Of a stretch of DNA of 64,000 nt, positions 1 through 64,000 are shown one piece after another. The stretch lies in contig CM049306.1 in assembly GCA_026874595.1 (NCBI GenBank), positions 58,100,019 through 58,164,018 of the forward strand. The letters are read 5' to 3'. A program made the translations under genes and the position numbers. The notes under the pieces were generated by a model, which worked only from the letters and a program-made list of their open reading frames with translations, made no database searches and was not told the DNA's origin. How positions within the stretch are numbered: position 1 is the stretch's first letter; each line of letters starts with the position of its first letter. Origin of the DNA: Sipunculus nudus. Its lineage: Eukaryota > Annelida > Sipuncula > Golfingiida > Sipunculidae.

Positions 1-31
1 ACCAACCTGGCAGTGGAATATTGCAGGGTAC
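1..31 (-). CDS. NICN1: NICN1 coding exon 5, partial at window edge
   Basis: After a strong acceptor (TTATTATTTTTTCAG) the frame reads VPCNIPLPGW and leaves the window. Phase 0 agrees with the end of exon 4. The position corresponds to the human nicolin segment around PSVTFPKWLSH. Only 31 bp are seen, so support comes from the splice site, phase and weak similarity. Confidence 0.75.
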
Positions 32-3000
32 CTGAAAAAATAATAATAACAGGATTATGTATGTACATGTATTCCCTTATTTCACCAGATAAATGAACCA
101 AAAGTCAACAGACTGGTACGACTCTTCAAGACAAAAGGAATATCTACACAGTTACTCTGATTAATGCACAAGTTAATTTACAAATATCAATACATAGGTC
201 AGAGTTTTTCTCAATAATTGCCCCATACCTTCAACTGCTCAATGGTTTTCCCTGGCTTTCTAATCTAGTAAAGCTGAATAGTAAAAATATTTATGTTTGT
301 ATATTGAAAATTTGATTTTCAAATATTTTTTAAACTTAGTTTCCTTTTCTTTATTCAAAATGCTTGCTATGCCAGTGTTTCAGTACTGTTAATCTAATCC
401 ACTTGACATACACAAGCATTTAGTCCCCTAATACACTTTTATTTAGAGTAAAACTGATGAGTTGATCCTGAAACCACTACATCAAAATTAAGACAGAATG
501 GAGTATATTAAGGGCTGACTCATCAAGAATAAGAACCATTTTTTTTACTCAAAGCCTAAATCTAAATATTAATCTGACACTAAAACAAAACATTATTACA
601 GTGGAAGAAAACAGTGTCAGTTTGTTCTTTTAGTAGGATGTTCTCATTCAAAATCATTACTGTATCCAAAGTAATAATTACTGTGATGAAAACTCTCTGT
701 CAACAATGATGATCCACTGACCATCGGTTTAGGCGGCACAGAAATGGACTGATAATATTTTCATCATTATAATTTCTTGTTTTGATAGTTTATTAAGGAA
801 TTTATTTGAAACCTTACAGATTAAAGAGTTCATTAATGAAAACTGGTCTTGGGACATCACTTTATCAAGTGCAAGCTACTGGGTGTTAATTTTGTACAGA
901 ACTGTTTCAATTTGCTCTCTGCTGGAAAAGTTCCAATTTGATCTATACTTTTCCTATTGGAACAATAAAAATCACTAAAAAATTACATATATATATATAT
1001 ATACATTAGATAAATACCCACCTCTACAGAATGTTTGTAAAGCCTGATGTCCTCAATCTTAAACTCTTTCCATACAGGGGACGGCTGTCTAAGAATAAAC
1101 CTCATACCCACTATATTTGTCAGCTCAAATCTCAGCTGCAAAGAACAAAGAACATGTTAAATAATTAACACAAACTGGGGATGGTTGCCTTAGAATAAAC
1201 CTCAGACCCACCATATTGGTCAGCTCAAGCCTCAGCTGTAGAGAAAACATAAAATGTTCAATTCCATGCATACACAAACTGGGGATGGTTGCCTTAGACT
1301 AAGCTTCCACTCAAAGCTCAGCTGAAGTGAAAACAAATGTTAAATACCATACACAAACTTGGGATAGTTGCCGCAGAATAGACCTCAGATTCACTAAAAA
1401 GGGCAGCTCAAACCTCAGCTATAGAGAACAAACAAGGGGGCCATGGGTCACTGTGCTCAGCTGAAGTTGACCTTGAAGGTAAAAAAATTAAAATAATATC
1501 AAATGGAGAAAAAGTCTGAGAGGAAAAGGTAATATAGGCCATGGCTGGTTGACATGATTGGTTTGTATTGATGTGTAAGAAATTGTTGCAAATAATATTT
1601 TTTTACCAAAGCATGCATCTCCTAATGTTAAAATTAAAGCAGGTGACCAGTTTGTGAACATAAGATGTATATTATAACCATGATCATTGGTTGACTTTTT
1701 GATAAATTGTTGACAGTCCGATAGTTTACACATTTGTTAAATTGGATCTTTTTTTAATAATATATATTATTTGATATATGTTTTTTTTTATTTGATAAAA
1801 TCTATACATTTGAAATACAACTCATGTCCCCAGTCCACAGGTGCAAGGACTTGGGGGGGGGGGGGGGGGGTAGGAATGGAATGATGGGTGGTAACAATAG
1901 GATTTTCACTTAATTCAACCATGCTTACAGGATAAAGAAGTTCATTCACAATTACTTTATATTTAAACAAGTGACCCATGGGTCATGAAGCTCAGCTGAC
2001 TGGGAAGAGATTCGCAAAAGGAAATTTTATCATCTGAAAGGTAGTATATTCCCATTCAACTGAAGCATCAAACAGATTAACCAACAGGCCAAAATTGTGT
2101 CTGTATTTATATATCTCAAAAATAGAGAAAAAATGTGTAAACTTTAAAAAAATACAGGTGGCTCCACCAGTGTGCAGAAACTAATAAAAACACTTAATGG
2201 TCAATATCCATGCAAATAATCATAGTGATCTCTGCATTAGTTGTTCAGATACTCCAGCTTTTGTATCAAATTTTTTATTATTCTGAGGGATACTTTGGAG
2301 TCCTATAGCTTGAAGGATATGGGCAACAGAGACCTAATTTCAGGTTTCCACAGACACTTTTCATGGGCCTCCTTGCAACACAAGAATGAAGATTTTAGGT
2401 CCAGTTGTCACAATTTGTGCCACGTTAACAGATGACAGCATTGTTAAAGGTCTCAAAAATAGAGAAAAAAATTCGTAAAAAATCGAAAAATACAGGTGGC
2501 GCCAAAAATCATAACCATCAGTGATGTAGTTAATGAGATATTGAAGTTTTTGTATGAAATTTTTTACTATTCTTGGGGGTACTTTGGGGCCAAATAGCTC
2601 AAAGGATATGAGTAACAAAGACCTTATTTCTGGTTTCCATGGAGACTTTTCATAGGTATCTCACTTTGTCAAGAATGAAGATTCTAGGTCCAGTCTATAC
2701 GATTTGTGCCCTGTTAACAGATGTTCACATTTTTAAAGGTCTCAAAAATAGAGAAAACAATTTGAAAAGAATCGAAAATTACAGGTGGCGCCACCAGTCT
2801 GTAGAAACTGATGAAACATCTCATGATCAATATGTATGCCAAAAATCATGACCATCAGTGATGTAGTTAATGAAATATTGAAGTTTTTGTATGAAATTTT
2901 TTACTATTCTGGGGGGTACTTTGGGGCCCAATAGCTCAAAGGATTTGGGTAACAGAGACCTAATCTCTGGTTTCCAAGGAGATTTTTTATCGACCTCTCA

Positions 3001-3516
3001 GAATGTCAAGTTACAAGATTGTAAGTCCGGTGGTTATGATTTGTGCCAGGTTAACGGACAGACGGATAGACAGACAGACGGACGATCGCTATAGCTCAGC
3101 ATGACTGAAAGTCAGCTGAGCTAAAAAGGACAAACAGACTGGTAGACAAACAAAGCTGATAAAATATGAAGTTTCAATAATATCTTATTTATTTTATTAT
3201 ATCAAATCACATCTGCAATATTACACAACTGAATATATAAGTTGCTTTCAAGTTTCAGACCTGAATAGCTTTAATCAATCCACATACAGCATTCAACAGT
3301 GTTTATAGAAATAATTTCATAATTAATATATATTTAATGATAATGGAGAGATGATGGACAGACAGCTGATCACTTTATGTTCCATTTTCCTGAGGCAAGA
3401 ATATGTTTTAATTAAATTTTAATTTTTTCTTATCAAATTATTAAGTTAAATATATTTTACACATTTGCAATAAAAACTAATGTCCCAGTTCACAGGTGCA
3501 AAGGAATCAATGGCAG

Positions 3517-3547
<31 letters not shown>

Positions 3548-6500
3548 TGCGGGGTGACAGCATTTACAACACTTCTGCATATACATACACGGCAAACAAA
3601 GTATGATCTCCTATTCTGCTGAGGTAGGAAAATAATGAACAAATGTTTGTATTAGATCCTCATTCTTTTATCACATCAATTTTTTTTATGTTTAGTTAAT
3701 ATTTCTATACATTTCCAATATAACATATATATCTGAATCTAAAAGTTGATTTATAATTCTAAATTGCATCATCATTAATCTCTATCTTGTCACAGCATGC
3801 ATACAAATATATATGTTTATTTTTTACCAAATTAATATATCCTTTAAATTTGCAAACTAATAAATATCTGAAAATAATACTTGATTCAGATTTCACAATT
3901 TTTAATTGTGCCTTTATGTATCCATAATTTCCTTTATATTTTATAAATAGAGGCATACTTACGGGTCTTATTTTATTTTAATTGGTCAAAATAATTTAAA
4001 AGAAAATTTATTTCTTTAAAAATGCTACATTAACCCAACATGGCATCTTCCAGATTACTCCTTGAATTACTTTTTCAAGGAAAGTTTTAGTATATTGGAG
4101 TGGAAACAGCATTACAAGTAACTAATTCAGTGAACTTAATAAGAATTACTGCATAACAATCACTGGTGTGTAGGGTTGGCGTGGGGGGGGGGGGGGGGGG
4201 GGAGGGGGGGGGACCGAGGGGATGCTATGAGAATTACTGTACACCTGTCACAGCAGGGGATCTCCCCCAGTGACTGTAACAAATCAGGGACCCTGGCATA
4301 GCTGACTTCCAGTGACCAGCAGTGGGCGGCCTGCATCTGGATAAACAAAGTAACTACAATAGAGCCTAAATAAAAAAATTCAATAACTAGCCTAATTTTC
4401 AAGCTTTTATTTTCAAATTTCAGATTTAAAAAAATTAAATACTTATGTTTACATGCTGTGAAAATTAATTCAACAGTGCTCACATGAAAAAAACGTGCCA
4501 TGGTCAAAGACGGGCAAAATTTAAGGTACTGATTTTATTTTTATGCTAATAACTTAAAAAATTTACAAAATTTAGAAATAATTTTGGGTATACAATTGAA
4601 TCTTAATTAAACAAAGTCATATACATGGAAAAAAAATCTCTAGCTTCAAAAATTTTCATGTTTAGTGAGTAAATATTTTTCCTGATTTTTAACACAGTGC
4701 ATTATGTCCAGGCTCATAACTTCAAGAAATTACACTCAACGAACCTAATTTCTGGCATGTATATAGGAAATATATCAGAGAATAATTATGGTAAATATTA
4801 AGGAAAACAGATCAGTGGTTTTGATATAAGGCAGTCCTGAAGTGTGATAATAGGACTTTTATTGAAATTTGAGGTTTTTCCTTAATATCTCGAAGGAAGG
4901 AAGTCGCAGTGACCCAATTTTTGGTTTGGTTGGAGATCTTGGGGACATCTAACAGTATGCCAAATTTTGGATTCGTAGGTCTAACGGTTTCAAAACATGC
5001 CAGTTTAACGGACGGACGGACAGACAGACAGCATACGGACAAAGGACCACGACTATAGCTCAGATGACTTATAGTCAGCTGAGCTAAAAACCAGTTAAAA
5101 CCAGCTATTCACCTGCTTTATTGGTAGAAGGTGTTTCTGGCTAAGTACTCGGCATTAGGGCTGGAAGTCAGAGTAATACTTATCCAGTATTACAGTCCAA
5201 AATTTGGACAAAAGAATGTTTATGTATTCATGCATAATATCTGATTATCACTGTTAACTAATGGGCAGTTTTTTAATAATATTTTTGTTAGAGGTAACGG
5301 CCTCCATTTTTTTGGAATAATATTTTTTTTGAAATTAACAATAATAACTTAACTATGTATATGTTCATCTGCAGAATTCCATTCCAGACAGAGACATTGA
5401 CAGAGCAGTATTATATGCTTCTTCTCATTTTACATCCTGGTGTTACCCTGGCTACTGCCTCTTTGGGCCCTGGGTGCTTAATTGTCCACATTACTCAGTC
5501 ATATCACTGAAGAACCCCCAAAAGGCACACTCATGTGTGAGTGATACAAGGCTGTGGGGCAAAGTCTTCCCATTAAACATGCTGAGCGCTTACCCTGGGT
5601 GGGGGCCGACCTTGAAAAATCTCATCACCTCAGCTGAGATTCAAACTCATCATCTCCCAGCTTTGAGTCCTGTGCTCTACCCCTGAGCTACAGAAGCCTG
5701 TTCTAATGGGCAGTTTATATTTATTGATGACCATAGAGCTTTTGACTTTTGCAAGACATTATAAACATAATATATACATAATATATAGCTTATTTGGAAG
5801 TGACTTATTGGTTTATGAGTTTCATGCTTAGGAGTGGATTTCCACTCTATTCACCTGTGTTCCTTCATTGGAAGAAAGTAATGCTGTCACTAAGTGAAAT
5901 TTATACATTTTTAAAGCTGTTACTATGTAAAATTTATACATAAAACTGAAATTTAAGTTGTTATAGAATGTTGCCATGGCAACAATTACCTGAGTTGGTA
6001 ATGCCTTTTGAGTACTCATATCCAAAATTTTGTACCCTTTTCAGTTCTACTCTGCCCATATATTGATAAACTGTTGGTAATTCCTGCTGAAAAGGTTCTT
6101 ACAACTCCCCTGTGATGGAGAAACGACCATGTTTATATACAAGCAGTCACTGAACATGGTACAGCACTACATGTGCCACAGAAAAGGCATGTAACCAGAG
6201 GTGGTTGACTTCACATATGTGGAAGCTGTAAGGTCCCTAGTTGTTGGTGTTAAGAATAATTGAAGAAATGCAAGCTTTTGACATTTGTAAAAATCTGCAG
6301 CCAGTTGTTCGTGCTGGACCTTGAAAAGTATACCAAGGTCATCTATATTTGACCTTGATTTAGCCTTTCATATGGTGCAGCAATTGTGTGAATATGGTGA
6401 CTATGTTATTTTTTTTTCAAGTTACAGCATCAACACCATTTTGAACTGACAAACAGATGGCAAACAGACATTTCTTTATCCCTAGCTGTTTATTAGTAGC

Positions 6501-9500
6501 CCAAAGTAATCTTGGACAGAGAAGTATTGCAAAGATTGCAAAAAAAAAAAAAAACTCACTGAATATACTTCATCCAACATTTTAACTCAAAGACAATAGA
6601 TCTTTTAATCTTAATGTTAAGAACTTTTGAATATATTTTGATAACTTCATCTTGAAAGAGTGAGTAAATCTGACCTGTTTCTTTGTGATGGTGAAGTAAT
6701 CCTCACTCCCAGTCTCACAGTGGGCATCTGGCATCAGCTGCTTCCTCTTCAGGCATGTCTGCCATTTTGGATCAACTGCAAGATGAATGGTTTTTATTTA
6801 CAGTGACACATATAACCAGACTATTAAAACTATGTCATCTTGTTGAGTAGGTAGGTAAAAATGCACAACTGAAATGGTTCAAGAACCGCAAGAATCTGCT
6901 GATAAAAAATAAGTTGTCTCAGGAGCCTAAACTAAGTCTGACACAAGTGATTTAATTGTGCGAATCATTTGTTATATATCAAATATGTTGAAAAATATGT
7001 AAAAAAAAACAAAGAAGGGATGTGATTTAATGGTAAATCATATTCTTTTAAATTAATTTTTTTCTGGTGCAAATTTTCTATCTATGTAAGTATAATAATA
7101 GAGATGACAATTATAAACATGTTAATTAACCTGAGTGATATCATAATCACAAGCTTATGATTGGACATGATAGAAACACAAACTACAAATCCCAATAAAC
7201 CTAATTACTAAGTTCTATATACTGCATGACTGGCTAGTCCAGTAAGCTGCAGTTGGTATCCTCTTAAGTCTTGTCATAGACAGGGATTTGTATCAGAAAT
7301 ATTTTCTCTGAATTCTTTGGGGACAGTCATGGAGAAGGACTTGCATGTGGGATGTTTTCTCTGAATAAGGATTTGTATGCGAGACACTTTCTCTGAACTC
7401 TTCTTGGGGGACATTAATGGACAAGGATTTACATGTGGGATACTTTCTCTGAACTCCTCTTGGAGGATAGCCATGTCCAGGGAGTTGTGTGGGGGGATGC
7501 CTGATTATCCCACATGAGTTAGAGGTGTTTTGCAACATGTGTCTGAGATTTTAAAGGTGTTTATTTCCTTCCTGACATTGGTATGTGGTAAACAAATATT
7601 TAAGAGATTAAAATAACATACTTATAGATCCCAAAATCAGTGTCCAGTCCTTGAATCAAATCATTACAGATATCTAAAAGAGGGCTAATTTACAATGGGA
7701 AGCACAAATTATAGAATTTTCCAAAATGTCAGAAGGAGCTAGGCTGCACCCTCATTTATGCATCCTTGGAAAACCTATGTATTCAGGATGGATGTAAGAA
7801 ATTTGAAAATGTCTAATTCTTCAAACCTCTGTCCAGTTATTATGAAACTAGTATTTTCTTTGTTTATTTACTCATTAAAGTATCCCATTAGTTTTTGAGA
7901 TGAACAAACCAATTTATTCACTCTACACTTAGCATTATCATTCTTATATTTTCACTTCTTACTTCTTTCAGGCAGTGAAAAAATAAAAGAATAGAAGTTT
8001 TCATGCCAAGAAATTGTGAAGTGCAAGTTTTTTTCAAAAGAAAAAGGCATTTGATTCTAGCAGTGATTTGTTCTAAAACTTGAATTTCTGAAGAAAACTA
8101 TAGAATTAGTATGTTAGATAATACTGTAAAAGTAATAATTAAATTTATAATACAGCAGAAAAAGTCTCTCATCATAATTTCAGGATGAAATATGAAAAAT
8201 GGACATGGAACAATATTGAGACAAAATGTCAACAAGATAAAATAGGGGCAGATGCAAATGATGAAATTATTTGTTTCATGCAAACCTGCCTGAAGTATAG
8301 TTTGGTAACATTATAAAGTGTGCATGACACACATAGGTCAAGCTTTATTCAGTGAGTGGCTCTATTGAAAGTTACATAAAGATACCTACAATTCCAATTA
8401 AAAAGCTAGCCAATTTAAAAGCAGCTTGAACAATCCTTGATATATCAGCTGTCTGCATATGATAATGGCAAGTGATCTGAAGGCTGTGAAAGCAGCATCC
8501 AAGAGCACATGTGATGATATTTTTATTGATAATATCAGGGATGTCGGCTCCACTGATGAAATATTATCCAGGTTCTTTTTAATTTTTTTCTCATGATGAG
8601 AGGAACAGGTTTTATAGGAACTTCATTCTGAGAAGGCAAAAAGCATTTATAAACATTTTCTTTCTGCCTGAAATTTGACCGCTTTGTTTAAGCAATATTT
8701 ACATACACAAACCTGTCAGGTAAAAATAATGATCAGTATGATAAGTATGTCTTATGTTATTTCATTATTACCGATATTACAATATTATCTCACAGGTGTC
8801 ATATGGGTCATGATGCTCAGCTGAATGATATATCATAGTATACTGATTATACAGGCTTAACAGGCCTTCCTTCATGTTGCCTTCATTTAGGTGTGTAATT
8901 TATTCTATAAAGGCCATATAGGAAATAACTTGACATAATTTAAATAAATCATTTGTATACTAGGCAAAATATAAAGAAAATGGAAAAAATATAAGCTTAA
9001 TAAAAAAAATATAAGCTTTTATCTTTTATCTAAAAATTCATATACTGTTCAGATTTTCAGCTGATCAATGTTTCTTTAGCTTAAAAGCCACCAATGTTTG
9101 GAACTTAGAAAATATCTAACCCTTGCATCACTTAAAACGAATTAAAAACATTTTTGGCAGGCTTTTTGTCATTAAAATGTATTTGCTTTATCGCAAGTGA
9201 ATTAGCATCTCAATAAATACATGTGTGAAAGAGAAATGAAGGGGGCACAGGGAGAGGTATAGGGGTTAGGTTTTCCTTCAAGAAATTGTCCTCTGTAAGT
9301 GGGTATGATCACGTTCCTGTCTTAGTGCTGTAAGTCTGACTATCAGAGATAATGGTGCTATATAAAAACTACATATTATTATTATTATTATTATTATAAT
9401 TACTAATATTATTATTATTATCAACTGTATAGTTGCTTAAAATGTTCTAATGCACAAGGCTCTTTAAAAATAAATTGAAAATAACTTGAAAAAATGAGGT

Positions 9501-12500
9501 CAATGACCAGGTTTGAAAAAAAAGTTAAACATGAACTTGCCCCATCATACACAGGCTCATAACAATAACAATATTTACTAAACATGGTCTGGTCAGTCAA
9601 CCTATTGATGTGATCACAGCTGTTAAGTTATAGTAAAAAAAAATATTAAAATGCAAATTAATTCCTTTCAATATAGAAATTATCCATATAGTTTCCCTAA
9701 AAGAAAGACCTTAATAAAGCAATAATCCTTTTAAACACATATGATGCAGTTATATTCACACATAAAAAATATCATAATACAAACATGGTTAATCAAAAGA
9801 TTTAGTCAAAATAATGAAATAATTAGTACAGCTGTGGAGTCCTAAGATGTGCTTTGATGTTAAATTTATAAAAACCAGGAGCCACCACCAGTAAAGATAT
9901 CTTATTCAAATATCTTTTTTAGATCAAGTCTGGAATCTGCAAAAACAACACAATTACGATTATTAAAAAATCTCTGTATTATTAAGGGAAGATAGGAATC
10001 ATAGGAATCATGCAGTTCTGATGAAAAACTAAGCATGCTAAGAAGAGCAAATTCAGTCCTTATTAACAAGAAAATCAGACTGAGGTGATCGTTTTCCTCC
10101 ACCTGGGAAGCACTCACCTTTCCCTTTTCTTATCCCTATGAAGATGCAATGTGAATAAAAAAACAAGTCAACATCTCATATAGAATAACTCTGCTCAAGG
10201 CCATAGAAATCTCTTTCTCCTTTTAGAAAAATATGTTAAAACTTTTGTGAAACAAAAAAATGTTATAATATAAAAAATTCTTGATACATTATGTATTCCA
10301 TTTTATATACAAGTGTAAAAAAATATGAAAACCTGGGAAGGAATACTCTCACCATGTGATAACCTGAAAACAATTTTTTAAAACTGATATACAAGCAGTA
10401 AATGATTCATATGATAAAATTATTATCATTTTTAGATGTACAAAACTCCAAAATATTTCTACTCTAGAAATTTTTATAACAAAAAAGAAGCAATGATGTT
10501 CACTTTATCAGTGGAATAAATCATGAACTCTTGCAGTGAAACTGTCAACCACTGCCACCAAAAATTTGTTATATACTGAGAGTGCAGATTCAAGTCCAAC
10601 CTTAGGAATTACTATTGGTTTTCAAACATGGCACCAAAGTTAAGATTCCAAAGCCATGCTGACAGCATTTTTCAAACACCATTCAAACTCTCTGATCTTT
10701 TAAATTGTATCTGCATGCTCATTAAAACTTTTAGTTAGTTACAAATTTGTTTTGGGGCAATGGCAGGGGGTTTACGGGAGTAGAGGTTGTCATAGCAATA
10801 CCTAGCAATCATGATTGACTGCCCCATAGTCATACTATCAAGCCTCTGGCAGCTATGCCTTAAGAGACCTTGACTCATCAAGCTGTTCAAGTGTCTAGTT
10901 CATGAATAATGAACAAGGCAACTGAACCGATCAAATGACTCACATTTATTTTACGTGCTTATCAGAGCATGTCTGGTGGGATTTTAAAGGTTCAGCATTG
11001 CTGGGAAGGGCATCTAGAATCTGATCAATCAAATAAAGCCATATAAACCTGTTCCATTCCTGTTGCATGTGCTCTTGTCCAGATGGCATGTGATCAGTGA
11101 ATTGTTTAAAATTTTTTAATTGGATTTGATTGGTAGTTGTGAAATTTGCTCAAAAATTTGTAGGCTTGATAATTATTTATTAAATAGTTGCATGAGGAGC
11201 AAGGTCTCTGAATAAATAGGTGCCAGAGGCTTGATAATATGAAAATAGTCAGCTATAAAATATCATCATAGAATGTAATAAACCAGTTTCTAAGGGTGTG
11301 ACATCCTCTGTGCACAGGCCTACATGTCTATAAGTATGCCAACATGTTGGTACTTTGTTGACAATGTTTCATGAAATATTCACCTGGCAAGATAAGTAAG
11401 ATGAATAATGGGGTCATTATATAACTGACTGCTCAGCATGTCTTATTTACAAAGCTTTGTTTTAGTATTTAAGACTTTCATTTAAGATCTTCTTGCACAC
11501 ATCACAAGCCTGACCAAAAAAGAGGACTGTTTAGTGTCTGCTAAGAAAGTAATTAGGTAGTTACTTATAAGTAAGTAGTTGTATGAATGTGCCTGCACAA
11601 CCTTTGACTAGATCACAAGGATGTAACAGCAAAGAACATAAAGTTACTTCTGTCTCTGTAAATATGAGCTTAAGTTAACATTGATCACCAAGATCTACAC
11701 TGGAACATTAGTGAGGGATTAATATTAGATTATCAGGTATTCAACTTTACACAGTCAAATTTTCCAGATACAATATTTTTTTTTTAAACCACAAGAACTT
11801 TGATACAAAAATTCAATTCAATTATGATAAGAAAAAAATTGACAGCAGGATGGTCAGAGAAATCTCCAGAAGCAAACATTCATATGTCTTTCTGTTTGAT
11901 CTTGGAAAATAAAAGCCAAGAACATGTTCTAATTTGCACTATATCTAAAATAATATTAAACAAGCTTAAGGTAGAAAATAGATTTTGAATTTAATACACT
12001 TAAATGACCATATGGTATCTTTGTCAATTAACTTTCAAAAACTTATAACCAATAGTGCCTAAATGAATGAGCTCAATTCACCAGTCAGACATTTAAACAC
12101 AAGCTTTACAGATGCTTGCACTCACTAAGTGTGCAAGAAATACATATCATACCTTAAGTTCTGACAGGGGTTGATTGGTTCAAGCATTATTCTGCACAGA
12201 GTACTCACCATCTGGGCGTGATTCTTTAAACTGCACTCTGACAGACAACCAGGCAGTGTAGAAGTTCTTGAAGTGAATCTCACCAACCTTCAAAGACAAT
12301 TCTGATTGAAATGAGCAGCCAGCTCTTATTATGGCACATATGCTACATTCATCAAGTATATAATATAGAGTACATGAAGAAATCCTTCTCTAATTTGTTG
12401 ATGAGGATGCCGTCATCCCAAGAGCATTCCTATGGGTTTTACTTGGAGAATATGGGTTTATTGATCACTGTCACATGGTCTTTGTGTGTGTCTGTCAGGA

Positions 12501-13396
12501 TGGTTACAAGTAGTAGTTGAGAACAGTTAGAAAGATAAGTTTATATTACAACCTAAAAATATTTCATTTAAAATGTGATGCCAGAAGCTGTCTATAATGA
12601 TTAAAAATACACTATTTGATTACAAGTGTTGTTCATCATTTTATACATCAGCTCAGCCATGTCACACCATCAAACACCCTCTGCCGATAAATTCCCACCT
12701 TGACATTGACCTTGGAGTACTTTTCTCTTGTATTTCTGTGCCCTTTCCATACCCTGAATCATTTATATTTACTTTAAAGACTGTCAGACTGTTCCATAAT
12801 TTAGCTTTCTGCATGAAGTTCTTAACTAAATCAAAACACAGGCTGACTTTTCCTGACTTTCACAAATATTCTAAAAATTCCATGAGTTTTGATGAAATTC
12901 CCTGATATTTCATATATTCTGAAAATAATTTTCCCTGATTTTTTCCTGACCCTGTGATATTTTGAACCATTTTGGAAGCATGCTGGAAATGATTATCACC
13001 TCTAGTTGGACCCTTGGTCATGATTTTTCCTGGGTAAGATACACATGTGAGAAGTGGTTTGGCGAATACAAGCCCTGCACTAAATGACATCACAGTTCAG
13101 TCTGCTTAATGGCTGCTATAGACTAAAGTGTACGCGTACAGTTGAAAAAAAAATGATTTGTGAAGTGGAAAATATAGTAAATATATAATATAAGAAATGT
13201 AGATGTACATAAAAATCTTCATTTATAGCCTGCTGACAAGACTCAATAAACTTACCTCTACAAAGTAGACATTTGGAAAAGTGACGTCAATAATTGAGCA
13301 GCCTGTGCTGAAATCTGAGCGTTGATCACCTATCTTGATCCCGACGGCAGGTTTGATTGTACAGTTAATTGGCTGTGGTCCTGCTTCAGCTGCCAT
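1..13396 (-). CDS. NICN1: Nicolin-1 (NICN1) homologue, gene span, 3' end off the window
   Basis: The gene span on the minus strand contains five coding exons: 13396-13256, 12287-12209, 6775-6675, 1135-1022 and 31-1. Joined, they give 466 nt (155 codons plus one base) without a stop. Recognition is by residue-level similarity to vertebrate nicolin-1: IDVTFPNV and FKNFYTAWLSVRV in exons 1-2, KWQTCLKRKQLMPDAH in exon 3 and RFILRQPSPVWKEF in exon 4. The human protein is about 213 residues, so roughly 55 C-terminal residues lie left of position 1. Nicolin-1 is known as a subunit (PGs5) co-purifying with the TTLL1 tubulin polyglutamylase complex, which adds glutamate side chains to axonemal and neuronal microtubules; it has no known catalytic motif. 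Introns are long for such a small gene (about 1.0, 5.5, 5.4 and 1.0 kb) because of repeats. The 5' UTR and promoter are not identified; an AG acceptor-like GATTCAG lies 6 bases before the ATG, so a non-coding first exon farther right is possible. Confidence 0.93.
985..1004. repeat. Short (TA)n tract in NICN1 intron 4
   Basis: A short AT dinucleotide run. The rest of intron 4 (32-1021) shows nothing else recognisable. Confidence 0.8.
1022..1135 (-). CDS. NICN1: NICN1 coding exon 4
   Basis: The exon is 114 bp, 38 codons, phase 0 at both ends. The acceptor is TTCTTTGCAG and the donor GTGGGT. It begins LRFELTNIVGMRFILRQPSP and continues VWKEFKIEDIRLYKHSVE. The ILRQPSP motif and the following W..F..E pattern are diagnostic of nicolin-1. 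The first 20 codons are repeated, diverged but open, three more times immediately upstream in the gene (see 1176-1235, 1280-1321 and 1359-1418). Confidence 0.96.
1176..1235 (-). pseudogene. Extra copy b of the NICN1 exon-4 5' half
   Basis: A 60-nt block follows a very good acceptor (GTTTTCTCTACAG). It translates as LRLELTNMVGLRFILRQPSP, 17 of 20 residues identical to exon 4, with no stop. By my reading there are about 11 base differences over 21 codons including the next one, of which 8 are synonymous and 3 conservative. Directly after the homologous block comes GTTTGTGT, a possible but weak donor; the second half of exon 4 is missing. It could be a cassette exon in the same phase (0-0) or a decaying duplicate; the codon pattern argues against long neutral decay. 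Confidence 0.8.
1280..1321 (-). pseudogene. Extra copy c of the NICN1 exon-4 5' half, 18-nt in-frame deletion
   Basis: After an acceptor (TTGTTTTCACTTCAG) 14 codons are open: LSFEWKLSLRQPSP. Relative to the other copies six codons are missing, which keeps the frame, and the LRQPSP end is retained. It is followed by the same GTTTGTGT sequence as copies b and d. Confidence 0.7.
1359..1418 (-). pseudogene. Extra copy d of the NICN1 exon-4 5' half
   Basis: This 60-nt block follows the acceptor GTTTGTTCTCTATAG and reads LRFELPFLVNLRSILRQLSQ without a stop. It is the most diverged of the copies (ILRQPSP has become ILRQLSQ) but has no frame-breaking indel. It is followed by GTTTGTGT. The spacing between acceptors in the four-copy array is 100, 86 and 97 bp. 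Confidence 0.7.
1853..1870. repeat. Poly-G run (18 G)
   Basis: A homopolymer G tract in the repeat family shared with 3535-3547 and 27746-27776; each follows similar flanking sequence (cag-tgcaagga or similar). Confidence 0.9.
1978..3125. mobile_element. Modular element with 13-bp inverted ends and three internal tandem modules
   Basis: The ends carry perfect inverted copies of AGCTCAGCTGACT (1989-2001) and AGTCAGCTGAGCT (3110-3122). Between them are three tandem modules beginning CTCAAAAATAGAG at 2115, 2452 and 2741, i.e. units of 337, 289 and about 335 bp, the middle one lacking about 45 bp. Each has a core AGGTGGCGCCACC or a variant. The 3' end contains the hairpin TGACT-gaa-AGTCA followed by GCTGAGCTAA, which resembles a non-autonomous Helitron or Helentron end (hairpin then CTRR). 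It has no coding capacity. Confidence 0.7.
4183..4212. repeat. Poly-G run (20 G, A, 9 G)
   Basis: The tract sits at the position homologous to the G-run at 28534-28545; both are followed by '..atgagaat..acagcagggg'. Confidence 0.9.
5371..5701 (-). mobile_element. tRNA-derived SINE, family 1, copy 1
   Basis: Read on the minus strand the element begins ACAGGCTTCTGTAGCTCAGG, with a tRNA A-box (TAGCTCAGGGGTAGAGC) and a B-box-like GTTTGAATCTC. It continues into a GGTCGGCCCCCACCCAGGGT body and ends near GGAATTCTGC. It matches 17867-18170 and 49230-49474 along this length. It is non-coding; the apparent ORF inside is incidental. Confidence 0.85.
5702..6674. other. NICN1 intron 3, no recognised feature
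   Basis: AT-rich intron sequence. Positions 6185-6250 (ggtggttgacttcacatatg, tgtggaagctgtaaggtcc) weakly resemble the repeat at 41870-42260. A run of 14 A lies near 6540. Nothing else is seen. Confidence 0.5.
6675..6775 (-). CDS. NICN1: NICN1 coding exon 3
   Basis: The exon is 101 bp with a TTGCAG acceptor and a GTCAGA donor. Its first two bases complete the codon split from exon 2 (valine), giving VDPKWQTCLKRKQLMPDAH and then CETGSEDYFTITKKQ. The W, TCL and LMPD..H positions match the human nicolin segment KWVTCLRDYCLMPDPH. It ends in phase 0. Confidence 0.95.
7270..7490. repeat. Degenerate ~62-bp tandem repeat
   Basis: About four imperfect units contain 'ttctctgaa(c/t)tctt', 'ggggaca..catgg..aagga' and '(t/c)atgtgggata'. 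The second unit is shortened. Two overlapping short ORFs on the minus strand (EEFRESIPHVNP-like) are products of the repeat. Confidence 0.8.
7491..8797. other. NICN1 intron 2, no recognised feature
   Basis: AT-rich intron sequence; I see no exon, RNA gene or repeat with a partner in the window. Confidence 0.5.
8798..8824 (+). repeat. Isolated left end of the GCTCAGCTGA element family
   Basis: ATGGGTCATGATGCTCAGCT followed by GA matches the left ends at 1441, 1978 and 27631. No matching right end is found nearby, so this is a truncated or diverged copy. Confidence 0.6.
9240..9425 (+). mobile_element. Probable SINE or LINE 3' end with (ATT)n tail
   Basis: The sequence 'aatggtgctatataaaaacta' leads into an (ATT)n tract (9377-9421). 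A GTGCTATATAAA motif before an ATT tail is a common 3' end of metazoan SINEs and CR1/RTE-like LINEs. The family was not identified. Confidence 0.5.
10830..11242. repeat. Long imperfect inverted repeat in NICN1 intron 2
   Basis: The left arm 10830-10872 (TATCAAGCCTCTGGCA...GAGACCTTG) pairs with the right arm 11200-11242 (CAAGGTCTC...TGCCAGAGGCTTGATA). The arms are about 43 bp long with roughly 80% complementarity and are separated by about 330 bp. A third AGGCTTGATAA lies at 11162. It may be a MITE or hairpin element; no target-site duplication was recognised. Confidence 0.7.
12209..12287 (-). CDS. NICN1: NICN1 coding exon 2
   Basis: The exon is 79 bp: 26 codons plus one base. It encodes VGEIHFKNFYTAWLSVRVQ and continues to RPD. 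It starts after TTTGAAG and ends before GTGAGT. An alternative acceptor 14 bases upstream (AATCAG) was rejected because only the chosen one keeps phase 0 with exon 1 and gives a gap-free alignment with vertebrate nicolin (EITFKNYYTAFLSIRV). Confidence 0.93.
13256..13396 (-). CDS. NICN1: NICN1 coding exon 1
   Basis: There are 47 codons, starting MAAEAGPQPINCTIKPAVG and ending PNVYFVE, followed by a GTAAGT donor. The ATG is in good context (AGGATGG). The end of the exon (SIIDVTFPNV) matches the conserved nicolin N-terminal strand VIDVTFPSV. The exon ends in phase 0, exactly compatible with exon 2. The start was chosen because it is the first ATG and because the preceding bases look like an intron acceptor. 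Confidence 0.93.
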
Positions 13397-13734
13397 CCTC
13401 CTGAATCACACGATAGTCAGATCTTAAATGTTACATCCACATACTATTGAACACATACCAGAATATATATAATTACAAATACATTAGTAAATGCCTAAAT
13501 AATATTTTACCTTCTGGTATGTCTGCACAATTATATCATTAACTATAATGAAACTTTAAATCTGCATCAATAAACGCACACCAGGATATATATTCTGTAA
13601 GTAACAATAAGAATATCTTATAATATAAATATACCTTTAAGCTTATATTAAAACCTTAAAGTAAGATATATGAATAATAATAGTTCAAAAAGGTAGAAAA
13701 ATGTAGGAGAGGAACATATGAATACCATGCCATC

Positions 13735-15410
13735 AAAAAGAAAGGTAACTCTAGATGACATGTAAATAGACTAATCTGAAAGAAAGGCAGCTACAGGACA
13801 TGCACCTAAGAAAACAAGGAACCAGAAACACAAATACTCCCCCACCCCATGCATAACTCCAGTGTGGGTATTTTCTGTGACATGTATTCAACTAGCTCCA
13901 AAGAAAACTTGCATATGATTTGAAGGCTAAGTGTTCTAATTTACTGACCTATCAGAACAAAAGTGAAAAAGACCATTTTTTTGTGTGCAGAAAGTTGTTT
14001 AACAGAGATGGCCCTACCTGCAGGTGATAATCACATGTCAGTCATGTGTTGAATAAGTCTGTAAAATTTGGTGAAGAAAGCAGCAAGGGTCTTAGAGACA
14101 TGTGGTAAAAGAATGGGGGGTGGGGGGGGGGGGGTGGGTGGACAGCTAGACTTCCGCATGCCAAGACTCACAGACAGTAGGATGCAGATCATTTTAGTAG
14201 TCCTTCCTCTTATGACAGGGGACTTACAATTATCATGTTTCCCCTAATAATGGAGGCACCAACATCTGAACAGCAAAGTATGAAAATGTTGACCTCTGAC
14301 CTTGAACTTTGACCCTCTGACCCAAAAATCTAAAAATCACACATCAAACATGATCAACATGTATACACAATTTGGTGTTAAAAGCTGCAGTGGTTCCTTA
14401 GGTATATAACAGCTTTCACAACATACACAGAAACATGTAAAATCAAGAATTTTTGCCATCAGCAAACTTTGAAAGTCCCATGAAAACATTTTGAAAGAAA
14501 TCCAGTTCAACCTTACATTCATTTAAAATCCCTTGGCCTAAGGAATTGTTGTATATGTTTTGAAGGATCAGGTGTTCTTATTTATTCACTGATCAGTAAA
14601 AAAGCGAAAAAGACCCTTTAGGATCGTGAAAAGTAGGGTAACAGTAGGTGGCGCCACCTGCAGGTCATAATCACATGCCAGTCATCTCAATAATATGTAC
14701 AAAAATTTGGGGAAGAAAGCTGCAAGTGTTTTGGAGATATTTGGTAGAGAAGAAGGCAGAACGGATGGAAAGACAGATGGACAGATGGAAAGTTCCAGAC
14801 AATTTTAGTAGTCCCTCCTCCTACGGCGGGGAACTAATAAACAGTGTCTTATATGAAAGAAAGGCTACTCTGATAGAGGAACATTATAAAACAATGTCTG
14901 ATTTGAAAGAAAATACAGCTTTTGGAGAGAGGCATTATAAGATTAGTATCTTATCTGAAAGAAGGGCAGCTCTAGAAAAGGAACATCATAAACATTGTCT
15001 GATATGTAAATAAAGAAACTCCATGAGAGTAACACAGGGAAGTATTTGATATAAGAGTAAGGTAACTAGGGCAGGGAAATACGGTAAGAATGGCACGTGT
15101 CTGATCTGAAAGAAAGGCAACTCTAGGGCAGGGATATAAGAATAGTGTCTGATCTGAAAGAAAGGCAACTCTAGGAGACAGACATAAGAATGGTGTGTGA
15201 TATGTAAGAAAGTATTTAAATTAAACTCTAGGAGAAGGATATATAAGAGTGTGTGATCTGAAAGAAGGGCAACTCAAGAAAAGGAATTAAAGAAACAGTG
15301 TCTGATAAGAAAATGAAGAAATTTTAGGAGAGGGACATAAAATCTGAAGGAAATGCAAATTAATCTACAAGAGGAACGTAAGAATAGTATCAGATCTTTC
15401 CTGCAAGAAC
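13735..15410. repeat. Degenerate ~50-60 bp minisatellite interrupted by a module pair
   Basis: Units of the form 'gtctgatctgaaagaaaggcaactctagg..gga(c/a)ataagaata' occur at 13735-13805 and again from about 14850 to 15410 (at least nine units). Between them are two copies of an unrelated module (about 13890-14230 and 14530-14840) ending 'attttagtagtcc(c/t)tcctc'. The 121-codon ORF at 14648-15013 is a by-product of the repeat (S-E-R-R-A-A-L-E-like periodicity), not a gene. Confidence 0.75.
13890..14840. mobile_element. Two-module repeat with AGGTGGCGCCACCT core
   Basis: The two modules share 'tttgaaggct/atca', 'gtgaaaaagacc', 'cctgcaggt(g/c)ataatcacatg' and 'aattttagtagtcc'. The second has the perfect palindrome AGGTGGCGCCACCT (14646-14659). 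The first contains a G-run (14122-14134). The module layout is like the elements at 1978-3125 and 20240-21393. Confidence 0.6.
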
Positions 15411-17866
15411 TGCTCAATGTCTGCACAAGACATTCCCCTGACATGATTGCATATTAATATAGATTCTCTGATAAGATGAAAGAAAGAGTGTTTTGTTGTT
15501 ACAGAATGAGCACTAATATAATAATGTCAGTATGAGGACTGAAGGTGTGTTGAAGAACTGTTATACATGATTAAAGCCATTGATCTGGAACACAATACAC
15601 TGTGACCACTGGAAAACTAATTTACCAGAATTACCTGTTTAACATAAAAGATTGATGAAGCAACGAGCATTTAAAAAAATTAAATTGTAACTTAATATTT
15701 GGTGACAGTTTTTATGTGATTCTATGCTGAACAAGTTCACAAAAAATATGCAATATATTTAATGAAAGAGCATAAATATTGTTTATTCACCCTTTGATGT
15801 TATAATATTACTACCTGTGAGAAATACAAAGATTTAGTTTGATATTAATAGCAATATTTCAATTTAACATTACAAAAGAAAATGGTTTGTTAATCTGGTA
15901 TTTACTCAAGGTATTTAAGTGTTATGTTAGTCACAAAGGTACCCCTTTCACATTTCCAAGAGCAAAGTGAATCAGGTACAATTAATCAGTGATTTAAACA
16001 TTATACCATGCTTCAATAAAACTCATAATATACCTTGCAATTGGAAAACATAAAGACTAAAAAAATAAGTTTTGATTTACATGTTGTGTAGCACCCGGTG
16101 ATTCGCTGCTGTCTGATAACTAGACATATTTCTTCTGGATGAACTGTTCGGTTTATCTCATATAACAGGGTACAAATTATACTCCTGGTTTTGAATCAGT
16201 AGATCTGTATCACAGAATGTAAAACACTGCAGCATTGACTGCCCTGAGAATGAACACTGGCTGAACCTCAAGGGATATCTGATCAATTACAGGTATCCAC
16301 TGTTCTGGTGAAGTACTGACACACACACCTGTATATCATACAGTACTGGCCTGCCATGAAGACAGAGTAAAGGAAAAATTCCAACTGGCAAGATGCCATT
16401 AGTAATTAACTAGTCAAGCCACTCTGTAACCATGAGGAATCATGCATTTTTAATCTACATCCAGGCCAGGGAGTTATACACAGCACACATTTATCCATGG
16501 TTTATTCATGCTGATGTTTGATATATGGCAATAAGCTTGCCATCTGATCTTAGTAGCAAGGCCACAGTGAATGAAGGGTATGTAAGGCTGCCGTGCTCGT
16601 TCAACACCTGACCCATTTAAATGAATAGACAATTGGTCATGTAAAAACAATGAAATCGCCATGCCCTTTCTTAACTGAGAGAAGACAAATGTTAATAGGA
16701 TATCCAGGCTCCTATGTTTATTTCATGCTATGCTGTGCATGATCCTTTATTGATAGCTTGGATATAATGAGGCCCAAATGAATCCTTTACATAAACAGGG
16801 TCATTCAAGAAAATTATTTTTTTTTCAAAGGTAATCATATAAGTTTATACATATGACTTGTCACATTTCTTACTAGGAAAATAAACATACAATAGAAATA
16901 TTTAATGAAAAGCTATGTGTTTGCAACTCTAGCCTGTAACCCTTTGAAGCTGAATTTTAAAAAAAAGCAAGACCAATTAGCAAAAACAAACATAATAAAG
17001 TTGGATAACAAATATTTCAGTTGATTTGATTCAATTTTTAAATAATTGAAACTTTCATAGACTGGATTGAGTCCCAGATGGCATTATTCACTCAATGCCT
17101 GAGAGAATATTGTCTTCAAAGTGGATCAGAATAAAATTGTACCTGCCATGATCATTACATAATATGTCTGTTGGTTGTCATCTTAGCTGGTCTCTGGGAT
17201 CAACAAAACTACTAGTTTGGACATGAAAACAGGCTATCCTAAAGCTTTAGTGGATACGATGGTACACTTAAAATCTAATTCAGTTTTCTTCAAAAGTGTG
17301 CATGGTAAAAAGACAGGAACACATCCAGTTAAAATATAAAATAATGAAGGATGAAATATTAAACCTTCAAGACAATCCTGATGGTCTTCCATGAAAGAAA
17401 GACATGTTTATATATTTAAGCATGAAAATACCAAGGATCCATAAACTGCTGTACAGTATTATACAGATGTTTGTACAAAACTTAATACACCTTAATTACC
17501 TCACCAAAATAAGTAGTTATAATGATAAGTCCAAGAAAAAGCAAGACAACATGATTATAATGCTTCTCCTTTATCTATTAATGGTGGCTGTTCTCCTTGC
17601 TGTGTCACAATTTCAAATATTCAATTTCAAACAGCAATGACATGTTCATGACGATAACCCAGGACTGAACAGTCTTGTACTACATGGGACATGTGGCCTT
17701 ACAGGTATTAAAAAATCTTGCTCCATGGCAGTAGTAATAATATTAGCAAGAAGAAACAAGTTTGCTTGATTAATTTTCCTTGTAAATTTATAAATGAAAA
17801 CCTGCTATGACAGGGACCATCTCTGTGGTCACAAACGAATATATTCTGCAAAGATGCAAAATTTTA
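15411..17866. other. Intergenic, no recognised feature
   Basis: AT-rich sequence upstream of NICN1. A 5' UTR exon or promoter of NICN1 may lie here but I cannot place it. Confidence 0.4.
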
Positions 17867-18170
17867 CAGGCCCTAGGTCTAGAGGTAAAGCACAGGGCTC
17901 CAAGCCAGGAGCTCGTGAGTTTGAATCTTAGCAAAGGCGGGGCAGTTTTCAGGGCGGGCCCCCACCCAGGGTGAGTGAGCAGGCTTTATGGGAGACTGTG
18001 TCCAACAAGAGTGTTTCACTCACAAACCAGTGCACCTTTGGGGGATCCTTGGCGTTATAACCCAGCAATGGGGATGACACACATTCAGGACCCCCAGGAG
18101 TGGTACAATAAGCCAGAATATCACGTGTAAGCCCCTGTCAAGTAGTCTAAAACTGGAATAAAATTCTGCA
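17867..18170 (+). mobile_element. tRNA-derived SINE, family 1, copy 2
   Basis: The A-box region is TAGGTCTAGAGGTAAAGCAC and the B-box region GAGTTTGAATCTTAGC, followed by GGGCGGGCCCCCACCCAGGG and a 3' end AATAAAATTCTGCAG. It is collinear with copies at 5371-5701 and 49230-49474. Confidence 0.85.
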
Positions 18171-18459
18171 GAAGTACATAGTGCTTATAGTTAAGCAAGC
18201 ATTAAAAAAATGTAGGCAGTAACCTCCACCAAAAAAATCTAAAACAAGCAAATTCAAGGAATTTATGTCATCCGCTTCCGCCTTCAAGTCTGGGATGATT
18301 TTAAGGTCTGGGATGACTTAGTGCAAAAAGTTTTAACCATGCTAAACACATAGCAGCACCTGGCAGTTACTGCAAAAAATTCAAGTAATTTATGTCACCT
18401 GCTAGCGACACCTGTAGGTGATTAGTGACAATAAATGTGCTGATTCATCATATCAATAA

Positions 18460-19110
18460 CTAGATATTCCTTGGCACCGCAGGTGCCATAGTATCCCCAG
18501 ACAATTAATCCCCCCTTTTAGAATAGGCTCTCCATCTTCAGCAGCATATATATACTGACACTTGGCATTAAGCGACAATGGTTTCTACCATCTATTAACT
18601 TGAAAAAACATAATTTTTCACCAAATACGGGGGCCAATATGGTTAATCACTCTTGAGAAAAGATCATTAATTTATTTTACGGAAATGGGAAGGTAGGTGG
18701 CGCCAACTGTCTGGTTTACGAGATTATTTTCCAAGATGGATAGACATAACCAAATTTAAGATCAATACCTTGAACCACTCTGGAGATATTAGCAATTTTC
18801 ACCCAAAGCTCATGCACAGATGGATGCCATGGCAAAACAATTGCAGGTGAAGCCACCAGTCTTGAGTACAAGATGGAGGAGTCCAAGCTCTATGGATATG
18901 CAATCATAGGGCAAATCACTCCTCAGAAAAGGGCATTAATTTAATCTACAATTTAAATAGGCCTTGTCCTCTCACCCATATTTATGCACATGTCAAGTTT
19001 GGTAAAGATCCCTAAAATGTTTTTTTACTTATCGCGTCCAAACAAAATCTCTGCTGTGGCAGCGCGACCATGCTTAAAAAAAATAGCACCTAAACTTTGT
19101 CTGGGGATGC
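18460..19110. mobile_element. Foldback element, copy 1 (TIR GTATCCCCAGAC)
   Basis: The left end has the palindrome GGCACCGCAGGTGCC (18473-18487) and then GTATCCCCAGAC (18491-18502). The right end is GTCTGGGGATGC (19099-19110), 11 of 12 complementary to the left. An internal AGGTGGCGCCAACT is at 18695. It shares ends and interior ('agatcc.t.aaat.tttttt.a.ttat.g.gtcca', 'aaatctctgc') with 20240-21393. It is non-coding. Confidence 0.75.
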
Positions 19111-19224
19111 AATGAAAGATGCTATAGTATTATTATCTTATCAAACAGACACACCAAAACCAATCCCATCCAAGGTATGCATGAGAGCAATCACTGACCG
19201 AAATTTGAATGAAATCAGATAATA

Positions 19225-19298
19225 GATCTATAATTAGATCTATCATATCATCGTAATTGTGGATCTATAATTAGATCTATCATATCATCGTAATTGTG
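19225..19298. repeat. 37-bp perfect tandem duplication
   Basis: Two adjacent identical 37-bp units begin GATCTATAATTAGATCTATC; each contains the inverted repeat GATCTATAATTAGATC. Confidence 0.95.
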
Positions 19299-20239
19299 GT
19301 AGATGATGGAACATTTGTTCATCATGTATAAAACACAGTTCATCAGCTTCCACTTAACTGAGATAAGGCAATGTGACCAAGGATAAATAGAAATACCACA
19401 GAATAAACTGGTCTGAGACTGCACATTGGCATAGATAAGCACTGTAATGAAATAAAATGTATATTCTGTTCCAACATTCTTCAATTAGCTTTTTTTCCAA
19501 TTTTTTTTCAAATTAATTTAATTAAGAAACCAAAATCAGTGGTCATGTGAGGTAAAAAAATACCATTTAAGGCACAATAGTGAATTGAAATGTAAAGAAA
19601 ATTTAATTACCACCATGTTGTATTTGGGATTTTATACCATGCTGTCTTTCAAGGGAACCTATTAAAAAACAGTGATTGAAACCTCTGCTTTCAGAAATGA
19701 CATTCAACTGTTGTTACAGTGGCCACAAAAATCACATCCTCAGTATAATAGCAAGGCCTTCTATTATGTTGTCAGTCATTGTCCAGGCTATTGTCCAGAT
19801 TATTTGTTTTAATGACTTGCATTGTAGAAGTCACACAATTATATTTGACTGCTTTTTACATATTACTTTCATCTTTTAGCGGGAGCTTCTGGAAGGTAGC
19901 ATATTATTTTAATTTAAGTTACTTTAGTATATCAAGTTCTGTCTGTTAAAGTGACAATAAAGTTTTAGACTTTAAAGTAACTGGTATAAAATTTCAACAC
20001 AGGAAAAGACAGACTGAGGGTTACTGAACAGGCTATAGACAGCTTTCTATGGGTGAGTGCCTTCACCAAGACAAAAATTTGTAAGGAGTTTATAAATACC
20101 AAAGATATAAATCACAGGGGTGTAAAAATGCATCAAATAACTGATGAATTGAATTGCAACCCCTCCTTTAAATTGTTATCAAAGCATTTTGTGTGATGTC
20201 ACAGCTATTTATCTTGTATGTGCATGAGATACACTTTTA

Positions 20240-21393
20240 ACTAGACATTTCTTGGCACCGCTGGTGCCAAAGTATCGCCAGACAAATGAGGTTTTGTGAT
20301 ATTTTGTTGATATAATGTGATGTATTTGTATTTTAGCAATGAATGTGAGAAACATTTGTACAAAATATAGGAATATTTAAAGTGAAGGCAATTGTTATGT
20401 AAAAGGTTATGTATAAATAGAAGTATATATTTAATGATGTATTGAGTTGTATATGTATGTTTGGAGTAACTTGTTTGAGAAATAAACTGCATTCCAAAAT
20501 ATCCAACATTTGAAAAAAAAATTAAATTAAAAAAAAAATTAAATTAAATTAAATTTTAAAATTAAATTTAAAATTAAATATACCTCATTCCATAAACCAT
20601 ATCTATATACATGCATAACATGAAAGAAATCTGTCCATTACTGTTTGACTTATAATGCTCACAGTATATACTGTCAAGTGGCAATGATGGGGTATTCAAA
20701 GGCGCAAAAAACAAGAAAAGGACAACAGGTGGTGCCACCTATCTTCTGCAAAAGACAAAACTATCCAAGATCTTCCGTCAACTTGATTTTTGGACCAATC
20801 CATGCATCCCTTTTTAAGATATTCATGATTTTTTGTGATTTTCACCATATATGGTAATATTCAAGGTCAAAGCCACTCTCAAAGGAAAGGTCATGACCCC
20901 AATTTTAATATACATCATCCCATAGCCGATACCTATGTACATGCATAATATTAAAGAAATCTGTCAATCAGTTTTTGACTTGTGATGCTAAAAGTACTGT
21001 CAAGTGGCAATGATGGGGGTATTAAACGGCACAAAAACAAGAAAAGGATACTAGGTGGCACGACCAGTTTCCGGTACATGACATCACTATCCAAGATCTT
21101 TGTCCAACTTGATTTTTGGATAAATCCATGAAAGATTTCTTGAGATATTTAAGAATTTGTGTGATTTTCCCCAAAAATGGATCTATTCAAGGTCAAGGTC
21201 ACTCTCCTAGTTGAGGTCATGACCCCATTTTAAATAGGCTTCGTCCTCTCACCTATATCTATAAATGTGTCAAGTTTGAAAAAGATCCTTGAAATATTTT
21301 TTGAGTTATTGTGTCCAAAAGAAATCTCTGCGGCGGCGGCGGCGGCGCAACCGTGCCTAAACCATAGTATCTCCAGACTATGTCTGGCGATAC
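20240..21393. mobile_element. Foldback element, copy 2 (TIR GTATCGCCAGAC)
   Basis: The left end carries GGCACCGCTGGTGCC (20254-20268) and GTATCGCCAGAC (20272-20283); the right end carries GTCTGGCGATAC (21382-21393), a perfect 12-bp inverted repeat. Inside are two tandem modules with a 326-bp period (CTGTCAAGTGGCAATGATGG at 20671 and 20997), each with a core AGGTGGTGCCACCT (20727) or AGGTGGCACGACC (21053). There is a (CGG)6-like run at about 21330-21347 and an A/T-only simple stretch at 20512-20580. It has no coding capacity. Confidence 0.8.
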
Positions 21394-21801
21394 AAATATT
21401 CACTGGCAGACCACTCCAAGCACATAGAAACATGAATGTCAGAAGGTGATGAACAGAGGAAGAGCTTCACATTTTGTATACTTTCTTAAATTAACTAACA
21501 TTGATTTTTGATACTTTTATTTTTTTTTAACTTTACTTCTTAATAAAGAATTGTATCAAGATTTGAACAGAGGGTAAATCAATTCTAAAGGCCTTCACAA
21601 GTCAGAGACCTGATAAATAATAATCAATTTAGTTGATCATCTTCAGTGTAAAGAACATTCACTTTCTTCACAGTCCTACTACAATGAAGAATTAATCCAC
21701 CAGGTCAAAAGAGTCAGACCAGATTTATACACCAAAAGCATTGATCACTTTAGGGTATGATCAACATTTTCTTTACAGTGCCTTAACATGCTATAGTACT
21801 T

Positions 21802-21910
21802 ACAGTCGGACCCCGTTAATCCGGCACCATCGGGGATTAGGAATTATGCCGGATTACGCAGTTTGCCGGATTACATTCCGTATTACATTCCGTTGTATTA
21901 CATTCATTAA
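21802..21910. mobile_element. Pogo/Tigger-like MITE end, truncated
   Basis: TACAGTCGGACCCCGTTAAT followed by CCGGCACC is a typical pogo-superfamily terminal repeat with a TA target. Further 'gccggatta' motifs follow. No matching right end was found. Confidence 0.6.
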
Positions 21911-22740
21911 TGCTAGAGCTATAAAGGCAAGTGGCAATTCGTTCTAACAAACATGTACAACCATATACACCAAGTAACAAGTGAGGTTAATGACTGATGA
22001 TTCCCTTGTTTTTATAAATATATACCTGCCTTCTTTGAATGAATGCTGTTAGATAAGCATTAAGCCTTTATGTCCAGAAAGCCAACAAACATGCAATTGA
22101 GTTTATCTTAAATGGTGATTGGAATAAACTTACAGCAGTAGATGGGCATGGTATCATGTATTCCCTTTATACATAAAACATCTGCTGTTTCTATCTCTTG
22201 AAAACAATTAAACATTAATATATTTCATCTAATCAAATAATTAAAACACTTTAATGCTCAATTCCCCCATACATGAATACAATATTAGCACACTAACAAA
22301 ATTACAAAACTTCTACCAGTCATTTAGAGCTGATGATTCAAGCTATCTGTGATCTGCAAGACAAAATTTCATGAAAACTGTATGATGATGGGGATATTCA
22401 TCTGCATATTATTTCAGTTTTATCCTCCAAAGAATAATATTTGATGAGCTTATGCTCTTACGTTACTGCTGTATATTATCAAGTGAAGTAAAACTGTTTG
22501 CAGAAATTTATGTAAGTTGCATGCACCATAAACTTTTAGCAGCTGTTAAAGCTATCCAAGATAATCAGTATATAAACAGACCTCAAAGCAATTTGAAATT
22601 TGAAGCAAACCAAATGCGAAGAAATATGATCTTTTATTTGATCATTTAATAAAAAAACCTAAGAAATTTGACAAATAAAAATTTGCTAAAAATTGTGGAA
22701 TTTTCTGCTCAAGACAGAAGGATAACAGACAAAGACCAGT

Positions 22741-22790
22741 CCCTAGTTAGCTGTAGCTAGAGCTCAGTATGACCACAAGTCAGCTAAGCT
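22741..22790. repeat. Fragment of the CAGCTGAG element right end
   Basis: 'agctcagtatgaccacaagt cagctaagct' matches the right-end hairpin of the elements ending at 3125, 5090 and 29398, with substitutions. Confidence 0.6.
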
Positions 22791-22831
22791 GATATGGATC
22801 CTGAATCCAGTAAATCCACAAATGTGAATCG

Positions 22832-23553
22832 CCCATCTGACAGATATTGTGGGACCGACATGGCTAGGTCCCATCTGACAGATATTGTGGGACCGACATG
22901 GCTAGGTCCCATCTGACAGATATTGTGGGACCGACATGGCTAGGTCCCATCTGACAGATATTGTGGGACCGACATGGCTAGGTCCCATCTGACAGATATT
23001 GTGGGACCGACATGGCTAGGTCCCATCTGACAGATATTGTGGGACCGACATGGCTAGGTCCCATCTGACAGATATTGTGGGACCGACATGGCTAGGTCCC
23101 ATCTGACAGATATTGTGGGACCGACATGGCTAGGTCCCATCTGACAGATATTGTGGGACCGACATGGCTAGGTCCCATCTGACAGATATTGTGGGACCGA
23201 CATGGCTAGGTCCCATCTGACAGATATTGTGGGACCGACATGGCTAGGTCCCATCTGACAGATATTGTGGGACCGACATGGCTAGGTCCCATCTGACAGA
23301 TATTGTGGGACCGACATGGCTAGGTCCCATCTGACAGATATTGTGGGACCGACATGGCTAGGTCCCATCTGACAGATATTGTGGGACCGACATGGCTAGG
23401 TCCCATCTGACAGATATTGTGGGACTGACATGGCTAGGTCCCATCTGACAGATATTGTGGGACCGACATGGCTAGGTCCCATCTGACAGATATTGTGGGA
23501 CCGACATGGCTAGGTCCCATCTGACAGATATTGTGGGACCGACATGGCTAGGT
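22832..23553. repeat. 38-bp tandem array, exactly 19 units
   Basis: Nineteen units of 38 bp fill 722 bp exactly. Each unit begins CCCATCTGACAG and ends GACATGGCTAGGT. Only one substitution was noticed (C to T near 23434). Each unit holds the near-palindrome ATCTGACAGAT, and across unit junctions TGGGACC pairs with GGTCCCA around a 10-nt loop. The near-perfect homogeneity implies recent expansion or conversion. Short ORFs across it are incidental. Confidence 0.98.
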
Positions 23554-25471
23554 TCCTGGACAATAAAATGACTAATTGAATTCTGGTGGTATACAGGAGT
23601 ATTACTGTTAGGACTGACCCCTAGTGCTGGAGGGCCCTCTGTATGACCAACGTTCACCACACAACCCACACAAAGTAAGGATACACCAATAAATCTTCTG
23701 TCCTGTAGTCCACCCACGAAAGTGGCAGTTACCTGGCTTCATACCATGATAGAAAGGTACAACTGATAACCACAAATATATTCCCTTCAATAGGTACATT
23801 AACAGATTTATATAATAAAGTGCAATTTTAACACAAGTCTATGTTTCAACTGACCTATAAAAAAACCATACACTGAAAAATGTCAATCTGCAATTAATTT
23901 TTCCTAATTGGCAATGTTTACATAGCAAATAAAAAATTCAGTCTTTAAAGTTTGTGAAGTTAATAATCATTCATACTGATTTTCAACACAGGAAAGTAAC
24001 TTATTTAATTACTTCACAAAATTAGCAGGCAGGAGGGTCAAGTGTACTGAATTTGATAAGCATTTGCCCTGATTTGCAACATGGCTACAACATGCAGGTG
24101 AACTAGAAAAGCACTGACAGAGCACCTACCTCCCCCAATACCTTTAATGACCCTCATCAAGCTCAGGCCTTAAATCTGACTGGTCTCCTGTGACATAACT
24201 AAATTGTTTATTTACACTCCGCCCTCCCTTCCTTAAATTTTCATTTAAATATATCACCGAAAATGTTTGGAGATTATGTTAACAAACACCACTTGGAGCC
24301 ACAGATGGCAACAAAGTGGATCACATGCCCAATTTAATACCTTGTATATGTCTATGTTTCTGACTCATTACCAGACAACCGTTACTTTATGAGTGCCAAT
24401 TAATATACTGATGATTGGTCATTTTCCTTCAAATCAATTAAACTGGTTGCATTTTTGCATAACTGATCATAAATGATTTTGTATGCATATCCAAAGAAGT
24501 CATATTATCCAGAGAAAATATTCTTATTCTGTCAGAGGTATAAGAAAGACAGGGCACAAACAGCGAACAGCATCAAAACGTGACCTTGTGCAACAAATAA
24601 GGGTAAAAAGCCAGGCCATTACCCGGACTTTCAGCCTCATGTACAAGTTGGACTGAATCTTGGTCAATATTTCATAAATAACTCTATACCACATTTTCAC
24701 GATAATACAGACAGTACATAGATAGTGCACTGGTTGTCTTTTTGTTCGTGAGGTTTCAAATTTGCAATATTCACAAAACAGCAATTATCATTCACAAAAC
24801 AGCAATTATCACGAAATAATACCTTCGTGTATAAGAAGTCCAATTGTGAAAGGCAAGTCAAAGGTTAAAAATTTTATATTTATTATAAATAATAATAGGC
24901 CTTGTGTGGTCAAGGATTGTTATAATAGATGATGTCTTCTAAATTATCTGCCATAAATTAAAAATAATTTCAACTCGTTCAATGTTCCCTTGAGAAATAG
25001 TTGATTCATACAATAATGGTAAACTTTGTGTAGGCTTCATGAAAATGGAACCCTTGTGAAACACTGGAAAAGCAGATATCGTGAAATTTTAGAATATGGA
25101 GCCAACCATAGAAATTGATCATTGGTCGGTTTTTGATCCTTCTACCATCGAATAAGATTTTACAACCGATTGCTACCACTACCAGTTACCTGGTACATTT
25201 ATGCTGAATAAGGAAATCTAATCTAGTGAAAACAGTTCTTTTAAACATTCAGTGCTCTGACATGACTGTTGTGATTATTTTTGATGCATTCCTTTCCATT
25301 ATGGTGACGTCACTATGACAGTATTTCACTGAAAGTGACTGAGAACTTTCAAAGGTTTGGACAAACACACTCCTTACACACATACACCTGCACTTTTATT
25401 AATTGGCAGCTGTAATTACACTCCTTTCTTTTTTACCAAATTCTAATGCTTAACAATTTCAGGGGTAAAAT

Positions 25472-25520
<49 letters not shown>

Positions 25521-27630
25521 AATAAATGAACAGAGAGGCAAGCTTTTGGTAATCAGGGAAAAAATATTCTTTCCTAAATGTGAAAGGAATCTCCTCAGAT
25601 ACAGGAAGGACTTTAGTTCATTATCTTTTTATTTGCAGGCCACAAACTACAGCCAAATATATCCAATTTAATCATAAACAATGTCCTACATCTCACAATG
25701 TTGGATTAACAAAAGGACTATACACATTTCAGGAGGAACCTCTGCACAAACTCAAAATCCCTGGTCACCTTGTTTTCTTCAAGACATATAAAGGAAATCA
25801 GAGGACATAATATGCATCAGGAACAGTCCTGAAGTTTATTCCTTCCTTTGGATAAATGGCCCACTTTATGTCTTAAAAAACTATGATGCAGCTGTCAAAA
25901 TGCACCAGTAACCTCCATAAATCAGGGATGCACCTCTCCTTTAGGTTAATGATTTCTAGGTCCTGCCAGGTTTGCAAATTCTGTGGCATCAAAACTGCTC
26001 AGGATTTAAAAAAGAGCAAGGCAGCAGAAAATTACAGACAATCAGTACTGGTTGTAGCAAGGTGGTGACAGGAGAAATTCAATATACAGAAAAGATGACA
26101 AGGTGGTACAAGTGTGTTTGTTGTTAATAATATGCTTGACAGGTGGTGACATCTGTAGGCAATTTTAAATGTTGTCAATAAAACAAAATGAAACGGATGA
26201 ACGACTATTCTTTTCCTGGAACAAAATAAAAGTTCTGGAGTTAAGGTGGATCTTGATGTATTATGTATATGATACTAAAAACTCCATGAAAACAAACATT
26301 TCCTGGCTTCAGCACTATGTACACCTAATTAATACAGTCATAGAACCTGGAACCCTATTCCTCCACTCAGTCTGGGCACTTCTGTGATGCGTCCAAAAAT
26401 ACCACACTTGATATACATATATAATATGTGAGTGAAATGTTTCAGGTGTGCTTTCTGGAGATGAAAAAAAGTTGCAGTACCTTGTGTTTTCACTCATCCT
26501 TGTTGAACATCTATTATATACACGGCAAAAACACTCTATCATGGTAGAGGCAGCTGTGCTAGCTCTCCTCGACAAATAAAAGTCACCAGCTGCACAGAGT
26601 TGGCCATTCAGAATTGTTCTTCATATTCATAGCCTGCATGTATACAACACATCTGCTTTTTATATCGTCTGGTTTCTTTGAGGAGATTAAGAAGTGGTAA
26701 AGGCTGCCGGCTGTAGCAATAGATTGCCTATATATGGTGAATGCTGGTAGGCATCAAATCACTGTAATCGTTGGCTTGTTGTTGTAATGTATTAAACAGT
26801 AATGTTAATACATGGACTGTGTATCATCTGGCAAATAGTGAAATGAACTGATTCATGATACAGCATGGCAATATGCAAATCAGTTTGCAAACATTCTGTC
26901 CTACATAATACACAGCAAGAAATAATCACTGACCCCTAGCTTTCAAGCAGCTCCTTGGACACAGTTAACTACTGGCTGCCCATTATTAGATTAAGTTCAG
27001 TATATTAAGAGATTTTTTAAATTCTTTGCAGTTTCTATATCTGTTAGTTTAGATAAAGTTTCTCAAAAGATTTGCAAACTAGCAAATGTTGCAGTGCATG
27101 ATTGAATCAGAATCAGACCTCAAACAAAGATCATGGACTTTCAAGAGTTTAGAAGTTTGTTACACCCATATTAATAATGTTGCCATGAGTAGTTAATCAG
27201 CAAATTATCAGCAATTTCATTAGCAATGGTCAGTGAATAAGATCATTATAATACGTGTACATAAATTAATCGGCATCAATATGTAGCAGTATGTAGCAGA
27301 GTTCTTCACAGACCCTACAAGAATGCCACATTTTATTGCCTTGAGTTTAGTCAGTGAAATGTTTTATGAATAAACTGTGTAATTTAAAGCCACTTTTAGC
27401 CATGTATAGACCTTATGACATGAAGGTATTATCCTTATAAATCTTATACCAGTATGAACTCGTTTACATGATATATTGAATGACAGTTGCTCATTTGATA
27501 TACTGAATATTTGATCACAAATTGCTTTTAAAGGCACCTCATTAAGCCCCAAGCAGGGAGTGAATGCAGGGATCATAATTTATTTAAAGGGTGCTTTTCT
27601 GATATCTGACACCTTTAAATAAAAAAAAGG
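23554..27630. other. Intergenic, mostly featureless
   Basis: I see only a 21-bp perfect duplication (24769-24789 and 24790-24810), an (AT)n microsatellite at 25475-25516, and no credible exon. Confidence 0.5.
25475..25516. repeat. (AT)21 microsatellite
   Basis: A pure AT dinucleotide run of 42 bp. Confidence 0.97.
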
Positions 27631-27744
27631 ACTCATGGGTCACGGCGCTCAGCTGATTGTGACAGTTATAACTGCATCACCATAGATTTTTTAAAGTTGC
27701 AATAAAAATACTATCCTCAGTGCTCAGGAACTAGAGCTCTATGA

Positions 27745-27777
<33 letters not shown>

Positions 27778-29398
27778 AGAAGAGTTACAGCACTTTTAGA
27801 TAGAAATACAGAATACGGAATTAAATGCAATGGTGCTAACAGAGACTGGTGGGAGTCACAGCACCTCTGCATATAAGGATAAAAATTTAATTTGAATGAA
27901 ATTTTTTTCAATATTTAAAAACAGGCAGAGAGATTGAAAACAAAGCAAATAACTTTACTTTGTCTACTGAGACAGGAAAATAATGAACAAATATTTGCAT
28001 TAGATTATTTTTTTTCTTTTGTTAAGTCATTTTTTTTTTTAAGTTTATAAATTTTACTATATATTTACAGTATATCATATATGTCTGAATATTTAAATTG
28101 ATTCACAAATCTTAACTGCATAAACATTTATACTTAATTTAGTCAGGTAACATCACATTATGCACAGAGATATATTTTTTTTTTATAAAATATATTTTAT
28201 TAAATTTGTAAAGCAAAAATTATATGAATATAACACTCCAGAATTCACAATTTAAAATTGAACCTTTATTTATCCATGAATTTTTTATATATTATCAAAT
28301 TATGCCTGGGTCAAATTATATTTTGTTTAATTATTTAAAAGGAAATAATTTCTTAAAAATGCTACTTCAGAACAAGGTGGCATCTCTTGGATTACTTCTT
28401 GAATTAATATTACAAGAAAAGTTGTGCACATTGGGTCAAAAACAGCTTTACATTTAAAAAAATTCAGTTGATAATAACAAACCATGCATAGGAATATAAT
28501 TGGTGATGGTGGTGGTGGTCTGGGGAAGGGGAAGGGGGGGGGGGGTGGTTAGGGTAGGGCCCATGAGAATAAGTGTATGTTTATTACAGCAGGGGTGTTC
28601 TGCCAGTGCAGCATCACTAATAAGGTTACCTAGGCAAGGCTGTAGTGCGCATGGGTGGGGTCTTGGATATACAAAATGCAAATACATTAGAGCATCTGAA
28701 AAACTTCAATAATTAGAATAAATTTTAAGCTTTTACTTTAAAATTTCAGAATTCAACAGATTAAATCCACATGTATCCTGGCTTTGAAAAATAAATTAAA
28801 TATACTTACGAGAAATAAACATGCCATGGTCAAATTTGGGCAAAATTTAAGGTACCAATTTTATATTTTTGCTAATATTTTTTAAAAAATTAAAAGATTT
28901 TGATCTAATTTTGGGTATAAAATTAAATTTTGATTAATTAAAGTTGTATTACTGGAAAAAAGTCCCTACCTTTAACACTTTTGGTCTTAAGTGACCAAAT
29001 ATTTTTCCTGATTTTTTACAAAGTGCAATATGTTTGGGCCCATAACTTTGTCAAATTATATGATGCAGGTCTAATTTCTGGCATGTACATAGGAACTGTA
29101 AAGAGGAATATATGGTAAATATGAGGAAAAACAGATGAGTGGTTTGATATTTAAGGCAGTCCTGAAGTGTGAAAATAGGTTTTTAATAAAAAATTGTGGT
29201 TTTTCCTTAATTTCTCAAAATCCCAAAGACACAGTTTTTGGCTTGGTAGGAGATCTTGAGGACATCTAACATTATGCCAAATTTTGGATTCCTAGGGTTT
29301 ACAGTTTCAAAAGGTGCCACATCTATACGGATGGACAGACAGATGACGGACAATGGACCATTACTATAGATAAGATGACTTATAGTCAGCTGAGCTAA
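27631..29398. mobile_element. CAGCTGAG-ended element, ~1.77 kb, non-coding
   Basis: The left end is ACTCATGGGTCACGGCGCTC followed by AGCTGA (GCTCAGCTGA at 27647-27656). The right end is ATGACTTATAGTCAGCTGAG followed by CT (AGTCAGCTGAGCT at 29384-29396). The terminal 10 bp are inverted repeats. The 3' hairpin TGACT-tat-AGTCA is followed by GCTGAGCTAA. The interior matches 3470-5090 throughout. It holds the longest G-run of the window (27746-27776). No ORF suggests a transposase. Confidence 0.75.
27746..27776. repeat. Poly-G run (31 G)
   Basis: Thirty-one consecutive G, the longest homopolymer in the window; it lies inside the element 27631-29398. Confidence 0.95.
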
Positions 29399-29869
29399 AA
29401 CCATTTGAAACATTTATAAAAATATGTTAAAAAGTTTGGATCCCACCACACACAGCCTGTTAGTTTTGCTTATGTCCAAGTGTTTATTACACTTTGGGGC
29501 TGGACAAAATAATCCAAACGCATTAAATGAAGAGTCAGAAGAACCAGAGTTGTGCAAGGAGCATTTTGGAACTATTGTCCTTTCAAATTCTGAACAACTG
29601 CAAGCAACCACTTTGGGTTACATGATTTTCTGTTTGTCAACAATGTTGTGTTTACAAACAACTCATAGATAAATAAGCTCCTACCTCCATCACAGAGACA
29701 TTATAGGACTTTTCTTAACAGAAATTACCTAGAGTTAAGTAAAACATTCATCAAATAAGCCAGAAATCACATAAATTCTATAGACAAGGCAGATGAATTG
29801 CTGGCTTTAACTTCTTTCTAAATGATCCTGACAAACTCAAGCAGGAAAGGCCATTGTTTACTTAAAGGT

Positions 29870-30125
29870 ACATAAACATTTGCAGTAACATGTGAATTAT
29901 TTCAAGCTATTTGACAGTATTAGTTCACTTTGGTTGAATATAAAAGTTTCCTAGCAATACCATCCCGGCAAACAGACATCTGATCTCCAATTCACCTGTT
30001 TTATAAATTGTTATGGTTCTCTGTGTTGTAAACAGTCCACGTGTCCATTAACCATAAAAAGACTGTGTGACCAAAGGTCTGATCTTGACCATGTGTGACA
30101 ACATCCAAGAAAGGACAAGAAATGT
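29870..30125. repeat. Dispersed repeat, copy 1 of a direct pair
   Basis: It shares an ordered series of blocks with 30865-31110: 'aaaagtttcc(t/c)agcaatacc' with 'atcc(c/a)ggca', 'ttgttatggct/ttctgtgt', 'aacacagtcca.gtgt', 'gtgtgac..aggtc.gat'. The family is unknown. Confidence 0.65.
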
Positions 30126-30256
30126 GAAAGATAAAACACAGAAGAAACACTGGTTGGAAGCTTGATTTGTAAAGTTCATGGTATTACCACCAGATGGCGT
30201 GGATGCTATGTTTTTGTTTTGTGCCTCTGATTGCGCCTGACCACCAGGGTTTGGGC

Positions 30257-30362
30257 CAGGTACAAGTGAAAGTACCTAGGTACAGGTACAGGTACTTGTG
30301 AACTGGCCAGGTACAGGTACAGGTACTTGATTTTCACAGAGTACCTAGGTACAGGTACATTT
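30257..30362. repeat. GGTACA-rich tandem hexamer region
   Basis: Repeated AGGTAC/GGTACA units with two palindromes GTACCTAGGTAC, arranged as two similar halves (each containing 'ggccaggtacaagt/ggta'). Confidence 0.85.
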
Positions 30363-30864
30363 ATTTTAGGATCACTTCTACGACATTTTTACAGTTAATA
30401 ATAGCAGCATAAATTCACGTATATGCAAGTTAACATGTCTTTTTTTCTATCTAATAATACTAAAGTCATTTGCTTAAGTATATTTTATTAGAACTTATTA
30501 TCTGTATGGCACCATGCATTCACAAACATGATATGGAAGTGTATCAAAAATCCATTAAGGAGAAAACACTATCCATCAAGTACACCATAGCAGAACAGAT
30601 ATGTGAATAGGTCCCTTTTATACTAACCCAATAGAATGGCAAATCACCAAGACATTATCAGCACACAGTAATGACTATGTACACTGCTTTTTGCAGAATC
30701 CACAACTGTGATGACCTGTACAATTAAGCTATGCATGATTAAAATGTAGAAGTTACCAAAAAAAAAAACAAAAGTGCTAAATATACACATCAAAATTCAT
30801 CTGTTCATGTATTTGATAGTAAATGGGTCTTTCTGGCAACATAACAACATTCTAACTTTAAAGG

Positions 30865-31110
30865 GACATAATCAGGAGCAATATTATGCCTTTTCTTTCA
30901 CACTATCAGTTCAGGTTTGCTTTATACAAAAGTTTCCCAGCAATACCATCCCAGCACATATTCTATGTACCTTGCATACGGCTGTTTAACATCTTGTTAT
31001 GGCTCTGTGTGTTAGTGAACACAGTCCAGGTGTGTCGGTTTCCCATAACAAGGCCGTGTGACTGGAGGTCCGATTGTGAGCCACAACACACAAAGTTTCA
31101 ATCAGCGGGA
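30865..31110. repeat. Dispersed repeat, copy 2 of a direct pair
   Basis: Collinear with 29870-30125, about 1 kb away in the same orientation. Confidence 0.65.
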
Positions 31111-31933
31111 ACATGTAATACATTTTGGGGCCAATTTAGTCAGGGCATCTCATGATTGGCAGGTGTTGTTGCTCAGCAATGCACGGAGTCCCACACACTA
31201 TGTTTATATTGACACCTTGGATCGCGTTTGGTTGACTGTTTTAACACTCTTTTACAGGATAAAGCAAACAGTTTCAGGACAATGTTTTGGAATGTAAAAT
31301 TTTAATTTAAAGGGAAGAAGCTATTGTTCTTGTTAATTCAACATGCTTTATAGGCAATTGGCCCCTTAAAAATTTTAATGAAACATTATGCCCAAAAGAT
31401 CCTTGTAAGCCCTATGTGACTGAAGCATAATAAACTTTATGAACTTGTCCTGAGTGGATGTAAATCAAGTGGTACCCAGAGCGGACCCCTATTAACGAAA
31501 GCTTTTTCCAGTTCCAACAGCAATGAGATCAAAGCGGGGTCCAAGTCTAAATCCTGTTGCAGAGGACTGTGGGACACTTCACATAATCATGGCCACTTCT
31601 TCCCTATGTAAACGTTAGGGCTCTTGATAAAATTATGGATGTGTAGGACAATTGAGCATAACATTGGTGCTACACCCTATCAAATTTTCATAAAACAGTC
31701 AATGACAATATAAAGGTATATAAATATATCTTTTGTTGACACAGCCTAAAAAGTCACTTTTACAATTCCAAAGTGGTCTCTTATTTGGAACCTTGCACAG
31801 CCTCTTTATAAGGGTCAATCGCTCACAGCAGAGCGATTTAGAATAAAGTGTCTTGGCCGAAAACTTGGCAAGTCTTGGGAGGAGACAAGTACACTGTATA
31901 TCATAAATGTGGTTATGTGCAGAGCAGATATTT

Positions 31934-32033
31934 GCAGTGTTTCTCAGTTATTTGCCGTGTTTCTCAGTTATTTGTCATGTTTCTCAGTTATTTGCCGTGT
32001 TTCTAAGTTATCTGCAGTGTTTCTCAGTTATTT
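31934..32033. repeat. 20-bp tandem repeat, five units
   Basis: Five units of about GCAGTGTTTCTCAGTTATTT with a few substitutions (gccg, gtca, taag). Confidence 0.95.
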
Positions 32034-32947
32034 GCATTTGACGGAGTTTCCTCTCTGTAAGGTGCATCAAGTTTCTGAAAAACTATACAATCACTAACGC
32101 ACTGTCTTGACAATGTATGTTGATATGATTAGAATTCATATTTTGAAGAAGTAAGAGGCAGGTAAAAATAAGTGGCAAAATCAAGACACAAGTGGCTAGC
32201 AGCATGGTATAAAAACATTTTCTGTTCACACAAGTGTAATATCTCAGAGAGGTGAATGGGTCATTCTATATGGTCTGTCCCAGTACATGTGTCCCCATGC
32301 TTTTCTGGGATAATTTTTCATACAATTAAAGCAGTGTAAACCTTTCTTGTCGAAAGGTTGCAGGAGCTATTCCGCTGACTTCCTGCATAAAAAGTAATGC
32401 CTTACCTTGCTTTGAATTTGATTTTGTATGAGATAATTAATCCAAAATAAGACAAAACAAGTTACAGCATCTACAACTTATTCCTTGCCAAAGAACTGAT
32501 AATAAACAAGCCAGTCAAACTTATGACGTCGGTCTTATGAAGGTGACCCACAAACGAGCACTGTTAAGTCTTTGTGACGTCACTGTTGTCTGAAAAACAC
32601 ATAACTCAGCCACAGACATCGAAAGTGTACTTTGGAGGAATGTACTGTCCAGCAGTGCCAGGAAGATGCCATCCATGGTACTGCAGCATATATAATGCAA
32701 AAGAGTCACAAAGTAAAAGCGTCTTACATGATATATAACTACTTTACACAAAAAAACGGTGAAATATCTGTTAATATATCTACTTCAGACCAAAGGGCAT
32801 TTTTAAAATATATTCTTAAAATAATTATTGCAAAAAAACATGAAGACAAGGGTTTTTGGACGGATTATAGTCATGCCTAAGTTTCTAAACTATAATGACA
32901 ATTAGAGGTTTTTGATTGTCGTGGTCACGAGTTGACTTTCCTTACAC

Positions 32948-34550
32948 GTTACATCCACACAATGTTGTTGACAAGTGAACCAGTAGTGTATTTGCAGGCG
33001 CCCACTCAAACTAGGAGGGGAATGACTGAAAACAAGTCTTATCTGGTGCACATAATACACAAAAAGGTCAAATATGGCTTAAATAAATATCATTAAACAC
33101 ACTACTTAAGAACTTTGAAAACTCCCTTAAATCCTCCATCAGTGTACACATAAAAGGAGGACCCATCTTTGAAGGGTTAGCACTATAAGTGACAAGATAA
33201 TACACTAGACATGTTGGGTATTCTAGGTAATTATCATAAATACTGCATTATATGAAGATCTTATTAAGTGACCAACATGTCATATACAGTCGAGCCCATT
33301 TTGTGTCATATCGGTTAATAGAAAATCCCGTTTATTGTCACATAAGTCTGAAATCCCAAACCATTTCCTATATAAACAATGGTGAATCTGACTGTTAAAA
33401 TCATGGGATATTGTCATAATCCCGCTTATTGTCATGGTTAGAACCCTTGGCAATGATACCAGATCGCAGTTAATATCACATCAGGCGCCGACACAGCGAT
33501 CAACGAGGCCAAGAGCCTGTAATCGGTCAGGCGTATCAAACAATCAAATCTCCCACCTGTGTGCGGCAGGCAGTGCAGTGATGCATGCAGGTCACTCCCT
33601 GTCACTTAGTTAATTTACGTTTTAAGATACCACGGTAATCCACATCACTGCATTTCTTTGTACGTTCACAAGTGCAAGTTTGCTATCACATGTCATACAT
33701 AATGAACTCCTGGCCTTTGCAAGGTAGTGGTTTACACCTCGGTGACGTTTCGCAGAGATGATATGAAGCACGAGCTCTAAACGTTGCTTCCGACCGGAAA
33801 TCCCCTTTCAGGGTCCACGAAAAGGTTTTGTGAGCACTGGAGCACTGTTCTGTGGAGGTTTTGTGAGCAATGGAGGAGATACCCAGTCCAAAACCTCAAT
33901 CGCGGCGAAACTTCAGAAAGTTGACAATGGCATGACTATGCCCGCTCCCCCAACCATCCTGTCATAAAGACGATCATGGAGTTTGAGTCATGAATAAGAT
34001 ATCTAGAAAATAAGGCGCAATAGTCGGGAAATAATTATCTAGTAAAACAGTTTTCCTACGCATAAGGTTATAACCCTGCCACATATTTCCAGACAACTCT
34101 TTCTGTTGGCAAGCCGGATTTTGTCAGTTATTGAAGCATGCCGCACAAAACTTACAGGAAATAAATTGTCAGGTGCGCATAAACGCAATTTGATATGCCG
34201 TTGTGCAATAAAAATATTCATAAACGATTCTGTTTCCTTTTTATTGATGATTTATTTAATATAATTTGAGATATAATATGCTTCTTCTATGACTCAAAAG
34301 GACATCGATGTTGAAGCCCGCATAATGTCACATACCGGTTATTATCATAATTTTTGCATGCACCACCGACATGACAATAAGCGGGCTTGACTGTATATAC
34401 CATTTGGTCTTTCCATTGCAGTAATTTATCCAGTCTGAACGGTTCAGAATTTTTGGGTTTTATTATGCACCACCCTGGTTGGGGGTCACGCTGCAGATAC
34501 TTTCCCTCATGTAGCGTGCATCGGGGCCTGTCTCAGTCATGGTACAGCCT
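32948..34550. repeat. Duplicated segment, copy A, interrupted by a MITE
   Basis: Copy A (32948-33284 plus 34396-34550) aligns with copy B (35218-35740) along its whole length, for example 'ggaatgactgaaaacaagtc', 'gggtattctaggtaattatc', 'atccagtctgaacggttc' and 'ccctggttgggggtc'. The only large difference is the insertion at 33287-34393. Function unknown; no long ORF. Confidence 0.9.
33287..34393. mobile_element. Pogo-like non-autonomous DNA transposon (MITE), 1107 bp
   Basis: The terminal inverted repeats are CAGTCGAGCCC (left) and GGGCTTGACTG (right), extending imperfectly to about 30 bp (TGTCATrTCGGT). A TA duplication flanks it (33285-33286 and 34394-34395). Subterminal copies of CCCGYTTATTGTCA are at about 33326 and 33420, and inverted at the right terminus. 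The paralogous copy B keeps the uninterrupted site (GTCATACACCATT), proving insertion. No transposase reading frame is visible. The interior 33720-33940 is GC-richer and of unknown origin. Confidence 0.9.
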
Positions 34551-35217
34551 TGTCGTGATCACCAGTTAACATTCCTTACCGTGACACAGGTTAAATCCTA
34601 GCCTATTTAGTTAGCCTCCCAGTGAGGCTTAAGAGCACTCTATTGAAAATATCGGTGTGCAAGCAAGGACACAGAAATTTAGATATATCAGATAATAAGC
34701 TTAAAATAAACAAACGTGGGTTTTTACTGGGTGTGTGAACCATTTCTAATAAGTGAAAATGAGAAAATTTGCAGATGGCTACTAGCCCCGCTTGGAACCA
34801 TTGCTTTGCTTGCACATTCTGTTTATTCACTAGGTGGCATTATTTTAGGGACCAGGCAGTAAATCTTATGCTTGGAATTAAGTTGGATTTCCATGATGAA
34901 TGAGTCTGAAACCTAAAAGCCAATCAGAGGAAGCACTTTGAAAAGTGGCTTCTCCCGGAGTCCTTGACCCTAAAGCAACATGTCATGTTTGGTTAGAAAC
35001 CTGGGAGCATTGCTTCTTAACTTTGCACCTGGATTATATGTTTCATTTTCTTATTTGAGCATGAAAACAAGTAAGGAGTCGTATTTAAGGGTATGTTTGC
35101 TAGATTGTGTTTGGTAATTTGGCCTAAGGAGGGACATTTAGTAATATCAGACAGGGCACCACAAGAATGCATGCAGCGCTCTCCGTCTCTGTATTTTAGA
35201 GACGGACACTCTGTCTA

Positions 35218-35740
35218 GTTACATCCATACAACGTCATGAAAGAGTAAACCATGCAGTAATGTATCTGCAGGCGCCCGCTCAAACTAGTTGCGGAATGAC
35301 TGAAAACAAGTCTTACCTGGTGCACATAATACAAAAAACCGGTCAAATATGGCTATGATAAATATCATTAAACACAATACCTGAGTGTGTACTTAGAAAC
35401 TCCCATGAATCCTCCATCATTGTACACATAAACGGAGGCCCCATGTTTGGGGAGTTAGCACTATGTATAAGTGACAAGATTATACACTAGACATGTCGGG
35501 TATTCTAGGTAATTATCATAAATACTGCGTTATATAAAGATGTTCAGTTTATTTAGCCATCGAAATGTCATACACCATTTTGTCTTTCCGTCACAGTGAA
35601 TTATCCAGTCTGAACGGTTCAAAATTTTTTGGTTTTCCCTTTCATTAAGCGCGACCCTGGTTGGGGGTCGCACTGCAGACACTTTCCCTCATGAAGCGTG
35701 CATGACTGAATCGGGGCCCGTCTCAGTCATGGTAAAGCCT
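35218..35740. repeat. Duplicated segment, copy B (empty site)
   Basis: The 523-bp direct copy of segment A, without the MITE. Confidence 0.9.
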
Positions 35741-35767
35741 ACAGGACAAGGTTTTGACAGCTCTCTA

Positions 35768-35776
35768 CTCTAACGT
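35768..35776. repeat. Target-site duplication CTCTAACGT, left
   Basis: This nonamer directly precedes the left inverted repeat and is repeated after the right one (37509-37517). Confidence 0.85.
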
Positions 35777-36242
35777 CGGTCGGTCTTTTTACCGAGCGCT
35801 ACCGAGCGTACCGAGCGCTACCGAGTGCTAGCGCTCGGTAGGACTATTTACCTAGCGCTACCCTGGATTCATACCAGGCATTGCTCTGACCCGCGTGGAG
35901 CTACCGAGCGCTCGGTCTTTTTACCGATCGCTTACCCTGCTCTAACTACAGGCAGTGTTCTTACATACTTGGAACTCCCGAGCGCTAGGGACTTTTTACC
36001 GAGCGCCACCATCGCGCACATGACAACTAGTTTTCTAACCGTAGGCCTATTCAGCACAAAACATCATATTCATGTTATTTAGAATAAAGCACAATTCTCA
36101 GTTAGTCCAGCAAACAAAATAAATAACGATGCATATAACTTGGATGATGTCGGATGATTTCTCACCAAACCCTGTAACACCTTTTGCATAAATTGCTTTG
36201 AATGACGGTTATATACCTATATATAAATATGTATGCTGACTA

Positions 36243-36331
36243 CCTATAACGCCATCATCGGAGCCATGGAGAGTGCCGCGATTAGTTATAATAACTTTTT
36301 GTACAATCCATGTAAAATAAATAAGATTATA
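36243..36331 (+). mobile_element. SINE family 2, 3' fragment
   Basis: 'gccat.gagagtgcc', 'ttagttataataact' and 'aatccatgtaaaataaata' match the 3' half of the SINE at 41285-41517. It lies inside the foldback element. Confidence 0.8.
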
Positions 36332-36420
36332 TTTATGTATATATGAAGTTATTTAATGTTATGATATACATACATATAAGTTGGAGATATATATATATGA
36401 ATACATATATTCATGTATCA

Positions 36421-36472
36421 ATATATATATATATATATTATTTAATATTATGCTATATATTTACATATATCA

Positions 36473-36539
<67 letters not shown>
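36421..36539. repeat. (TA)n microsatellite inside the foldback element
   Basis: An AT dinucleotide tract broken once near 36440-36475. Confidence 0.95.
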
Positions 36540-36541
<2 letters not shown>

Positions 36542-36612
36542 GCGAAGGTAAAGATAAACAGTGACTTTTTTAGATAGACTAACTAGACTTACTAGTTTAT
36601 TAACATACGAGC

Positions 36613-36640
36613 TTTCGAAGCACACAGGCTTCTTCGTCAG
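36613..36640 (-). other. Hammerhead-core-like motif, imperfect
   Basis: On the minus strand CTGACGA is followed by one extra A, a GAAGC-ctgtgt-GCTTC hairpin and GAAA. This is the order of a hammerhead core (CUGANGA, stem II, GAAA), but the extra A and the lack of a visible stem I/III make self-cleavage doubtful. The same sequence style occurs at ends of some Penelope-like elements. Confidence 0.25.
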
Positions 36641-36678
36641 GTGGTAATTCAACTACAGACTATAACACGGCTATAACG

Positions 36679-36680
<2 letters not shown>

Positions 36681-36731
<51 letters not shown>
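36681..36731. repeat. (TA)n microsatellite
   Basis: A second AT tract inside the foldback element. Confidence 0.95.
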
Positions 36732-36738
<7 letters not shown>

Positions 36739-37075
36739 GGAGGAAGTGAGAGAGAGCGAAAGAGACAGAGAAAAGATAAAGTGAGCTATACTATATAAAA
36801 TATTTATCCGATATATAAAGGAGAGAGAGAAAAAAAGAAAGAAAGAGAGAGATAGAGAGAAAGAGAGACAGAGAAAGAACCTGAATCAGAGGGAAAAGTA
36901 ACAAAGACCTATACTTTATATAATATTTATTCGAAAATTCGATATAGGCTATATAGGAGAGATAGAAAGAAAGAAAAGAGAGATAAAGAGAGAGATAAAG
37001 AAAAAGGGAGAGGGAAAGAAAGAGAGAGAAAGTAAAAAAAAAAAAAGAGAGAGAGAGAGAGAGAATGATTGTGAA
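36732..37075. repeat. Polypurine (GA-rich) low-complexity tract
   Basis: Mostly GAGA/GAAA with short interruptions, in two similar halves each including 'cctatact.tataaaatatttat.cga'. The 97-codon minus-strand ORF here (F/L/S only) is low-complexity and not a gene. Confidence 0.9.
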
Positions 37076-37517
37076 AGATAACATATATAAGCCTATATTT
37101 ATTCATGGTCTATAAAATTAAACAAATACAATGTAAATAATTGAACATGATTTTTTATGTGTGAATGCATTTGTCATGTGCGCCATGGCAGCGCTAGGTT
37201 AAAAGTCCTTAGCGCTCGGTTGTACCAAGACGTTTGAATTAAGTATGTAAGAACACTATACCCATGTAAGAGCAGGGTAGCGCTCGGTAAAAAGTCCCTA
37301 GCGCTCGGTAGCCCCACGTGGGTTATAGCATTGCCTGGGGTGAACCAAGGGCAGCGCTCGGTAAAGAGACCGAGCGCTCGGTAGCCCCAGGCGGGTCAGA
37401 GCAATGCCTGGTATGAATCCAGGGTAGCGCTCGGTAAAAAGTCCTACCGAGCGCTAGCGCTCGGTAGCGCTCGGTACGCTAGGTAGCGCTCGGTAAAAAG
37501 ACCGACCCCTCTAACGT

Positions 37518-40500
37518 TAGTCTCTATGTCACTTACCCTTATTATCGTTCTTTCAGAACTAGCTGGCCAAGATCAACCGTTTACAACAGAACGGCATGCT
37601 TAATCAGATACACAGTCAGATATCTGACCTTGAAGTACACCAATCATCATACATTCAATACATCTTTGGCAGATGGGCCAGGTTCTATTTGCGAATACAG
37701 CTTTGGGCGGTAACTGGGGACAGGACCGTTTACACCAAGATGGGATTACATGCCATCCAGTCGCAGTAGTTTGTATATTATTCACTAGGTGTCAGACCAA
37801 GTTGGGCAAGGGAAGCTGGTCATCAGTCATGGAAAGGGGAAGCTTCAAGTTGTCCTCCTCTATTTCCCCCTCCACTTTTTTTTAAATTCAGGTGGTGATG
37901 GAAAGGGGGGGGGGGGGGGGAGGGGGGTACCGTATTTTATCACCCTCACCCACAATATCCTTTTAAAGATAATGTTAATTCACAATAAAAAATCACTTTC
38001 TGATATCAACAAGAAAATATATAGATTTTTTTTGGCATCAAATGATTAGATGAAATCGGCGTGATGGCGATTTAAAATTGGTTCCGGTGTTAAGAACCTA
38101 GCCTTTAACTGTTATTTGATTTTAAGTATCTAATTACACAACATATTATAATAAAGAGTTGAACAGTGTTACCTATAAGCTACTAAACATATTATAAGCA
38201 AAGTACATTTTATTTTAAAAAAAAAAACAAAAAATATAAAGAAAATTGAACAATCATGTATACAGACTACAGTATATTCAACTTCAAAAGTAGGCCTCAT
38301 TATTGCAGCTGATTTTACCAAACTATGTAGCAAATGTAACCATACTTTTTAGTGAAAATCTCGGAAACAAAAGCTTGATGCTAGAAAGCAGTGGTAGATT
38401 TTTCTATTTTCTTCAGCCTAGATTTTTAGAAACGTATCCACACCATGTGACAGGGTATCCGCCCCCCCCCCCCCCCCATCACGTCTTCAAGCCCTCCCCC
38501 ATTAAATATATCCCCATCCACTCCAGGTAAAAAGTGTACGAATATTTGTGTGTGTGTGTGTGATTTTACTCTGTATGATTTACACTAAACATTAGGCCTA
38601 CTATACACAAAGCAAAGAAAAAAAATAATAATATTGAAAGGCTCGCAAATGTCTAGTATTTACAAAGGACACATATCTGGTTTCAACAACAAGGCTGTCT
38701 TACTTCATTCAGATGTCTGTAGAAGCGAGATTTCTTTACACAAAAAAAGTTACAGTGTTACAAAACTCATAAAATATAAGTGAACTATATATAGCCTTTA
38801 GAATTGACCGAAAATTATATTGGACTAAGTTTTCGAATCACAAATCCTTCGATGAGCTCTCTGATGACAAATGAGACATTTCTGTGTGGATGTGACACAG
38901 CATGCATGACATTGGGAAAATTTTTCTGCTGCTTTGTAGACCGCAACCATTAACGTTGATATTTAATTATTCATTCAACTCTCTTTAATTCGAATTAGCA
39001 TGGCCGGATTTAAACCAATAGGAAGGCCGTGGGCTAGGACACCTTGCATGGAGGTCCAATTTAATGGCATCTGACCATGAAAAAAAATCCCTTGTTCTCA
39101 AGTAAAGCAATATAACATTGAAAATGCGGGTGTCTGTTAAAAACTGTAATAAGAAAAATTTCGGTCATTTACAGAAACTCGGGGCTCATCATATCCAAAG
39201 GGCAGACACCGTTCAATTTTCCCCAGGAACATAATAAAGGAAAAGAAAAGACGGCCAAAAGACTTTTATGAATTTCATTTTATGCATCTATACCTGTATT
39301 TAACTTGTGTACATTTAACTTTAACATAGAGCCCGGAATTTACACGACTTTAATGTAATTTCCGTGAGCAAAATTATAATTAAACAGAAATCTATTTAAA
39401 AAATAAATGCTAGAGTTAAATTCTTAATGTTATCGCTCGATGAGGAGCGTAATACTGGAAAGAAAGGACCAAACGTTGACTAGTTCATAAATTGAGCCGT
39501 TTGGCAATAAATAACCAGATATAAATAAAGCAAATTAACGAACGCAGCTAGTTCGCTATAGCCCACAGTTCGTGATGTTATTGGCCTGTATTAAGGTTTC
39601 TCAGGAAAAATTGTTCGGAACATTAAACCAATCCTGTATTGACATCCATATTAATGGCTTTCGTTAAAAGTTTGACCTCGGGGCAGCCAGTTTGAAAAAT
39701 AATTTTTAAAGAAGACCCGTTCAGTGGAAAGTCCTATTCCGATAATAGGAAAACCATGTTTGTATTTTGCTGTTCAGGGCACATTCTATATATATAGAGA
39801 TCATGTGATAGTGGTGCTTTATGTAACGGATTTTATGGGTATGTAAAATTGTATTTAATGAATTATTTCTTCATCAGTTACATAATTTAATCTAAGTTTT
39901 AGTACACGCTGACCATAAGCGTCGAAACAAATATATAAACTGGCGGTTTTTAGACGATCTAGGAAATTGAGCTAACATTCAAAATATGGTTACTTAGCAG
40001 ACAACAAAGTGATATCTTTTGTAATTAATATCTTTTGTAATAAAGAGAATGTAATATCATAAGAGAAAGTTGACTATCGAATGTTTGGCTTTGCTAATAT
40101 GGCCTTCATTTAATATCACCTATACAAGTAAGGGAAAAGTCAAACAAAGTTAAATGGAATCCTATTTGACAATTAACATTTCTTCGTAGGCTGAAAATAA
40201 AGAGTTTAATGTGCTAAGAATTAAGTACAAACAATCTTCATGATAAAATTTGATCAATTATTAGCAAAAATTACCCGGTAAACAAGGCTGTTATTAATTT
40301 CTTCATAATATTTGAACACCTACGCTCACATTTTATCAAACGTTTGGTGGCTTGGTGAAAGTTTAGAACATAAGAACAACTAAATTCTGATATGAACAAT
40401 TTTCCTTCAGGCATGTTTATAACATGAGGCGGGCGTGGCTTTATGTTTCTTTTACTTAAAAATCATGCTGATTGACTTATTAAAATGTATGAATCCTTCA

Positions 40501-41284
40501 GGAGAGGGGCAAAGTTTTGAATAACAAGGACAAGAAAAAGGAAGGAGGCTGTGGATAATGGATATCGTAAACGCACAATTCTTGCCAAAATGATATGAAG
40601 TTAAAGTGTCTCGCCACTTCGCCTAAAACAGAAATGACACACGGAAACTAACATTGGCTCCAGTTATAACAATATTTGACCCACATTTTCCATTTTTCTC
40701 AGAGTATGAATATAAAGCTGTCCTAATTGCAACCATCCCGCAACCAACCAGAGCCAACGAAATGATTTACTGCGATCCAGCTGACCCCAGTCCAATTCTA
40801 TGCATATTCTTAATTACACTTTTACTTTTCAAGGTTGCGAGATTTTCATTCTCAAAATCTCAGTAAATTTAAAACAGAAAATGACACACCTTTGCCGGGC
40901 CAGGTTAATCAAAGTACAAAAATAGCGTTATTGACCACAGAACTGCTATTGGGACCCCTTAAGAACCGGACAGCTGAAATATCTTGATTATTGCTTACCG
41001 CTTTTGCTTCTGAATAACATGTAAAGTTCATATCGGTATATTTTCTCCGAGTGTTCTTAATAAGAAATTGGAGTATAGCATACAATAGTTCTACTGCAAA
41101 TGCTGAAACTATCATTCAAGCCAATTTATATAGAACGTATGAATATTAAAAGAAAAATAGGTATAATATATACAATTGTTACGAGCTTCTACACCAGATG
41201 GCAGTGATGAACATCTGCGGTGTAACGTCAATAGTTACTATGGCATTATGAAGGATCATGTTTATGATAAAGGGATACTCTTTT
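37518..41284. other. Intergenic, little recognisable
   Basis: Contains a G-run (37905-37920 plus 37922-37927), a C-run (38462-38477) and a short GT tract at 38549-38562. From about 38.8 kb the sequence is unique-looking AT-rich DNA. A 45-codon open stretch after a TTCTTTCAG acceptor (37555-37690) is noted but unsupported. Confidence 0.45.
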
Positions 41285-41517
41285 AGACAGTCGAGTGGTT
41301 AAACGATCGGCTCCCTCCACTGGCGACCCGGGTTCGAACCCCGGAGTAACTATGAGAATGGGTTGTAGTGGTCCGTCCAAGGTCGGTTTTCTCTGGTTTC
41401 CTCTAAGTCTTCAAACTACCGAACGCTACCATCCGAGCCACGAAGAGTGCCTCATATTAGTTATAATAACTAGTTGTAAAATCCATTTAAAATAAATAAA
41501 GTTTATATTTTTTATTC
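41285..41517 (+). mobile_element. tRNA-derived SINE, family 2
   Basis: The head is tRNA-like: CGAGTGGTTAAACGATCGG (A-box side) and GGTTCGAACCC (41331-41341, a perfect B-box). A body follows with 'ggtcggttttctctggtttcc' (in two parts), and the tail is 'aaaataaataaagttta'. The serine/leucine-type D-arm (GAGTGGTTAA) suggests its source. It is not a functional tRNA: no anticodon stem pairs and no acceptor stem forms. Confidence 0.85.
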
Positions 41518-41869
41518 CTTTACAAATCTTCTTTTAAATTGTTCGTTCTTGACACATATATAATATTAACATATTTTCATTAAAAACAAAATCTTGCCAT
41601 GACACTTGTCATGGCTACTTGTGACGGGTGGTTGATGGCTGGAGATTTATGTGGCAATATGTTTGCTTTCTCCTAGTGTTAATGGGGCTTAGTGGTTGGA
41701 CTCTAATGTGAGGAAACTAGAAATAAAATAATAACCTGCGGCAGGTTAAACCATTAAGTTCGTTTGGGTGAGATCTGATATTCTTAAGTTTTCTCCCTAA
41801 AACAGTCTGGTGCAGTTTCATTTCAAGTTCGGTGTAATGTTTTATGATAAAAAATTCTGTAAGGATCTT

Positions 41870-42260
41870 AAAGGTGCCCATTCACCTACCTTTTGAAAAA
41901 GAATTTATGTGATTTCTGGCTTCCTCTGTGTGTATATTAATGATCTAAGGGTAATTTTTGGTTAAGAAAAGTCCTTATAATACCTTCGTGAAGTATGTAT
42001 GAACTTGCTTATCAACAACATGTTTTTACACATAGCAATGTTGATAAATGGTAAAAACATATTAGCTCAGGTGGTAGGTTGCATATATGCGGAAGTAGAA
42101 AGGTCACTTGTTGTAAAACGCCAGATGCCAGATGCCCTTATTGAATTTGTTATGATTATTTTGGGGGCCCCACATATTGTAAACACGTATATAAAAACAA
42201 AATAAGCAGCCTGTGTACGGTGACATTCACATGGCCATTTTTATAATAGCTCCGAGAGGT
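41870..42260 (+). repeat. Dispersed repeat family, copy 1
   Basis: Collinear with 44590-44960: 'gtatatattaat', 'tatgarcttg.ttat', 'ggtaggttg.atat', 'gaaaggtca.ttgt.g..aaaac', 'gattattttg.gggccccac' and 'aataaaaacaa' recur in order. No ORF is conserved. Family unknown. Confidence 0.7.
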
Positions 42261-42525
42261 TACCTATAGTTAATAAAGGTCATATAGGTGATTTGGCCTC
42301 TTTGAATTTTCACGGACTTCGGTGAACTAAACCTGAGAAAGTGTTTTTCGGTTTATTATGTTTGTCTCCACTCTCCTCATATATAGCGCTCTGCACTATA
42401 GGTATTAGACGCCGTTCTACAGTTTTGGGTGAGCTGCGAATTGCATGGATGCTAATGTTTTGCAATTTAAGCTCTGCAGGATGCGTGTGTTTATAAAACA
42501 TGCACATATGTTAATGATATATATA

Positions 42526-42528
42526 TGT

Positions 42529-42562
<34 letters not shown>

Positions 42563-42606
42563 GACAGAGAGAGAGAGACAGAGACAGAGAGTGTGTGTGT
42601 GTGTTT
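42526..42606. repeat. (GA)n/(GT)n compound microsatellite
   Basis: GAGA with ACAGAG interruptions, ending in (GT)n. Confidence 0.95.
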
Positions 42607-43701
42607 TTTATTCACAAGAAAGATGGTAGAAGCAATTAAATGCCGGCAGTTACTGCTTCTTGCATTCAGACTTGTAGCATATTAATAAGATGATCATATA
42701 TCTACATGTTTTCGGGGAAGCGAAGTCAAAACATCCCTTTAACTATTTTAATACTCCGACACCATAAATGCATGATGATAATTACATGTCTGAGCTTTAA
42801 CTCTCTGACATGGTGATATTTCTTTTTGGCCAATGCGAACTTCTAACGTTTATCAAACCGCTGTGTCCGCCTGGTAACCAGTCCATTAATTATGTGGCAA
42901 CTTTTCTGTTTCGCTAAAACCGTCAGATCTCGAGATGTAAGCTGTGTTGTGACCAAATCAATAAGCACACAAATCCATGAAATTGGTACGCTATATAGGA
43001 CAATTCTTAATACACTCTTTCATAGTGGTGAGGAGACTTTAAACGGTCTAAGCCTTGCTTTATTTGTATAATGCCAAATTGATGTTTCTATACATATATG
43101 GACTTTTTAAACAAACAAACCAAAAAAAAAAAAACATATATACAAGGAGCCTACGTTTGGAGATCAGCAACAAATAGTTTTGAATAGCTTCTCTCAATCA
43201 TCTAACATTTTCGATTTATATCAGAGGAATGCAGTTTATTAATGCAATTTTATCATCTTATTTTATCATATATACTAATGTCCCGAAATTGTGAAATTTT
43301 ACCAAGCCTGTCTAGACATCTGTAAACCATTGTCTTAATGTTCCAGGAAAAGAATTCACAATTATTACTGGTTAATTATTGAATATGATTAAATAGCATA
43401 CACCTAGCGGTTTTTAACTTTACAAAGCGAATATGCATTTCACATGAAGGAAGTCCTTCTCTATTGCTTAATTATCTGCAAGTTCATACCTTCTGAAAGC
43501 TCTGAAAGCACAAGAAGCTAAAATTAGTGACATCTAAGAAAAATGTGCAAGGAATGTTAAAAAGCCTTATTGGTGTTCACCAGCATGCGTTTTTAGATCA
43601 ATATGTCTAAAATATGTGTATGCTAAACAATGCACTAAAAATGGCATTCTCTAAGCCCATCCTGGTCTATCAGTACATATTATTTTCTTTTTGGATACAT
43701 T

Positions 43702-43705
<4 letters not shown>

Positions 43706-43750
<45 letters not shown>
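43706..43750. repeat. (AT)n microsatellite
   Basis: A pure AT run. Confidence 0.95.
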
Positions 43751-43752
<2 letters not shown>

Positions 43753-44589
43753 TTGTATATATATGGTCACAGGAGGTCATGCAAGGTCGAATTGTGCCAG
43801 GTTAACTGGTCGGCAAGAGTGACCGTTCTCACAGGATGAGAGTCAAGTATATATTAAGTGGACTTGATACAAGATATGGCGACCATAGGGGAAGACACAG
43901 GCGCTACTTAAACTCTGCCACGGTAACCTCAAGTGCTCCAGAATCAACTCGCAGATGTATTGAGTGATACCAAAACCGTGCAATGACTCGCCTTCAGATG
44001 CAGACATGCCGCTAATGGATGCGGCTGAACAACTTCCGCCATCTCCTCCATTACCGTATCGAAGAAGATGCAAGTATCGCCGTGTCAGCCTGGAATCTAG
44101 AGATCGGTTATGGGGATTTTTTAGCCTTTATTTTTTATAAAGATACATACGAATGTTTCCTACGTACTTATAAGTCTATTAGATAATTTCGTATAAGCGG
44201 AAGGAATTTCCATAATGATATTTATTTTAGTACAGCAAAGGTATTTTATCATTTTCAGCCCTTGGCATATTTTGACTTATTTAACTTTGATAATCTATTT
44301 ATAAATTATGCGAAACAGAGGTTGAATAGGGGAGGACACTCGACAATATATTGTCGTCGATAGATATTGGGTGTGACATCAAGGTTTCATATTGTATTTA
44401 AAACTCTAAAAGTATTTTTTTTCATTTACTGATGTTACTGACCGGATAGGAAACATCATGGTCAGTTCCGTAGAACAGACTGATCAATGGCTGTTAACGT
44501 GAGGAAAAATATCCATACTCCGTGTACCAGACTATCTTTTCTCAGGCATTTGTCGGATGCCTGTTTTTGCACTCTCATTGTTGGGCCTT

Positions 44590-44960
44590 CCTGCTTATTT
44601 AAAGCCAGCCATATCCAATAACCTTATCTCTAAAATTTGGGTGATCTTTGGTCATCTCTGCGTATATATTAATATATAATTTTGTTAAGAATAGTGACGG
44701 ATGTATGAGCTTGTTTATCTACAAGAAAGTAACCTAAGGTGGGTGGTTGTATATGTACGGGAGTTGAAAGGTCAGTAGTTGCAAAACACTCTAAGCCAAT
44801 TTCTGGGTCATATGACTTGGCACCAGACGTCCTTCATCAATGTGCTTAGATTATTTTGTCGGCCCCCCACTTGTTATAATTATGTGAATAAAAACAACGA
44901 ACAACCTTTTTGCGGTGGGATCGACATTTTCTGGCCTATTGTTAAAAAGGTCTAAAGGAT
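44590..44960 (+). repeat. Dispersed repeat family, copy 2
   Basis: See 41870-42260; roughly 65-70% similar by eye. Confidence 0.7.
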
Positions 44961-45711
44961 ATTAATTCAGATATCGGAATAGGCATCTTTCATGTCGAAT
45001 ATACAACCAACAATAAATAACAATGTAATAGGACGAACAGAGAACACTTGCCTTTCTTGGTGATTCTTCACATCCTATGTTTATTTTCAAATGAACAAGA
45101 TAATGAGACAAGATAATGAGTGTTTATCTAATTGACCAGATAAAAAACAAGTCCTTTATTCGCTGATACGCATTCGTAAACACGGCAGGTAATTGCACTG
45201 CGTTTTCCCTTGTCACGGAGCCTGACATTGTATATACACCAAGTACGTACGTCAGTTCAGTCTTGGTCAGGACAACGTTTTCCCATGACCCAAAAAAGAA
45301 GTCCTTTGGGTAAAAAGTACAGCAGTGGATATAAGTCGCGTGTCGCGGTAAGGTCACACACTCCCACTAACAGGAATTTCTAAGTGTCTCTCCGTACTCT
45401 TGAGATTAGCTGTTCTAACTTTTTTTTTCCCTGTCCACACATATTATGCAGCATATTTTACTACATATTTATCTGTCTGGTACCCCGATGAGTGAAAATT
45501 CGCATCTGTGTTTCACAAACTTTTACAACTATTGTCACTTCCCTGTACATCTAAAATAACCCGGCCATATTCAACAGACCCACAGATGTCTCTAGGCCTA
45601 CAGTATTAACCTCTATAAGATCCCAGTTTTACTATGAACAGATATAGCACAAACGTACGTACTTAAAAGAAATCTTTAGTTCTGTACCCGAAAACCTGTA
45701 ACACTGCATGT

Positions 45712-46301
45712 TGTTACAGATGTCTCTTTTATTGTATGTGTATGTGCAGCGCTAGCATTGGCCGTTGCTATGACGACATAGCCCGGCCAACGCGTGGGGT
45801 CTCACGTGTAGACAGCGGCCATGCTAGTCTGGGGCTTTCTCGCCTGGCCTTGCCGGGTCGGCCCACGTGCGAACCCTGATATGTGGAAACACATCTATGT
45901 TGTTCCAGATGGTTCCTGTAACGCGTTTATACTGTGTATCATGTTAGGTTCTTTGGATTGTTCGAGAAATGGAAATTTCGCGGCTTGAGGTGATAGTTAT
46001 AAATAAGGGGGCTGAGTTTAGAGCCGACAGAAGAGAGGAGAGAAATATTCAAGCGGACGCAGAAGCGTGTAAGTCAGTTGTGGACCTTTTTCCGATAAGT
46101 GCAGAAATTATAGATTTTCTTCTAAATTTGTGACGGATCTTATATGGTCTTCAGTTTGTCCTCGGGATTATAACAAAAACTTCACTTTGGGATTACAACG
46201 GAATGATTTTGTGAATGAACTGAACTGTTATTCTCTGAGAAGATTTAATTGAACTGTTCATCTTGGTTGTACGTTATAAAGGACTTTTTTTCGCTGTGAC
46301 A
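45712..46301 (+). mobile_element. Possible solo LTR or LTR remnant
   Basis: A 590-bp block begins TGTTACA and ends TGTGACA. It is CpG-rich in its first third (45770-45860), with TATAAATA at 45998-46005 followed by a purine-rich start region. TGGTATC (46306-46312), like the first bases of an initiator-Met primer-binding site, lies four bases after it. No gag or pol ORF and no second LTR are seen, so this could also be a cellular TATA promoter. Confidence 0.4.
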
Positions 46302-46312
46302 GTGGTGGTATC

Positions 46313-49229
46313 CAGGTACTGTACACTTTATTTATATACTTGTATTGATTTACTGTTGTACTGTTGTTATACCGTAAAATTGTATTGATTTAGTTTGTTG
46401 TAATGTTAGAATTTCACGCTGCCTAGTGTTACAGAATCTGATTTCTTTTATCTCCATTTCAAAATTTATGTTCGTCACGATTACGTGATCTGTTGATATT
46501 AGGTTCCGTAACAATGTATGCCCCTGAACTTGCTGAACCTGCATGCATAACTGACATTCATTGAACCATCCAGCCAAAAGCAACAAATTGCTCATTTTTA
46601 TGTTCGCAATCAAAACCAGCTTGCATAATAATGAACTTATCGCTGTCCATGAGAAAGCTTTCTCAAACTGCAGGTGGGCGCAAACAGCCTTCATGATGCC
46701 TTTGTGTCTGACATTCCAGACATTAATTCCCTGACAATTGCAGTCCGTTGACAGCCTGTCAGTAGTTGGCTCCTTAATAATCCCTGTGGATGTGTTTAAA
46801 GCTGCTCTTGATAAAGCTAATTCTGTTAGTTTATCAACAGCTACATTCTTAACAATCTTAATGTCTTTGCATAAAGCAAAACTGTTAAAGAAAGAAATCG
46901 GTATGGCAGACCATGGGTCAAGAAACCAGTGATTACATCTTTTGTTCAGACCGGTTGATTAAATTGTGGGGCGGCTCTCAACGTGGAGCCAGCGAAATGT
47001 ATTCAGATTTTGTCTGCACGATCATATCAATATCAATATCTCCAAGGGTTGTCAATGGACTTCATCGAAAGTTTGTGTAAGGGTTGACCACATTCAAAAA
47101 AGGAATGATTAAATTTTGGGACAGGTCGATAAAATACTTGTCTGTTTGTTCGTACAATATTTCACGGGAGAAAAGGTAAGCAGATGTATAGGCCTTTAGC
47201 CAAATGAAACTTGGGGTGGCGTGGTTAATTTTCGGGCATTTTAGTATTTGCGTGCATGGCCTCGCTCATTTTCCTCTTCGGGCCGCTTTGGTCACACAGT
47301 ACCTTCAGTTACAATGGCGTTGGCGGATGGGTGCGTTCTCCGAGTGTTTTTAGTTGTTTATACAATTGAGTTACAAAATATTTATGTCTATTGTGTGCTC
47401 ATATTCATATGAAGTTTAACAAAGGTCTCAACGTCTCTAATTCGATTTATTTTCGGTAAATAGCAATATTTCATATACGAGACAATGTAAAAATATATGT
47501 ACCAGTCAGCAAATGTTCAATAATATATTTTATTATCCGGTTTAAAGGTGTTAATGTATAGAATACGTCAAGATCTGTGTTAGATAATACTTCTTCCTAC
47601 TCAAGGTTTTTAAGAAAAGGGTTAAACACCATTTAATGTCTTAAAATATAAATTCTTGATTTAATATTACACAAAGCTTTCAACTATTCACGCACCTTTA
47701 CTATATACTGAACAATGTTTCCTGTTTGCTCTGAATAATATATGTAATGTAAATAATGATAGGTGCATACACCACAATAAGGTCGTACATCCTTTGATCA
47801 ATGGCATCAACTGTATATTTGGCCGAAAGTATTGTAATGACTCTTACCAAGTTTGTGCTATGTTTGGTCAATAAAATTCAAGTTAAAAGTATGCGGCGTG
47901 TCAGAGAACAGATGCCGGGCGCCTTCAATCTTTTTAGCAAATGAGCTGATAAATAAGTGACATCCAATTATGTAAAGTTCAAACTGAAGAATAACCAACA
48001 TTGGCACGGTACGCTATCTGGATGTAAATGATGCAGATGCTCTAGTACGCTATGGATTGCTAGATATGAAACCCGATAGACGACGCGCTGATTAAAGCTC
48101 CAAATTTAAACGAACACCCGGCTCCCAGCACTTGTCACATCTTACCCGTGCACAAACTAATAGACCACAGGTTGTAAATTATGCAGATACCCTGTTAGCG
48201 GCGGATTCAAGTTAAGAGTACTTAATCCCTCCCGAGGAAACCCAGCTAAGAACATCATCACACGGCTGCCACTAGAATGCAGGGACAGTGTATGGCATGT
48301 ACCGGACCACTACCATTACCGGCAACATCAATGGCCCATATATAACACAAGTCCTCCACAACATCATCAAAGGCTATGCAGGACACACATTTCCAATAAA
48401 GACTCAAAGGGCTCATTCAAATCATGTTCCTACCCTGGACTCGTACCTGTCAAGCATACAAACAAGTAGTATGTGGTTCCAAAATTATTGTTTTATTTTC
48501 AGTTTATTTCACATTTTTAGTGTAGCCCTTTAAATTTTACTCCAGTTCTGTTCAGCAATGGGGACCCGCAATACCCTTGCGCGACTTTAGTGACGCAACT
48601 TTATGTTTTTTGTCGAATTGTGTATGTGTGTGCTTGTGACAGCGGAAGCGTTTCATGGATCTTGATAACGCACGGGACGTTAAAAAGAGGAGATCTAGAA
48701 GTGACTGAAATTTACTTAACTTATTAACTCATAACAAACACCACACTGGCAAATTATTATCCCATATTTCATTTAAATTATTTCATTTCTTCAAGACTGG
48801 GGTTGGTGGCATTATCGCCTGAGGGACCAATTAAACTCCATTCACTGTAGCAATTACGGAGGTTAATTGGTGTAAGAGAACAAGATCCTTCCAGCCCCGG
48901 GAGAACATTCGTTTCGCTCGATATCTTATTTTGCATTCATTAATTTTTAATGGTGGCCTCTCGTCAGGGATAACGAATGGAATTAGATGCTGGAAAACAT
49001 CAAAATCAGGGCCAGATCCAGGATTTTCAGAAGGGATGGGTTTACTTTAAAATAGTACCCACAGTTTGTTTTGGTGGAGGATACCGCCTCCAATTTTATG
49101 CTCTCTTATCTAATTCGTAATCTAAGTGTGTAAATTTGCAGATTTTTATTTCGGTTTGGGACTACGTGATAGAGCGGTAGCACTCGGTTTCTATCGTATT
49201 ATTTTTAATGTGTCACCCAGGCCCGGTGT
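46313..49229. other. Intergenic, no firm feature
   Basis: Contains an ACAATGGCG start context at 47311 (ATG at 47314) with a short open frame (MALADGCVLR...), without a clear donor. Nothing else is supportable. Confidence 0.4.
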
Positions 49230-49474
49230 CTATCGCACCTGTGAGTCCTGGTGTGTAATCATCCCAATTGCTTGGTCAAAACACCGAGGAACCACAGAAC
49301 ACGCATTCGTTTGTAAGTGATACACGGCTGTGAGGCATAGCCTTCCCATTAAGCCTGCAGAACGCTCACCCTGGGTGGGGGCCGACCGTAAAAGTCTCAC
49401 CCTCGGCTTAGATTTTAACTCACGACCTCCAGGCTTTGGGTCCTGTGCTCTATATCTGAGCCACAGAAGCCTGT
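49230..49474 (-). mobile_element. tRNA-derived SINE, family 1, copy 3
   Basis: Minus strand: ACAGGCTTCTGTGGCTCAGA at the tRNA head, then GGTCGGCCCCCACCCAGGGT. Collinear with 5371-5701 and 17867-18170; the 3' limit is uncertain. Confidence 0.8.
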
Positions 49475-52400
49475 AATAAAATCCACAATACCTGGGAATC
49501 GGCTTTAAATATTCGGCGAAAACATGAATAACTTGTGGAGTTAACCCCCTTCAGGTCAATCAAACGTATTCCAAATATCTTTATGTTATCATATAACACA
49601 CTTGCCTTTACAATATAAATATATGTATTGCCGAAAGTGAAAAAAAATTTCAAGAAAAAAAAAATTATTTTATTTATTTTTACCACAAAAATTATTTATC
49701 ACTGTTGTGTGATTTGTTCAAAAGCTAATTGCACAATCTATGAGCACTCTCAACTCATCAGTGACGTCACACACGGGAAACCTCTGTGAAAATTCTAGAT
49801 CTCATCAAAAGCTTAGCAAAAACTGCATGTAATGCTAGATTTAAGTCATTTCTCAAATTTACCTATGATGTCACACTTTGCACAGCCAATCACATCAGGA
49901 ACCAGTCTCATCTAGATGCAATACAATGTAGTCTACACATAAAAAAAAAGTTTATCTAACCAAAACCTCACCTCTGGATCCGCCCTCGGAAACCCTCAAA
50001 ATGTTCAGTCATGCACAGACCGATTATAAATCTAATAAGATTTATCGGTAGCGTCACCTGAGCTATATTAAATATGGAAAAAGCATGGAATAAAATAAAG
50101 TTATGTTTGATGTGACTGCCCAATGAATGGGGTTCAGTCAAAATAAATGATATTTGTCGTCTAACATAAAATGTACGCGTCAAATCGTCACATCAAACGG
50201 CGTTCTCACCTACCAGTTTAAACCTAGGCACTGGATAAAAAATGTAATTTTTATGGTCAGCTCTGAGGTCAAACTCTCATGTCACTGAGGCAATTTATAA
50301 CTGACAAGGCAACCACTGGATGAATCCTTTAGAGAATTCAATGATTTATCTCAGAGATTTGTGTTTAGATAATGAGTGATAACAAATGGTATTCATCGAT
50401 TGTCTATTGTTTGCCACTTAGAGCATCAGTTTTACTGAAGAAGCATCGGTTTCTTTAGATTTTTTGCTATGAAAACAGTCTACATTTCTATTTACAATTT
50501 CGACAATTCTGTTGTAATATTCTTGTTTTCTGACGTAATTTTAATATTTCCGATGAGATTTTCTTCATTTCTGTATAAAAATTTGAAATTTCTACACAGA
50601 CATTCTGCATATCTTTGCAAAGAATCATATTTCTAATGATTCAAATTTTTCCCCTGATCGGAAAAAAATTGCTTCTCTTCCGTTTGAATGTGAACAGCAT
50701 AAGAGTAATAATTCCCTGATCTGTTTTTTAAAGAGAAATCACAAAAATTAGCCCACAGAGTTTCCGGGGTTCACGGAGAGGGGGGGGGGGGACAGTTTGG
50801 TGACCAGCTTCGTTAATTTTTTTTTCAGACAGGTTTAGCAGGTGACTGCTTGCTTTTGTATCTGCTTGAGGACGTTCACGTGCTCTATCATCGCAGTTCA
50901 ATCATAATATTTAAAAAAAAGGAGAAATAATATGTGGTTATACATGAAGACCACCCGGGACCCTTTCCACATTACAAGTCAGTTCTATGGTGCATTCAAA
51001 AGCATTGCCGTTGGTGCTTTTAATACTAATATGCTGATTGGATGTAACCACGTTGTGTTTGTCAGGCTGAAATATATAAAAGAAGGTAATTCACTGGTGT
51101 CGGTGTTCTGGCTGATCCATTTAACGCGATCGTGTCTACATAGAAATAAAAGTTAACTGAAGCAAAATACTTTCGAATTTCCAACACGTTCTCCGAAATC
51201 CAGCTTCGATGCGCTTATTGTCAGTTCGTGTTGTATGTGGATTATGGTGAAGGCAATGCACTGTTTTCATTTCGTCAAGGGGGGAGGGGGGAACATTTCA
51301 AATGAGTAACGAATTAAAAAACACATAAATCACCTTTCACTATATCAGCAATATTCAAAAGTATGCATGTTTTTCTTAAGAATCTTTTTTGCCGTTTTGA
51401 CAATTTTTTTAAAACTGAATTTTGCCAAATTTTATCAAGAAAATTTGCACCACATATTTTAAAGATAGGGGCCGCCAGGAAGCAATCTGGTAAACTAAAC
51501 AGCTGTCTCATGGCCATTGGTTTAAAAAACCATATTTCCTTAGTACTTTGAGTCAACAGGACCTGCAATAACCAGATACGCCGCCCGAGTGAAGTTTTCA
51601 AGACATGTAAATAAAAAAAAACTGTTGAGATTTTAAGCCGCAAGTGAAATTTTTACCACCGATATAATAGGGTTTGTGTATCACAGGAAACACAGTAGTG
51701 GCGAGTTGCTTTCTATTTTTTTTTAAATTTCTTCCTTCAAACGTGTGTTCCAAGTTTCAACTAAAATTGCCTTGCAGCACAAAAAGAATACACAAAAAAC
51801 GTGAATACCTGTTTCAGAAATACATTTCATGTTCTCTTTTCAATGGATGAATCGTCAAATATCCAGATTTTCCGGTTGTTGTTTTCTATGTTTAGCAGTG
51901 AATGACTTCTCAGCAAAGTAGGTGTAGTTATTGTCGATTCTGCAATTGGCGCAGGATCCATGCGCTTAAGCTAATTTACACTTTGGTATGGAGAGTGAGT
52001 ACTTGCACGTACTGTTTGTTCAGATCAGTCTGGAGCAGGTCGTAATTTCATTACAAATGCCCTTTCTCTGCGGCTACTGATGTACACGTGAATCAATTAT
52101 TCCGTATCGAACCTGACAGACAGGCTCAGTTTGAACGGACTGAATTCTCTTGAAAGACGAAACCGAAAGAGGGATAATTCCCTCAATGCCTCCACAATAT
52201 TTTTTTAAATGATTTATAGCATTCGGCCTATACACACCGACTTATCTTCACCATGTGGTAAAAAAGTATGTTTTATGCTGTGATTTCTTGGGTTTGGTAA
52301 GAGGGAGGGAATAAATGTTGAACCAGTCTTATTGCTTAACATGCGAAAGTCGAGTTTGCACTAAACGCTCTGTGATTTGTCGAACTGGTCAGCTGACATT

Positions 52401-53146
52401 GAGTAGTTGTAGGAGCAACTTCGCATTATATATATCATTGCACACAGTTTAGTCTGGTTCAAATAAGAAGGAAAATGCTCCGGAGTTTTGAATATTTTTG
52501 CCAAATCATGTCAAGTTGGCTTTGGACTCGAGGGTCCTTGACTCGGCTTTTATGGAAGCTAGGATTTAAAATCATGGACCATCTAGCTCCAGTCTGGTAT
52601 AAAAAGGTCTGTCGTGCATACTAGGAAACACGCTACTAACACGTATATGTATACATTGCTGCAAGACAATAATTAAAAGGTCAGTACTGCCTGTTTCATA
52701 TCTTGTCTTTAAACGTTGTACTCCTTGTGTTCGGTGTTGCTTATTGTCCGAAGTCGTTATCTACTTTTCTAGCATCTTGGTATTCGGGTCATATGTCCGA
52801 TGATAGCTTCTATGAGCGTTCTACCTTGTATGGCATCCCGTAAAGACAATTGAAATGCGGCAGGAAAATTCACTTGCTGCCTTTTTCCTCACTTGGCCTT
52901 CTATCGTCTTGTATCGATGGCTCCTTTCAAAGTCTGTAACTAATTACTTTGTCAGAGTACAGCAACTTGCAATTTTCTGCATCTGCACCCCTAGCAGCGT
53001 TGAGAGCGATTTCGGTGTGTGCCTTGAAACAATCATTTAAGCGTTTGCGGCGTTATTCTTGCCTCCTCTCATGTCATGCGCAGAAAGTAATGAAAAGTTC
53101 CCTGTGCTGCTGTCCTATGCCTCGAAGATATCTGTGGGAAACCTCA
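49475..53146. other. Intergenic, no recognised feature
   Basis: Contains a 12-G run (50780-50791). The 109-codon ORF on the minus strand at 51314-51643 has no recognisable domain and lies in AT-rich sequence; I treat it as chance. Confidence 0.45.
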
Positions 53147-53152
53147 TTTATT
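53147..53152 (-). terminator. Poly(A) signal AATAAA
   Basis: A canonical AATAAA on the minus strand, 27 bases past the stop codon of the 201-codon ORF. Confidence 0.6.
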
Positions 53153-53178
53153 GCAGGGATTTTCCGTAGCTGGTTCAG

Positions 53179-53784
53179 CTAGTTTCCCTTGCAATGTGGA
53201 GATGGGTCGCTGGTATCACGTGTCTGATGGATCTGGTCCAGAGTGTTTGCACTGAATATGAAAGGTTCATGTGGCTGAAACGTAAGTGTTGAAACGCTTC
53301 CCTTGCTTTTACTGATGGCGCGCTCCTCTTTTAAGAGTTGGTTGACCAGATCGGGTGAGGCTTGGTCTGGGCGTTCCATGCATTGCATTGATGAAGCTGA
53401 AGAACATATAATAGTTTTAATAGTTTCACCATAATGGTGTCTTCTTCCTTCCTGCTGCCTTGAATTAGTGGAGTGCTGCTTGGGATCTCTCTTCAGCTGC
53501 TCAAAGATATCTTCCTGTTTCTCCTGAAGACTATCTATGATTGTCCTGTCCTTCTCATTCCTAACTATTTGGATCCGTATGTTCTGTAAACTGAAGTTAT
53601 CAATTTGTCTCATTGTTTTTATTCGCTTTCTGACAGAGGTCAGGCTGATGGTAAAATAAGTTTGTTTTATCTCATCAGTGCTGAAGATTAACCTAGGAAT
53701 AGTTTTTTTTTCGTTGTGGAGCGTAAGGATCACTCTGACCAGACGACGGCCTGTACAACACTTATGACTCGGTTTATCATCCAT
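53179..53784 (-). CDS. Hypothetical 201-aa protein, intronless, unrecognised
   Basis: An uninterrupted frame of 201 codons, by far the longest in a window where chance frames rarely exceed 120. The ATG has a strong context (GCCATGG) and an in-frame TGA lies eight codons upstream, so the N-terminus is complete as an ORF. AATAAA follows 27 bases after the stop. The protein is basic and hydrophilic: residues about 8-20 hold KCCTGRRLVRVILTL, residues about 75-100 look helical and charged (IDSLQEKQEDIFEQLKRD), and the last third is rich in S, T, Q and H. I see no signal peptide, membrane segment, transposase or RT motif. I do not recognise the family. Options are a lineage-specific gene, a retrocopy, or one large exon of a spliced gene. 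Confidence 0.55.
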   Translation of the reverse strand: MDDKPSHKCCTGRRLVRVILTLHNEKKTIPRLIFSTDEIKQTYFTISLTSVRKRIKTMRQIDNFSLQNIRIQIVRNEKDRTIIDSLQEKQEDIFEQLKRDPKQHSTNSRQQEGRRHHYGETIKTIICSSASSMQCMERPDQASPDLVNQLLKEERAISKSKGSVSTLTFQPHEPFIFSANTLDQIHQTRDTSDPSPHCKGN

Positions 53785-54046
53785 GGCTTGTTTTTTTTTC
53801 CATTTTCATCGTCCCCTAAAGTGCACTGACTCAGAATTCCCCCATTATTTCCTAATATGGATTGAGAACGAAATTGACATAGATGTCAGAAACTTAGACT
53901 GGAAGCTGAAAATAAGCAGCCAGTCCCATTCAAGCAGGAAATTGAAGCTGCTTATGATAATTTGACCATCATGGCGGTCGAGGTTACAGACTACCATGAC
54001 ACAGCGTTTATGGACCGCATGAATTGGACACATGCAACAATTCATG

Positions 54047-54054
54047 CCGGAAGT
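54047..54054 (+). promoter_or_regulatory. ETS-type site CCGGAAGT
   Basis: A perfect ETS/GABP core lies 263 bases upstream of the ATG of the 201-codon ORF; a YY1-like ATCATGGCGGTC lies between them (53968-53979). Together they resemble a TATA-less promoter, possibly bidirectional. Inference only. Confidence 0.35.
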
Positions 54055-54059
54055 CGCCT

Positions 54060-55612
54060 AAAATTGACATGATTGATATAAAGTGCATACATATAATAAA
54101 TAAAAGTCAAGCATGATCTTAGAACAAATACCTATATTATAAACTTCCGTTTCAGTGTTGTACCATCGATTCCAGTGTCAGTTTCTGGAGAAGAGTGAAA
54201 GTGAAGGCTAGAGCATTTCTTCCGTAGTGATTGCCAGGCAGACGAGGTATTATGCAGTTGGGTTAAAGTTGAGAATTATCTGCAAACTAATAATCTCTCA
54301 CCACGGCCTCAGTGCTTTGGTCTTAGCATTCAGGGGTAGTCAAACGTAAACGAAAGGACCCTCATATTTTTAGTGTACAGTGGTCCTGGTCTTGGACAAT
54401 GCAGGCAACAGTATGGTAGTGAACAAAAGCATACCGTAGATGGATGTAAGGACGCAGCCCTTTTTCACTCCGCTTGATATTGAAATGGGTCGGACATACC
54501 GTCCTTCACTATGCGGGCCATCACGTAGTCATGGAATGATTTTATGATCTGATCAAATTTGGGTGAATAGTAAAAAGCTCATATACCTCGACAGAGGTGT
54601 TTAGAATTTTCGTCAGGTCGACGTAGGATGTAAAGTTTTCTGAATTTGGTGACAGAACTTGTAGTGACAATACTTGTAATTCCAAAAGTGCAAAGATAAC
54701 GCCTCTGTTTCTCCGAAAGCCTTTCAATCATAAGTTACCAATGTTTACCAGAGTATTGCTGTACTGAGGACAACAAAAGCGGTGGTATTTCACTGGAATT
54801 CTTGGTCTGGTCTGTTGTCCATAAGCGTCCTGACTGTCCAGGCTCCATTACGAGAGATTTGCTGCTTGTGGCTGAACCTTGAGTCTTTTTAAAGTATGTC
54901 CTTTTTGATTTTGATCGCGATTGGCTACCGTTTGCTGCCCTGAATAATTAAAGCATATTAAGCAATTTCTACAGGTAACCTTAACCCTAAGGGGGAGTGG
55001 TGGTGTGGTGTGGAACACTCCTGTACGAAGGTGGCTACAAAACCCCACCTTTGACTTTGAGTAGAGAACGACAATACCCTCATGAATGCATGAATACAGG
55101 TCCGTAAGTAGCGACTCTCAATGCTATCTCACACGTGCCACCGTCGCCACTCGCCGTACGTTTCAGAAATATGGAAAGTAGAGAGGAGGAGAAGTGGAGT
55201 ATGGCTGGAGATGCTGGAATGACAGATGAGTTCATCAACTAACCACTCTGAATTGCTGCAGGGGTTATCCCCTTAGAATATGTCTTTCTAAAGACTATCC
55301 ACAAGACACTGGGGCCATTCGTCCGTGCGTACGCAATAAGTGGCGGCCGCCAGGGAGCATATACACTCACAAGTTTGTCTGGATGCCGCGTCTTTGAAAC
55401 AAGAGTTCTACTATGTAGATGAAGCCTGAGTCCACTGTGTCCAGTTATCATGTTGCACCAGGTCACGGGGATTTATTTGGTGGTGAAGAGGCTTTGTACT
55501 TGTCAGGGGAATTGTTATACTAATCTCCCTTCAAGAAAGCAACAGCAGCAGCTGAAAGCGAGAGGTTGCACTACATGACGCTTCTTTTGAAAATGCATTT
55601 GAAGCTCCCTTG

Positions 55613-55617
<5 letters not shown>
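54060..55617. other. Intergenic, no recognised feature
   Basis: No exon or repeat with a partner is seen. Short ORFs are scattered and unsupported. Confidence 0.45.
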
Positions 55618-55693
<76 letters not shown>

Positions 55694-55694
55694 G
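55618..55694. repeat. Compound (CA)n(CT)n(CA)n microsatellite
   Basis: CA repeats, then CT repeats, then CA repeats: a symmetric pyrimidine-rich block. The R/E-rich minus ORF across it is an artefact. Confidence 0.95.
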
Positions 55695-55814
55695 CAATAT
55701 TGTCATTTTAGGTTTAATTTTCGATATAAGCAAATGGGCACAGGCGTGAACTAATAAGGCCGCTTTTGTTCTCGCATACAACTACTTAGTGGCAGCTGGT
55801 GAAGCACTCGGTTC

Positions 55815-55818
<4 letters not shown>

Positions 55819-55866
<48 letters not shown>
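55819..55866. repeat. (AT)n microsatellite
   Basis: A pure AT run of about 48 bp. Confidence 0.95.
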
Positions 55867-55868
<2 letters not shown>

Positions 55869-58800
55869 TTCCTGCACTTACGCAGCACACGCATCAAAGT
55901 TTGACGAGAAACTAGGCAATGTTCAAATCTGGTGATCGGGTATTTTTGCGAAGGTATGTATGCGATCTCTCAGTGTTTTCTAGTTAACATATTTTCGTGA
56001 CTGTAGTAAGTGTTCATTAATTCATGTTAATTTATTTAGTATGATCTCGGTCAACTAACACATATATACTCCCGAAACACAGAAGACAACGTCACGTTCA
56101 TTCTTTTAAATTATTATTTTTTTCTAATAAAGTTGCTTGACATTTTCCGAATATGAATAATAGATATGGACATGAAATTTGTGCCCTTGGGAGTAATAGA
56201 ACATGTCATTTAATATTAAAACACTTGACTTATCCCAAGATGGGACAATTCTAGCTGATTCTGGCACTATACTGGTCAATACAAGCTTTCGTGACATACT
56301 TCGGGGAAATGTCTCTGTTCTATTCAAATTTCCAAGTGACTTGTAATTTCCCCTGACAGACAATTTCTTGATCTAAGACTAAAACCCAAACGTCAAGGAC
56401 TACGATGGCGCCATCCTACGTTATTGTCAGCATGTAATGGTGACATTCCTGTTTATGCCTGTGTATTAGCCTTTTTGCTTGGGTCAGAGGCCGTTTAATC
56501 TCCGCTAACTACAGTGGATGTTGTTCTGTAAGCAGGGCATGGATGCTACTGCGATCTCCTGCAATTGCTGATTAGCTCTTGGTTCAAGCTTGGCCAAATG
56601 TCACCGTGACTGCGGGTTGTTTCTCATCAGTCTTTTCTGCGGATGGGGACAGTCGAGCCTAGGAATCTAAGCGTGTGCTTACTTGCAGCTGTACATGCCA
56701 TGCTGTTCGTCTTTACCTGCTATAATAATTGGCATCAATATGGGATTAGACCGGCTGAGACCTGGCGGTATTTTAAGAACTTGTCAGGTATACATTCCCC
56801 TCCGGGGAATCACATCGATTTCAAGTATCGTGCATTGAAGGGCCACCGTCGGTTGAAGCCTTGATACAGAACAATATTGTACTATAATCATTTATTCAAG
56901 TCTATCTTATCTTTAATGTGATCACATTATCCCCCAGGCAGACGCAGATGAAGCAGTGTGTATCTAAAACGAGTTGTTTTCCTGGTCCCTGGTAATGTCT
57001 ATATAAAATACACCTTATCCCATCGTAACCTGTAAAATCTATCGTTTTGATAAAAAAAATATCTATATATTCTTGCATCCATATAGTGAAGGTTTTATTT
57101 TCGTTGCTAGCTTGTTATTACGATTCTATATTCCACGGAATTCATAATGTAAGTTAGATATACAGAACACATGAGTCACTTAAAAAAATCGGATATAGTA
57201 CCAGTCATTGTAGGTCGAGGTATTTCTTTTGAATATGTACTGTAAAAGAGCCATCAAACATCTTGTATTCATTACATGGAAATTCCCTCGATGCCTTACT
57301 GGAAAGGAAACCATGTATCCAGAATATTAAGGGATAAAGAGAACATGGTTTTGTGTTTAAAAGCATTTCATTTGGGTTATTTATTCCATTGTTCTCCCAA
57401 TGAGTGAGAAAATATAAAAAATAGGATATTGTAAATAGAAATAATACGATTGGAAAATTGGGAGACTTCATTCATGTTTGATATTATTTCAAATACAGAA
57501 TTTACTGATAAATAATAACATGAAAAATACTGCTAGATGACGTGATTACCGGCCAATATTACTCGGAAGTGAGGTATCATGCGTGTGTTCGTAATTCACG
57601 GAATAATCTTTAAGGAAGCCTGTATATTTTGTATACTTTTTATTAGTAAATTATATTCGTGGAATATGGACTCCCATAATACCATGAAATGAAACACCCG
57701 CAAATCACCCAGAATCCAATGTATGTACCACGGTACTGGAGCGGTTGGTTTCCGCGAGGGAAGAAATGAAGAGGTTTCCAGTGGTTGCTTTTATGTTCCT
57801 CGAAACCTATTAGATGCCGTCTGTAAACAGCAGCTGACTGTTTGTCAATAGCTACGGGTAAACATAGCAGCTTCATGACGGGCACGCCCTCTGGTTTATT
57901 TACAACGTACTCATTGTCAAGCGATGATTAAAGACGAATGCCCATGGGGAGGCGGGATAAGCCATCAGTGGCCCAACCTCGGTTTGTATATGGCTGCAAA
58001 GACCGGCAGGTAATCGTGATAAACCTCGGCTGTCCGTATGCGCTTATTTCCTTTAATCTTTATTAACCAACACCCTCCTTATGAAGAAAAGCGTGGCAAC
58101 CATACCATTACTTTACAAATATCATCATCCAGTTTAATATTGTTATAGATATTGTACTCTCAGATGCAGTTGTCAAAAAACGAAGAAATTTATTACATGA
58201 CTTAATGTAGTGATTCAATGTTGTTGTCTGTTGGTGGTGTGTATACATGTACATTTGACATATATAAAAAAAAGGCCGCATCACGATGCTAGAAAGATGC
58301 TTATCTAAATCAAATAAAGGAACGTTTGATGCTCCGCAATAGGTCCACAACAGCTGTAAAGAAAACGATAAAGTGGACGATGTGATGGTTCCGTGATATT
58401 GACAACACAGGAAATAAGAGCTGAGTGGATACTATTGATTTATTTGGAGCTGCCAGACAGATACGATGTTTACTTGTGTCTCATGCCTTTGTGTTGCTGT
58501 GCTTTGCTTCGCTTTATTGACGTGGAGAGAAAGCACGTCTGTCCATACGGTATATATAGAAAGACTTCATGGATAATGTGTATTTTTATTAACTTACACA
58601 GCAGCACACTTAGGCATGCACGTGCGAACGTGTACGCACACTCAAGGACGAAACACGAGCGCGCCCACACGCCAACGCAAACGCAGAGACAACTAATATA
58701 TTTTTTTTTATTTTGGGGCGTAACTGGCTGGTATACGTTGCTTGAAGTAAATCATTTATTTAAGGTATTATTATGTCTAAATCATAATGACAGAGAATAT

Positions 58801-59555
58801 TGTAGCAGAAGTTGAAATCCTTATCCTTGAGAGTGAAATATCAAAATTTGGTTTCTACCTGCAGAAATAAATTCCCATCTCAACTGGTAGGATATCGAAG
58901 TTAACCTTCATGGATGTGTATTTTGATTTCTACTTGCAGAAATGCAAACCATAGCATAAATCCCACACAGTCGGACCATGAATTGAAGATATTGAAGTTG
59001 AATTGAAGATGTCAGATAAACTTTTGCCAGGGTAAATTCAGTAACACACAAAAATGTTATTTGTTATTTTCAAATCATATATTTAGAAAATTATCCATTC
59101 ATAGGCAAATTAACTTTATTAATTTTAGACATGCAAATAAAATATTGACAAAATGATCTATTTATTAGCGAATAACTCTATTTGTGTCACATGAAAATGT
59201 CACATTTATGAAAAATGTATCCCATATCTTTTACCTCAATCTACTGAAGATAAGCAGCTTTGTTTGTATCACATAACATCGGAGTATCCCATCAGATAAA
59301 ATTACTAGCTGCCAAAATACAAAATGATTATCGTTTTTCGTAATTTTTCCCATCAACACAGGAACATGTACATATTTGTGACAACATCAATTCATGTAAT
59401 ATTAAAATCACAGACAAAACAAAAAAAAAATGTTCATGGCTTAGGTGCTTAATTCCTGCCAAATGATGAATTATCTGCATCATAATATCTTATAAAATAA
59501 CATATTTACAATGTGATACAATAGATCATCACATCTGTCTATATGCAATACCGAT
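55867..59555. other. Intergenic, no firm feature
   Basis: Two plus-strand ORFs were considered: 56643-56864 (hydrophobic N-terminus) and 58393-58815 (140 codons). Neither shows a domain or splice context strong enough to call. Confidence 0.4.
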
Positions 59556-59744
59556 TCAAGTTAAGGAGACTCCACGACACTTGAAGAACAAATCTGTTTC
59601 ATTTTCGTCCATGTGCAGCTTTTGTTTCCCAAGTTCCTTTGCAGGACAACGCAGTTTCCCATTTCGAACACTAACATTTGCGCTGCAGTTCATCCTTAAA
59701 GCTTGGAGGAGTATTCCCTCCTGCAAAGTGTGCCTGCTCATTTT
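59556..59744 (-). CDS. Possible terminal coding exon, unrecognised
   Basis: A good acceptor (TTATTTTTTTCTGCGATTCAG, pyrimidine-rich) is followed by 62 open codons and a stop. The text KMSRHTLQEGILLQALRMNC continues with S..NVSVRNGKLRCPAKELG and ends FFKCRGVSLT. Its composition is protein-like, with three N-glycosylation sequons and three cysteines after the first 19 codons. There is no AATAAA close by and no partner exon was found to the right, so this is tentative. Confidence 0.3.
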   Translation of the reverse strand, partial: KMSRHTLQEGILLQALRMNCSANVSVRNGKLRCPAKELGKQKLHMDENETDLFFKCRGVSLT

Positions 59745-59759
59745 CTGAATCGCAGAAAA

Positions 59760-61883
59760 AAATAATCCGCACGTAAACAAGAAACTTTGGGCCTCGGGCA
59801 GTCATGAATTATGGAGATATCTAGCGACAATAGAGTGAGTGCACAAAAGTTGATGACTCCAGCGAAAATCCGTTTCCATTATCTGACTGCGAAACACGAG
59901 GGCATAAAAACAAGCGGAATGTATGAATCAGTTTATAAACAACTGCATCTGCACATTCACAGGTGAGCACACAGGTTCAGCCACACTTTGAGAATTTGCC
60001 CACATAAAACCTCCATTCTGTGCGACTCATCACATCAGAAAGGTTCATTTCCACTCTTGTCATGAATCCTATAATGGAACGGTTGGTTTCAGGGAAGTCA
60101 ATATAGGGATGACGGTGGTATGTATCACCCCTACTTATTTGCAAAGAGGGATGGTCAATTTAATCAACCCCCCCCCCCATTACTCAAAGAATAGTATTAA
60201 ATATAAATAAAATATAAATAAAATAAATTGCAAATTAAATATATTAATGAACAGGATTATGGTCTGTGGTTCATTTTATGAGTTAACTATGAACTATTAA
60301 ATCTATACCTGGTTTAGAATTAAATTATACTAGAAACATAATACCTTATTTTCTAAAACTTTATACTTACTTGATATATATGTGAAATGTAATCAAGTAT
60401 ATTTATTTGAAATGTGTCATATAGACGCTAAATAGGAATATACATATGTGTGTTTGTGTCTGCGAGCCATCCCGGCTGGAGGATTCTGGAGAGATATAAG
60501 GACACTGCATTGAGGGCCTGTATGAAGGACCAGCGGAAGAAGATCAAGTGGAATCCAGGCAAAGTTTGAACTGATCTCGGCTCATGTCCCGGCACGACCA
60601 GAACGGCCAAATCGTTCATGGCATTTGTTTTGTGTCCAAAATAACTTATTCGTTTTGGCTGCTATCTCTTGAATCCTGAAGTGCCTTGACACTCCTGCCC
60701 ACCTGCCACAGTAGGCACCAAGGGTGACTAAAATGATAAATATATCTGAGAGTCTTCCGTTAAATTAAAAGACGTTTCGTCGCTGCAGGCGGCAACAATC
60801 ACAGAAGCACCAGTATATAGCTCTATCTGAATGAAGCTGCCTTCTAGGAACTCAAACTCTTTGTGTGCATGGCTCTCAACTTATCTGTAGATCGAACTTA
60901 ATTCTTCTTCCATAAGGTCACTGCATTGCATTAAAGGGATTTGTCCAGTTAACACTTTATAAAGCTTCCTCATTCGCAAATCTGCTGGTAGAAATTTAAA
61001 TTTCTATCACTATTTTATAGATATTCTGATTCCCTGGTAAGAATTACGATTCCACCAATACATTCAATATTTCAGCTCCAAAGATAGTAAATTCTCATTT
61101 ATGAAATTTGCAATTTAAGATATACAGTAGAATATTAGATGCAGGTATATTTAAAACCCGTCCAAAATTTAAGCCTTTCTATGATATTTCTCAATGCATT
61201 TGTTTCCCTGTCACACTATACTCAGTTGAAGTCGTCAATTTGAATTAAAAGCTTTAAAGAAAACGTCTTAGTTTAAGCGCTTTCAAGAGAGGTAACGAGA
61301 TTTGCTGAGATTTTTTTTTCAATCACTCCGCTTTCTGTCTGTACTGAATTACATCTTGTTCACCATACTAGGGTAATGGACTCGTTTTTCAATACTAATA
61401 AGATATATAGCTGTTCACATTCAGTAATTGGATATTGCATTTTTCTGTGGAACATTGCCTCATACCACATCTTGCTTCAGTGCATTCAAACTTTTATTTA
61501 GCTCTTATTGTTTTATATTATGGTCTTTAAGACCTGGTCAAATTAAGTGACCAAAGCTTTCATTCTAACAAGCTGCATAAAACAAATAGACTAAGCCACG
61601 GATTGAAAATGGTATTGGCCAGGCTTAATAATATTATCTGAAATGTCAGGTGTTATTAGCTATATCACATTGTAGGCCTATTCAGCCCTTTAGACCCGTC
61701 ATTTAAACGGACCTATTCCAATATCTGTCGTCTATCAATTGAAAATAATCCCTTGAACCTCTTGTAAACATAGTCCAGAAAACAGCGATTCCATCGGACT
61801 CGGGCTGTTCGTTATGTTAATATCCATTTATATTTTACAAATGGGGGATCGCGAAAATAATCCAAAAGCATCCTAGAAGGACA
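59760..61883. other. Intergenic, no firm feature
   Basis: Has a C-run (60168-60178). A 40-odd-codon open stretch at about 60445-60565 (SHPGWRILERYKDTALRACM then KDQRKKIKWNPGKV, stop) reads protein-like but lacks support. Confidence 0.4.
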
Positions 61884-61949
61884 ATGGCGGAAAGTCAAAC
61901 GAATCAGTTTTGCAACAAATGCAATAAAACATTCACTGGGAGCATTCAG
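61884..61949 (+). CDS. First coding exon of an unidentified zinc-finger-like gene
   Basis: The ATG sits in an excellent context (GACAATGGCGG), 22 codons are open, and the exon closes with CAG followed by GTACGG, a plausible donor, in phase 0. The peptide starts MAESQTNQ and continues FCNKCNKTFTGSIQ. FCxxCxxTF is the first half of a C2H2-type finger, so exon 2 should supply the two histidines. A short upstream ORF (ATGGGGGATCGC..., 11 codons) precedes it at about 61842. No downstream exon was identified up to 64000; the next intron is therefore probably long. The family is not determined. Confidence 0.55.
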
Positions 61950-62592
61950 GTACGGTGATTTCTCACAACCTGTAGATGAGCAAAGTTATGCATTAGCAGA
62001 TATCACCTAGAGTTTATTCATATATACACAGAGCAAAGTAGATATCGCATACATTCTACAAATACAAGCCAAGTGAATAGCTTGTTTCAAGCGCGGACAA
62101 AGGGCAATTCTTTTTAACGAGCAGAGGTTTGTCATTCCAAGGTCGATCACTATAATTCTTCCCGCTGAACTATGATGGTCCAAAGATGAATCTTTATAAA
62201 ATCGTAAATTGTAAACTATGCATTCAAATTCTTAAAACATCTACTCGCCTCAGGACGTGCACGCTGACTACCTGTCTGTAAAGTTTATGGAGATCACACC
62301 GTTTCGCACATACCACCGGACACACATACGCAAGCAGAGAACAACAGAAAAATAAAAACGTTTTAGAACTAGAAATCTGCATTCTACGGAATGCAAGCCC
62401 CGCGTTGCGAGATTCGCATTGTGGGATACTTCCAAAACCGTGTTTGCCTTCACGTATTCTTAGTTTCATTTGTGGAAAACCGACTGTACATTTTGTGTAC
62501 ATACCGACTGAGTATTCCTGGATGAAGTTCCTTAATCCGGATCATGTGCCGGGTCCACACCAAACCACAAAAGCACACATGATAAGTGGGAA

Positions 62593-62605
62593 GGGGGGGG
62601 GGGGG
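62593..62605. repeat. Poly-G run (13 G)
   Basis: Followed by 'agtataccgtatt', similar to the G-run at 37905 which is followed by 'taccgtatt'; this suggests a common repeat source. Confidence 0.9.
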
Positions 62606-62730
62606 AGTATACCGTATTGACGGAAACAATAAGTACGAAGATCTACTGTGGGCCTCTCCCACTTATGGCATGAATACTGTTAATCCGCATGCTTTTTACG
62701 TGAAGAAGGGATCATATTGAGGTCTCAATA

Positions 62731-62912
62731 CTTTGCCCAACTCCTCCCGTGTAACATAAGCTGAATAGATGGTTTATAAAAGAAACATTATTCTTACAGT
62801 AAATTGATGTTTCTATACTCATACCCAACTCCTCTCGTGTAGCAGAATCAGAATAGATGGTCTGAAAAAAAGAACATTATTCTTACAGGAAATAATGATA
62901 TTCGTACATCCC
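62731..62912. repeat. ~90-bp imperfect tandem duplication
   Basis: Two units share 'cccaactcctc(c/t)cgtgta', 'gaatagatgg' and 'gaacattattcttacag'; unit starts are near 62733 and 62823. Confidence 0.85.
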
Positions 62913-63837
62913 CCGAAACCAGACATGATTGGCAGGTATGGTGGTGTAACCTTGTTCCCTTCGTTATTCACGGTTTGCCCCTTAAATGACCGCTTGTTAA
63001 AGATAATCAATCACAGTATGTGCAGTAGTAAATCACCCCCAGCTGTTAATAATCTCTGCCGATCGAACTTGTGAATCAGAACTTAGATCGATAGCAGCAG
63101 GTATTCCAGTTTTCTCTCTTTGCTTGGCTCTAACTGTATTTATGTACACGATAATATCATGGCAAAGGTTCCATGTAACAAATAGAAACGGTTAATGACA
63201 CCAACACTACATTGGGTATTCTCTTGACGTCACGCAGTTCGGTGGATGTACGATATTCGTCAGTCATTTGTTTTCTGACGCCATCATAACAGGGACGTAC
63301 CCAGAGGGGTGCCGCAGGGGCCACGCCACTCCCACAGACTTTGCATGCAGCATTGTTGATTAATTTTTTTTTATACTTTCTAATTTGAGGAATAAATATT
63401 TGTCAAATTATGTTATGTATAAAATGATAATGCTTATATCAGGTATTATCATTATTTTATTCTTACATTATCAATGGTTGTGGATGGAAATAGATTGATC
63501 CCCGGAACGTTACTTCTGAATTGATCATTCGGTAATCAGATAACTTGAAAATCCCTATTGAATCATGTATTCCACACAAATGGATATTAAGTTAAATCGT
63601 ATGTAATGTTTGACACTTTGGTCAGTTCATTGTACATTTTCATTCATGCTTAAAAAATATTTTTTTTTAAATTAAAAAGTACAATATATTCTAGATTAAT
63701 CCTTGCCAGAATGAAAAGAAAGATATGAATTTTATTATAGGAATGTTATTATATTTACAACTGTGTACCATTTTCCAACATGTAGGCAAACATAAAGGAA
63801 TCCCTTTTCACTGGTTACGCCATGGTCAATGAGTTGT

Positions 63838-64000
63838 TGTCTGACATCCATAATGAGCTGACCACTGGCGCCCATCATTAGGTTGGTCGCTGACGCCGAT
63901 CAATAAGTATATTTCTGACACGTGTTTATCAGTCCATCACCCATCTGATCTTTGACGCCAGACATCCAACTGATTTCTGACGCACGTTCCTCAATCTGTT
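63838..64000. repeat. Start of a degenerate short tandem repeat at the window edge
   Basis: Recurring '(c/t)tgacgcc..atcaa' and 'tctga(c/t)' at about 30-35 bp spacing up to the end of the window. Period and extent are uncertain. Confidence 0.4.

Follow-up and report, generated by a model that had tools for sequence, protein, structure and literature searches.

NICN1 (nicolin-1) is a subunit of the tubulin polyglutamylase complex. In the 64-kb stretch of DNA analyzed here (the window), intron 3 of the NICN1 gene carries, directly upstream of exon 4, three degenerate partial tandem copies in the same orientation, each of which consists of the exon 4 acceptor and the 5′ part of exon 4 (about the first 20 codons). 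The question raised by this locus is whether these copies serve as alternative, mutually exclusive or poison exons, or whether they are a duplication in decay, all of which had been considered in an earlier note on this DNA.

The first four exons of NICN1 were located on the minus strand of the window, and their joins are in phase:

13256..13396, minus strand, NICN1 exon 1, placed by homology; start codon at 13396, donor GTAAGT
12209..12287, minus strand, NICN1 exon 2, placed by homology; donor GTGAGT
6675..6775, minus strand, NICN1 exon 3, placed by homology; donor GTCAGA, phase 0 at its end
1022..1135, minus strand, functional exon 4 (a) of NICN1; length 114 nt, phase 0-0 with donor GTGGGT

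The extent of exon 4 is given here as corrected, from 1135 to 1022, and the remainder of NICN1 beyond this exon was not found in the window. The 145-residue product of exons 1–4 matched 21 homologues at 42–57% identity (top match 56%, E 3.5e-49). The 15 best NICN1 proteins fetched were 52–57% identical, and the named ones came from annelids, a chiton, a nemertean, and bivalves. The partial protein gave no match at E up to 1 either in Pfam or in a PDB sequence search, and Rfam at gathering thresholds gave nothing in the window. The homology across all four exons, together with the presence in exon 4 of the family-invariant residues Q17, W22, and F25, identifies the gene, as judged by sequence comparison, as an invertebrate NICN1.

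The copies in intron 3, and a segment that probably continues one of them, have the following positions:

1176..1235, minus strand, copy b; 60 nt, intact-looking acceptor at 1236, then a weak GTTTGT
1280..1321, minus strand, copy c; 42 nt, acceptor at 1322, then a weak GTTTGT
1253..1273, minus strand, probable continuation of copy c after its GTTTGT (1279–1274); 15 of 21 bases equal to exon 4 codons 21–27, in line
1359..1418, minus strand, copy d; 60 nt, the most degenerate copy, acceptor at 1419, then a weak GTTTGT

The analysis confirmed that three copies lie upstream of the real exon 4 at the positions that had been claimed for them, on the minus strand, and the same was true of the three acceptors and of the GTTTGTGT that follows every copy. 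Tandem Repeats Finder reported a period of 100 nt at 1077–1302 (2.2 copies, score 291), and self-BLAST of 1022–1440 matched the other units of the array at E-values from 8e-8 to 7e-34, which together place the repeat far beyond chance. Elsewhere in the 64 kb no further copies of the array were found by self-BLAST (best other match E 0.076). With exon-derived tandem copies in the neighboring intron and in the same orientation, the array is a tandem, though partial, exon duplication. Such duplications are common in animals according to PMC9013439, which also cites an older survey that put the share of animal genes with tandemly duplicated exons at about 10%. The NICN1 array resembles the duplications described there in that exon copies with their acceptor adjoin the parent exon, in the same orientation and in the neighboring intron. 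It is different in that its copies comprise no more than the 5′ part of the exon, have weak donors, and have diverged without detectable coding constraint. In the one literature collection searched, no report was found that links nicolin-1/NICN1 with exon duplication.

Other repeats were also observed in the window. Bordering the array on its upstream side, positions 1430..1464 hold a fragment that is 80% similar to 1965–1999, a dispersed-repeat end, and within it 1442–1464 matches 27634–27656 at 91%; the 1430–1464 fragment may have taken part in making the exon-copy array. The region 1965–3122 contains a unit of about 221 nt in three imperfect copies, at spacings of 289 and 337, and has 13-nt inverted ends at 1989–2001 and 3110–3122. 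Parts of this region recur across the window (4998–5090, 8792–8827, 22756–22798, 27613–27662, and 29333–29400), which suggests a dispersed element. Farther away, at 14989–15273 on the minus strand, there is a reading frame with a tandemly repeated LELPFFQIRH-like motif.

The comparison of the copies with exon 4 showed that copy b differs from it at 10 of 60 sites, of which 7 are synonymous and 3 nonsynonymous. The bias toward synonymous differences that had been noted for this copy is therefore real, while the count of 8 in 11 given for it is obtained only when codon 21 is included. In copy c, 12 nt without a clean alignment take the place of a 30-nt stretch of the exon, and the segments that follow the copies vary in length (37 nt after d, 44 nt after c, and 40 nt after b), so that the earlier description of an 18-nt indel as the only one was too generous. 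There is no in-frame stop in any of the three copies, and their exon-called parts stay in frame. The lack of stops was rejected as an argument for function, because under neutral decay the expectation for three stop-free copies is 0.79 (in this estimate copy c was represented by the initial 30 nt of the shared state, carrying one change).

The homology to exon 4 seems to extend beyond the GTTTGT sequence after at least one of the copies. After copy c, the 15 of 21 bases that are in line with exon 4 codons 21–27 were matched or exceeded in 4 of 20,000 shuffles, at a single offset that was picked post hoc from the alignment, and in free local alignment the score of this segment was reached by 144 of 5000 shuffles. 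Given the post hoc offset and the latter value, the support for exon homology after copy c is moderate. For the segments that follow d and b, homology to the same codons was not shown in ungapped comparison (9/21 and 4/21, respectively), and in gapped free local alignment their scores were reached by 202 and 3697 of 5000 shuffles. Because exon homology seems to continue past GTTTGT at least after c, the copies probably do not stop precisely at codon 20. The view that they represent the first 20 codons of exon 4 holds as far as the copying of the 5′ part is concerned, but after c the homology seems to run to about codon 27. On this moderate evidence, which comes from one copy, GTTTGT may not be a donor but an insertion inside the copied exon that b, c, and d have in common.

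Selection was analyzed using a codon model in which exon 4 (a) and copies b, c, and d were placed together on a single unrooted tree (20 codon columns, kappa fixed at 2). The omega value was 0.036 on the path that links exon 4 with the common state of the copies (2 delta lnL 14.2, p 1.6e-4 vs 1). Among the copies omega was 3.8 (2 delta lnL 2.8 vs 1, not significant), and it was 1.26 (2 delta lnL 0.07, not significant) when codons 6–8 and 10 were set aside because of a cluster of changes in copy d. The ratios of synonymous to nonsynonymous differences were 2.5:10.5 between b and d, 0:2 between b and c, and 2:3 between c and d. Thus, dN/dS, which the earlier note had named as a measure of constraint on the copies relative to exon 4, is low on the exon 4 path but not below 1 among the copies, and with these omega values purifying selection on the copies was not detected in a comparison of low power. 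At seven sites, six of them synonymous, b and d have the same base and exon 4 has another (codons 2, 6, 11, 16, 17, 18, and 20); copy c agrees with the shared base at the four sites that are comparable and unchanged in c, while codon 15 differs from exon 4 in every one of the copies. The shared states of b and d and the branch omegas thus place the synonymous bias on the path of which the functional exon is part. Among the copies no coding constraint is detectable, at the low power of 20 codon columns and four sequences.

The branch lengths, when left free, were uneven, with 0.61 on the exon 4 path, 0.08–0.22 for d, and 0.01–0.03 for b and c. Under a strict clock, a constrained ancestor of the copies was better than a neutral one by 2.2 log units for all codons (lnL −166.7 vs −168.9) or by 2.4 log units without the cluster (lnL −120.6 vs −122.9), with equal numbers of parameters in the two models. 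The free-branch models fit better (lnL −162.6 and −119.0, respectively), which makes the strict clock itself doubtful. The gain could mean that the ancestor of the copies was a working exon for a time, or alternatively that synonymous sites in exon 4 evolved faster.

The splice signals of the copies were compared with those of the real exons and with the background of the window. Of 17 acceptor positions, 13 are pyrimidines in b, 12 in c, and 14 in d, as compared with 13 in exon 4 and 9 each in exons 2 and 3; among the 3494 YAG sites in the window, 306 reach 12 pyrimidines, 121 reach 13, and 35 reach 14. The donors were scored by matches to the simple consensus MAG|GTRAGT. Those after the copies have 5/9 (b and c) or 6/9 (d) matches, while the four real donors have 7–8. 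Of all 6947 GTs in the window, as many as 3153 have at least 5 matches and 1223 at least 6, and the GTTTGT donors therefore score at background. For the possible weak donor of phase 0-0 cassettes that had been proposed, a formal GT is there and the phase fits, while the score gives it no distinction. With splicing at GTTTGT, the four products tried (b, c, and d singly, and all three together, each followed by exon 4) stay open. If an acceptor were used without a donor, the resulting read-through exons would have 214 nt (b), 300 nt (c), or 397 nt (d), and stops would be met after 36, 29, and 35 residues, respectively. The acceptors look competent, and hence they could be used as decoys.

The consequences of the copies for the protein were considered in the context of the NICN1 family. 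A profile search gave 288 matches, and the best 120 of these 288 NICN1 proteins were used, many of which are gene predictions in which rare isoforms could be missed. The exon 4 residues Q17, W22, and F25 are identical in all 120. The copies, within the limits defined here, contain neither W22 nor F25, although a W still appears when copy d is read through past GTTTGT. Copy d has residues seen in none of the 120 proteins at six of 20 positions (P6, F7, N10, S13, L18, and Q20), and it breaks P18 and P20. In copy b, M8 is found in 0/120 and L3 in 2/120 proteins, while L11 is the commonest state (79/120). In the exon 3/4 region, LMP and QPSP are separated by 34 residues in 119 proteins and by 35 in one, which indicates that none of the 120 has an added exon 4 segment; accordingly, no exon-4-like insertion was found in the best 120 of the 288. 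In the exon 1/2 stretch, 37 of the 120 proteins have a length unlike this NICN1, and several of them are isoforms of one species. The Mya and Dreissena NICN1 isoforms offer a parallel in the same gene, with an annotated 20-residue in-frame insertion at the exon 1/2 junction, but this insertion differs from the copies described here in place and sequence, and it is unrelated to exon 4. In NICN1 intron 1 (12288–13255), no counterpart of the mollusc 20-residue insertion was seen by eye among the listed reading frames of at least 30 residues.

These data bear on whether the copies could work as cassette exons, alternative or mutually exclusive, in which the acceptor and the GTTTGT donor would add or swap 14–20 residues in NICN1. 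In PMC5740500, mutually exclusive exons are recognized by similarity, frame, and similar length (up to 60 nt difference), and then by junction reads. The copies are like such exons in being tandem, similar in sequence, of the same 0-0 phase, and stop-free, with open reading through all four cassette products tried; moreover b and d, which are 54 nt shorter than exon 4, are within the tolerance given there, while c, which is 72 nt shorter, is outside it. They are unlike such exons in that they are shorter than the parent exon, have donors that match at background, and show no purifying selection. Additionally, swapped-in copies would deprive the protein of W22 and F25, and copy d also of P18 and P20, and 119 of the 120 proteins have no insertion in the exon 3/4 stretch, with a single residue in the remaining one. 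Hence, use as cassette exons is extremely improbable. The second functional possibility is that the copies are decoy or poison sites, whose acceptors would compete with exon 4, so that early stops in the read-through would lower NICN1 mRNA via nonsense-mediated decay. The pyrimidine content of the acceptors and the positions of the read-through stops agree with this, and it is compatible with decay of the array, as a by-effect; on the other hand, such acceptors are expected of any little-decayed duplicate of a functional acceptor, and neither they nor the stops bear a sign of selection. Of the early stops that a poison exon would bring, the three read-through products have one each and the four cassette products tried have none. 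Such a decoy role is considered quite unlikely.

It is also conceivable, though unlikely, that the copies descend from a former second exon 4, a constrained alternative exon that was later truncated, amplified, and lost. Such a history would precede the present decay and is compatible with it, and it would agree with the better fit of the constrained-ancestor clock models and with the extension of homology after copy c to about codon 27. However, the fit depends on about eight substitutions and on an assumed clock, itself worse than free branches, and small numbers or faster synonymous change in exon 4 would look alike. A combination of these ideas, in which two constrained forms of exon 4 once existed and the second one, truncated, amplified, and dying, now has acceptors that divert some transcripts to decay and so tune the level of the polyglutamylase subunit, is very unlikely. 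Taken together, the omega values, the donors, the missing W22 and F25, and the lack of an insertion in 120 proteins speak against the alternative and mutually exclusive exons of the earlier note. Among the readings offered in that note, poison exons included, only the decaying duplication is supported by the data.

The preferred reading, to which we assign a probability of about 0.86, is that the array arose long ago by local tandem duplication of the intron 3/exon 4 border, was amplified and is decaying, leaving intronic pseudo-exons that are spliced out. In this sequence of events, about 100 nt, running from the last part of intron 3 into the 5′ part of exon 4, would have been duplicated in tandem. 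One diverged copy, with GTTTGT and the seven substitutions common to the copies relative to exon 4, would later have been amplified to give b, c, and d, which since then would have decayed free of coding constraint. In normal splicing, exon 3 would be joined to exon 4 and the copies removed. The copies, their relationship, the absence of detectable constraint among them, their weak donors, and the early stops that follow from use of an acceptor alone are observed directly, while the order of events and the splicing-out of the copies are what we infer from them. The confinement of the units of about 100 nt to the array within the window is in favor of the decay reading. Several observations count against it, namely the good polypyrimidine tracts at all three acceptors, the preserved frame, the W in the read-through of d, and the strict-clock gain of 2.2–2.4 log units for a constrained ancestor, which suggests that the history may include a working copy.

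This small case makes clear that exon copies may be in frame, free of stops, and equipped with good acceptors and still be misleading. Their synonymous bias relative to the parent exon comes from constraint along a path to which the real exon belongs, and not from constraint on the copies of today. If the acceptors were used, the array would be a handy example of a partial exon duplication making decoy splice sites.
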